A program made the position numbers and the translations under genes. A model generated the notes under the pieces. It ran no database searches, had not been told where the DNA came from, and saw only the letters and a list, made by a program, of their open reading frames with translations. This document shows positions 1 through 35,670 of a stretch of DNA of 35,670 nucleotides, piece by piece (the first letter of the stretch is position 1; each line of letters begins with the position of its first letter). Source of the stretch: a virus. The stretch covers positions 1-35,670 of the IMG/VR virus record IMGVR_UViG_3300012005_000027; one strand, 5' to 3'.

Positions 1-120
1 TGCTCTTACGACCGTCGGTGGTTATTTGTCCGTCTCCGGCACTGCAAAACTCGATGCCAGCGCTCTTACGACCGTCGGTGGTGATTTGTACGTCGACGGC
101 AGTGCGAAGCTCGATGCACC
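1..120 (+). repeat. Two tandem 60-bp coding repeats
   Basis: Positions 1-60 and 61-120 are two copies of the same 60-base unit with a handful of substitutions. Each encodes a 20-residue unit of the form ALTTVGGxLxVxGxAKLDA. The array very likely continues to the left of the window. The unit length is a multiple of three, so copy number can change without breaking the frame. Confidence 0.9.
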
Positions 121-613
121 AAACATCAAGAACAGTAATTCCGATAAGGCCAAAGAGATTGCGAAGAAAGCTTTAGCGAATGCATTTAAGAAAAAGAAGC
201 TCATTAAAATTGACGGAATTCTTTCGTTTTTAGTCTCCGTAAAAGCGATTAAGAACCTGAAAGTGTTCAAAGTTAAGATTGTCGGAAAATTGGCAATTAC
301 TTTCATCGTTCAAAAAGGTGATGTTTACTCGCACGGTAAAACGATTAAAGAAGCTAAAGACTCACTGAAGTATAAGCTTTCGGACCGCGATGTGGGTGCC
401 TATAAAAAATGGAGCATTACCGAGCCTAAGCGCTTATCGGATCTCATTGGAGCTTACCGCGCAATCACCGGCGCATGTGAATTCGGAACCAAGCAGTTTT
501 GCGAAGGGCAGAGGCTCAAAGCAAAATACACGGTCAAAGAAGTCATTAAACTCACTGAAGGAAAATACGGAAGCGAGCAGTTTAAGGCGTTCTTTCAGGA
601 GGCGAAGGCGTGA
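2..613 (+). CDS. Repeat-containing phage protein, C-terminal part (5' truncated by window edge)
   Basis: The frame is open from the first complete codon at position 2, so the true start lies outside the window. It begins with two 20-residue LRR-like repeats (TTVGG...AKLDA), then a Lys/Ala-rich helix, a short beta-rich stretch (about residues 65-105), and a C-terminal region with motifs SHGKTIKEAKDSL, YKLSDRD and YRAITGACEFGT. I recall this repeat plus C-terminal combination from uncharacterised proteins of phages and bacteria, but no function is known to me. The C-terminal region is intracellular-looking, with no membrane segment. The stop codon overlaps the start of the next small gene (GTGA at 610-613). 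Confidence 0.8.
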   Translation, partial: ALTTVGGYLSVSGTAKLDASALTTVGGDLYVDGSAKLDAPNIKNSNSDKAKEIAKKALANAFKKKKLIKIDGILSFLVSVKAIKNLKVFKVKIVGKLAITFIVQKGDVYSHGKTIKEAKDSLKYKLSDRDVGAYKKWSITEPKRLSDLIGAYRAITGACEFGTKQFCEGQRLKAKYTVKEVIKLTEGKYGSEQFKAFFQEAKA

Positions 614-756
614 AAACCATATTCTACTGGTTCGCAATCACGGGCCTCCTTCTTTACTCGGCATACACGGTAACGATTACCCCCGCGCACGGGTGCGACG
701 TGCAGGACATGGATCGATTCAATACATGCTTAGGTGTTGCGGAGGGGTGGAGATGA
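610..756 (+). CDS. 48-residue membrane or secreted micropeptide
   Basis: A GTG-initiated frame encodes 48 residues beginning MKTIFYWFAITGLLLYSAYT, a short basic N-terminus and one hydrophobic segment (about residues 4-22), followed by a polar tail with two cysteines. It overlaps the upstream stop by 4 bases and the downstream start by 4 bases (ATGA at 753-756), and AGGAGG lies about 8 bases before the GTG. This double coupling is the main reason to accept so short a gene. It could be an uncleaved single-pass membrane peptide or a secreted peptide; no function can be assigned. Confidence 0.6.
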   Translation: MKTIFYWFAITGLLLYSAYTVTITPAHGCDVQDMDRFNTCLGVAEGWR

Positions 757-1376
757 TTTCCGCGCTTTACGTGATTAAAGACGGGCCTTATTTCAATATC
801 GAAAATGTTGATCCATGGGACGCCGATAGAAACGCCAAGATCTTCAAAGGGCCTGGCCCAGTCATCGCTCATCCGCCTTGTCAGCGGTGGGGCAGATATT
901 GGGGCGGCGGTCCGATGCTTCACGGGACTGAAAAGCAAAAGCTTCTCGGTGATGATGAACAATGCTTCGCACACGCGTTATGGGCAGTCAGAAGTTTCGG
1001 CGGGGTATTGGAGCACCCAGAGGCATCCATTGCATGGAAGTTTTTTGGATTACCTAAGCCTGACAGAAGTGGCGGATGGACGGGGCCGGATGCTTTCGGC
1101 GGTTACGCTTGTTGTGTTTCTCAAGGTCACTATGGGCATCGTGCTCAAAAGCTTACATGGCTTTACGCGGTTCGGACCGAACGCCCGGACTTAATTTGGG
1201 GAAAGTGCCCAGGCAAAGACTTAATGGATGAAGGCTTTCACTCAAAAGAAGAACGAGCTCGCAAGATCAAAACAGGCATCTGTCAAAGGATCAGTAAAAG
1301 GCAAAGAGAGGGCACACCTTCAGAGTTTAAAGAGCTTCTAATTTCAATCGCGGAGACTGTTCATGAGCACGTATGA
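753..1376 (+). CDS. HPPC-motif protein, cytosine-methyltransferase-like fragment fold (uncertain)
   Basis: A 207-residue protein. The ATG at 753 is chosen because GGAGGGGTGGAG sits directly before it and it overlaps the upstream stop; the frame is open further upstream but has no ribosome site there. Near residue 45 it has GPVIAHPPCQRWG, which resembles the catalytic Pro-Cys loop (motif IV) of C5-cytosine methyltransferases, and later GGVLEHPEAS. No SAM-binding FxGxG motif I is visible, so it is not a complete methyltransferase. Proteins with this HPPC/EHP pattern occur in many phages, usually without a known role. It may modify or bind nucleotides or DNA; function is not established. Its end overlaps the RusA gene by 14 bases. 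Confidence 0.75.
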   Translation: MISALYVIKDGPYFNIENVDPWDADRNAKIFKGPGPVIAHPPCQRWGRYWGGGPMLHGTEKQKLLGDDEQCFAHALWAVRSFGGVLEHPEASIAWKFFGLPKPDRSGGWTGPDAFGGYACCVSQGHYGHRAQKLTWLYAVRTERPDLIWGKCPGKDLMDEGFHSKEERARKIKTGICQRISKRQREGTPSEFKELLISIAETVHEHV

Positions 1377-1749
1377 GTTCATCTTCAACATCAAAGCAGA
1401 GTCGAAGGGGCGGCCACGTTTCGGTAATGGCAAGACTTACACGCCTGAAAAAACCCGCGCATTTGAAAATGCAATTGCGTGGGAAGCGAGAAAGCAGCTT
1501 GCGGGTAAGCCGATTCTGAAAGGCTTGCTCTCTGCAAACATCGTTTTCGAATTTGAGAAGCCGAAGAAAACTAAGCTACTCACTCCGCGATCCGACCTTG
1601 ATAATTTACAGAAGAGCGTTTTTGATTCGATTAATGAAATCGTTTACGACGACGACACGCAAATAGTTTTAATCACTGCATTTAAGCGGTGGTCAACGCA
1701 AAACAGAATTCGCCTACTTATTGGCGAATGGAAGGAACAAGAAGCATGA
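1363..1749 (+). CDS. rusA: RusA-family Holliday junction resolvase
   Basis: A 128-residue protein of normal length for RusA, the dimeric endonuclease that cuts Holliday junctions in phage recombination and branch removal before packaging. The N-terminal KGRPRF (residues 15-20) is typical, and the acidic catalytic residues are visible in DLDN (78-81, with Lys84 following) and YDDDTQI (95-101), matching the Asp-rich active site of E. coli RusA. It starts inside the end of the preceding gene and its stop overlaps the next start (ATGA at 1746-1749). It probably works with the ERF annealing protein at 33360, although the two lie in opposite arms of the window. Confidence 0.92.
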   Translation: MSTYEFIFNIKAESKGRPRFGNGKTYTPEKTRAFENAIAWEARKQLAGKPILKGLLSANIVFEFEKPKKTKLLTPRSDLDNLQKSVFDSINEIVYDDDTQIVLITAFKRWSTQNRIRLLIGEWKEQEA

Positions 1750-2222
1750 TTTCCATCTCATCATACGTCATCGCCACACCATCCCAAATGATCAAACTTA
1801 AGGCGGCACTAGATCTAGCTAACGCTGCGAACAGTTCAGGCGCATTCAAAGACAAGGTGATGACTGCGAAGTTCACGGAGACCACGGATGACAACGCTAC
1901 GATTTACGCGAATACGCAGAAGGATGTCAGCATCCAGGTCAGCTTTTACACTCCGAGTTGTTGGCAGCGGATTAAAGCCAAGATTTCGGGTTGGTCTGAA
2001 GTTGCTGCGGAAAGCGGGACTGGATCGGTTACGTTTAATTCGGTGATTTTTGCGCAGAATTCAATCGGCGCATTAACAAACACCATTCGTCATGAGGCGC
2101 TCCACGATCCAATTGCGGGGGGTTATCGACATGATTTTAACCCCACACCACAAAGACCTAATTCAGTCAATTACCTCTGCGGCTCGTTCATTCAGCAAGT
2201 CGTGGAGTCTAAGAGTTATTAA
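1746..2222 (+). CDS. Putative zinc metallopeptidase-like protein (HExxH)
   Basis: A 158-residue protein with the start set by the ATGA overlap with rusA. Residues 116-120 are HEALH, followed by GGYRH with His129, in the context TIRHEALH...YRHDF. HExxH is the zinc-binding and catalytic signature of zincin peptidases, and His129 could be a further ligand, but the spacing does not match the metzincin HExxHxxGxxH pattern. No signal peptide is present. The N-terminal half has an alternating polar/hydrophobic pattern with no recognised motif. A substrate cannot be named; host protein cleavage or an inactive structural role are both possible. The motif alone is short enough to occur by chance. Confidence 0.65.
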   Translation: MISISSYVIATPSQMIKLKAALDLANAANSSGAFKDKVMTAKFTETTDDNATIYANTQKDVSIQVSFYTPSCWQRIKAKISGWSEVAAESGTGSVTFNSVIFAQNSIGALTNTIRHEALHDPIAGGYRHDFNPTPQRPNSVNYLCGSFIQQVVESKSY

Positions 2223-2339
2223 CAAAATTGCGTGAAATTTTACACAGGTAGAATTTTTAAGACACGCAGTAATGCCCCGGCCTCAAATAATCTTCGAAAC
2301 GGGTTCAAGTGGGGCTGGGGGGTTTTAAGGAGAAGTAAA

Positions 2340-2564
2340 ATGAATGACTCAAATGAAATAACAGTTGAACAAACTGAAAAACTTATCCAGTCGATTAGAC
2401 TTTTGGATGAATTCTTTGATGCAGACGCAATGAAGGTTGCACTATGGCTAAACGCAGTAAATCCATTCTTAGGCAATGCGAGGCCGCTTGACCTTTTCTT
2501 TCGATGTCGTGGACACAAAGTACTGAAGTTTATTGAATCCGCGAGAATGGAGGATTCCAAATGA
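2340..2564 (+). CDS. MbcA/ParS/Xre-type antitoxin C-terminal domain protein
   Basis: A 74-residue protein. The ATG at 2340 follows AAGGAGAAGT. The C-terminal half, WLNAVNPFLGNARPLDLF followed by a Gly-His-x-Val-Leu helix, matches the toxin-binding domain pattern of MbcA/ParS/Xre (DUF2384-type) antitoxins, where the family shows NPxLGGxxPLxLL and xxVLxxL. The usual N-terminal DNA-binding half is missing, so the protein is about half the family's usual size. Its usual partner, a RES-domain toxin, is not recognisable in either neighbour. It could be a stand-alone anti-toxin carried by the phage or a regulator. Stop and next start overlap (2561-2564). Confidence 0.7.
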   Translation: MNDSNEITVEQTEKLIQSIRLLDEFFDADAMKVALWLNAVNPFLGNARPLDLFFRCRGHKVLKFIESARMEDSK

Positions 2565-3142
2565 CTAAACTAACCGATGCTGAGATTGAGAAATTGGCAG
2601 TAGAATATCAGTCTAATCGATTAAATTATGGGTATGAGAAGTTCGTTCAAGACTCTTTTAAGGCTGGCTACCTCAAATGCAGGGAGATGGAAGCTTCCAA
2701 CGTTACTAGGCTTTATCATGAGTTATGCCATGAATGGACCGAAACGTGTGCGGATGAATGTAGTTCATGGGGTCATTCAGAAGGTTGCAAAAACGTAAAT
2801 ATAGGTGAAGCAAAGAAGGCTCTCCAATCCCAACTCTCCGAAATAAAGGCGCTGAATGACTACCTCACGTCTGGATTCGTTCACACCTGCCACGCCGAAT
2901 GCGACAAGCCTTTGTGCGTGAAGTTTAGGGAGAAGGATAAGTACATTGAAGAACTAGAGTCTATAAATGTGCAGATATCACGGATTAGCCTTGAGAAAAG
3001 CGAGAAGCTTAAGATTGCTACGGATGCACTCGATAAAATTGGCAAGAAACAGCATGCCGAAGGTAAACGACGTTGTGTTTGTGAAATTATTGGTAAAACC
3101 AGGGAAGAGATGTCCGCAATCAACGGAGGATCAGGGGAATGA
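2561..3142 (+). CDS. Hypothetical Cys/His-rich coiled-coil protein
   Basis: A 193-residue protein that I do not recognise. Residues about 50-75 hold a dense cluster of Cys and His (CHEW...C...C...H...C) and a second CHAEC...C pair follows near residue 110, suggesting metal binding. The stretch after this is rich in Glu, Lys and Leu with heptad-like spacing and is probably a coiled coil; the end carries RRCVC. No signal peptide or membrane segment. It overlaps both neighbours by 4 bases, so it is translationally coupled within the left-arm operon. Confidence 0.75.
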   Translation: MTKLTDAEIEKLAVEYQSNRLNYGYEKFVQDSFKAGYLKCREMEASNVTRLYHELCHEWTETCADECSSWGHSEGCKNVNIGEAKKALQSQLSEIKALNDYLTSGFVHTCHAECDKPLCVKFREKDKYIEELESINVQISRISLEKSEKLKIATDALDKIGKKQHAEGKRRCVCEIIGKTREEMSAINGGSGE

Positions 3143-3570
3143 GTAAGGCGAGGGAGTTCTGGGTAATTGAAAATGATTCGGAATTTCATTTTCACAATGC
3201 GAGACCATTGATCGATGTGAATAGTGAAAATCTATTTTTAGTCCGCGAAGTCCTCCCCATTGACGATTCTGAGAAGGATTCGGTAGATGACCAAGAACAA
3301 CTTAGAAAAGACTTGGAAGAGTATCGCAACACATACGGCATCGCTCACGAGAATCGTTTTATTTTGGGTTGGAAAATGGCTCGAAATCACAATTTTAAAT
3401 TATCCATGAAAGAAGCCGAGCAATCCGCATACCGGAAGGTGGTGGATTGGCTAAATAGTCAGGGGTTTACGATTGGTTATCTCAGAGACAAGTATGATTT
3501 AGCGGATGTCTGCGATACCGGCGTGATTGCTCACGTTATCGAATCCCATTTCATCAAAAAGGAGAGTTAG
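3139..3570 (+). CDS. Hypothetical protein with REFW N-terminal motif
   Basis: A 143-residue, acidic, soluble protein of unknown function. It begins SKAREFWVIEND, and the protein at 34479 begins with the similar KPREFWIELADENG, so the two share a short N-terminal module that is common in phage early proteins. The middle is charged and helical (EQLRKDLEEYRNTYG). The ATG lies in an ATGA overlap with the preceding stop, with GGAGG upstream at the end of that gene. Confidence 0.75.
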   Translation: MSKAREFWVIENDSEFHFHNARPLIDVNSENLFLVREVLPIDDSEKDSVDDQEQLRKDLEEYRNTYGIAHENRFILGWKMARNHNFKLSMKEAEQSAYRKVVDWLNSQGFTIGYLRDKYDLADVCDTGVIAHVIESHFIKKES

Positions 3571-3571
3571 G

Positions 3572-3715
3572 GTGAGTAATCCAACAATCGTTAAATTCGG
3601 TTACTTATGCAAGCAATGCGGCTCATGGGTAGGGATTGAGGCTTGCGGAGATTATTGCCCGTTGAAATTAGAGAACCCAATGAATAAACGAGTTAAACGA
3701 AGGAGAAGGAAATGA
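3572..3715 (+). CDS. Small zinc-ribbon protein
   Basis: A 47-residue protein starting at a GTG that follows AAGGAGAGTTAG. It contains CKQCG...CGDYCP, that is two CxxC/CxxxC pairs about 9 residues apart, as in a small zinc ribbon, followed by a strongly basic tail (KRVKRRRRK) that could bind nucleic acid. It overlaps the next gene by 4 bases. Function unknown. Confidence 0.7.
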   Translation: MSNPTIVKFGYLCKQCGSWVGIEACGDYCPLKLENPMNKRVKRRRRK

Positions 3716-3945
3716 CTAAAAAGCAACATGAAAAGCTAGGTGCTCTAATTGAGCAATATGATGTACTCGAAAAATTTAGGGCGGTGATGGCGGCGCTAGA
3801 CGGTTACGTGGAAGCCATCAAAGTAAAAAATAATCCAAAATTAGGAATGAAGGCCACGCAGCTTTATCTAGCCAAAAGAGAGGCAACGCTGTGTCTAGGT
3901 AAGTTCCTTGGAATTTTAAATGAAGACGGAGAAGTGAAGCAATGA
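3712..3945 (+). CDS. Hypothetical 77-residue helical protein
   Basis: An unrecognised, Lys-rich, mostly helical protein. The start is fixed by the ATGA overlap with the upstream gene and by AAGGAGAAGG just before it; the stop again overlaps the next start (3942-3945). No motif, membrane segment or signal peptide is visible. It lies directly before the GH46 enzyme in the same coupled series. Confidence 0.7.
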   Translation: MTKKQHEKLGALIEQYDVLEKFRAVMAALDGYVEAIKVKNNPKLGMKATQLYLAKREATLCLGKFLGILNEDGEVKQ

Positions 3946-4649
3946 CCCCAACAATCAAAAAGATCCAGCAGATCGTGGCGGTGAATGAAAACGATTCAAC
4001 GACCTTGAACTATGCCTATTGCGAGGATATCGGAGACGGCAGAGGGCCGACCTGCGGTATCGCAGGCTGGAATGACGACTTAGATAAGATCCTTCCGCTT
4101 TATCCTTCACTTGCGCATTACATGAATCAGCGTAGCAATCTCGGAGAACAGTTTGCAAAAGATTGGGCCGCATCGGCTCAGGATCAGGTTTTCAGAGACC
4201 TGCAGGACAAGATTCAATACGATGAGTACTTCGCACCCGCGATTGCTATGGCGGCATCCTATGGAATCGTCACTGAAGCTGGGCAAGCCATTTTCTGCGA
4301 TGCTGCAATTCAGCAAGGCATGGATGGAGATCCAGATTCTTTAAATCTTATGGCAAAGCATGCGCACGATAAAGTTCTCGCTGCGGGAGAAGAAAAAGTA
4401 CCTGCAACTTACGAAGCTAAATATTTGAGCGCGCTTTGCGATATACGACATGGGGTGCTCATGAATCCGTATAATCATAAGACTAAAAAAGATTGGCAAA
4501 AGTCAGTTGATCGCAGCGATGAACTCAAGAAATTTGTTCCTGGATGGTTCGACGCGAACAATGTGGTAAATCAGGGAAACATCGATCTCGTGACGCCATT
4601 CGTTTACAATCCTTGGGGGGATGAACCTGGGTTTACGGTTGCCGGCTAA
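3942..4649 (+). CDS. Chitosanase-like glycoside hydrolase, family GH46 (endolysin candidate)
   Basis: A 235-residue protein, near the size of a catalytic GH46 domain. The N-terminus has VNENDSTT and then AYCEDIGDGRGPTCGIAGW, matching the GH46 signature (AENSS...YIEDIGDGRGYTxGIIGF). Glu16 and Asp32 fall at the positions of the two catalytic acids of Streptomyces chitosanase (Glu22 and Asp40). GH46 enzymes have a lysozyme-like fold and hydrolyse beta-1,4 links next to glucosamine. There is no signal peptide, so the protein would stay in the cytoplasm until the membrane is breached, as an endolysin does. I infer a role in wall lysis, perhaps on partly de-acetylated peptidoglycan; a true chitosan substrate is the alternative. 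Confidence 0.88.
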   Translation: MTPTIKKIQQIVAVNENDSTTLNYAYCEDIGDGRGPTCGIAGWNDDLDKILPLYPSLAHYMNQRSNLGEQFAKDWAASAQDQVFRDLQDKIQYDEYFAPAIAMAASYGIVTEAGQAIFCDAAIQQGMDGDPDSLNLMAKHAHDKVLAAGEEKVPATYEAKYLSALCDIRHGVLMNPYNHKTKKDWQKSVDRSDELKKFVPGWFDANNVVNQGNIDLVTPFVYNPWGDEPGFTVAG

Positions 4650-4718
4650 TCATCGAAATTTCTTTACAAGGCTTTAAATTAGGTGAACCTATACTTAGCG
4701 CCTTGAGGAGAAATTCGC

Positions 4719-4910
4719 ATGTATGAATTTGAAAACGATAGAACCTTTCATAAAATCGAAAAAGTATTCGTAGCGGTTTCAATTTTTACCGTGGTCTTAA
4801 TGGTTTCATGGAGTGCATTAGTCGATATCGTTGAACGGAAAGACTACCCAATCATAAGTAACCACTGCTATAAGCTTGGCGAAGCTTTGATCTGTAAAAT
4901 TAAGCAATGA
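4719..4910 (+). CDS. 63-residue single-pass membrane protein
   Basis: The ATG follows TTGAGGAGAAATTCGC. Residues about 16-36 form one hydrophobic segment (VFVAVSIFTVVLMVSWSALV) between an acidic/basic N-terminus and a C-terminal domain with two Cys. There is no signal-peptidase site, so it is probably a membrane-anchored protein. It sits between the GH46 enzyme and the Wzy_C-like protein; a holin or an accessory of the O-antigen module are both possible. The stop overlaps the start of the 29-residue peptide (ATGA at 4907-4910). Confidence 0.7.
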   Translation: MYEFENDRTFHKIEKVFVAVSIFTVVLMVSWSALVDIVERKDYPIISNHCYKLGEALICKIKQ

Positions 4911-4996
4911 TGAATTGGGCGATCATAATTCTCATTTCGGCAATCCTTGGCGCTCTTTTGGTCATGTCGATCCTTGCACCTGGGGCGATTCTGTAA
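4907..4996 (+). CDS. 29-residue hydrophobic membrane peptide, possible polymerase inhibitor
   Basis: MMNW followed by almost uninterrupted hydrophobic residues (IIILISAILGALLVMSILAP) gives a single membrane helix with no charged residue. The start is in an ATGA overlap with the preceding gene and the stop is 12 bases before the Wzy_C-like gene. In Pseudomonas phage D3 a 31-residue hydrophobic peptide (Iap) inhibits the host O-antigen polymerase and is encoded with a phage polymerase; the size, hydrophobicity and position here are similar, which is inference only. A small holin is the alternative. Confidence 0.55.
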   Translation: MMNWAIIILISAILGALLVMSILAPGAIL

Positions 4997-5008
4997 TATT
5001 TTTCATTC

Positions 5009-6061
5009 ATGCAATTCAACCCGCTTACGACGATTCTTGATGAAGATTTATGGCGATATGGGATGTTCTTTGGGGTTCTTTTTTGTGTCGCCACAATCAT
5101 TTTCAGCAGATCGAAGCAAATCGGTTGGATTGCATGCACCACTTGGTTCTATGTTTTGTGCTCGGCAATTGCGACAATTGAATATCCTGTCATAAGGTTC
5201 GGAGTGTTCAATACTGGATTCATGGCGACCGCCGGACAAACCGCGCTTGAGGTGCTCGTGATCCCGCTCGCCGTTTTAAGTCTTCCGAGAATCTTGTTTA
5301 ATAAATCAATAGAATGGATGACGTGGCTGATCTTAACTGATCTTATTGCGGTGTGGATTTTCGGAACCGGAATCATGATTGCGCCGAGTTTCGATCTCGC
5401 GTTGATCGCAATGTTTTTACCTTTCGCTCCGATCTGGCTCGTTATCCTATCTGGGGTTACGATCCTGACTCATCATGCGTCGACTGCAGTCATGATCATG
5501 GTCGCGCAATGCATGGTGTTCGCGATGAGTTATAAGCGACTCAGGCCAATAGTTTTCGCGGTTATTCCGGTCGCAATTGCATCCGCATTTTACCATGCCC
5601 GCGGGCCGAACCTGGACGGGAACGAGCGGGTCACGGTGTGGAAAAGCATGATGTCTCATTGGTGGAGAGGAACTTCATTTGTGACGTCAGATAATTTAGT
5701 TTCGCTTCATTTTGGCGGCACGCTTTTAAGTAAGGTAACCGGAGCCGGTGCCGGATCATTCCTTTGGTTAAGCCTCATGTGCGAACCTGCTCACATGTTT
5801 ATGAGTGCCCACTCAGAGATCATTCAGATTACTTTCGAACTTGGTTTCGTGGGACTGTTCCTCGCCCTTGCGACGACGATGTCAGCAGTTAAAAGATGCT
5901 GGGATAGACCTGGCATAGTAGCGGCAGTGATGGGTGTAGTGGCGTGCTCTATGTTTTACCACCCACTTCGGTTCGCCCCGACTGCAATTTTGATCGCATT
6001 CATCTTTAGAGAAGCTTTAGAAAAACAAACGGCCAACGGAAAAACCGTCAGCCGGATGTAA
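5009..6061 (+). CDS. Polytopic membrane protein, O-antigen polymerase/ligase (Wzy_C)-like
   Basis: A 350-residue protein with about nine or ten hydrophobic segments. Three elements match the Wzy_C/WaaL pattern: LTHHAST (153-159), Arg207-x3-Trp211 before a large periplasmic-type loop, and GAGAGSF (245-251) followed by AHSEIIQITFELGFVGL (267-283), corresponding to the family's GxGxGxF...AHNxxLQxxxElGxxGL. Such proteins polymerise O-antigen units or ligate them to lipid A core in the inner membrane. In a phage the likely use is changing the host surface so that further phage cannot adsorb. The start ATG has only a weak upstream site, and it may depend on coupling to the 29-residue gene 12 bases before. 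Length is slightly below bacterial homologues. Confidence 0.75.
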   Translation: MQFNPLTTILDEDLWRYGMFFGVLFCVATIIFSRSKQIGWIACTTWFYVLCSAIATIEYPVIRFGVFNTGFMATAGQTALEVLVIPLAVLSLPRILFNKSIEWMTWLILTDLIAVWIFGTGIMIAPSFDLALIAMFLPFAPIWLVILSGVTILTHHASTAVMIMVAQCMVFAMSYKRLRPIVFAVIPVAIASAFYHARGPNLDGNERVTVWKSMMSHWWRGTSFVTSDNLVSLHFGGTLLSKVTGAGAGSFLWLSLMCEPAHMFMSAHSEIIQITFELGFVGLFLALATTMSAVKRCWDRPGIVAAVMGVVACSMFYHPLRFAPTAILIAFIFREALEKQTANGKTVSRM

Positions 6062-6080
6062 TTTGAATTATTTGACGCGA

Positions 6081-6503
6081 TTAGTAATAGAAAATGCTTG
6101 TGTCGTTCTCTCCGGTAATAGCGACCGAACCTTTACCGCGAATCGAGATGCGCATGCCTGCAGCAATCGCCATTGGGTAGAAGGTGTTTGCTGCACTCAA
6201 TGGAATTAAGAATTGACTCACTTCAGAATCCGCGGCGGCACCGTAAGTTGCTACGCCGATCTCCATCGTGTAGGTCGAGGTATCTTGGATCTGTAAGCCC
6301 TTAACGCCTTTTGCGGTGAGGTTAAGGAGAGGCACCCAATGGACTGTCCCTACGCTTCCGGCACCGCCTAAACCGACGCTCGGGCCACTGTTATTGTAAA
6401 CGGTACGGACTGGCACCGATACCGGCGGAGTTGTGTTCGCCATGGCACCAATAGAAATGAGTGAAGTTAAGATCAAAAATGCTGCAAAGATAAAATTTTT
6501 CAT
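6081..6503 (-). CDS. Secreted protein, paralogue of the protein at 31022
   Basis: A 140-residue protein with a clear Sec signal peptide (MKNFIFAAFLILTSLISIGAMA, cleavage near residue 22) and a Gly/Ala/Ser-rich beta mature part. The ATG is preceded by TAGGAGAAC. The region GLQIQDTS...LIP...ISI...TGE aligns with YVQIQNNS...LIP...VSI...TGE of the protein at 31022, and I take the two as paralogues. It is the last gene of the minus-strand virion/lysis block and converges on the Wzy_C-like gene with a 19-base gap. Function unknown: exported to the periplasm or surface, or a virion component that is first exported. Confidence 0.75.
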   Translation of the reverse strand: MKNFIFAAFLILTSLISIGAMANTTPPVSVPVRTVYNNSGPSVGLGGAGSVGTVHWVPLLNLTAKGVKGLQIQDTSTYTMEIGVATYGAAADSEVSQFLIPLSAANTFYPMAIAAGMRISIRGKGSVAITGENDTSIFYY

Positions 6504-6566
6504 AGTTCTCCTAATTGTTATTTACAGAATAGATCATGCACCCACGATAACAAGTTCTTAAAAAGG

Positions 6567-6643
6567 CCATTCCGCCGGATTTGAACCGGATCAATTCACG
6601 GGTCGTCACCGCGTCAAATGCTTTACCGTTAAGCTACGGAATG
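6567..6643 (-). tRNA. tRNA-like element, irregular; anticodon uncertain
   Basis: Read on the minus strand, a 7-base acceptor (CATTCCG with CGGAATG), T8-A9, a D-arm GCTT-AACGGTA-AAGC with conserved A14, GG and A21, and a T-loop TTCAAAT on a CCGG/CCGG stem are present. The T-stem is only 4 pairs and the anticodon arm region is about 6 bases too long. The best 5-7-5 arm (one C:C mismatch) would place GAC (Val) as anticodon, but I do not trust it. CCA is not encoded. Its 5' end overlaps the last codons and stop of the M15 gene. It may be a degenerate tRNA, a structured 3' end or an attachment-site remnant. Confidence 0.5.
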
Positions 6644-7017
6644 AAAACGCGATTACCTGAACCCGGTGCCATGATCTGAAAATGAACCCAGTTCGGCGTA
6701 TGCCCGAAGTCTTCGAACCAGAATCCAATTTTAGCCATCGCATTCATGTTGTTCTTGACCCATTCGGCTAGTTTCTTGTCAGGGTCATAAATGTCCGCAG
6801 CGGCCCCGGCAATGTGTTTTGAATGAACCGCCTTCGTTACACCTTTCGAGATTAGATCCGCTTGCATTTCGTCGGAGCGAAGTCCTGAAGTTACCTGTAT
6901 ATCGAGACCGTACATTTCTTGAACTTCTATTAACCGCTCGAAAAGTATTTGAAGGTTCTTATCAATCGACGGGTTAGTGGGGAAGTGGTGCGGGTTTAAT
7001 TCGGAAATTGTTTTCAT
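6634..7017 (-). CDS. Endolysin, M15 family L,D/D,D-peptidase
   Basis: A 127-residue single-domain enzyme. SGLRS (44-48), SKHIAGAAADI with His68 and Asp75, and WVHFQ with His112 are the zinc ligands and surrounding motifs of peptidase M15 (VanY/D-Ala-D-Ala carboxypeptidase and phage endolysins such as those of T5 type). It would cleave peptide cross-links or stem peptides of peptidoglycan at the end of infection. There is no signal peptide, so release needs a holin; the holin-like protein is encoded just upstream with an ATGA overlap (7014-7017). The stop codon lies inside the tRNA-like element. Confidence 0.93.
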   Translation of the reverse strand: MKTISELNPHHFPTNPSIDKNLQILFERLIEVQEMYGLDIQVTSGLRSDEMQADLISKGVTKAVHSKHIAGAAADIYDPDKKLAEWVKNNMNAMAKIGFWFEDFGHTPNWVHFQIMAPGSGNRVFIP

Positions 7018-7247
7018 TTGTGTTCTCTTTTTTGTTGTCCGCTAAAAGCGCCTTCGATTCGAGCAAGCGCTTCCTTTACTTCCGAGAGGTCTTCGATGAT
7101 TTTACTTTCGAATGCCGATTGTTTCGCGTCCATTTTTTCAATGTCTTTTTCGTTTCGATTCGTCTTTGATTCGAGTCTTGAGAACCAAACAATCAATCCT
7201 ATAAATGCGGCAATTGCATAAGCTGGGTCGAATGTAATGTTTCCCAT
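7014..7247 (-). CDS. Holin-like protein with one membrane segment and coiled coil
   Basis: A 77-residue protein. The ATG at 7247 is preceded by TAAGGAGCGAGCC; a longer frame upstream lacks such a site. Residues about 6-24 form one membrane helix (PAYAIAAFIGLIVWFSRLE) followed by a long charged coiled coil (KTNRNEKDIEKMDAKQSAFE and onward). This layout is like XhlA/holin-associated proteins, although the segment order is reversed compared with XhlA. It is directly coupled to the M15 endolysin gene, which supports a lysis role. A spanin or a holin regulator are alternatives. Confidence 0.65.
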   Translation of the reverse strand: MGNITFDPAYAIAAFIGLIVWFSRLESKTNRNEKDIEKMDAKQSAFESKIIEDLSEVKEALARIEGAFSGQQKREHK

Positions 7248-7257
7248 GGCTCGCTCC

Positions 7258-7467
7258 TTAGTTAATAAAAATAATCCCGCAAATAAAATTAAACGTTCCC
7301 GTTCCCAATGCGGTAGCAACACTTTGTCCCGGCCCAATATAAAGGGTCGTGTAAAGGTCAGGTGCGCCGGTTACATAAATCGAGATAAACGCACATTCAG
7401 TGCTCCCAAGGACTGAGGTTGCAGTAGCGTTTCTTGAAATTTTATAACCTGATCCAAATGTACTCAT
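7258..7467 (-). CDS. Small hypothetical virion-region protein
   Basis: A 69-residue Gly/Thr/Ser-rich, probably all-beta protein, start chosen at the ATG at 7467 with TAAGGAGAAACGGC before it. No recognisable family. It lies 11 bases after the preceding gene and before the lysis genes, so it is probably a late-expressed, small virion or tail-tip component. Confidence 0.7.
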   Translation of the reverse strand: MSTFGSGYKISRNATATSVLGSTECAFISIYVTGAPDLYTTLYIGPGQSVATALGTGTFNFICGIIFIN

Positions 7468-7478
7468 GCCGTTTCTCC

Positions 7479-8057
7479 TTAGACTGGACGATACCGAATT
7501 AAAACCCCGCACCCATCCGGTGATCCACCTTGAGCGGTTGATAGGTTGCATCTGATTGCAGACCATGCGGTGATTAAGTTTGTGATTGAAGAGTTTAAAA
7601 CTCCTTGCGTGGTGCCTACAGGCGGTGCGTATGAAGGCGAAGGATTGTAGGCTGGGCCGACCAAAGAAGGATTAACTGCTCCGACCCACACGTAGCTTCC
7701 GGCAGTGGATGTAATTTTTGGAGTCGTCGTAAAAATTGAAGTCCACGGACCCGCTGGAGTGTCTGCTACCTCGATATCGATTCCAGTTGTCCCGCTTGAC
7801 CCCGCTACACGAACGAAAAGCCAGACGTCGATAATCTGAGAATTGAATTCGAACACATCAAGGCCGTCTGCCGCAGTGATTGGCAGAGCCACGCTTCCAT
7901 ACCCGCCATTGAAGTTGAAGCGCTTATCCATCATCTGGAAGTAATTAATAAAATTATTGTCCGCCGCAATCGTCTGCGCGAGGTTCTCGCTGACGGCAGA
8001 TTGAAAACGGCAACCTTCTAACTGCGTATTTCTTCTTTTAGGTGTTAAGTCGCTCAT
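7479..8057 (-). CDS. Hypothetical tail/virion protein
   Basis: A 192-residue protein, N-terminus basic and helical (SDLTPKRRNTQLEG), the rest beta-rich with repeated Thr, Gly, Pro and Asn, as in tail-tip or fibre components. No motif is recognised. The ATG at 8057 lacks a good ribosome site, and the HNH endonuclease gene lies directly upstream, so the inserted gene may have altered its original translation signal. Position between the large tail proteins and the lysis genes suggests a receptor-binding or tail-tip part, which is inference. Confidence 0.7.
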   Translation of the reverse strand: MSDLTPKRRNTQLEGCRFQSAVSENLAQTIAADNNFINYFQMMDKRFNFNGGYGSVALPITAADGLDVFEFNSQIIDVWLFVRVAGSSGTTGIDIEVADTPAGPWTSIFTTTPKITSTAGSYVWVGAVNPSLVGPAYNPSPSYAPPVGTTQGVLNSSITNLITAWSAIRCNLSTAQGGSPDGCGVLIRYRPV

Positions 8058-8094
8058 TAGTTAAATGGTAACTCAACGACAAACACTAGCAATG

Positions 8095-8619
8095 TTAGTT
8101 AGGTTTAAATCTAATTGGTCCGCGCGTTCCCCTGGGCTTGTATACATAAGATTCATCGCGCCAGGTATCATTTAACAGGACTCTCCATATAACCGATTGA
8201 GTGACACCGTATATTGCAGCAAGCCTGGCCTGACTAATTGTGTGTGTTTTATATGCGTTTCTTATTTCTTTAACTTTTTGATAATCAAGCTTTGATACTG
8301 GAAGTCGATTCCCTTTTGCTTGCCTATTCTTTTTTACACTATCTTGTCTGTTTTCTAAATTTGTTCCCGCCCATAAATGATCTGGGTTAATACACGGCGG
8401 ATTGTCGCATTTGTGACAGATATATAATCCATCTGGGATTTTACCATTAAAAACTGAATATGAAACTCTATGGGCCGGGAGCGTTCTTCTTTTACCGAAT
8501 TTTTTACCCATCACTGTTCCATACCCAGCGCTATCTTTTGCGCCAATCCAATTCCAGCATCCATTAGCGTCTATTTTTATATGCCTCATTAATCGATCAC
8601 ACATTTTTTGCGTCTTCAT
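8095..8619 (-). CDS. HNH homing endonuclease
   Basis: A 174-residue protein with the HNH_3-type core: AHRVSY (near residue 49), then CHKCDNPPCINPDHLW (about 68-83) where the Cys pairs bind zinc and the His/Asn residues form the active site, followed by GTNLENRQDSV. The C-terminus (SQARLAAIYGVTQSVIWRVL) is a helix-turn-helix as in NUMOD-type DNA-recognition ends. I chose the ATG at 8619; a GTG at 8637 is in frame. Neither has a convincing ribosome site. It stands alone between two tail genes, typical of a free-standing homing endonuclease that spreads by cutting related phages lacking it. Confidence 0.92.
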   Translation of the reverse strand: MKTQKMCDRLMRHIKIDANGCWNWIGAKDSAGYGTVMGKKFGKRRTLPAHRVSYSVFNGKIPDGLYICHKCDNPPCINPDHLWAGTNLENRQDSVKKNRQAKGNRLPVSKLDYQKVKEIRNAYKTHTISQARLAAIYGVTQSVIWRVLLNDTWRDESYVYKPRGTRGPIRFKPN

Positions 8620-8643
8620 GAGAGTCACTTGTAGCACAATGTG

Positions 8644-11600
8644 TTAGATAAGCCTATACGCGGCGGACCTGTCAGAAAAACCAATGTAATCAATAACTTG
8701 TCCAAATGCTGGAGTAAATCCAAGCGGCGTATCGACTGTGACTTGATCGCCGACAATTGTCACCACCAAAACTTCCCCAGAATCAACCGAATAGTCCACC
8801 GAGTGAACCTGAACGATGGACCCGACAAAGAACTTCCCAACATCCCCGCCCGACACCGTGAAGTTCCTTTGATCGACTCCCGTCACAATTGCAACGGTAG
8901 GGCTTAGGAATACGTGCATGGTTTTATAAAATGCATTCACAGTTGGATTTGTGCTCGAAGGGTAATCGGCAATGTCAACGATGTAATCAGCCGCAGGGGT
9001 GAACGATAGGGCCGAGCAGGTCAGCAAGTAATTGTTTGTCGTGCTCACGCCTGTCAGTGTAACGACGTCTGATACGGAATAGTCCACCGAGTGAACGTGG
9101 ATCGTAAGGCCAATATAGTTTTGCCATTTCATTCCTTCGTCACCTGGGAAAATAGATCCGAAAGAATCTTTAAGGATGAGTGAAGTCGTTGTGCATCCTA
9201 CGTCGGTATTTGAGCTAGGAGAAATGGTCGCGTATCGATCACTGACTGAAGTTCCGGCGTTTCCTTGAAGCTGTAGCTGGACGTTCCCGGCCTTGAAATC
9301 AAAAGACCGATCAATCACTTGAAAAATCTGGATTCCCAAACCGCGCTTGCCTGTAGCGAAGTTTGAAATTTGAAGCACCCCATTTGAATCGTTTAAGATG
9401 CAAAGGTCACCGGCCTCAATCACTGAACCGGCCTGCCAGTTAACCTTTACAGTGATTAGTACAGCACCGAACGCGTATTTATTTAAAAGAAACGTCGCGT
9501 ATTTGTCGAGTAGATCCGTGTTGTAGGCCTTATACAGACCTCGCGACGTGATCGGTAAGGCGCTCACATATCCACCATACCTTTCAAGGCTTGACGAAGA
9601 AACCGAGTTTCTCAGTTTATCGAACGTGCTGCCGTCATCCTCTACTCCGTAAGAGAAATCTACCTCATTGAAAAAGTTCCGATTATTCACGGCACGGGTA
9701 GGCTGAATATTTTGAGGCTCCAAAATATTGGTTTCGTCGATTGTGACAATGTTCTGATTTGCTATTGGCGGGGAATTATATCCAGCGCTTAATTGTCCAT
9801 AGCGAGTTAATCCGTAAGCTCCAATGGGGTAGTAAACCTCGGTCTGGATAAAGTCTTTACCGCTAGTCTCCTGCGTGGTGATGAAAAAAATCAGATCGTT
9901 GAAGTCGTTACCTAAGAACGTGTCTTTGATGTAAATGTGACCTGCGATATCGATGTCGGTTGGCTTTAGCGCGAGACCCGCATTGACCGGGTAGCAATCG
10001 TACTGTGACCGAACTGAAATCGTAGCGGAAGTCGTAAGCTCTTTATTTATTATGGCGTCGATATAAATTAAATCATTTGTACCCGTTGAACTCGAATCGA
10101 TTCGAGTGACCTTAACGGTTGCTCCGTTTTGTGATGGATATGCTGTATTGTAAATCGTTGCAAAGTCACCGGGCTGAATATTATAATCACTAATCGCATT
10201 CACGCCTAGATCGAGTTGTAAAATGTTAGTCGTGGTTACACTGGGAGTTGGGTCCGGGTTTTCTCCAATAGATGAAAGCGCTATTTTCTTAATCCAATTA
10301 CCATTGGTTCCAGATAGATACAACTTCAGCGCCATGTCCATCGCATTTTCTGGGTAAGTGCCATCTCCGACTTGAATGCCTGCGGTTACGGTTGTTTGTG
10401 CTGCGTGAATTGCTGGAGTCGTTAATCGTGCGCCCCTATGCGATACTGCAAACTGAGTCCCCGGAGCACTAGAGGTAAAAGCAGTAGTTGTGAAAGAATT
10501 TTGAAGTACACTGCCAGCGTTTGGGAGCAGGAAGAATTCGACTAAGGCTCCGGCAGCAAGTAATGCCTTGTAAATTCCTGCCGCAGTGGAAACCCCGTTT
10601 TGCATGTGTACGGTGATCGCGCTTATAACGATGCTGACAGTTTCTGATCCAGCAGTTCCGTCGTTTGCGTAAGCAATCGTAACGCCCGAAACTCCGGCTT
10701 GCGCAAAGAACCAAATTCCTTGTGTAGAAAATGTTTCACTATTTTGAATTGATAAAAAAGTCTGTGCTAATACCGATTGTGGGAAAGATGAAAACGAAGG
10801 GCTGACAATGACGTTTACTAAATCACGCGCGTCTTCGATTTGATCGATTGCAATTGCGACATCTATAGCGGTCGAAACGCCGACTTGAATTTGAACAGTT
10901 ATGGTATTATTTGAAACCGTAACCACTTCACTGCCGGCAGTCCCGCCGCCGATATAAATAATCGAAACATCAGACCCATGACCAGGTTGCGCGAAATAGG
11001 TAAGGCCCTGAATGTTCGCTTTATACTTCCGGTTGTCTTGAAACAGCGGTTCGCATTCAATCCATTCGCTATCGATCTGAATGTAATTATGAATTCCGGT
11101 ACTATACGCCGTGCCGTCCGGCTGATCAACTTGCACGTTGAATCCAGAATTGTTCTCGACGTTGATCATCCAGTCGGTTGAGGTGATGTCTGAAAACAGA
11201 AGTCCTTGCGCGGTGTAAAAAAGCGTCGTTCTTGCTTTTAAATTCGCGTCTGAAATCTGAAGCGTGACAAGCCCTGGTCCGGCAGTCACTCCAGAAACGT
11301 ATCCCTTGAAAATTTTTATGTAGTCATTCGGAAAAGACCCTTGAGTGAATCCGATATAAAGCGTCATCTGCGCAAGTAGAATATCTGGAATCAGAATCCC
11401 AGGCGACACAAGCTGAGTCATGAACTGATCGATATCGACGAATGAAATACTCAGAGATGAAACCGACGCCTTGCCCTGCTCAGGCTCAAGCCGCTGCTGC
11501 AAAGTGATGCTCGACTTATCAAGCGAGATTAAATCCTTGAAACCAGCGTAAGGGATCACGCCTCCGTAAACCAGTCCAGCGCCGCCGTAAACTGCGCCCG

Positions 11601-11742
11601 GAGATCCGTATAGAAGCTCAGTCGACACTGTTCCGCTCGTTAGTAAATAATTAAGCCCTTCGATCTGTACGATGAGCACTGGACTCTTCGACGTGATCGC
11701 GTTTTGGGCTAAGTAATTACTCGGCAGGCCGTTGATCGCCAT
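8644..11742 (-). CDS. Large tail protein (tail hub/tip, 1032 residues)
   Basis: The start ATG at 11742 follows ATAGGAGACTT; the open frame extends further upstream but overlaps the next gene without a site. The N-terminal ~250 residues (AGFKDLISLDKSSITLQQRL and onward) look like a tail hub or baseplate domain. Two copies of a GTAGSExVxV...GVSTA unit (about residues 260-300 and 355-395) match a small beta domain that I recall in many phage tail proteins. Two more related copies containing VHSVDYS lie near residues 883 and 979. Its place after the tape measure and two tail-tip genes suggests the central tip/fibre assembly. No enzymatic motif is seen. Confidence 0.8.
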   Translation of the reverse strand: MAINGLPSNYLAQNAITSKSPVLIVQIEGLNYLLTSGTVSTELLYGSPGAVYGGAGLVYGGVIPYAGFKDLISLDKSSITLQQRLEPEQGKASVSSLSISFVDIDQFMTQLVSPGILIPDILLAQMTLYIGFTQGSFPNDYIKIFKGYVSGVTAGPGLVTLQISDANLKARTTLFYTAQGLLFSDITSTDWMINVENNSGFNVQVDQPDGTAYSTGIHNYIQIDSEWIECEPLFQDNRKYKANIQGLTYFAQPGHGSDVSIIYIGGGTAGSEVVTVSNNTITVQIQVGVSTAIDVAIAIDQIEDARDLVNVIVSPSFSSFPQSVLAQTFLSIQNSETFSTQGIWFFAQAGVSGVTIAYANDGTAGSETVSIVISAITVHMQNGVSTAAGIYKALLAAGALVEFFLLPNAGSVLQNSFTTTAFTSSAPGTQFAVSHRGARLTTPAIHAAQTTVTAGIQVGDGTYPENAMDMALKLYLSGTNGNWIKKIALSSIGENPDPTPSVTTTNILQLDLGVNAISDYNIQPGDFATIYNTAYPSQNGATVKVTRIDSSSTGTNDLIYIDAIINKELTTSATISVRSQYDCYPVNAGLALKPTDIDIAGHIYIKDTFLGNDFNDLIFFITTQETSGKDFIQTEVYYPIGAYGLTRYGQLSAGYNSPPIANQNIVTIDETNILEPQNIQPTRAVNNRNFFNEVDFSYGVEDDGSTFDKLRNSVSSSSLERYGGYVSALPITSRGLYKAYNTDLLDKYATFLLNKYAFGAVLITVKVNWQAGSVIEAGDLCILNDSNGVLQISNFATGKRGLGIQIFQVIDRSFDFKAGNVQLQLQGNAGTSVSDRYATISPSSNTDVGCTTTSLILKDSFGSIFPGDEGMKWQNYIGLTIHVHSVDYSVSDVVTLTGVSTTNNYLLTCSALSFTPAADYIVDIADYPSSTNPTVNAFYKTMHVFLSPTVAIVTGVDQRNFTVSGGDVGKFFVGSIVQVHSVDYSVDSGEVLVVTIVGDQVTVDTPLGFTPAFGQVIDYIGFSDRSAAYRLI
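8789..9096 (-). repeat. Pair of identical 20-base segments within the large tail gene
   Basis: The same 20 bases occur at 8789-8808 and 9077-9096, encoding the VHSVDYS motif in two C-terminal domains of the large tail protein. Exact identity over 20 bases in otherwise diverged copies suggests a recent domain duplication or local gene conversion. Confidence 0.8.
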
Positions 11743-11749
11743 AAGTCTC

Positions 11750-14440
11750 CTATCTATGCCCAATACATGATATAAAAAATCCACCGTCAGTTGAAGCGAA
11801 ACTAGAGTTAAGCGTGATAAAGTTGATTGACGTTGCAGAGGTAAATGTGAAATCCCCGCATACAGACCCAGTTGAGGAACACGTACACCCTGGGGTAGAG
11901 CTAAACACACCCGGTGTGATATTAAGCGTATAGTTGCCAACAGAGTTTCTGGTAACGCTATTTACCCCTGATTGAGTCGTGATCGTACACGGAGTCGACG
12001 TGCAAGCAGTAGGAGATAATGCGTAGGCTACCGCATCAGCCCCCGCCGAGTTCGAGGTCACGCTTCCTATGCCTACGACTGCCGGAATTCCCTGCCCAGT
12101 TCTGACGATGGAAAAACCAGTTAAATTTACAGTTCCAGTACCACCTGAAATCTGCTCCTGAAGTTTAAAAGTAGGAGTTGTAGACGTGGCAAGATAGTTA
12201 GAACATCCCCCAACCGAGCTGGTCGCGTTAGCATAAGCAATATCGGCTCTCTGCAATCCTACCGCTACAACCGCAGAACTATCAATTAACTTAACCTGTA
12301 CGTTTTGCGGAGTTGCGCTGTCTGCAATGTAACCCGTATAGCAAACTTGATAGTTGTCTAACGCTGGTAGAGTGCAAGAAATTCCAACTAAACTCGATGC
12401 AGCAGTGCAAGTGATACTTTTACTAGGTCCAGCCGTCACTGTACCCGTCACGGATGCAGGATCAACAAAAGATCCAGTCGTTGTCGTCGATCCTGAAAGC
12501 GTTGAGGTTCCAGCCCATGAAGCCGAAACAGTGGCAATGCTCTGCACTTGCTGGGATGAGGATGGTGTGCACCGAATAGACACCCAATACTCTGTATTAG
12601 AAGCATCCAATGTTACGGATACCGATTTTGTAACCGTAATTACATCATTAATCGCTGCCGTGAATGTGACGGGTGTGATGTGTAGTGATTGTGGCGCCGT
12701 AGCTGATTGAGTCCCATAACCCGACCCGATTGTTGTTCCATTTTTCTTTAAAAGAATACTATCTGCAGAAGATGTATTGCTATAAATAGAAGCCGATGCT
12801 GTGCATGTAGATGCTACTTTTACAGTATAAGCGCCAGCAGAGAATCCCCCAACAGTATCCACAATGACGTTAGTGAATGGGAATGTAGTTCCACTTGTGT
12901 ATGCTCCACCAGCGATGTTGTTCGCGTAAGCAAAAGTGTCAGGTGAGTTAGTGCTTCCAATATTCCTAGCCGGGCCAACGTAAGCCGCGCCTATGTTTAC
13001 GGTTCCAGTAGAACTGGAAGCGACCTTAACGTCAATCCCGTTTGCGATTGAAGACGCCGGGTAGTTGATCGGGTAAGAATGATAAGCGCCATCGCTTGAA
13101 ACGGAAACGCATGATGTTGTAATTTCGATTGCGTTTTGAACCGGGCAAACGCTGACTCCGGTAAGCGCGGTCTTTAGAGTGACGTTATATTCCCAATTCC
13201 CTGAGACCTCCATTCCAGTCGGAGGCGTAACCGACTGATTTAAAATAATCCCGCTCTGCGCAGAAAGAGTGAGTTTTAAGCTTTGCTTCGTTCCAGTCAC
13301 GAATGAAGTCGTGTCGGTCGAAGCGGTCGAGTTTGAAACGGTCCAGTTGTCCGATGCGTTTGTGCCTTGGAAATTTTGGTTCCTCAAAATATTTCCGTTT
13401 GCGGTTTCGATTAATCCAGTTCCGGTTCCTGCAGTGGTCAACTGATAGCTCGGAACCTGAACGTTTGAAATAGAGGAATATCCGACATCGCTAACGCCTT
13501 TTGCGTTTAACCCGCCAGACCCAGAACCGCCCACTACATGCCAGCGGGTATCTTGTGAATTGTAGTTTACGATAACGGACGCATCTGTGGTCAGGGTCAA
13601 GTCTGACCCGCTGCCGGTCAATATTCTATTTACGGCAGTCGCCGATGTGTATTCGTTGCGAATGGTGATAGACGCGCCTGTTTTATTGATCAGCGTAATC
13701 ACCTGACCCGTAACCGGGGACGCGATTGAACCAATCGAAGTTAAAGACGCGTTTGTTAAAGCAGTAGTCGGATTGCTCACGGAAAGCGCGACGCTTGCGC
13801 CCGTTGTCGTGCTGTCGGTAGTCTGAGCGAGAAGGAGTGATCCATTAAGTGTTAACGAAGTCCCAACGCTTTGCCCATTGGTGATGCTAAGGCTGTTTAA
13901 GGTGGACGCAGCGGACCCGGTAAACGTAGCCGCTGAAATGGTACCGGCACTAAAATTCCCGCTTGAATCCCTTTTAACGATTGTGCTCGCAGTGTTTAAA
14001 TTGGTCGCGGTATTCGCTAGAACCGTAGCTGTCGCAACGCTACCGGAAGATTGTCCTCCGACAAGCGCGACGGTCGCGACTTGAGATCCGAAACCGGGGC
14101 CAGCGAGAACGTCACCTGTGAGCTGATTTATTGCGGCGTTTGAAACTTTCGTTTCGTTACCGGAAGAGTCTTCTATGTAAAAATTATTATCGCTTTTGAA
14201 ATACGATTTATTGTACCCGGAAGCAGGATCGGAAGGCGTCGTGATCTGCTTGTTAATACTCTCCTTATTCCACGTGATCGTGAAAGGTTCGGTGTCGTTG
14301 GCATTTTTAAACAAGAATGCATTGTTTGTAATAGTTGAGTTAACTTGTTGTCCATTAACGACGCCGCCGGTCGCAAATGCATTTATTGGTAAAACAAAAA
14401 GAAGTAAGCTTGCAATTATTTGTCTCATAAAGTTTCTCAT
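11750..14440 (-). CDS. Tail-fibre-like protein with N-terminal signal peptide (896 residues)
   Basis: A long Ser/Thr/Gly/Ala-rich, beta-structured protein. The first residues, MRNFMRQIIASLLLFVLPINAFA, form a clear Sec signal peptide with cleavage after about residue 23, unusual for a virion protein. A segment near residues 250-300 (IRNEYTSATAVNRILTGSGS...DTRWHVVGG) is of a type common in phage fibres. The C-terminus is Cys-containing (STPGCTCSSTGSVCGDF), which could form disulphides if exported. The gene starts in an ATGA overlap with the upstream tail gene, which supports the ATG at 14440; ATG 14428 is also possible. It lies in the tail operon, so I call it a fibre or decoration protein, not a host protein. 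Confidence 0.75.
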   Translation of the reverse strand: MRNFMRQIIASLLLFVLPINAFATGGVVNGQQVNSTITNNAFLFKNANDTEPFTITWNKESINKQITTPSDPASGYNKSYFKSDNNFYIEDSSGNETKVSNAAINQLTGDVLAGPGFGSQVATVALVGGQSSGSVATATVLANTATNLNTASTIVKRDSSGNFSAGTISAATFTGSAASTLNSLSITNGQSVGTSLTLNGSLLLAQTTDSTTTGASVALSVSNPTTALTNASLTSIGSIASPVTGQVITLINKTGASITIRNEYTSATAVNRILTGSGSDLTLTTDASVIVNYNSQDTRWHVVGGSGSGGLNAKGVSDVGYSSISNVQVPSYQLTTAGTGTGLIETANGNILRNQNFQGTNASDNWTVSNSTASTDTTSFVTGTKQSLKLTLSAQSGIILNQSVTPPTGMEVSGNWEYNVTLKTALTGVSVCPVQNAIEITTSCVSVSSDGAYHSYPINYPASSIANGIDVKVASSSTGTVNIGAAYVGPARNIGSTNSPDTFAYANNIAGGAYTSGTTFPFTNVIVDTVGGFSAGAYTVKVASTCTASASIYSNTSSADSILLKKNGTTIGSGYGTQSATAPQSLHITPVTFTAAINDVITVTKSVSVTLDASNTEYWVSIRCTPSSSQQVQSIATVSASWAGTSTLSGSTTTTGSFVDPASVTGTVTAGPSKSITCTAASSLVGISCTLPALDNYQVCYTGYIADSATPQNVQVKLIDSSAVVAVGLQRADIAYANATSSVGGCSNYLATSTTPTFKLQEQISGGTGTVNLTGFSIVRTGQGIPAVVGIGSVTSNSAGADAVAYALSPTACTSTPCTITTQSGVNSVTRNSVGNYTLNITPGVFSSTPGCTCSSTGSVCGDFTFTSATSINFITLNSSFASTDGGFFISCIGHR

Positions 14441-15183
14441 GTGTTAGGAGTCTGCCTGAAATTCATTAACGGGGTAGAATATAAAAACGGGAAGTCTGGA
14501 AGCATTTCGGTAAGTGGAAGCTCAATCCCTGTGCCTGGGTTTTCTAAAGTGCTGACAAAAACGGTATTCGGATCAGTGATGTCCGGCGTGAACTCGAATT
14601 CTCGCTGCTGGATCAACCAAATCATGAGCGGGTACCAATCGCTATCGGCCAAAGCCTCCGGGATGTATTTGAACATGACCTGCCAAAAAGTTTGAACCGA
14701 GAATGTGATCGATTCCTTAAGCCCGGACGCGCTGACGTTTACCGCTCCGAAGCTTTTAGGCATCCGCTTAGGGCTAAGGTAGGTGTACCCCAATTGATTC
14801 GGAATTAAGGCCGTACCGCAAGTAGATGAACCCGTGTAAGTCGTCGCACCTGTAAAGTCAGCCGCGCCGAACCCGATCAGCGATGCGGGATTATTCGGAT
14901 TACCGGATGAAAATAAAAGGCTGAAAACAGTATCCGTAGACGTAAGCGTGAATCTGTTTTCCGTGCCGCCTAAGATTGCGCGATTAACCGAAAATGAATA
15001 CGTGCTCACAACGTCCTGTGCTTGGATCGCAGAAATAATTGCGAGACCTAGTCCATTCAAAGAATAATATCCGAGCGCTACCGTTGCCGTAAGTGTCCCA
15101 GATGAATTCACGAAAGTGATGAACTGGTTTGCGATGGTTATTTCGAAATCGTAAAGGAAGAGAGAGGGGTTTCTGAGTGCCAT
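14437..15183 (-). CDS. Tail-tip structural protein
   Basis: A 248-residue, beta-rich protein encoded immediately after the tape measure gene (TAAATG junction with GGAGGAGG upstream), the position of distal tail or tail-tip proteins. The segment NPNNPASLIGFGAADFTGATTYTG resembles N-terminal parts of tail-tip attachment proteins. The C-terminal half (WQVMFKYIPEALADSDWYPLMIW) is more globular. I cannot assign a named family. It is coupled to the fibre-like gene that follows. Confidence 0.75.
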   Translation of the reverse strand: MALRNPSLFLYDFEITIANQFITFVNSSGTLTATVALGYYSLNGLGLAIISAIQAQDVVSTYSFSVNRAILGGTENRFTLTSTDTVFSLLFSSGNPNNPASLIGFGAADFTGATTYTGSSTCGTALIPNQLGYTYLSPKRMPKSFGAVNVSASGLKESITFSVQTFWQVMFKYIPEALADSDWYPLMIWLIQQREFEFTPDITDPNTVFVSTLENPGTGIELPLTEMLPDFPFLYSTPLMNFRQTPNT

Positions 15184-17199
15184 TTAAAAGCCTCCTCCGA
15201 CTGATTGAACCGTAAAGTTTTGGGCATCTGCTGCGCCACGCACGGCATCTGTGATCCATCTTTGAGTTGTCGCATCTGAAAGTATCGGCCCGTTGAAAAC
15301 AAGGTTCGTGCTTTGATGGCTCACGGTCTGAGAGGCAGCGCTGGTCAATGGCGATGACGCCGCAGATGGAGCTGCTGAACTCGCTGATCCTCCACCGGCA
15401 GAAACGCCGGACGATACTGAGCTAGAGGATGAGCTCCCCATGCTAGACAGTTTCGAACCCAAAGCGACGAGCGCTCCACCGGCTGCAAGGCCGAGTGGGT
15501 TAGGAGGCCAAATAGAGGATGCGAGTAAGAATTCACCGCGTGAAGTTGCTTCCTGGCCGATCTCGCCCAAGAATGCTTGACCCATTGCGGTTGCGGCATC
15601 CTGAGACCCGTCGCCAATAGCTTTGAAGCCAGCCGTCATGCTATTGGTCAACCCGGAGTTAGCCTTCTCTCCGAGCGTCGCCATGTTCTGAAAATTCTTA
15701 GCGCCCGTAGCGGTTGCGACCTGCCAACCTCCAGTAAAGCCTTTCATGGTTTTTTCTTCCGCCAGCTCCAATTCTTTTGCGGCTTTGATCGCGTCGTCTT
15801 TGGCTTTAATTTTGGATGCTGTGATGTCCTGATCGGCTTTTTTTGAGATGCTAACGATTTGAGCTTTGGCTAATTTCTTATCTGAAATCTCACCGCTTGA
15901 AAGCTTCCGATTGATTTCATCGATCTCGTTCGCGGCCTTCTTTTCAATGTTTAAATACTCTTGCTCTCTTAGTTTTGCAAGGTTAGCGGCATTCGTTTCT
16001 AGGTCTTCCTCTGACTTAATTCTTTTTTCATCTAGTGCAATAAGCTCTTTGTTTAGAGCATTTTTGTCTTTTAAAATAATATTTTTATCTACAAGCGAAG
16101 GAGTCCCTTTAACGGCTGATGTTTTCTCTTTTGAGACATCCTTTTGTTTTTTGATTTCTGCCGTAATCGCAGAGTTTTGCTTTAATAAATCTTGGTAAAC
16201 AACCTTAGCCCTTGAAAGTTCAGCTATATAATTATTCGCCATCCCGCTTGGGTCACCCCATTTTGTGGCTTTATGTTGCAGTTCCATCATGTTTTTACGA
16301 GCTTCAGTTAGCTTTAAAGAAAGATAGGCGCTTTTATTACCTAGTAGTTCCATCCCATCACCGGCATCGCGCCTAAGACTAATACTTAATGCATGCACTG
16401 AGTCGCTAAGATATTTAATTGCCGATTTTGTCGCTTGACCAGCAATGCTTTCGCTAATCATCGTGGCGAATGTCTCTTTAATTTCAGTTATAGAAACCTT
16501 GAATTGTTGCCAAGAATTGGTAGCTATTTTAATATCGCCGTCAATTCCTTTTAGCTGCTTACTTCCGGCTTCGAGAGTTGCGTTCAAAACGGCTTGCTGT
16601 TTACCTGCTAGAGATAGAGCGCTTACCCCGACGCCAATGGATGCAGCGAAATCCTGCCATGCCTTCTTTTGATCGATAACGATATTAAGTTGCCTAAGCA
16701 TTCTAGTGTTGCCGGTAGCAATAGCTCTTGTAATAGATTCAAAATTTTGAATCATTGTCTGACCATTAATTTGAGACGCCTGTCTGGCGAGATTCATAAT
16801 TTGAGGCAACTTTTCCGCCCCAACCTGTAATTCAATAAGTGCCTTATTGGTTGCCTCAAGTAATTCTGTTTCAGTAACGAGTCCGTGAGCCGATTTCTCA
16901 AGACCTTCTTTTAAGGTGTTTGAAAAGATGCCAGCACGATCGGTAAGTATTTCAAATTCTTGATTTACTGCTGCTATTTTTTCAGCGTCGAAAACAGATT
17001 CGAATATTGTCTTAACTTCAATAAAAGCTACAGCAATGACTCCAAGCAAAGGCCCAGCAGCCTCTAGGCCTTTAAGAAGTCCCTTTAGGTTGTCTGCCTC
17101 GCCAATTTTCATTATTGACTCATAAGCTTCGTTTGCGCTATTAACGAACCCTTCCGAGTCTAGGTCGATCTTAAAGCTTGTTTCCTCATTGTCTGCCAT
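15184..17199 (-). CDS. Tail tape measure protein
   Basis: A 671-residue protein, long, helical, Lys/Glu/Ala-rich. Residues about 44-65 and 560-575 are hydrophobic, and a Ser/Gly-rich stretch (about 580-620) precedes the C-terminal beta end. The motif run QASQINGQTMIQNFESITRAI and a central coiled coil fit phage tape measure proteins, which fix tail length and enter the host membrane at DNA injection. It follows the G/GT frameshift pair, exactly as in lambda-like gene order. By the usual rule of about 0.15 nm per residue, a tail near 100 nm is expected. Start ATG follows TCGGAGGAAGC. Confidence 0.92.
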   Translation of the reverse strand: MADNEETSFKIDLDSEGFVNSANEAYESIMKIGEADNLKGLLKGLEAAGPLLGVIAVAFIEVKTIFESVFDAEKIAAVNQEFEILTDRAGIFSNTLKEGLEKSAHGLVTETELLEATNKALIELQVGAEKLPQIMNLARQASQINGQTMIQNFESITRAIATGNTRMLRQLNIVIDQKKAWQDFAASIGVGVSALSLAGKQQAVLNATLEAGSKQLKGIDGDIKIATNSWQQFKVSITEIKETFATMISESIAGQATKSAIKYLSDSVHALSISLRRDAGDGMELLGNKSAYLSLKLTEARKNMMELQHKATKWGDPSGMANNYIAELSRAKVVYQDLLKQNSAITAEIKKQKDVSKEKTSAVKGTPSLVDKNIILKDKNALNKELIALDEKRIKSEEDLETNAANLAKLREQEYLNIEKKAANEIDEINRKLSSGEISDKKLAKAQIVSISKKADQDITASKIKAKDDAIKAAKELELAEEKTMKGFTGGWQVATATGAKNFQNMATLGEKANSGLTNSMTAGFKAIGDGSQDAATAMGQAFLGEIGQEATSRGEFLLASSIWPPNPLGLAAGGALVALGSKLSSMGSSSSSSVSSGVSAGGGSASSAAPSAASSPLTSAASQTVSHQSTNLVFNGPILSDATTQRWITDAVRGAADAQNFTVQSVGGGF

Positions 17200-17625
17200 C
17201 TAATGCTTCCTCCGAGGATGTGGGGTTTCCGTTGTCTTCATGTGAACACTGCGCTTGATTCTCGTGTCTTTCGCGAAAGCCGCCATCACAGCCGCGCGAG
17301 CCTCTTCGCCGCCAATCATTCTCGCGTCAGCCTTGTAGGATTCAATGTCGATGTCTTTAGGCCGCTCAGCCTTCTGCCCAATGGTGTCGAAGTGCTTAAT
17401 GGTTTCATTGAATGCGTCATTCTCCATGCGTGCCGAACGAGCCACGAAGCATTGGTCAACATACTCTTTACCCATGAGGCGATCCACAGCGTCGGACATT
17501 AAGAAAAACCTCTGTGCTGGCATCTGTAGGCAGTAGTCGACATTCCAAGAATAGAATCGGCAAACCTTGCCAATCATCATCGCGGATTCGACCTGGATGT
17601 CACTTATGCTGATCTGTTTTGAGTT
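17200..17625 (-). CDS. Tail assembly chaperone, T part (expressed by -1 frameshift)
   Basis: This frame is open from just after the A10 run at 17624-17633 to a TAG at 17200, and adds 141 residues to the upstream G protein after a -1 slip, giving a fusion of about 259 residues. The internal ATG at 17580 has no ribosome site, which supports frameshift expression. The T part is helical and charged (EETHARRAAV-like motifs are not present; motif ARMIGGEEARAAVMAAF is). As with lambda gpGT, the fusion is expected to link tail-tube subunits and the tape measure during assembly. Confidence 0.8.
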   Translation of the reverse strand, partial: NSKQISISDIQVESAMMIGKVCRFYSWNVDYCLQMPAQRFFLMSDAVDRLMGKEYVDQCFVARSARMENDAFNETIKHFDTIGQKAERPKDIDIESYKADARMIGGEEARAAVMAAFAKDTRIKRSVHMKTTETPHPRRKH

Positions 17626-17978
17626 TTTTTTTTATCTTCGTCCGCGTGTGCCCGGCCCGTGATGCAATCGACAATCTGCTGAACAACCGCTCCGCGCTGG
17701 GCATCGGTCATGCTTCGGATCTCGTTTTCGCCAATTGTGTCGCAAACTTTATTAAACAAGTCCACGTAAACAGCGATTAGCTTCTCAGGATCGTAAACTG
17801 GATCTTTTCGCATCTGATCCATCTTGGCGAACGCGCTCGCCGCACGAAGGAAAACTTCTTGAGTCATCGGCTTGATCACGTGAATCTTGCCCTGGAAACG
17901 AAACCCAACGGGATCGCTAATCATGCGATCAAGATCAGCTACGACCTTGACGTCATCATAAGAGATTCGAGCAGGCAT
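17604..17978 (-). CDS. Tail assembly chaperone, G part
   Basis: A 124-residue helical protein from ATG 17978 (GGAAGAAACTA before it) to TAA at 17604. An upstream TTG at 17999 with GGAGGTCGC is an alternative, adding seven residues. The body (DLDRMISDPVGFRFQGK, then KVCDTIGENEIRSM) fits small tail assembly chaperones. The last codons DKKKTQNRSA include the A10 slip site, so most ribosomes stop at 17604 and a fraction continue into the T frame. It lies between the tail-tube and tape measure genes. Confidence 0.85.
   Translation of the reverse strand: MPARISYDDVKVVADLDRMISDPVGFRFQGKIHVIKPMTQEVFLRAASAFAKMDQMRKDPVYDPEKLIAVYVDLFNKVCDTIGENEIRSMTDAQRGAVVQQIVDCITGRAHADEDKKKTQNRSA
17624..17633 (-). 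other. Programmed -1 frameshift site (A10 run)
   Basis: On the minus strand ten A residues read as GAT AAA AAA AAA ACT in the G frame. The heptamer A AAA AAA (17631-17625) allows two tRNAs-Lys to slip back by one base into the T frame, which has no stop from there to 17200. In the T frame a stop lies just upstream (TAA at 17634), so only slipped ribosomes can read it. No strong downstream stem-loop is obvious. Confidence 0.82.
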
Positions 17979-18010
17979 TAGTTTCTTCCAGAACTTCAAG
18001 CGACCTCCGG

Positions 18011-18883
18011 TTAACTAAAGTTTGATGCAGTCGTCGCGATAGTGAACGAATCGCCGCCGATGAACTGAGTCGATCCTTGAGTAATTGTGAAAGTAATTAC
18101 CTGAGGCGATCCAGTTACAGGACTAAATACAACCGTGTTTGTCGACGTAGCTCCAACGTGTGCGACTCCGAGCGCTCCGCTTAAGCTTCCAGTTACTTTA
18201 AAGTCGTTACCGCCTACGCCGCCGTCAAGTGCCGTAATGGTAATCGTTTCTGTTTTCGTAACGCCGTTATAAACAACTTCAGTTCCAACGGTTCCGTTAC
18301 CAGTGTTCGAACCGGCAACCGCCGCCGCAGCAACCGCTGCAGTCATTCCGTTTGATGGGTCTCCGTAAGTCATGTAGCGAGCTGGGGAAACGCTAGTGTC
18401 AGGGTAAACGATCATTTCAATCGTAAGTCCTGATTGCTTATCGGGACCGAATTTAATGTCAGACGTGTTGATTGATCCTGCTTTGTAAAACAGGAAATCT
18501 TGAGCCAGGTTCGCGTCCGGGTTTTCGAGCGGGTGAAGCTTGAGCTGGAATGCTTTCGCTAAAAGATGGTCACCAATCTGCATGTCGGAGTACATAGATT
18601 TAACGCCGCCGTTTACAATCTCGTGCATGGAAGGGTAAGCGACTTTCCAGTTATCGGTGTTCTTAGTTTCAGAGATCGTGAACTTGATTGCGTAGTGGAG
18701 ACCGGAAACGACTTTATCAATGATCGATTTCCCGAACTGATCCACCATGATGTCAGCGGTATCGTATTTAATGGAAACGTCAACGCCTCCAACCGTACCC
18801 CCGAGATCGACACCGTTGTAGGTGATTCGTTGTGGGGTAAGCTGAATATTTGTAGGTGTAACAGTAGCTTGGGAAGTGCTCAT
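18011..18883 (-). CDS. Major tail (tube) protein with C-terminal domain
   Basis: A 290-residue protein. The N-terminal ~190 residues (RITYNGVDLGGTVGGVDVSIKY, DKVVSGLHYAIKFTI, and LKLHPLENPDANL) fit the tail-tube fold of siphoviruses. After an Ala-rich linker (AAVAAAAVAG), the C-terminal ~90 residues form a separate beta domain rich in Thr, Ser and Val (TETITITALDGGVGGNDF...), probably exposed on the tail surface. The start follows AAGGAGAGAATGAA. Position directly upstream of the chaperone and tape measure genes is the standard one. Confidence 0.85.
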   Translation of the reverse strand: MSTSQATVTPTNIQLTPQRITYNGVDLGGTVGGVDVSIKYDTADIMVDQFGKSIIDKVVSGLHYAIKFTISETKNTDNWKVAYPSMHEIVNGGVKSMYSDMQIGDHLLAKAFQLKLHPLENPDANLAQDFLFYKAGSINTSDIKFGPDKQSGLTIEMIVYPDTSVSPARYMTYGDPSNGMTAAVAAAAVAGSNTGNGTVGTEVVYNGVTKTETITITALDGGVGGNDFKVTGSLSGALGVAHVGATSTNTVVFSPVTGSPQVITFTITQGSTQFIGGDSFTIATTASNFS

Positions 18884-18895
18884 TTCATTCTCTCC

Positions 18896-19420
18896 TTAAA
18901 AATTCTCAAAAAAATCAACTTCTAATTGAAGCTCGTACTCTTTGTAAAAACTCGCCGTCGAATCCGCCTCACTATTTTGGTATGAGTAAATGCCTGACGG
19001 GGTGATTCTTCGTACCTTAGATAAAATCTTAACCGCTGAATCCGCACTAGCAATAGGCGTTTGGTCGAGCACCTGATGAAGTGCCGCCTGGTATCGCCAC
19101 GCCTTGATCGTCAAGAGTGCCGAGTTTTGATCCTCGACCTTGATCGTGACGTTGATATTCATTACCGCGTTAATAAAATTGGCCTTGGTTTCGGTCTGAC
19201 GAAAGTCGGTGTTCTCATCGATGATGAAGACCGCCGGGCATCGGTAGCCGTGCTGCTTGGGAGCAATGAAATAATTCTCAGACTCGGGCGGTTCCATCGA
19301 TACTAGATTGTCAGTCCTAAGCGCCGCAACGGACGCCAGGGCAGTCGGAAGGTTCGTCTGAATGTAAGTCATCAGAAGATTAACTGCAGTCTCCGTGAGT
19401 TGCCTTGGGGAGTTAGCCAT
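18896..19420 (-). CDS. Tail terminator or tail completion protein
   Basis: A 174-residue protein located between neck and tail-tube genes. Its pattern (helical N-terminus, FIAPKQHGYRCPAVFII, then long beta strands INAVMNINVTIKVE) fits tail-terminator proteins that cap the tube and join it to the head, but the match is by position and general type. The start (GAGGGGATAATG) overlaps the upstream stop by one base pair of codons. Confidence 0.65.
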   Translation of the reverse strand: MANSPRQLTETAVNLLMTYIQTNLPTALASVAALRTDNLVSMEPPESENYFIAPKQHGYRCPAVFIIDENTDFRQTETKANFINAVMNINVTIKVEDQNSALLTIKAWRYQAALHQVLDQTPIASADSAVKILSKVRRITPSGIYSYQNSEADSTASFYKEYELQLEVDFFENF

Positions 19421-19896
19421 TATCCCCTCGCCATCAGATAGTCGCCTATCGCGGATTTAATCTTAAGAATTGTCGGGCGGCCGAATGCCATAATGGGGCG
19501 GGTCCGCGCGAAGTACTTTGCGTATGGAATCACGCCGTCATCGATTGAAATGGTCATGCCGGTTGTTTCAATAATTCGATTCAATCCGCTCCCCATTCCG
19601 CGTCTACCCATTGCGACCTCTGAAAGTTGCCCGGTCGCGATACCGATTGCACCGCCGCCGCCTGGGAATCCAGCATACTTAATTTTTTTATACGCCGCGT
19701 ATTTTGGATCTTTGTACCCATCCCATCGGCCCGTCTCGCTGGAGTTTTCGGATTGCCAGCGCTGCATCTGAGCCTCTTGGTACATGGGATAAATCGTCTT
19801 ACGAAGGAATGCAGTAGGATTTTTCGCCTTACCGATCATCGCATTCAGGCGAGCGGAGATTTTGTTGTCCGTTTCCTCAAACGTAACCGTTGCCAC
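19420..19896 (-). CDS. Neck / HK97 gp10-like protein
   Basis: A 158-residue basic protein. I chose GTG 19896, which follows GAGGCGG and comes just after the upstream stop; a longer frame to 19935 exists but overlaps that gene. The sequence FLRKTIYPMYQEAQMQRWQSE followed by RWDGYKD and GQLSEVAMGRRG, then YAKYFARTRPIMAF, resembles phage virion morphogenesis or gp10-like tail-completion proteins. It likely sits at the head-tail joint. Confidence 0.75.
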   Translation of the reverse strand: MATVTFEETDNKISARLNAMIGKAKNPTAFLRKTIYPMYQEAQMQRWQSENSSETGRWDGYKDPKYAAYKKIKYAGFPGGGGAIGIATGQLSEVAMGRRGMGSGLNRIIETTGMTISIDDGVIPYAKYFARTRPIMAFGRPTILKIKSAIGDYLMARG

Positions 19897-19898
19897 GA

Positions 19899-20579
19899 TT
19901 ACCGCCTCGGAGTGACGGCACCAACCGCACCCCAATTGGATCTAAAGTTCGGAGCGAGTGCTTGACCTGCTCTTGTGTAAAAATCATCCCGGCGCTTGAG
20001 CGCATCGGCGTAGTAGGTATCCGCCATCTTCGTGTAAGTCTCGGCGACTCCGAGCGCTTCCTTTTTCGGAGCGTCTTCGAGCAAGAATGCATCCGATGCA
20101 CGCTGGGTCCAGCGCATCGTGAGTTTCTTCATTCCCTCGGCAGCGGCGTAGTACAAAACCGCATCCCGGAGGGCTGGATCAACTTGAGTTGGATCATTAC
20201 CGAGTTGTAACGATTGAGTCGCACGCGTGATAAAGGAAACCAATTCAGAGTCTAAAAACTGTTGTGTGTAATAAGTCGCCTGGACAACTTGCCCGACCGT
20301 CGGTGCCGCCTGAGCTGCTCCAATCGTAAATTCACCCGTAGTGATGTCATCGATTGAAATGTTAGCGGGGTCCACCCTCACTCCATTGATGTAGACCCCT
20401 AAAGGCGCAGCCGATAGAACCGCATCCGTGAAGTCAGTCACCCGCCTAAATTCAAACGTCTTAAATGTTTTATTGGTGCCGTTAATGTTGCCGAAAACCT
20501 TTTTACGGTAAGCGTATCGGTCCTGAGCGTTATCGTTCAGAAGCGTTCGAAGATCCGCTACAGAGGTTGTCCACGACAT
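19899..20579 (-). CDS. Head-tail connector (adaptor) protein
   Basis: A 226-residue protein with a beta-rich middle (FEFRRVTDF, LGVYINGVRVDPANI, GEFTIGAAQAAPTVGQVVQATYY) and a helical C-terminus (RDAVLYYAAAEGMKKLTMRW). This combination fits adaptor/connector proteins that dock on the portal; assignment rests on type and position between capsid and neck genes. Start ATG 20579 overlaps the upstream stop. Confidence 0.65.
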   Translation of the reverse strand: MSWTTSVADLRTLLNDNAQDRYAYRKKVFGNINGTNKTFKTFEFRRVTDFTDAVLSAAPLGVYINGVRVDPANISIDDITTGEFTIGAAQAAPTVGQVVQATYYTQQFLDSELVSFITRATQSLQLGNDPTQVDPALRDAVLYYAAAEGMKKLTMRWTQRASDAFLLEDAPKKEALGVAETYTKMADTYYADALKRRDDFYTRAGQALAPNFRSNWGAVGAVTPRR

Positions 20580-20989
20580 TATGCGATTCCTAACTGCTCC
20601 ATGGCATCGATTGTGTCGACGAATGAACCGTCTGGGCGTTTACCCATTATTAAATAACGAAACCCGTTGGCCTTCATTACTTCGCGCTTCATCTCGCACT
20701 CTTTCCAATCGGTCGCGAACTGAGGTTCGTCAACGTAGATCGGTCCGCCTTCGGCTTTAGGATAGTACCGCTCGCACGTGTACATCAGCGGCTGGCCTGG
20801 GAAGGCTTGCTTAGCTCCGGTGTAGGGATAGTTTTGAAACACGATTGCGCTTTTTGTGATGTGGGTAACGAGATCGTGCGGGGATAGTTTTCCGGTATCC
20901 CGATCCGTGTGAACCGTAACCGTCGGACGTGCTTCCGACTCAGATTCTTTGTGCTCAATTACTGCTGACATTTTACTTTTACGACTCAT
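20579..20989 (-). CDS. Hypothetical head-region protein
   Basis: A 136-residue soluble protein of unknown function. The start ATG follows AGAGGAAGTAC. The N-terminal ~35 residues are polar and charged (KHKESESEARPTV-type), the rest is mixed with Tyr/Pro-rich segments (NYPYTGAKQAFPGQPLMYTC). It is the first gene after the capsid terminator and could be a minor capsid or connector component. Confidence 0.65.
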   Translation of the reverse strand: MSRKSKMSAVIEHKESESEARPTVTVHTDRDTGKLSPHDLVTHITKSAIVFQNYPYTGAKQAFPGQPLMYTCERYYPKAEGGPIYVDEPQFATDWKECEMKREVMKANGFRYLIMGKRPDGSFVDTIDAMEQLGIA

Positions 20990-21002
20990 GTACTTCCTCT
21001 TG

Positions 21003-21035
21003 AAAAAGGGGGAAACCTTTTTACGGAATCCCCCT
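21003..21035 (-). terminator. Intrinsic terminator downstream of the major capsid gene
   Basis: On the minus strand a 7-pair stem AGGGGGA/TCCCCCT (21035-21029 with 21013-21007) with a 15-base loop is followed at once by a T run. It lies 28 bases after the capsid stop and would separate the abundant capsid transcript from the downstream tail genes. Confidence 0.8.
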
Positions 21036-21062
21036 CAATGTGTGTGCGTGTCGGACGAAGGA

Positions 21063-22259
21063 TTAAGCTGTTCCGTCTGAACCCTGCCATGTGAAACGTG
21101 GATCGATGAAATCCGCGTTCATACGAATGTCGAGGCGATGACGTTGAACTTTACGGTTGAAGGACTCACCAGATTCAGGATTTTCCATGATAACAGATCC
21201 TGGATCGCGAAGCTGAACCACGAACCAAGGCTTAGTCATATCAACAATGCTCCATGCAGTTGAGAGACCGTTTGCTTGACCTGTAGTCGCGTCGAACATG
21301 TAACGAGATTCAACAATCTTGAGGATAGATTGAATCGGGTTGATCGAGAACACTCCGCCTGCATCACCAGGAGAAGCGCTTGGAACTGAACCGTTGTTGG
21401 TAGACTGCATGAGGATGGCTGCAGTGAAACGATTAATTGGACCAATCATTAAACCTTGAGCTTTCACGTTCATGATCAAGCCTAACAAGTTCTTTTGAAC
21501 CATGAGAGCTTCGATACCCGATTGAATATTGGCCTGGTTAAGAGCACCGAATGCCGCTGGACGGTTGTAACCGCCGCCAGTGAATGGAGCAGTTGAAACC
21601 GCGTAAGGAGCTGCGTAGGTCTCAGAAGCTGGCACTGAAAGACCGGCGTAGTTCGCGTTCGTTAAAGAAGCGAGTTTACCGTAACACCAAACTTCTTTAA
21701 GAAGCTCAGACCATTCGGCAAGGTCTCCAACGAGTTGTTGAAGCTGACCTGTTTGGTCGTCGTCTAAAAGATTCTGGTCAATTGCCAAAATCTCACCGAA
21801 TTCGCGGTTGTTTAATTTAAGATCAAGGCCTGCAACTTGCGCCTCGGAGAATTTCTGAAGTGGTCCACGTTCGCTTAAGAACGAAAGACCATGAAGTGGA
21901 GCGTAAAGCTCTGTGAACTTGTCGGAAGAGATCACGTGCGCCCATTCGTTATAAACGGTGCCGGTGTATTGCTCTACCAGGTTATTGAATGCAACTTGAA
22001 CGCCTGCACGCATAAGTTGTGGAAAACCTGATCCGCTGATTGCCTCGCGAACCATTTTCTTTTTCATCTCGCCTAACGAGAAGTTCGGAGAATGAACCGG
22101 GAAGTTGGTTTTGTCAGTGATGTCTAAACCACCGCAAGACTTGCGAACGGATTCGCGCAGTTCTTTGAAGTTCTCAGTTTTCTGCATCGAAGAGGTCAAA
22201 ACCTTACGGTTCTGCTCTGCGGTGTTTCTGGTTGTCAGCTTACGTACATTGTCTGCCAT
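21063..22259 (-). CDS. Major capsid protein
   Basis: A 398-residue protein in the standard place between protease/decoration and connector genes, with its own terminator. The N-terminal ~70 residues are charged and helical, as in delta-domain or scaffold-like capsids, then a mixed alpha/beta body (FLSERGPLQKFSEAQ, LDLKLNNREFGEILA, FNRKVQRHRLDIRMNADF, FTWQGSDG). I identify it by length, order and HK97-fold type, not by a unique motif. Start ATG follows AGAAGGGATTCAAT. It would be the most abundant virion protein. Confidence 0.87.
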   Translation of the reverse strand: MADNVRKLTTRNTAEQNRKVLTSSMQKTENFKELRESVRKSCGGLDITDKTNFPVHSPNFSLGEMKKKMVREAISGSGFPQLMRAGVQVAFNNLVEQYTGTVYNEWAHVISSDKFTELYAPLHGLSFLSERGPLQKFSEAQVAGLDLKLNNREFGEILAIDQNLLDDDQTGQLQQLVGDLAEWSELLKEVWCYGKLASLTNANYAGLSVPASETYAAPYAVSTAPFTGGGYNRPAAFGALNQANIQSGIEALMVQKNLLGLIMNVKAQGLMIGPINRFTAAILMQSTNNGSVPSASPGDAGGVFSINPIQSILKIVESRYMFDATTGQANGLSTAWSIVDMTKPWFVVQLRDPGSVIMENPESGESFNRKVQRHRLDIRMNADFIDPRFTWQGSDGTA

Positions 22260-22275
22260 ATTGAATCCCTTCTAA

Positions 22276-22809
22276 TTAAAACTGTAATGCTGCGCCTGTA
22301 GCAGCAGGGTAACGACACCCGATTTTGATTTGACCTTCTTGACCGGCAGTCGCAGAAGCGATTACTGGACCAACATAAAGACCGACGTAGTTCCCGTCAC
22401 CTGGATCGGTAACGCCTACAGTTTGGCTGTTTGTCGCGTCGACAAGATAAACTTTAATCCCTGGGTTAAATGCATCTCCAGTGTTCAGGATCATGCTCGC
22501 AGTCAGTCCATAAAAAGGACCAACAATAGCTTGTGGAAGGGCAACCGAAGTTGGATCAGAAAGTCCAGTGTATGGACCAACCAAGACGCCGGCGGTTACT
22601 GATTCTTGAGCTACGCCGATAATTGTTGCTGCGTCACCAGTTGCTGCAACTAATTTAAGCACGTGAGCGGCAGTATCGTAACAAAGCAAGTCACCTTGCT
22701 TGAAAGTTACCGATGTACTTAAAAAGTTAACGCCTGGTTCGAACAATGCTTTCACATCGTCTGAGCGGTATGTTCTATCTTTCGCAATAGTTCCTGCTGT
22801 AATTGCCAT
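22276..22809 (-). CDS. Head decoration protein
   Basis: A 177-residue beta-rich protein, first in the capsid region after the protease-scaffold (ATG with GAAGGAGTAATC before it). The opening AITAGTIAKDRTYR and repeated short strands (TFKQGDLLCYDTA, GDAATIIGVAQESV) fit head decoration or stabilisation proteins of the gpD/DUF2190-like sort. It probably binds to the capsid lattice surface. The pairing of decoration and capsid genes is typical. Confidence 0.72.
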   Translation of the reverse strand: MAITAGTIAKDRTYRSDDVKALFEPGVNFLSTSVTFKQGDLLCYDTAAHVLKLVAATGDAATIIGVAQESVTAGVLVGPYTGLSDPTSVALPQAIVGPFYGLTASMILNTGDAFNPGIKVYLVDATNSQTVGVTDPGDGNYVGLYVGPVIASATAGQEGQIKIGCRYPAATGAALQF

Positions 22810-22813
22810 CTGA

Positions 22814-24109
22814 TTACTCCTTCACGCAATCTGCGAAAGACATTGAAGCCTTTTCGCCGTTAAAATCTGTTTTTTCTGGGTTAATGTACAATGGTCCGCC
22901 CATTGAAAGCGCGAGAGCTTCTTTGAAGATTTTAGCCTTCATTGAAATCTCAGCTTCACTTTTTACGGAACCGATTGACTCTTTGAATGTCTTAGCCACT
23001 TTACCTTCGAAGCCAGATTCCTTGATCGTCTTAATCAGGAATGCAGCAACTTCACTCTCGCGAACTTTCTTAGAAAGTCCTTCAACGGTAGCGCGGAGGC
23101 GGATAATCTCAGATTCCATTTTCTTAGGAGGAACCGGAGCGCCTTTAGCGGGAGGTGTAGGAGGAGTTTCTGTGTCGTCACCGTCAGCAGGAGCATCAGC
23201 ACCTTTTTCGGCTTCTTTTTCTTTCTTCTCAGCCGCGTGTTTCGCCATTTTCATGGAGTAACCGGCACATTTTTCAGCCTCTTCGCCTTCCATGCCCATG
23301 GATTTAGCTGCTTCGTGAGCTTCTTTCATTGCCGAATGTTCAGACTCGGAATGCTCTTCTCCGCCCACGTATTTTTTAAGCATCTGAGAAATAAGCTCTT
23401 TGTCTTGATCTGCATCGTCAGCAGCATCAGGAGCCGCATCGGCTTTAGGAGGAGCCGGAGGAGCGCCTTCTTTTTTCTCTTTAGATTCGTTTTCTTTTAC
23501 TTTTTTAGGAATTGCCATTCGTGATCTCTCGCTTTCTATTAATCTTTTAAGTGCCCGGCCTCGTGCGCCCGCTCTAGTGACTAGATCCGCTGAAACCACG
23601 TCTGCAAGTTCAACGCACCAATCGACTGAGGTCGCACCCTCATTTTTAGCCTTGAGGAGTTTAGGCATTACGCTTAATGGTAGTGTGCTATCTGAAATCA
23701 CCGAATCAATATCTTTTTTTACATACCCACCGCCTGCATTGATGGATAGACCGATCAGCTCCTTATCGAAGCGACCAGAATTATCGATTGCGGTTTCAAT
23801 GAGTGAGCGGGACCAGTCGTAGGACTGACCTGGATTCGTAGCTAAATCTCCAACAAGCATCGCAGCGCCGGTGTCTGGATTATTCACTACCCGAGTGTTC
23901 GCATAGAACCCGATCAAGTCTCTGACTGACCGCTCCGGTCGAAGCATCTCCTCATCTTTCGATGGGTGATCGGCGAACGCTTGAGCGCCGTTAAAAATTC
24001 CGGTTTCAGCCGCAGATTCTAAAGCTTGGCGGGTGTAATAAGAAAGGTCGTTAAGATTTCCAAGGCCTTCCTCAATGATAACGACCTCGTATCTTCCAGG
24101 AATATTCAT
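22814..24109 (-). CDS. Prohead protease fused to scaffold
   Basis: A 431-residue protein. The N-terminal ~180 residues form a protease-like domain, with a possible catalytic pair His48 (FADHP) and Ser122 (ELIGLSINAGG). Next comes a highly charged Lys/Glu/Pro/Ala linker (about 200-320) and a helical C-terminus (VEGLSKKVRESEVAAFLI, EAEISMKAKIFKEAL) suited to a scaffold. Such fusions cut the scaffold, and themselves, out of the head. An internal ATG at 23518 at the domain border could give a separate scaffold product. Start is in a TGA/ATG overlap with the upstream gene and follows GGAGATCAA. Confidence 0.75.
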   Translation of the reverse strand: MNIPGRYEVVIIEEGLGNLNDLSYYTRQALESAAETGIFNGAQAFADHPSKDEEMLRPERSVRDLIGFYANTRVVNNPDTGAAMLVGDLATNPGQSYDWSRSLIETAIDNSGRFDKELIGLSINAGGGYVKKDIDSVISDSTLPLSVMPKLLKAKNEGATSVDWCVELADVVSADLVTRAGARGRALKRLIESERSRMAIPKKVKENESKEKKEGAPPAPPKADAAPDAADDADQDKELISQMLKKYVGGEEHSESEHSAMKEAHEAAKSMGMEGEEAEKCAGYSMKMAKHAAEKKEKEAEKGADAPADGDDTETPPTPPAKGAPVPPKKMESEIIRLRATVEGLSKKVRESEVAAFLIKTIKESGFEGKVAKTFKESIGSVKSEAEISMKAKIFKEALALSMGGPLYINPEKTDFNGEKASMSFADCVKE

Positions 24110-24312
24110 TTGATCTCCAAGTTATTCACGTCGGCGCGGCCCATTTGCGGCATTCCAGATAAAGACGCTGCTTCTTTGTGTTTACCCTCGTAGACTTCTT
24201 GGAACGGCATTTTCTTCTCGCACTCTTCGGAGGCGTGCGAAGTACACGTAGCGAATGGGTTTGAAACCCCACATTTTTCTTGATGTGCGCAACGCTCAAC
24301 CTTCTTAGGCAT
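24106..24312 (-). CDS. Small Cys/His-rich hypothetical protein
   Basis: A 68-residue protein with four Cys and several His in the first 35 residues (CAHQEKCG...CTSHASEEC), suggesting metal binding. The rest is polar. It overlaps the protease gene by 4 bases and follows the 120-residue gene directly. Unrecognised; possibly a virion accessory or regulator. Confidence 0.65.
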   Translation of the reverse strand: MPKKVERCAHQEKCGVSNPFATCTSHASEECEKKMPFQEVYEGKHKEAASLSGMPQMGRADVNNLEIK

Positions 24313-24675
24313 CTACCAAGTCTTCCTTCGTTCGAAATGTTCTTTGGTCATGAAATGAACGTGCAAGCGAAGCTTCCCGTTATCGACCTTCTCTTTAACG
24401 ATACCGCCTAGAACTATCGAATCAAGTGAAGCGCCTTCAGAATTTGCCATGCGCTCGACGGCCTCAATCGTTTCACACAGATGCCCGTCTAAATAATATC
24501 TCTGATACCTGATGTCATTTTTGACCTCCTGACTTCCGTTATCGACGCTTTGAAAGAGCGAGTCCTTTGGCTTGATCCACTTATCTTTGTTCTTTCGGAA
24601 GTCGCTGAAGGAACAAAAACCGTAATCCTCGGGACGCTTGTTTATGTTCTGATCGATGTTCTGTAAGTGGCTCAC
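24313..24675 (-). CDS. Hypothetical protein between portal and protease genes
   Basis: A 120-residue, charged soluble protein with GTG start overlapping the portal stop (GTGA at 24675-24672). The C-terminus has LRLHVHFMTKEHFERRKTW, basic and His-rich. No family is recognised. Location in the head operon and coupling suggest a minor head or packaging protein, not further specified. Confidence 0.7.
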   Translation of the reverse strand: MSHLQNIDQNINKRPEDYGFCSFSDFRKNKDKWIKPKDSLFQSVDNGSQEVKNDIRYQRYYLDGHLCETIEAVERMANSEGASLDSIVLGGIVKEKVDNGKLRLHVHFMTKEHFERRKTW

Positions 24676-26402
24676 GACTTAGCCTGCTGTTTGATTGCTG
24701 CCTGTTCGTTTCCGGTGACGGCGCTAGACTTCGGTTGTGTTCCGACTCCTGGACCTCCTGCTGGCGCAGCTTGTTTCGCAGTCAATGGGCTAATCAGAAT
24801 GTTGTCCGCAGCTTCATCGACTTTAGCCGCATCCTCTTCTTTGATCGATTCCATCTCGGTATCGTAATCGTAGGAGTTGTATCCAAGCTCCTTGGCAATG
24901 ATGTTCGACATCATTTCATGCGAGATAACTCCAACTTCATTCGCCATGATCGTGTCCTTGATCTTCTGTGAGCGATCTTGAGAGATAAGTTCGGGGAACG
25001 TAACTTCGCATTCCGTGGTTCCGGTAACTTCTTTGAACATGTCGCGGATCATGTTTTCATAAACGAGCTGACGGGATTCGAACTTCTTAGTTACCGGCTC
25101 AGTTCCGACTAAGGCTCCCGCGCGTGAGCTTCCGCCTGCGTGAGACGTCCCAAGGTAACTGACCGGGATTGAAACCGATGCCATGACCATATCTAGGCAG
25201 CTTGCGACCGCCTGGCTCATAGCGCTTGATCCGCCACTACCTTTATTGTCTAGGTATTGTCGTTTAATCTTAGGAGTATGAACGAACTCCGAACCCGCTG
25301 GAGCTACCGACTTCTGGCTCTGCTGATCGCTTACGTAATTATCGATGTCTGTTTGTGAACCGCTGATCTCGGTGTCGATACCCCAAGCCGCAGTCTTCTG
25401 CTCCTGAATCACGAGGTATTGAATCGTGTCACGTAAGCGCTTCATGAATCCGAACGCTGGGTAGATGTCCGCACGTCCGCGCTTCTCATTGCTTGCGCAG
25501 TTTACTTTGTAATGGCTGACTTCATCGGCTGGAATCTGCTGAATCACGAACTTAGAAGAGGGCACGGTTGATCCGCCATCTTGAGCCGTGTAGATTTGAT
25601 ACTGGGTTGGGAACACTTGCTGGTATGCGATTACCCGAGTGATGTCTTCAGGGTATGTAATAATCTCCCAAACAGTAGAAGGATCAATCAAACGAACGCG
25701 CGGGATAACTCCGGTAGGCGACTGCTGCCCAGGAGCGTCTTGGTACTGCACATAGGTTTGGTTATTCGGTAACCACCAGATCATGCTTTCGCCGCCGTAA
25801 ACCAGCTCGGCTGCGATCTTCCGCATCATGCCTTGGATGTCGTTTACCTCCTCGAATGATCGCCATGCCGCAAGAGCGTTATTGTCTTTTGTATCCAATC
25901 GATATCCACGTCCAAGGGTGAAATCGACCGTAATATTTGTAATTGCTCTTCCAATTGGGTCGTGGTGATAAGTATAGAATCCGAGTGCATAAGCTCGTAG
26001 GAAGTCATGCAGGTACATTTGTTTATTAAATGGTCCGCCCATGAGTGGTACATAATCGTCTCCAACTAAGTTCGCGGAGGTTCCACCTTCGAATCCACGA
26101 TCAAAGGATTCAGTTACCTTCTTGAAATTCTTTTTCTTAGCATTCGCTTCCCATGACTCCATGAACTTCTCTTTGTTCAGGCGGACTGGACGAGCCTTGC
26201 CTTCGGTGGACGCCATGAAGATCCCGTCGAACTGGACTTTCGGGTCTCGCTTGAGGAGTGCGTAAAGCTCTGCCGTAGTGTGGACGCCTTCCGGTGTGAT
26301 CGATCCAGCACGAAACGAATCGTCAAATTCGTAAGTCTTTTCGTCGATGCATCCATTCATTAAAGTCTTCGCTTGGGCCTTTTGAAGTTCGTTCTTTTTC
26401 AT
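24672..26402 (-). CDS. Portal protein
   Basis: A 576-residue protein, located between the MuF-like gene and the capsid cluster, which is the normal portal position. Typical features are AYALGFYTYHHDPIGRAITN, ELVYGGESMIWW, a repeated Ala/Gly/Ser helix (GGSSAMSQAVASCLDM), and SIPVSYLGTSHAGGSSRAGALVG, which matches the portal pattern before the C-terminal stem. Twelve copies form the ring through which TerL pumps DNA. The Gln/Ala/Pro-rich C-terminus is probably flexible. Start ATG overlaps the next gene's region closely (MuF stop at 26404). Confidence 0.9.
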   Translation of the reverse strand: MKKNELQKAQAKTLMNGCIDEKTYEFDDSFRAGSITPEGVHTTAELYALLKRDPKVQFDGIFMASTEGKARPVRLNKEKFMESWEANAKKKNFKKVTESFDRGFEGGTSANLVGDDYVPLMGGPFNKQMYLHDFLRAYALGFYTYHHDPIGRAITNITVDFTLGRGYRLDTKDNNALAAWRSFEEVNDIQGMMRKIAAELVYGGESMIWWLPNNQTYVQYQDAPGQQSPTGVIPRVRLIDPSTVWEIITYPEDITRVIAYQQVFPTQYQIYTAQDGGSTVPSSKFVIQQIPADEVSHYKVNCASNEKRGRADIYPAFGFMKRLRDTIQYLVIQEQKTAAWGIDTEISGSQTDIDNYVSDQQSQKSVAPAGSEFVHTPKIKRQYLDNKGSGGSSAMSQAVASCLDMVMASVSIPVSYLGTSHAGGSSRAGALVGTEPVTKKFESRQLVYENMIRDMFKEVTGTTECEVTFPELISQDRSQKIKDTIMANEVGVISHEMMSNIIAKELGYNSYDYDTEMESIKEEDAAKVDEAADNILISPLTAKQAAPAGGPGVGTQPKSSAVTGNEQAAIKQQAKS

Positions 26403-26403
26403 A

Positions 26404-27501
26404 TTAACTATTCGCCTTATCTTCTAGCCATTGATCGTAATCGCTGAAATCAACCGGCTGAGTTTCTGGGATGTCTGAATCCATTGGAACGCTTTGACAC
26501 CTACAGTTAAAATGCCCTGGAGCAACTATCGCGTCACACTCGTCTTCATCTATCTTGCCACTTGCCATCGCATCTTCAATCTCGGACGACGACAAACCGT
26601 CGCGATCGTAGCAGCATTCGTCGGTCTTGTTATCGACTACGGCAATCCACATGAAGTCAGTAATGCCGTTTTCATTCGCAGCATCTTGCTCACCTGATCG
26701 AACAGAGCGGACGAAATCTTCGGTGATCTCTTGCTCAACTTCCCATGTGTAGCGCTCGGCTTGTGCATCGGCCTCGACATCGTAAAACAGCGTCTTGTCT
26801 TCTGGGCCACGAGCGTAAATGTCGTCAGGTAGGGTGCTTGAATTGTAATCGATGAGGATATCGTTCCATGCATCCTCATCCGTTATCCCGGTGGATAGCT
26901 TCGGAACCCATTGCATCGGAGCAACTCCAGGCACGTCAGACTCTTTGGTCTTCCGGCGTCTCAGTGCAGGCGTGGCCTTGATGTCGCGGGTCTTAGGGAA
27001 CGCATTGGTCACGCGCTTGATCGGGCTTTCACCCACGACATGGCTCAACTCAAGGGCGTCCTGAATCTTTCGACCAAGACGCCCGAAGTTCAGCTTCATG
27101 CGATCATAGACATCACCACCACCGAACATTTCTTTATCTTTGTGGGCTTTAACTTTTGGGTGAGAAGTTGTTGGCTCATTCTTCGCTCTAGCCATTGCTT
27201 CCGCTTGCCCTGCATGCGCAAGAAGGTAAGCTTCCGCTCTCTGCCTACGGACAATAGTCGCCGTCTGAATCGCGGCGAGCATAAGTTCTTGCTTAATGGG
27301 TCCGGTCGCATGCGCTCGAAACGCAGCTTCCACATGCTGCTGTGTAATAAATGCAAGGATCTTTTTCTTCATCTTACCAATGATTTGATCTACTGCGGAT
27401 AGGTGGACGTGGACGATCTTTTCTAATGCAGTGTCATTTTGCCGCTTAAAATCGCGGTATGGGGCACTTACGGTATAAGGCTGAAGCTTTTTTTTGCTCA
27501 A
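26404..27501 (-). CDS. MuF-like head morphogenesis protein
   Basis: A 365-residue protein. The C-terminal domain has FMWIAVVDNKTDECCYDRDGL and PGHFNCRCQSVPM, the MuF/SPP1 gp7 pattern (D-x-x-x-x-C...G, PxHxNCRC). MuF proteins are minor capsid proteins injected or packed at the portal vertex. The N-terminal part is helical and basic. The start is a TTG at 27501 directly before a run of eight A, with no clear ribosome site; an internal ATG at residue 43 is the alternative. Confidence 0.88.
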   Translation of the reverse strand: MSKKKLQPYTVSAPYRDFKRQNDTALEKIVHVHLSAVDQIIGKMKKKILAFITQQHVEAAFRAHATGPIKQELMLAAIQTATIVRRQRAEAYLLAHAGQAEAMARAKNEPTTSHPKVKAHKDKEMFGGGDVYDRMKLNFGRLGRKIQDALELSHVVGESPIKRVTNAFPKTRDIKATPALRRRKTKESDVPGVAPMQWVPKLSTGITDEDAWNDILIDYNSSTLPDDIYARGPEDKTLFYDVEADAQAERYTWEVEQEITEDFVRSVRSGEQDAANENGITDFMWIAVVDNKTDECCYDRDGLSSSEIEDAMASGKIDEDECDAIVAPGHFNCRCQSVPMDSDIPETQPVDFSDYDQWLEDKANS

Positions 27502-27573
27502 AGTAACTTGATTAAATCACGCGAAATTAACTGAGGCAATTGCTTTGATTATAACAAGTAATGACTAAGTGGG

Positions 27574-28926
27574 TTATCTGCGAATCACCTTAACGGTCCC
27601 AACTGATCCGTTCAGCTCTATCGGCGCGTAAGTCACTAAAGGATATCCTACCGAGTCGCTTGAGTGCGTAAGCGACTTATCCGTGGTTTGATCCAGTTCG
27701 GAAGTTCCGTTCTTCCAAGACACTCGGTCCAGGTCTCGGTCGAAGCTCTTACAGTTCGTCGGGTGATAAAATAACGTGACTGTCCCGTCCGCAGACTTGA
27801 GCCGTGCATTCATCGTGTTCACTCGGGTCTTCACTGGCCCGTTACCGGCAGGAGTGTCATTCGTCCAGGTGATGCTAGCCTTATCGAGCGCCTCGCATAT
27901 AATGTCGTAATCAGATTGCGTAGCCTTCGTGTTCCGGCTTTCACCTGTGGCATCTCCGCATAACTTCACGTTCGGTGATCCGAGCAGTAGGCCGCGCTCC
28001 TTAAGCGCGACAAGCTTATCCACGAGCACCCGAGCACACTGCATTGTATTCGTATTCTCGACGCTCACCTCGTCGAACCAATAGGATACCGGGCCTCTGA
28101 ACTGGCCCATGTTCCATCTCATGTGACCGACGTTGAAATCCATTCCGACAACTACCGGGAGCATTCTGTGTACTAATTCCCCAGTCTGACAGAATGGCGA
28201 ATCGAATCGCTTATTGTGCTCACCTGCGGATGAGTAAGTCTTACCTGCCGTAATATTCCGAAACTCCGCTTCAATCTCCTGAGCGAACTCGGCCTGACTC
28301 ATGTCGGACTTGGCGTCGTCGTATTCCGATTGCGTGAATAGCGGGTTACATGTGGACGGCGCTCTGAAAAATTCCCATTGTCCGCTCGTGTCGTCCATCG
28401 CCTTTTTCGCGATATCATAGAACTGATCGAAACCCCTCGGAGTCGATACGAACATGGCCCAGCCCTTTGTCGTGGTGAGCATCGGCCTAATGATCATGTG
28501 CCAAAGGTCGGACGGTTGATCGCGAACCTCATCGATCACGACGCCATTAAGGGTTTCGGATCTCAGGTTATCCTTCACCTCACCGGACTTGAAAACGATC
28601 TGGGATTGGTTCGATAGCTTCACCCGAAGCTCGGTCTGATTCTTCTTTAAAATAATGCCACTGCACTTCCAAAGCATCCCTACGAGACGGCGGTACTGAA
28701 TCACGGCCTGGCTGAATGTCGGCGAGATATACCAAAGCGTAACGCCTTCATGCTGCCATGCGTATTTTAAAAGTTCGTTTAAGGAGCATGTAGACTTACC
28801 GCTCTGACGACCCCAACTCGCGACTCTGTAACGCGCTTTAGATTGGTGGACCTTAAGTTGCATCTCGTGCGGTGTGTAAAGTCTAAGGCTTATCGTCTGT
28901 GGCTGAATCGTCTTCGATGGCCTCAT
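27574..28926 (-). CDS. terL: Terminase large subunit
   Basis: A 450-residue packaging motor and nuclease. Walker A GRQSGKST (39-46), Walker B VVIDE (129-133), coupling motif STPRG (161-165), and the nuclease aspartates in GMDF (Asp263), GDATG (Asp325) and the THSSDSVGY region (421-429) are all present in order. It cuts concatemeric DNA and drives it through the portal. The start at 28926 overlaps TerS by 44 bases with a weak site; no in-frame alternative keeps the TPHEMQ segment. Confidence 0.96.
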   Translation of the reverse strand: MRPSKTIQPQTISLRLYTPHEMQLKVHQSKARYRVASWGRQSGKSTCSLNELLKYAWQHEGVTLWYISPTFSQAVIQYRRLVGMLWKCSGIILKKNQTELRVKLSNQSQIVFKSGEVKDNLRSETLNGVVIDEVRDQPSDLWHMIIRPMLTTTKGWAMFVSTPRGFDQFYDIAKKAMDDTSGQWEFFRAPSTCNPLFTQSEYDDAKSDMSQAEFAQEIEAEFRNITAGKTYSSAGEHNKRFDSPFCQTGELVHRMLPVVVGMDFNVGHMRWNMGQFRGPVSYWFDEVSVENTNTMQCARVLVDKLVALKERGLLLGSPNVKLCGDATGESRNTKATQSDYDIICEALDKASITWTNDTPAGNGPVKTRVNTMNARLKSADGTVTLFYHPTNCKSFDRDLDRVSWKNGTSELDQTTDKSLTHSSDSVGYPLVTYAPIELNGSVGTVKVIRR

Positions 28927-29248
28927 TCGCCGAACCCCATTCAGTTTTATACACTATGTTCTTCTTATCGGTGATCGAAACGTCGCTTATGATTTTTTCA
29001 GTCTGCTCTAAGTACTGCTTGCCGAGCCAGATTAGCATCGCGACATTACCTTTTTTCGCTGACTCAAGCTGCCATCTTCGCAGGGACATTTTGAGGCTCT
29101 CACGTCCTTTGGTCAATTCTTCCATGAAACGCCTATTTAAAAGCTCGTCTGTGGTGCCAAGAAGTCTTGCTATCTCGGTGGTCTTACATCCTACGGAGGC
29201 TAGGTCTTGAACCTGTTTAGCGTCGATTACTTTTTTAGGTCTAGCCAT
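28883..29248 (-). CDS. terS: Terminase small subunit
   Basis: A 121-residue protein directly upstream of and overlapping terL. The first half is an HTH (KQVQDLASVGCKTTEIARLLGT), as in TerS DNA-binding domains, followed by a helical segment (KMSLRRWQLESAKKGNVAML) and an acidic tail. TerS recognises the packaging site and regulates TerL. Start ATG follows CAGGAGTAAAA and overlaps the end of the Dam gene. Confidence 0.9.
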   Translation of the reverse strand: MARPKKVIDAKQVQDLASVGCKTTEIARLLGTTDELLNRRFMEELTKGRESLKMSLRRWQLESAKKGNVAMLIWLGKQYLEQTEKIISDVSITDKKNIVYKTEWGSANEAIEDDSATDDKP

Positions 29249-30158
29249 TTTTACTCCTGTCCATCACTGAATTATATCCTGCCTTATTAACGTAAACCTT
29301 TTCCCACTTCACTAATCTAGCCTCTTTTGATGACGACAATAAAGAACGCTTCTCCATATTGTAAATGCACTTAAACCTATCGTCGTTGATGTTGTATTCA
29401 GAAATAAATACAGGCTGTTTAATGCTATCGGCCCAGTCTAAAAACTTTGCGGTATTGAAGCTTGATCCGTAGTCGGCAGTACCGCTATAAGGAGGATCGC
29501 AGTAGATGACAGAGTTTTCTTTTATCGGTACGTTTTCATAGCTCAGATTATAAAATTGGAGCCGTTCGAGCCGTTCGAGCCGTTCGAGCCGTTGGAGCCG
29601 TTCGAGCCGTTGGAGCTGTTCGAACTGTTGGATATCAAGCCTTGTGTCTCTCTTAGATATGAACTTAATCCTGTTTTTCAGCCACAGTCTTTTCTCTAGG
29701 ACAGAATATCCTTCTTTGAAGTTATCGATGCCGAAAATTTTCTTAGAGTAATCATCAAACTCATTAAAGATGATAGCATTGTGGACCGATTTTTTAAATG
29801 GTTCAATGTCTTTTCCGAAGAGATAGGCCTCTCCATTGTTGCCGAATGACCAGATTAGTTTAACGTAGGGATCGGATTCTTTTAAATTAAAGAAGTCTTC
29901 GCGTGAAATCCATGCCGGTTTATAGACGTTGTAATTATATTTTCCGGCAATAGCATCTTTTACCAGCTCGCAAACGCCTGGCCTAAGTTCATTGAAGTGA
30001 AACTGTTTATAGTGCTTTGACCTATGCTTAAGCATGAAGTGAGTGATGCTAAATCCGCCTCCGAAAACGTCGTAAAAGTTATCGGATTTTGGAAACAGTC
30101 TGCAAACTTGCTCGCATATTTTAGACTTGCTCCCCATGTAAGGAATGCCATAGTTCAT
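29241..30158 (-). CDS. dam: DNA adenine N6-methyltransferase (Dam type)
   Basis: A 305-residue class D12 methyltransferase: YMGSK (7-11), DVFGGGFS (30-37, the SAM-binding motif I) and the catalytic DPPY (221-224). It transfers methyl from SAM to adenine, probably protecting phage DNA or regulating its packaging. Residues about 181-201, just before DPPY, are a run of LQRLERL units encoded by a 9-base tandem repeat. The recognition sequence cannot be told from the protein. ATGA overlap with the ParB-like gene and overlap with terS make a four-gene coupled packaging block. Confidence 0.93.
   Translation of the reverse strand: MNYGIPYMGSKSKICEQVCRLFPKSDNFYDVFGGGFSITHFMLKHRSKHYKQFHFNELRPGVCELVKDAIAGKYNYNVYKPAWISREDFFNLKESDPYVKLIWSFGNNGEAYLFGKDIEPFKKSVHNAIIFNEFDDYSKKIFGIDNFKEGYSVLEKRLWLKNRIKFISKRDTRLDIQQFEQLQRLERLQRLERLERLERLQFYNLSYENVPIKENSVIYCDPPYSGTADYGSSFNTAKFLDWADSIKQPVFISEYNINDDRFKCIYNMEKRSLLSSSKEARLVKWEKVYVNKAGYNSVMDRSKNG
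29558..29629 (-). repeat. 9-base tandem repeat array in the Dam gene (8 copies)
   Basis: About eight copies of a 9-base unit (plus strand GAGCCGTTC or GAGCCGTTG with small variations). Each encodes three residues (xRL), so expansions and contractions change protein length without frameshift. The array lies in the target-recognition side of the methyltransferase, before DPPY. Confidence 0.92.
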
Positions 30159-30718
30159 TTGATTCTCACAATGTATCCGCGACTCACTAGGTCGTCGTGT
30201 ATGTCCATCATCTCCATGTCGTTTGGAAACGTAACCTCTAGAAGAAACTTATTATTCATGTCGTCTTTAAGTTCGTCTTCCATTTCAAACTTTTCGCTAA
30301 TGTCGAGATTGAAGTTCTTAATCCCAAGTAAATCGATATCGAAGTCTGGTCCAAGGTTAGGAATGTCAAACGCATTGATTCCAGAGATATCTAGCTCGCT
30401 CCATGAGGATACGGCATTGTCTGAAATCCCGTAGGCTAGTTCTTGGTCTTCGTTATCGAAGTCCTGGAAGATAGCCGGGATGTGGGTCATCTTCATCTTC
30501 TTCGCCGCAAGGTATCTGCCTTCGCCTGCTGCAAGATTGCCTGACTGATTCGAAATCGTGACCGGAGTTCTAAAACCCTGGTACTCGATAATCTTAACCA
30601 GGCGATCAATCTGCTCGGCTGGGTGCTTATTCCGGTTATTAGGATTGAGCTTGATATCCTTCAGTGCAACTAGCTCGATGTCTTTAGATTTTATTAGGTC
30701 GTTCAAATGACGCTCCAT
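30155..30718 (-). CDS. ParB/Srx-like nuclease-domain protein
   Basis: A 187-residue protein with ParB-type N-terminal pattern: LKDIKLNPNNRNKHP, then GFRTPVTISNQSGNLAAGEGRYLAAKKM (GEGRYLAAKK at 65-74) and ISDNAVSSWSE. Phage ParB-like proteins bind DNA and often accompany methyltransferases, as here. The C-terminal part is acidic and unrecognised. It directly precedes dam with an ATGA overlap, suggesting that the two act on the same DNA. No ribosome site stands out before the ATG at 30718. Confidence 0.88.
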   Translation of the reverse strand: MERHLNDLIKSKDIELVALKDIKLNPNNRNKHPAEQIDRLVKIIEYQGFRTPVTISNQSGNLAAGEGRYLAAKKMKMTHIPAIFQDFDNEDQELAYGISDNAVSSWSELDISGINAFDIPNLGPDFDIDLLGIKNFNLDISEKFEMEDELKDDMNNKFLLEVTFPNDMEMMDIHDDLVSRGYIVRIK

Positions 30719-30737
30719 TTATTAAATAATGCCATAC

Positions 30738-30932
30738 TTACCCACGAGTGCCATAGATTCCAGACTTCCAGGCGCAATGCCACTTGCAGTCCTTGCAGAC
30801 GCGGTTAATGGCGCGTTCTCGCCCTTCAATGATCTTTGCCTTAGTGGTGAACCAATCGTCGCAGACCAAGCATTGTCTTTTAACGTGCCTGTACTTGATT
30901 CCGCGCTTCGTGCCTTGTTTTGGTTCTTCCAA
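30738..30932 (-). CDS. Small zinc-finger protein (start uncertain)
   Basis: A 64-residue basic protein with CLVCDDW...CKDCKWHC, a CxxC...CxxCxxxC zinc-binding pattern. The only in-frame standard start is a TTG at 30932 without a ribosome site, so the start is uncertain. It would be the first gene of the minus-strand packaging operon, 19 bases before the ParB-like gene. The Cys spacing is the main reason to accept it. Confidence 0.6.
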   Translation of the reverse strand: MEEPKQGTKRGIKYRHVKRQCLVCDDWFTTKAKIIEGRERAINRVCKDCKWHCAWKSGIYGTRG

Positions 30933-31021
30933 TAGCCAAATGATTCACGGCATGGGGCAGAAATGCAATAGGAGATTGCGCGTGCGCGAGAACGTGGCAT
31001 TCTTTGGATGAGGGTAAATCT

Positions 31022-31417
31022 ATGAAATCATTTTTTCTATGCATCGCCATGTTCATCGGAGGCGCGGCACACGCCGAGATTCTTTTGGGCAAAACTCCGA
31101 TTTACGCGGTGAACTATAATTTTTCGACTGGTAACGTATCGAGCGCGGCTTTCACTCAAATCGTGAGTAGCTTGCCGTCATCGATCTCTTATGTGCAGAT
31201 CCAGAATAACTCGGGTCAGATTTTAAAGATTGCTACTGGCGCGGCTGGAAGTGAGTCGGTAATCCCGTATCTCATTCCTAGAGGCGGCACCGCTTACGGC
31301 GGCGCTACCAGTGAGCTGTATTTTACAATGCGCGCGTTTCAACGTGTAAGCATTCAAGCTGCGCTCTCGACCGGAACGGCGACGACAGGCGAGCTTATCT
31401 TAAACTTTTTCCAATAA
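31022..31417 (+). CDS. Secreted protein, paralogue of the protein at 6081
   Basis: A 131-residue protein with signal peptide MKSFFLCIAMFIGGAAHA (cleavage after about residue 18) and a beta-rich mature part (PIYAVNYNFSTGNVSS, YVQIQNNSGQILKIATGA). Start ATG follows GATGAGGGTAAATCT. Its mature part resembles that of the protein at 6081 in order and spacing of motifs (QIQ, LIP, SI, TGE). It opens a plus-strand cassette of envelope-directed genes. Function unknown; exported, and possibly virion- or surface-associated. Confidence 0.75.
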   Translation: MKSFFLCIAMFIGGAAHAEILLGKTPIYAVNYNFSTGNVSSAAFTQIVSSLPSSISYVQIQNNSGQILKIATGAAGSESVIPYLIPRGGTAYGGATSELYFTMRAFQRVSIQAALSTGTATTGELILNFFQ

Positions 31418-31440
31418 CGGAAAATTAACGAAGGAGTAAT

Positions 31441-31641
31441 ATGCCAGATTTAAACAAAGACTTAGTGAGCGGTACGGTTGGAACTTTTGGAAAATATGAC
31501 GTTTCTATGGTGAACGGTCAGCTTGTAGCTAGCTTCACGCTTAGCCCAGCAGAGCTTTTGGGTTTGCTTGTGAACCAAATCAAGAATCCTGCAATCGTTG
31601 CTGCGATTCAAGAAGGCGAAGCATTGATCGGTCTTAAGTAA
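31441..31641 (+). CDS. Hypothetical 66-residue protein
   Basis: A small soluble or peripherally membrane-bound protein (start with GAAGGAGTAAT before it). An amphipathic, hydrophobic centre (VNGQLVASFTLSPAELLGLLV) is followed by a helical end. No family recognised. It is followed directly by the 42-residue membrane gene (TAA then ATG). Confidence 0.7.
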   Translation: MPDLNKDLVSGTVGTFGKYDVSMVNGQLVASFTLSPAELLGLLVNQIKNPAIVAAIQEGEALIGLK

Positions 31642-31770
31642 ATGAGCTTTAAGGAGGGCATTAAATACATTGAGTATTGGATACTCGTGCATATTACTGC
31701 CCTCCTTTTGCATTTCATCGGATGGATCTTAACGAAATATCAGGAACGCAAGCGCGATGGGACGAAATAA
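31642..31770 (+). CDS. 42-residue membrane protein
   Basis: The ATG is the base after the preceding stop, and the stop overlaps the next start (TAATG). A membrane helix spans about residues 13-31 (WILVHITALLLHFIGWIL), with a basic C-terminus (KYQERKRDGTK). The coupling at both ends supports expression. It could be a small holin component or a membrane partner of the next gene. Confidence 0.6.
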   Translation: MSFKEGIKYIEYWILVHITALLLHFIGWILTKYQERKRDGTK

Positions 31771-32159
31771 TGGGCATACTGCCTCCTGCTGCTGAGAAAT
31801 ATGACTTTACTGGAATAGGAAATGCAAGTGCTGCCGTCATTATGGCGCTCCTTCTTGCTAATCCATACACATCTTTTCTGACGGTAGGTCTTCTCGGTAA
31901 AATCAATTTCAAAATTATATCTTGGCTTTGCTCTTCCGCTGCATCAGTCGGGCTGGTTTTCCTAAACGTCGGTGCAGAGCAAATTGTAACCGCAGTAGAT
32001 AAAGTTGGGTTCGATGGATCGTTTGACAATGCGTTCAAGCTGATCGATCAAATTAATTCTACCGGCCACAGTCTTACTCCTGCGCAAGTTGCCGCAATCG
32101 ACGCGCCAGTGATTGCTCAATTCGAAAAGTTCGCGAAACTTACGAGGACAAAATCATGA
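31770..32159 (+). CDS. Two-segment membrane protein, holin-like candidate
   Basis: A 129-residue protein with two hydrophobic stretches (about residues 19-43 and 50-72) and a soluble helical C-terminus (DKVGFDGSFDNAFKLID and onward). Start chosen at ATG 31770, overlapping the upstream stop, over a longer frame to 31677. No holin family is recognised with certainty. With the 42-residue gene before it and the lipoprotein gene after it, it could be the membrane part of a lysis or exclusion module. Confidence 0.65.
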   Translation: MGILPPAAEKYDFTGIGNASAAVIMALLLANPYTSFLTVGLLGKINFKIISWLCSSAASVGLVFLNVGAEQIVTAVDKVGFDGSFDNAFKLIDQINSTGHSLTPAQVAAIDAPVIAQFEKFAKLTRTKS

Positions 32160-32494
32160 ATAAGAAAACTCTTATCATTTTCCTAAGTATTTTCTTATTT
32201 ACTGGATGTGCGAGCGTTCATATTCCTGACTTCAAGGCCTACGTCACTCTTCCGGCCTCCGGTGATGGGTATTGGGTGCAAACCGTTTCGACAGGCGAGG
32301 GCCGTATTCCTAAAGCAACTTGGGACGTTCAAAAGAAACGAGGTATTGTCCTTTTTTCTGAGGATTGGTCGATTCTTCGAAACACAGTCCTAAAAAACTG
32401 CCTCATGAATTCCTGCAAAGATACGGTTGGGATGTTTGATTCTCTTTTCTCTACCCTTGATTCTGCACTTAAAGAAGCGACCCCAACTCCCTAA
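32156..32494 (+). CDS. Predicted outer-membrane lipoprotein
   Basis: A 112-residue protein with lipobox LFTGC (Cys17) after MNKKTLIIFLSIFLF; residue +2 is Ala, not Asp, so outer-membrane sorting is expected in a Gram-negative host. The mature part has two further Cys (CLMNSC). Start overlaps the preceding stop (ATGA). It may be an o-spanin-like or a surface-exclusion lipoprotein; it is longer than Rz1 and not Pro-rich until its TPTP end. Its stop overlaps that of the convergent gene by 3 bases. Confidence 0.75.
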   Translation: MNKKTLIIFLSIFLFTGCASVHIPDFKAYVTLPASGDGYWVQTVSTGEGRIPKATWDVQKKRGIVLFSEDWSILRNTVLKNCLMNSCKDTVGMFDSLFSTLDSALKEATPTP

Positions 32495-32730
32495 GCATCG
32501 CTACCGTATTCTTCCGTGGCCCCACCGCAAAGCTGGCAGTTATAATGGCTATAAGCGTGCGAGGTTGTTCCGCACCCATTGCAGAAAAAACGATTCATTC
32601 GAATTAGGATTTCAGGATCGCTTGAGCGCTTCATGGTGTTCTTGTGTTCGAAGCAATGAGAATACCTGACGTTAATTGTTTTATTGCATCCTTCGACTGC
32701 GCATCGTTTTGGCTTAACTCTTCTCGCCAT
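32491..32730 (-). CDS. Double zinc-finger small protein
   Basis: A 79-residue basic protein with two Cys/His clusters: CAVEGCNKTINVRYSHCFEH and CNGCGTTSHAYSHYNCQLCG. The first resembles a treble-clef/zinc-ribbon end, the second a CxxC...CxxC ribbon. ATG follows ATAGGGGT. It lies opposite the convergent plus-strand lipoprotein gene. Possibly a DNA-binding or transcription regulator; function unknown. Confidence 0.75.
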   Translation of the reverse strand: MARRVKPKRCAVEGCNKTINVRYSHCFEHKNTMKRSSDPEILIRMNRFFCNGCGTTSHAYSHYNCQLCGGATEEYGSDA

Positions 32731-32761
32731 ACCCCTATGGTCTGGGCTAAAAGCGTTTTGG

Positions 32762-33277
32762 TCAATTGCTGATTTTTACATAGGTATTGCTGTATCCAAG
32801 AGGAGCGCTTCTGTATCCAATTTGAGCCGTGTTCTGTCCTGCTTGTTTAATAAAGTAAAACGTCCTCACGTTAGTCTGGTATGGCTGTGCGAATGCGTGA
32901 CACTCGGTTGTGTCGATTCCGTAATCAAACACCCATGATGGGATGGAGCTATTATTTTGCTCCCATGAATCCCCGGCGTAGCTGATCACGGTTTTACATT
33001 TCGTAGAGGTCATTTTACATCCGCTGAAGGTGAGCTGATCGGTCGGGTCCGTTGTGTTTGCCCAGGTTCCGGTAGCCGGGTTCGGAGCGCAATTTCCACC
33101 GTAGGACGCTCCTGATGCTGGATAGAATGCGGTTGGGTTTAACGTGCTGGTTTGTGCGAGCACCGGAGCTGCCATTGGATCGACATAAGCCGAACTTTCG
33201 GCCAAGCCCGGTATGGATGGGGTTTGAGCGCCGCAAGCGGTGAGGAGTAAGGTTAAAACTAAGATTGCCTTGTTCAT
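32762..33277 (-). CDS. Predicted outer-membrane lipoprotein (171 residues)
   Basis: MNKAILVLTLLLTAC is a lipoprotein signal with lipobox LTAC (Cys15) and Gly at +2. I chose ATG 33277 over an upstream start because this begins the signal peptide. The mature part is Pro/Ala/Thr-rich and then has several Cys (CKMTSTKCKTV and DTTECHAF), suggesting disulphides in the periplasm or at the surface. A 14-base perfect palindrome sits immediately before the start. Phage lipoproteins of this kind (for example T5 Llp) can block receptors, but I see no homology to them. Confidence 0.75.
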   Translation of the reverse strand: MNKAILVLTLLLTACGAQTPSIPGLAESSAYVDPMAAPVLAQTSTLNPTAFYPASGASYGGNCAPNPATGTWANTTDPTDQLTFSGCKMTSTKCKTVISYAGDSWEQNNSSIPSWVFDYGIDTTECHAFAQPYQTNVRTFYFIKQAGQNTAQIGYRSAPLGYSNTYVKISN

Positions 33278-33291
33278 ATTACTATAGTAAT
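33278..33291. promoter_or_regulatory. Perfect 14-base palindrome, candidate operator
   Basis: ATTACTATAGTAAT is its own reverse complement and lies directly before the lipoprotein start on the minus strand, in the 82-base divergent gap before the ERF gene. Such a site could bind a dimeric repressor controlling one or both genes. Only one copy was noticed. Confidence 0.5.
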
Positions 33292-33324
33292 ACAATCAAG
33301 TTAATAACGCAATAGATTATTTGC

Positions 33325-33353
33325 TTGCATTTTTGCTTTCATTAATTTAAGAT
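33325..33353 (+). promoter_or_regulatory. Possible promoter for the ERF operon
   Basis: TTGCAT (33325-33330) and TAAGAT (33348-33353) are separated by 17 bases, and the ATG follows at 33360. The match to sigma-70 boxes is modest, and this leaves little space for an untranslated leader. Confidence 0.3.
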
Positions 33354-33359
33354 CAGGTC

Positions 33360-34094
33360 ATGGACATACTCAAATCAGACCAGATAAACGAAATCGCTTT
33401 AGCGCTATCAAAGGCCCAGGGCGAGTTCCCGACGATCTCTAAATTAAAGACCGCCAAGGTGCTGCTGAAGGCCGGAGGATCGTACTGCTACAACTACGCC
33501 GATCTTTCGGACGTGCTTAGGGCCATCCTGCCGGTGCTCTCAAAGCATCAGCTTGCACTCACTCAGCCGCCATCCAATGAATGCGTGACTACCTTACTGG
33601 TACACTCTAGCGGTCAGTATTTCGGGTCCGAAATGAAGATTGGCGACGTGGCGAGCATCCAGGCTCTCGGGGGTGAAATTACCTACCTGCGCCGATACGC
33701 AGCCTGTGCAATTGTCGGAGTACATGCTGATGAGGATCTCGACGGGAACGACGTTGACGGCAATAACGCGGCGACGTCATCTAAAGCGCCTAAGAAATCT
33801 CCGGTACCGACTCCTAGTCCATTGCCTAAAGCGCCACAGAATCCCACAGGTCAGTCCTACGAGGATTTCGCTAAGCAGCCCACAGTCAATGCAGTTAAGC
33901 CGGTCATAGCGGCACGGAAGCACGCACGGAACGACGAGCTTGTAGAGATCGCTCAGTCTTTCAACTGGAGTAATCTGCAAGTTAAAGCATACATCAAGAA
34001 GACTTGGTTCGTGGATCAGGCCGCCGAGTTAACGAACGACCAAGTCTCTGAGTTAATTGCTGTGATCAGGACTTTCATTCCTGATGAAGTTTAA
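33360..34094 (+). CDS. erf: ERF-family single-strand annealing recombinase
   Basis: A 244-residue protein with NYADLSDVLRAILPVLSKHQLALTQ (45-69) and GGEITYLRRYAACAIVGVHADED (104-126), the ERF signature. It anneals complementary single strands in phage recombination and genome circularisation or concatemer formation. After a Pro/Ser/Lys-rich linker (about 140-165) the C-terminus is helical. It starts the right-hand plus-strand operon, in front of small early-type genes. Confidence 0.93.
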   Translation: MDILKSDQINEIALALSKAQGEFPTISKLKTAKVLLKAGGSYCYNYADLSDVLRAILPVLSKHQLALTQPPSNECVTTLLVHSSGQYFGSEMKIGDVASIQALGGEITYLRRYAACAIVGVHADEDLDGNDVDGNNAATSSKAPKKSPVPTPSPLPKAPQNPTGQSYEDFAKQPTVNAVKPVIAARKHARNDELVEIAQSFNWSNLQVKAYIKKTWFVDQAAELTNDQVSELIAVIRTFIPDEV

Positions 34095-34280
34095 ATGAAG
34101 GGGTTAATAAAAATGAAAAAGCTGGATGTAAAGGTAAAAGATAAAAAAATAGTAATCGTGAATTTTAGGCTAACTGAATCGATGGCACGGAAGTTCTCCG
34201 CGCTCGTTAAGATTCTCGGGCTTAAGAAACAGCACGTGCTTGAAACCGTGGTGGAGGCGTTCGTAAATGGAAAACTCTAA
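34095..34280 (+). CDS. Small ribbon-helix-helix-like protein
   Basis: A 61-residue basic protein with the RHH pattern: a beta strand (KIVIVNFRLT), then helix-turn-helix (ESMARKFSALVKILGLKKQHVLETVVEAFV). It likely binds DNA as a dimer and could regulate the arm. The first ATG directly follows the ERF stop; the ATG at 34113, with AAGGGG before it, is an alternative start. Confidence 0.65.
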   Translation: MKGLIKMKKLDVKVKDKKIVIVNFRLTESMARKFSALVKILGLKKQHVLETVVEAFVNGKL

Positions 34281-34482
34281 AGGATGTCGGGTCTGCGGAT
34301 CTATTTCCGGGAATAATTATTGGTGCGACGACTGCATCGATAAATCTGTTAAGCGAGTCATGCTGCCGATACCTTATTTCGCTTGCCTAAAGCCGGTCGT
34401 GAAATCGGAAGACGATCTTCAGTGGGATCTTGATAACCTAGGCGTATACGGCGGGTATCTCAGAATGTTGAGGGAATCATGA
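34267..34482 (+). CDS. Small zinc-ribbon protein
   Basis: A 71-residue protein with CRVCGSISGNNYWCDDC near the N-terminus, that is two CxxC pairs 10 residues apart. The C-terminus is Asp/Leu-rich and globular. It starts inside the end of the RHH-like gene (14-base overlap) and ends in an ATGA overlap with the next gene. Function unknown. Confidence 0.7.
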   Translation: MENSKGCRVCGSISGNNYWCDDCIDKSVKRVMLPIPYFACLKPVVKSEDDLQWDLDNLGVYGGYLRMLRES

Positions 34483-34709
34483 CCACACCAGCGCAGAAGC
34501 CTAGGGAGTTTTGGATCGAATTGGCAGATGAAAATGGAAAATCGGATGACTTCATTAATGAGTGCCCACCACAAATATTGACCGATACAGTTCTCCAGTT
34601 AGAGAAAGATGGTTACATGAGCGAGGAGTCAGAGCGTGAATGGATTGAGGACAATATGGAACAGGAAGCCGCGGAGATTGGCTACGAGATCGTCGAGGTG
34701 AAGTCATGA
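34479..34709 (+). CDS. Acidic REFW-motif protein
   Basis: A 76-residue acidic protein beginning TTPAQKPREFWIELADENG, with a strongly acidic helical tail (EESEREWIEDNMEQEAAE). It shares the REFW N-terminal module with the 143-residue protein at 3139. The start and stop overlap both neighbours by 4 bases. No function is known to me. Confidence 0.7.
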   Translation: MTTPAQKPREFWIELADENGKSDDFINECPPQILTDTVLQLEKDGYMSEESEREWIEDNMEQEAAEIGYEIVEVKS

Positions 34710-35116
34710 GTGATTTGAGATGCCAAAAAGTTTATACAGGTAAACACAAAGGAATATGTTTCGAGATTTCAAATTTTGAATCATTAGACAATCATCGGTT
34801 CAACCAATCGTGGTGCTCTTACATTCTATTAACTGAAGAACTTCACGAAAAGTATAAGCAAAAAATCAACGATTTACCGTGGAACGGTGGCCAAACTTAT
34901 TATCGAAAAAAACGCGATGAAATGGTTTTCGACTACGCGGTACCACTAGATGAAAACGGCGAACAGCCCCAATGGACAAGGTCCCATACGTACTACAAGA
35001 TCGGGGATGACTTTCAACATTTATGGGATATAGACCGTGAACAGAGTCTTGAATCAATTGAAAGACACATCAAGGAAGTAATCGAGTCAATGCTCAATGA
35101 GGAGATCAAAGAATGA
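34706..35116 (+). CDS. Hypothetical 136-residue protein
   Basis: A soluble protein with a mixed fold, Trp/Tyr-rich (DLPWNGGQTYYRKK, WTRSHTYYKIGDDF) and an amphipathic helical C-terminus (EQSLESIERHIKEVIESM). No motif recognised. Coupled to both neighbours by 4-base overlaps. Confidence 0.7.
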   Translation: MSDLRCQKVYTGKHKGICFEISNFESLDNHRFNQSWCSYILLTEELHEKYKQKINDLPWNGGQTYYRKKRDEMVFDYAVPLDENGEQPQWTRSHTYYKIGDDFQHLWDIDREQSLESIERHIKEVIESMLNEEIKE

Positions 35117-35529
35117 TGGTGCCAAAAAACGAATGGGTAAAATGCGAAACCCACGGGACCACAAACGAACACGGTCGTTGCGACAAGTGTTTTGATGAAT
35201 CATCAAAGCCTACCGAACACGACATTGCTACAGGCGACCCTCAAATGCGGCCCGACGACATCACCCGCGAAGAAGCTGCTCACGCTTCAGGCGAGGATTG
35301 CGAAGTCGAAGAGTGCCAGGAGTGTTGCGGCGAAGTCCTCCCCGGTCGCACCGACACCGAAAGATTGAATTTCATGATTGAAAAGAGTGCGAAAGTAATA
35401 AAATGGCTACATTATCAAACAAACGATCCTTGCTATATTTGCGAGTATGGTCGAAATAAAACAACAGATAGAGCTACTGCACCCCGAGAGGCTATCGACT
35501 TAGCCATGAATTCAGAGGATTTAAAATGA
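35113..35529 (+). CDS. Cys-rich hypothetical protein
   Basis: A 138-residue protein with three Cys groups: CETHG...CDKC, CEVEECQECC and CYICEYG. The segment RTDTERLNFMIEKSAKVI is a recurrent motif in phage accessory proteins. Probably metal-binding. Start and stop overlap neighbours by 4 bases. Function unknown. Confidence 0.7.
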   Translation: MMVPKNEWVKCETHGTTNEHGRCDKCFDESSKPTEHDIATGDPQMRPDDITREEAAHASGEDCEVEECQECCGEVLPGRTDTERLNFMIEKSAKVIKWLHYQTNDPCYICEYGRNKTTDRATAPREAIDLAMNSEDLK

Positions 35530-35670
35530 GTAAGCACACAGCAATGCAAAATCTGGAGCATGCAGTAAGCGCATTCAACGGAACGCCTGAAGCTGGATCG
35601 CATCTTTACGAAATGGCGAAAGACGTCGTTTCAGCCTCCCCCGCCCAGGGTAGGATGAAGTGGAACAAGC
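35526..35670 (+). CDS. Hypothetical protein, 3' truncated by window edge
   Basis: An ATG overlapping the previous stop (ATGA) opens a frame that runs to the edge, 48 residues visible (SKHTAMQNLEHAVSAFNGTP onward). It is helical and polar with no motif. It continues the coupled right-arm operon. Confidence 0.6.
   Translation, partial: MSKHTAMQNLEHAVSAFNGTPEAGSHLYEMAKDVVSASPAQGRMKWNK

Follow-up and report, generated by a model that had tools for sequence, protein, structure and literature searches.

Phage Wzy_C-type membrane proteins encoded beside export-signal proteins: candidates for the glycosylation of virion or surface proteins

A viral gene for a polytopic Wzy_C-like membrane protein, preceded by two small hydrophobic open reading frames (ORFs), raises the question of what its product acts on: does it switch the O-antigen of the host, as the initial annotation proposed by analogy with Pseudomonas phage D3, in which a short inhibitor of the host polymerase (Iap) is paired with a phage polymerase, or does it serve another acceptor? 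The window, that is the whole stretch of DNA analysed, comes from IMG/VR as a virus record, is 35,670 bases long and has no terminal repeats. Its genes include those for a large terminase, portal, major head protein, Mu-F-like protein, ERF, RusA, D12 methyltransferase and ParB-like protein, and no integrase was found among the window ORFs scanned. Relatives of the window phage, sought via terminase and capsid, amounted to a weak match and short fragments only. At the left end, the last + strand genes encode a GH46 hydrolase, the 63-aa and 29-aa products with one TM each, and the 350-aa polytopic protein; directly beyond them, in convergent orientation, come the gene of a 140-aa signal-peptide protein, a tRNA-Val gene, that of an M15 peptidase and then the late operon. 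The three ORFs between 4719 and 6061 all exist as initially described:

3942..4649, + strand: GH46 (chitosanase/lysozyme-like) hydrolase (PF01374, E 1.2e-30), upstream of the small ORFs and on the same strand
4719..4910, + strand: 63-aa single-TM protein with a good Shine-Dalgarno (GAGGAG) and two Cys in its C-terminal tail
4907..4996, + strand: 29-aa hydrophobic ORF overlapping the stop of the 63-aa gene (ATGA)
5009..6061, + strand: 350-aa polytopic putative glycan transferase of the Wzy_C superfamily (9 predicted TM; leave-one-out profile, AF2 model and Foldseek)
6081..6503, - strand: 140-aa protein with a predicted Sec signal peptide (rule and adjacency); its gene directly adjoins the Wzy_C gene and converges with it
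6634..7017, - strand: M15 peptidase (PF08291, E 5.1e-7) in the convergent late operon, probably its endolysin

The GH46 product has no predicted signal peptide, and its gene (3942-4649) had no match in the phage collection. The tRNA-Val (GAC) lies at 6565-6643, between the endolysin and the exported-type 140-aa gene. Elsewhere in the window, the D12-type DNA methyltransferase gene (29241-30158), which adjoins the ParB-like gene, contains an internal LQRLERLQRLERLERLERLQ repeat that is possibly length-variable, and two predicted lipoproteins (..LFTGC and ..LLTAC) are encoded in the right-hand region at 32156-32494 and 32762-33277.

Relatives of the 350-aa gene were recruited with degenerate DNA patterns from its H..Q..E.G..G stretch, which gave 12 viral loci and then 37; both patterns combined yielded 39 loci of an unannotated phage family, all picked through one motif. 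Every recovered locus encodes a Wzy_C-type protein, the complete ones being mostly 310-460 aa long. The first alignment had 13 members; each matched PF04932 at E ≤ 0.1 (best 9.9e-14) and none matched PglL_A (PF15864), for which reason the 350-aa protein is not filed as PglL; the family had no match in PHROGs. The relatives derive from environmental viromes, and in most of them the Wzy_C gene is placed among late structural genes, for example in the head protein/adaptor or fibre-gene interval, within structural operons that look varied from one relative to another. A pair of distinct Wzy_C genes is present on each of two viral contigs (L026/L030 on one contig, and L039).

The 350-aa protein itself is almost certainly a member of the Wzy_C (PF04932) superfamily, and on this point profile and fold both back the initial annotation. 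The pattern residues that it had quoted are present (R207-x3-W211, GAGAGSF at 245-251 and AHSEIIQITFELG at 267-279). The quoted residues are no chance resemblance: across the 37 aligned relatives R207, W211, G245, G247, H268, Q273, E277 and G279 are invariant or at least 90% conserved (loop residues R207 at least 90%, H268 invariant), the H, Q, E and G279 being fixed by the search pattern and R207, W211, G245 and G247 being free of it. The direct PF04932 score of the protein (13.2 bits) lies below the 31.7 cut-off; we rejected the view that such a score means no Wzy_C, as D3 Wzy-beta also falls under the cut-off (25.4 bits). In the six-frame window the only two Wzy_C matches both fall, collinearly, inside the 350-aa ORF, and in a leave-one-out search the profile of the 36 other relatives found this ORF as its sole match among 4,079 ORFs (E 1.9e-17). 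The closest relative, L010/L022, aligns to the protein over 371 residues (23%, E 4e-8 in a small database), and its contig exceeds the PF04932 cut-off with 33.1 bits. No match to the protein was found by tblastn against phages, by 8-mers in viral and species genomes, among PDB sequences or in PHROGs. AlphaFold (AF2) was unusable on the single sequence (pLDDT 44.5) and needed the 37-sequence alignment, with which it gave pLDDT 72.5 and pTM 0.70, model confidence being low in the N-terminal part (about residues 1-85). In the Foldseek search of the PDB, WaaL (7tpg) ranked first (prob 1.00, E 2.3e-3; next match prob 0.12) at a low global TM-score of 0.36, and a BFVD fold search gave no convincing match.

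The context of the family, with its late structural operons and adjacent exported phage proteins, points elsewhere than to O-antigen switching. Sec signal peptides were called by one fixed, simple home-made rule (not SignalP), which produces some false positives and, in its test set, also accepted the 63-aa membrane protein. Near-duplicate loci were removed before the adjacency count, leaving 35, and 21 of these 35 non-redundant Wzy_C loci have an immediate neighbour with a predicted Sec signal peptide; within-locus permutation gave a mean of 7.35 and reached 21 in 0 of 20,000 draws, and the baseline in random viral contigs was 22/274 (8%). The exported-type neighbours share the strand of the Wzy_C gene in every such locus except the window, and many overlap it or leave a gap of less than 40 nt. 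Furthermore, of the 273 ORFs lying no more than 4 kb from Wzy_C, 50 had a predicted signal peptide; 29 random viral contigs gave 13 of 287, and several of these 13 calls were plainly false or cellular-looking. When ORFs of the same contigs were compared (the window and 15 Wzy_C contigs covered in full or almost in full), signal peptides were predicted for 25/133 near ORFs and 52/608 far ones (Fisher p 0.0014). The mature neighbours are also Ser/Thr-rich (median 24% vs 14%, p 1.5e-7), as fibre-like proteins often are anyway. Several loci have homologous exported-type proteins in common, and in tblastn of these proteins against isolates homologues were found only for the LLPN-type fibre. In two Wzy_C phages, a 121-aa protein without a signal peptide (L093:17060-17425) is 76% identical to one with a signal peptide (L097:9494-9916), a pair in which predicted export has been gained or lost.

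Besides the 140-aa protein, the window encodes two further proteins of the exported type:

11750..14440, - strand: 896-aa tail-fibre-like protein with a predicted Sec signal peptide (29% S+T), encoded within the tail operon and close to the likely tape measure gene
31022..31417, + strand: 131-aa protein with a predicted signal peptide, of a size like the exported-type Wzy_C neighbours in relatives

The start of the 896-aa protein, which begins MRNFMRQIIASLLLFVLPINAFA, is fixed by an ATGA overlap with the upstream gene; the protein had no family match and is labelled a fibre because of its position and composition. Additionally, fibres picked by a Collar or S74 domain, blind to the protein start, carry a predicted signal peptide in 7/7 cases in Wzy_C contigs and 0/4 in random contigs, these small counts leaving out one further match that is a fragment at a contig end. 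The LLPN-type fibres of Rhodoferax phage P26218, spring phage ctfPj964 and Pseudomonas phage PAE2 start MATLLP, VATLLP or MTQLLP, which is the mature point of their exported-type homologues, and have no signal peptide; in Wzy_C phages the homologous fibre sequence is preceded by a signal peptide ending ..ALAQ-TASLLP. No Wzy_C was found in the PAE2, P26218 and ctfPj964 records. Since tailed phages assemble in the cytoplasm, signal peptides ahead of tail-fibre sequences have no ordinary explanation.

The reading that we favour, with a probability of about 0.42 and hardly ahead of an O-antigen polymerase or ligase, takes the 350-aa protein for an oligosaccharyltransferase of the phage, with exported virion or surface proteins as its acceptors. 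Members of the superfamily take a polyprenyl-linked glycan at the outer face of the inner membrane, their acceptors being another lipid-linked glycan (Wzy), lipid A-core (WaaL) or protein (PglL, PilO), and these are rarely separable by sequence alone. Going by the family, the 350-aa protein would work at this face of the host inner membrane with a host undecaprenyl-linked glycan as donor. Its acceptors would be virion or surface proteins of the phage itself that are exported and rich in Ser/Thr, most likely not LPS, as for a PglL/PilO-like O-oligosaccharyltransferase, and exported fibres or decoration-like proteins might receive their glycan in the periplasm and come together with the particles once the cell lyses. 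The usual position of Wzy_C beside export-signal phage genes suggests, without proving it, that these phages coat their own particle proteins with sugar and do not switch the host O-antigen. An oligosaccharyltransferase is favoured because PglL genes show a pattern like the one described here, 21/31 of them adjoining pilin-type targets; PilO is also found without the PglL_A motif (PMC3643930). In the window itself two features count against this reading, as the exported-type neighbour lies on the strand opposite to the Wzy_C gene, and the 350-aa gene closes a + strand operon outside the late operon. It also counts against it that a fibre sent to the periplasm cannot reach the virions until the cell lyses and that, to our knowledge, all phage Wzy_C proteins of known function are O-antigen polymerases.

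The gene is recast from a presumed copy of D3 seroconversion into a member of a PHROG-less phage family linked by gene order to export-signal proteins. Should Wzy_C and the exported proteins prove to be connected, phages would possess a pathway outside the cytoplasm that glycosylates virion or surface proteins. We put forward only tentatively, and with more doubt than the reading of the single gene, that many uncultivated tailed phages send surface proteins such as tail fibres and small decoration-like proteins through Sec to the periplasm, where a Wzy_C-type oligosaccharyltransferase of their own glycosylates them, part of virion maturation then taking place outside the cytoplasm and being finished at lysis. 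In the literature covered by our search no report of exported virion proteins or of a phage oligosaccharyltransferase turned up, which does not prove that none exists.

A serious competitor, itself somewhat short of an even chance, is a phage polymerase or ligase (Wzy- or WaaL-like) of the O-antigen or another surface polysaccharide. Host surface glycan would then be relinked or capped, so that infected cells and debris stop binding phage, and the exported phage proteins would act separately or would also coat the cell surface. Membership of the superfamily of D3 Wzy-beta, WaaL as the nearest solved fold and the phage precedents (D3 and VarioGold, with wzy near the lysis genes) all agree with such an enzyme; however, it leaves unexplained the operon-level link to exported phage proteins and the signal peptides of fibres, and the examined tail proteins of D3 and VarioGold have no signal peptide. 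In this regard, a motif that characterises some members of the family was found in 7 distinct viral contigs but in none of 84,980 bacterial and archaeal species genomes, which speaks against this alternative too: it suggests phages that rarely lysogenise, and so weakens a role in seroconversion or lysogenic conversion.

A further alternative is that Wzy_C genes and exported virion-like proteins occur together simply because a single phage lineage or set of hosts is rich in both, with no joint function. The origin of the relatives in environmental viromes and the homologous exported proteins common to several loci would fit such hitch-hiking, but gene adjacency, the near/far test inside the same contigs and the varied structural operons around Wzy_C make it improbable.

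The remaining alternative is the D3-like module of inhibitor and polymerase, the part of the initial interpretation that found no support. Translational coupling is evident only for the 63-aa/29-aa pair, from its ATGA overlap; the 350-aa start, 12 nt after the 29-aa stop, has no Shine-Dalgarno, and coupling at this point would have to rest on ribosomes that end the 29-aa ORF and may re-initiate, so that the small ORF would need no inhibitor role. The 63-aa ORF would then be a small membrane protein and the 29-aa ORF possibly a coupling ORF only, not an Iap-like inhibitor. Shuffling of the interval yields an ORF of 29 aa or more in 45% of cases and one of 63 aa or more in 2.8%, which makes the 29-aa peptide insecure by length alone. 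As an Iap analogue the 29-mer was rejected, because its length is one that arises by chance and its score against Iap (25.0) was equalled by 242 of 1000 self-shuffles, a similarity not beyond composition. No comparable membrane peptide precedes the Wzy_C gene in the relatives inspected. The 63-aa protein had no relatives and no Pfam or significant PHROG match; as a holin it was rejected, since next to the M15 peptidase the late operon already has a small TM gene that matches a holin weakly. The layout in D3 differs as well: the 31-aa iap and wzy-beta are non-adjacent, with oac between them (PMC9658991), and this oac sits on the other strand. The profile of the 350-aa protein's family missed D3 Wzy-beta and VarioGold Wzy, both in the target set; hhalign aligned D3 Wzy-beta to the family over the R..HN region (E 2.3e-4, prob 45). 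Small hydrophobic ORFs ahead of the 350-aa gene recall a switching module in which the 29-aa peptide inhibits host Wzy and the 350-aa protein substitutes for it, but Iap similarity at shuffle level, a chance ORF length, relatives lacking such a peptide and the non-adjacent genes of D3 itself make this very unlikely.

Among known systems, D3 Wzy-beta with Iap resembles the locus in having a phage-borne Wzy_C protein of similar size and, in the same region, a gene for a short hydrophobic peptide; it differs in the oac gene between iap and wzy, in being missed by the family profile and in examined tail proteins without signal peptides. VG_p25 of the Variovorax phage VarioGold is an O-antigen ligase-family gene likewise convergent with a lysis cluster and with small TM proteins nearby, whereas its product is a D3-type protein (31% identity), missed by the profile of the 350-aa family, in a phage whose examined tail proteins have no signal peptide. 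WaaL (7tpg)/PF04932 shares the polytopic membrane architecture, the R...W and H..Q..E.G..G region and the best fold match (prob 1.00), although the TM-score is only 0.36, the N-terminal part is poorly modelled and the 350-aa gene is phage-encoded, outside an LPS locus. PglL/PilO differ in the PglL_A model, unmatched here, and in that the neighbours in the 350-aa family are phage proteins and not pilins; they are alike in superfamily and in gene order, the family genes adjoining genes for exported-type proteins (21/35) as PglL genes do (21/31).

Follow-up and report, generated by a model that had tools for sequence, protein, structure and literature searches.

A soil bacteriophage tail fibre that appears to pass through the bacterial export machinery

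A tail fibre of a soil bacteriophage appears to be sent through the bacterial export machinery before it is fitted to the particle. This is not normally expected of tailed phages: their assembly takes place in the cytoplasm, and stable disulfides are rare there. The phage is represented by an IMG/VR virus record of 35,670 bases, analysed at its full length and called the window below. The protein in question, the window fibre, is the 896-aa product of the minus-strand open reading frame (ORF) 14440-11750 and begins with a predicted signal peptide (SP). Judged from its sequence, its gene neighborhood and its homologues, it is on balance probably a receptor-binding tail fibre that is exported by Sec, forms its disulfides in the periplasm and is attached to the tail when the cell lyses or later. 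The features of the tail region are as follows.

15184..17199, minus strand: 671-aa protein, putative tape measure (by size and position; same order in relatives)
14437..15183, minus strand: 248-aa tail-tube/Dit-type protein with an inserted domain at residues of about 12-123 (model pLDDT 83.8 and structure comparison)
14437..14440, minus strand: ATGA overlap of the upstream stop and the fibre start (sequence)
11750..14440, minus strand: SP-bearing tail-fibre gene, 896 aa (ORF call and orthologues; start 14440, stop 11750-11752)
14372..14440, minus strand: predicted Sec signal peptide, residues 1-23, cut between AFA and TGG (home-made filter; the cut coincides with the start of SP-less orthologues)
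14180..14371, minus strand: conserved segment at the N-terminus of the mature fibre, residues 24-87, with the highest conservation at 24-55 (putative tail docking)
11753..12085, minus strand: C-terminal Cys-containing tip domain (similar in relatives G013 and G023 at the end of the second, SP-type fibre)
8644..11739, minus strand: large protein downstream of the fibre, putative tail hub (by position; similar-looking protein in relatives)

The fibre gene and its signal peptide

An earlier note on this DNA had described a signal peptide on an 896-residue protein of the tail operon, a Cys-rich C-terminus and coupling to the preceding tail gene, and these observations hold. The ORF is present and its N-terminus passes a home-made SP filter; the mature part contains 14 Cys, all beyond residue 430 (the first at 432), with six in the last 84 residues; and the stop of the 248-aa gene and the start of the fibre gene overlap by 4 nt (ATGA), as they do in four SP-bearing relatives, which fits the coupling. 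The N-terminus reads MRNFMRQIIASLLLFVLPINAFA followed by TGGVV, with a charged n-region, a hydrophobic core and an A-x-A motif, the cut being predicted between A23 and T24. By the filter, the n-, h- and c-regions and the A-x-A site of a Sec signal peptidase I substrate are all present.

The filter, used in place of SignalP, asks for a charged n-region, a 7-residue hydrophobic core and small residues at -3 and -1, and was relaxed once, after its first version had missed the orthologue in G012. The window fibre scored 4.76. The relaxed filter was passed by 19 of 2800 shuffled ORF N-termini from 16 phage records and by 103 of 2000 shuffles of the window fibre’s own first 40 residues. The chance of a spurious match is about 5% for the window SP taken as a single gene, and is a poor explanation because four orthologues pass the filter too. 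The nearest in-frame alternative starts are an ATG at residue 5 and a TTG at 43. A start-site error was ruled out by the ATGA overlap in all five SP-bearing phages and by the lack of an in-frame start at the mature N-terminus in the window; in G010 and G011, a GTG and a TTG, respectively, are in-frame start codons at residue 23. A sequence scan of the window fibre found no lipobox, no LPXTG and no second clear hydrophobic segment, and searches of Pfam, PHROGs, PDB sequences and named phages gave no match.

Two other genes of the window pass the same filter.

6081..6503, minus strand: 140-aa SP protein near the end of the tail operon (filter)
31022..31417, plus strand: 131-aa SP protein from an internal ATG (filter)

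The mature parts of both are free of Cys and by eye have the look of small beta-sandwich virion or fibre-tip proteins, with no Pfam or PHROG match. Lipoproteins are predicted at 32156-32494 (plus strand, lipobox FTGC) and at 32762-33295 (minus strand, lipobox LTAC), the latter with 5 Cys from the cut site by the filter’s count. The gene at 5009-6061 (plus strand) encodes a 350-aa polytopic membrane protein, O-antigen polymerase/ligase-like by eye and without a Pfam match at E 0.01, which could change the host surface.

The tail slot in 17 uncultured phages

The window fibre is encoded directly after the tail-tube/Dit-type protein, and no other gene separates the tail-tip gene from the next large tail gene. 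In the VIA structure comparison of the modelled 248-aa protein, its core aligned with tail-tube and baseplate chains: the phiCD508 needle (Z 9.3, 3.6 Å over 122 residues), the phi812 baseplate (Z 8.7) and the lactococcal p2 baseplate chain 2wzp_P (Z 7.3). Several of these Z values are of a size that a common arrangement could also give, but many of the rows were tail or baseplate parts. With Foldseek alone, all tail matches had E > 0.001, and the single match with E < 0.001 fell in the inserted domain. The 671-aa putative tape measure had no PHROG match, and the putative hub, for which the start at 11739 was preferred over a TTG at 11940, had none in Pfam or PHROGs. Just downstream of the hub gene lies an HNH endonuclease gene (8095-8637, minus strand), and G010 has a similar-looking 152-aa ORF in the same place.

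The inserted domain of the Dit-type protein resembled the capsid protein of Emiliania huxleyi virus 201 (8rbs_K; Z 14.6, 2.0 Å over 109 residues, 21% identity) and a PBCV-1 capsid chain (Z 11.3), and its BFVD matches included giant-virus minor capsid proteins. A weak match was obtained with an adenovirus-penton-derived chain (6hcr, residues 133-417; Z 7.8, 2.9 Å over 99). Because this region holds the fibre in adenovirus, the inserted domain may be a fibre-docking platform.

Relatives, all uncultured phages, were gathered by searches with the portal, the 248-aa protein and the fibre N-terminus. The slot was found in 19 records, and removal of the near-copies G016 and G024 left 17 distinct phages, the window included. 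The order of putative tape measure, 248-aa-type protein and fibre was the same in all 17. A large protein resembling the putative hub followed in 13; it stood at the other contig end in G008 and was not seen in G011, in G019 (both at contig ends) or in the viewed stretch of G020. The earlier note had proposed a search for homologues with the same signal peptide, and the search yielded four. An SP is present on the first fibre in 5 of the 17 phages (the window, G006, G010, G011 and G012; the cut site in G010 is ambiguous), whereas in the other 12 the first fibre starts at, or a few residues from, the predicted mature N-terminus, that of G013, for example, with MGGVINGEPVN. The mean identity among the five SP-bearing fibres is 35% in the SP and 66% in the first 32 mature residues; the five SPs drift in sequence, yet all pass the filter. 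The mature N-terminal segment is common to the window fibre and the fibres of related phages and is conserved with and without an SP, with 15-23 identities of 30-32 to the SP-less fibres of G013, G018 and G019. Beyond residue 55, the window’s N-terminal part diverges more than that of any other member of the SP group (branch 2.34).

Homologues that start after the hydrophobic segment would, according to the earlier note, refute its reading, and 12 of the 17 orthologues do start there. Since five orthologues keep the SP, these short starts are read as gain or loss of the signal and not as a wrong start in the window. As the SP-less orthologues begin at the mature boundary, the SP would have been added in a particular lineage to an otherwise ordinary fibre gene; by this sequence comparison, it is a module gained by, or lost from, such a gene.

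Elsewhere among the 17 phages, G008 has an SP-bearing fibre-like gene upstream of its terminase genes, and no SP was seen in the viewed slot stretch of G014, G015, G017, G018, G020, G021 and G022. G008 also encodes a 275-aa protein (L009:6896-7723) that consists in its second half of a Ser/Ala repeat; other frames of that stretch contain long Arg-rich ORFs. Two scans of genome contigs gave no prophage or host relatives. Named-phage relatives were not found via the window fibre, the portal, the G011 fibre N-terminus, the tip or the G022 248-aa-type protein; the G022 fibre N-terminus had one weak Mycobacterium phage match (E 0.02). The terminase matched 1825 records, all below 60% identity.

In the tree of the 248-aa protein, the five phages with an SP on the first fibre form a seven-phage clade with G013 and G019 (support 100/100; the G013 and G019 pair, 99/97). 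The same seven group together in the tape-measure tree (82/98), while the supported set in the tree of the short fibre N-terminus also includes the SP-less G018. Each of the three trees requires two changes of the SP label, a number that 5, 3 and 2 of 500 label shuffles equalled. In G013 and G019, the first fibre lacks an SP and the next gene has an SP-type N-terminus, so all seven clade members have one in the slot. The second fibre of G013 has a long hydrophobic core and a weak cut site, and its N-terminus could be a signal anchor; the SP-type gene of G019 is cut by the contig end. Beyond it (L056:17104-18499), two more SP-type proteins are encoded, one of 322 codons in its frame and one of 149 aa, the former sharing a module with the SP-less fibres of G018, G014 and G017. 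Outside the clade, G007 and G023 carry an SP on the second gene.

Cysteines, modules and deposited relatives

The complete SP-bearing first fibres contain 14, 2, 10 and 6 Cys after the cut (the first fibre of G011, cut by the contig, was left out of the counts). In comparison, the 12 SP-less first fibres contain 1, 1, 0, 1, 1, 0, 0, 1, 4, 4, 0 and 0, a difference with p = 0.0036 in a one-sided rank test that ignores relatedness. The Cys count is even in all eight complete SP-type fibres, as opposed to 7 even and 6 odd among the SP-less fibres with Cys (p = 0.046) and 116 even and 69 odd among other ORFs of at least 150 aa with at least two Cys. Seven SP-less fibres likewise have 4 or 6 Cys, and parity taken alone is weak evidence. 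The Cys pattern as a whole fits disulfide pairing after export, with which it is consistent and which it does not prove.

Modules of the SP-type proteins recur in the relatives’ SP-less fibres (blastp). Residues 189-304 of the window fibre match in G014 and residues 219-302 in G020; modules of the G023 SP-type protein match G014, G015 and G021, and those of G013 match G017 and G018. Module sharing of this kind indicates that the SP-type proteins are fibres and that the fibre genes are mosaics. The SP-type protein of G007 ends in K1-lyase_C (PF24146; E 2.9e-23, 82.5 bits, cut-off 27). The Cys-containing end of the window fibre matches the ends of the second, SP-type fibres in G013 (blastp E 1.9e-6) and G023 (2.5e-4); the likeness was first spotted by eye when SP-type and SP-less fibres were listed together. 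A tip profile run on 25 records gave four matches, i.e. its three members and G024, a near-copy of G023; since only members and a near-copy were recovered, the likeness is a pointer and not a test. The window tip alone had no further match in viral contigs and none in plasmids. Its structure model (pLDDT 50.5) was too poor for reading Cys pairs or for a fold search.

A module of the SP-type fibre of G023 also matches gp68 of the cultured Bdellovibrio phage phi1422. This protein of 614 aa is encoded directly after gp67, annotated as ‘tail fiber protein’, and by the filter carries an SP and 8 Cys; gp75 of the same phage has an SP and 2 Cys, an even number as well. There was no blastp match at E 1e-3 between gp68 and the window fibre or its N-terminal segment. 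The gp68 protein resembles the window fibre in its SP, its even Cys count and its position directly after a tail-fibre gene, and it shares a module with both SP-type and SP-less fibres of the window’s relatives; it differs in lacking that blastp match and in belonging to a contractile-tailed phage.

The structural module of the phi1422 group is said to be related in an excerpt of PMC3391216, and four of the seven other phages tabulated there were examined, namely CP-T1 (Vibrio), 56 (Aeromonas), ZF40 (Pectobacterium) and PLPE (Iodobacter). None of the 13 tail, tail-fibre or virion proteins chosen from these four has an SP. A weak SP-like match fell on a 143-aa gene after the major capsid gene of CP-T1, and the remaining filter matches in the four on genes annotated as lysis, lipoprotein or hypothetical. 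In the Bdellovibrio phage phi1402, gp32 and gp33, the last large tail-end proteins (identified by position and by the ‘tail collar’ label of gp33), have no SP, and two other genes at its right end pass the filter. As phi1402 lacks an SP on these proteins, the link of the trait with a Bdellovibrio host is a lead and not a result, and such a host for the window phage is likewise a lead only. The modules of the G010 and G023 SP-type fibres were traced to five deposited sources (duplicates JQ177062 and LR756503 removed). An SP is present in three (phi1422, MW202444 and MW202898, the last from an internal ATG and not the annotated start) and absent in two (Leptolyngbya phage Lbo-JY46 and LR756501), where the match covers 12-18% of the query.

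A candidate export route and its alternatives

In the favoured course of events, the fibre would be made as a Sec preprotein, its translation starting in the ATGA overlap with the Dit-type gene, then pass through Sec into the periplasm and be cut after Ala23. Its Cys-rich tip would form disulfides in the periplasm; lysis would bring the periplasm and the finished tails together, the fibre joining the tail at or after that point, and the conserved N-terminal segment would dock the mature fibre to the Dit-type tail tip. What the sequences show is the gene, the SP, its coming and going among orthologues at the mature boundary, the conserved slot and the Cys pattern; the steps of export, cleavage, disulfide formation and docking, and a place in the virion, are inferred. 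Like other tail fibres that adjoin a Dit gene, the window fibre sits beside the tail-tube/Dit-type gene, has a modular shaft and a tip and shares modules with SP-less fibres; it is unlike them in its Sec SP and in the 14 Cys of its mature part. The earlier note had left two options, a virion part that is exported first or a surface protein serving another purpose such as blocking superinfection. The former is favoured because the mature N-terminus shares both homology and starting point with the SP-less fibres of the same slot, and because the window fibre is alone in its slot; the latter is less supported. A point against the favoured reading is that relatives manage with an SP-less first fibre.

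Some tail proteins contain hydrophobic segments. The N-terminus of the window fibre might accordingly be an uncleaved one, acting as an anchor or, within the virion, as a segment for membrane insertion during infection; this and two further alternatives were weighed. The best surviving of these, although rather unlikely, is an exported protein that is no part of the virion. It would be an adhesin or decoy, soluble in the periplasm or released, and would block superinfection or mask receptors on the infected cell or its debris. SP-bearing phage proteins that act in the envelope provide precedents, as far as the excerpts of the two sources go: T4 Spackle (gp61.3), whose SP is cleaved and which is periplasmic (PMC7650644), and the outer membrane protein Lom of lambda, encoded between tail genes (PMC12309495). 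Neither is a fibre, Spackle being an inhibitor of a tail lysozyme and Lom a beta-barrel. The SP-type protein is moreover separate from the first fibre in G013, G019, G007, G023 and phi1422; in those of G013, G007 and G023 and in the visible part of that of G019, no match to the N-terminal segment was found, so the SP-type protein there may be non-virion. Against this stand the position of the window fibre alone in its slot, its retained N-terminal segment and the lack of an evident surface-holding feature among those looked for (lipobox, LPXTG and second hydrophobic segment).

The uncleaved N-terminus is improbable. Hydrophobic segments of other tail proteins and the long core and weak cut site of the G013 second fibre speak for it, but the core in the window is short, the A-x-A site is present, SP-less orthologues start at the cut site, and the SP sequence drifts while SP features are maintained. 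Least probable of all is a passive relic without function of its own, picked up from a host adhesin, of the Bdellovibrio MAT (mosaic adhesive trimer) kind, through recombination: the fibre genes are mosaic and MAT proteins are, in an excerpt of PMC10769870, SP-bearing and phage-fibre-like, but the SP persists in five orthologues at 35% identity with all passing the filter, the sister pair G013 and G019 has an SP-type N-terminus on the next gene, and the Cys enrichment fits real export.

The favoured reading, a fibre exported before it joins the tail, invites comparison with these adhesins. In the excerpt of PMC10769870, MAT proteins are fibre-like adhesins with diverse tips, in which an SP is followed by a beta-rich domain of about 130 aa that is conserved. 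The window protein shares with that definition the order of SP and then fibre; it differs in being phage-encoded in a tail operon, whereas the MAT proteins are bacterial and used on prey. A phmmer comparison with PDB sequences, made for a relation to solved MAT tips, gave 0 matches for the three proteins tried. Among the open-licence full-text articles listed, judged on titles and abstract openings, no Sec-exported tail fibre of a tailed phage was found.

If true, a Sec-routed fibre would amount to a second assembly compartment for tailed phages, would explain Cys-rich receptor-binding tips, and would open a path from phage fibres to adhesins that bacteria secrete, the Bdellovibrio MAT proteins among them. 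A bolder and doubtful, though conceivable, extension is that phages of Bdellovibrio-like predators build fibres outside the cytoplasm, with Sec export, periplasmic disulfides and docking at lysis, and trade modules with MAT adhesins. Were such a trade real, phage genes would be a source or a recipient of the fibres with which these predators recognize their prey.
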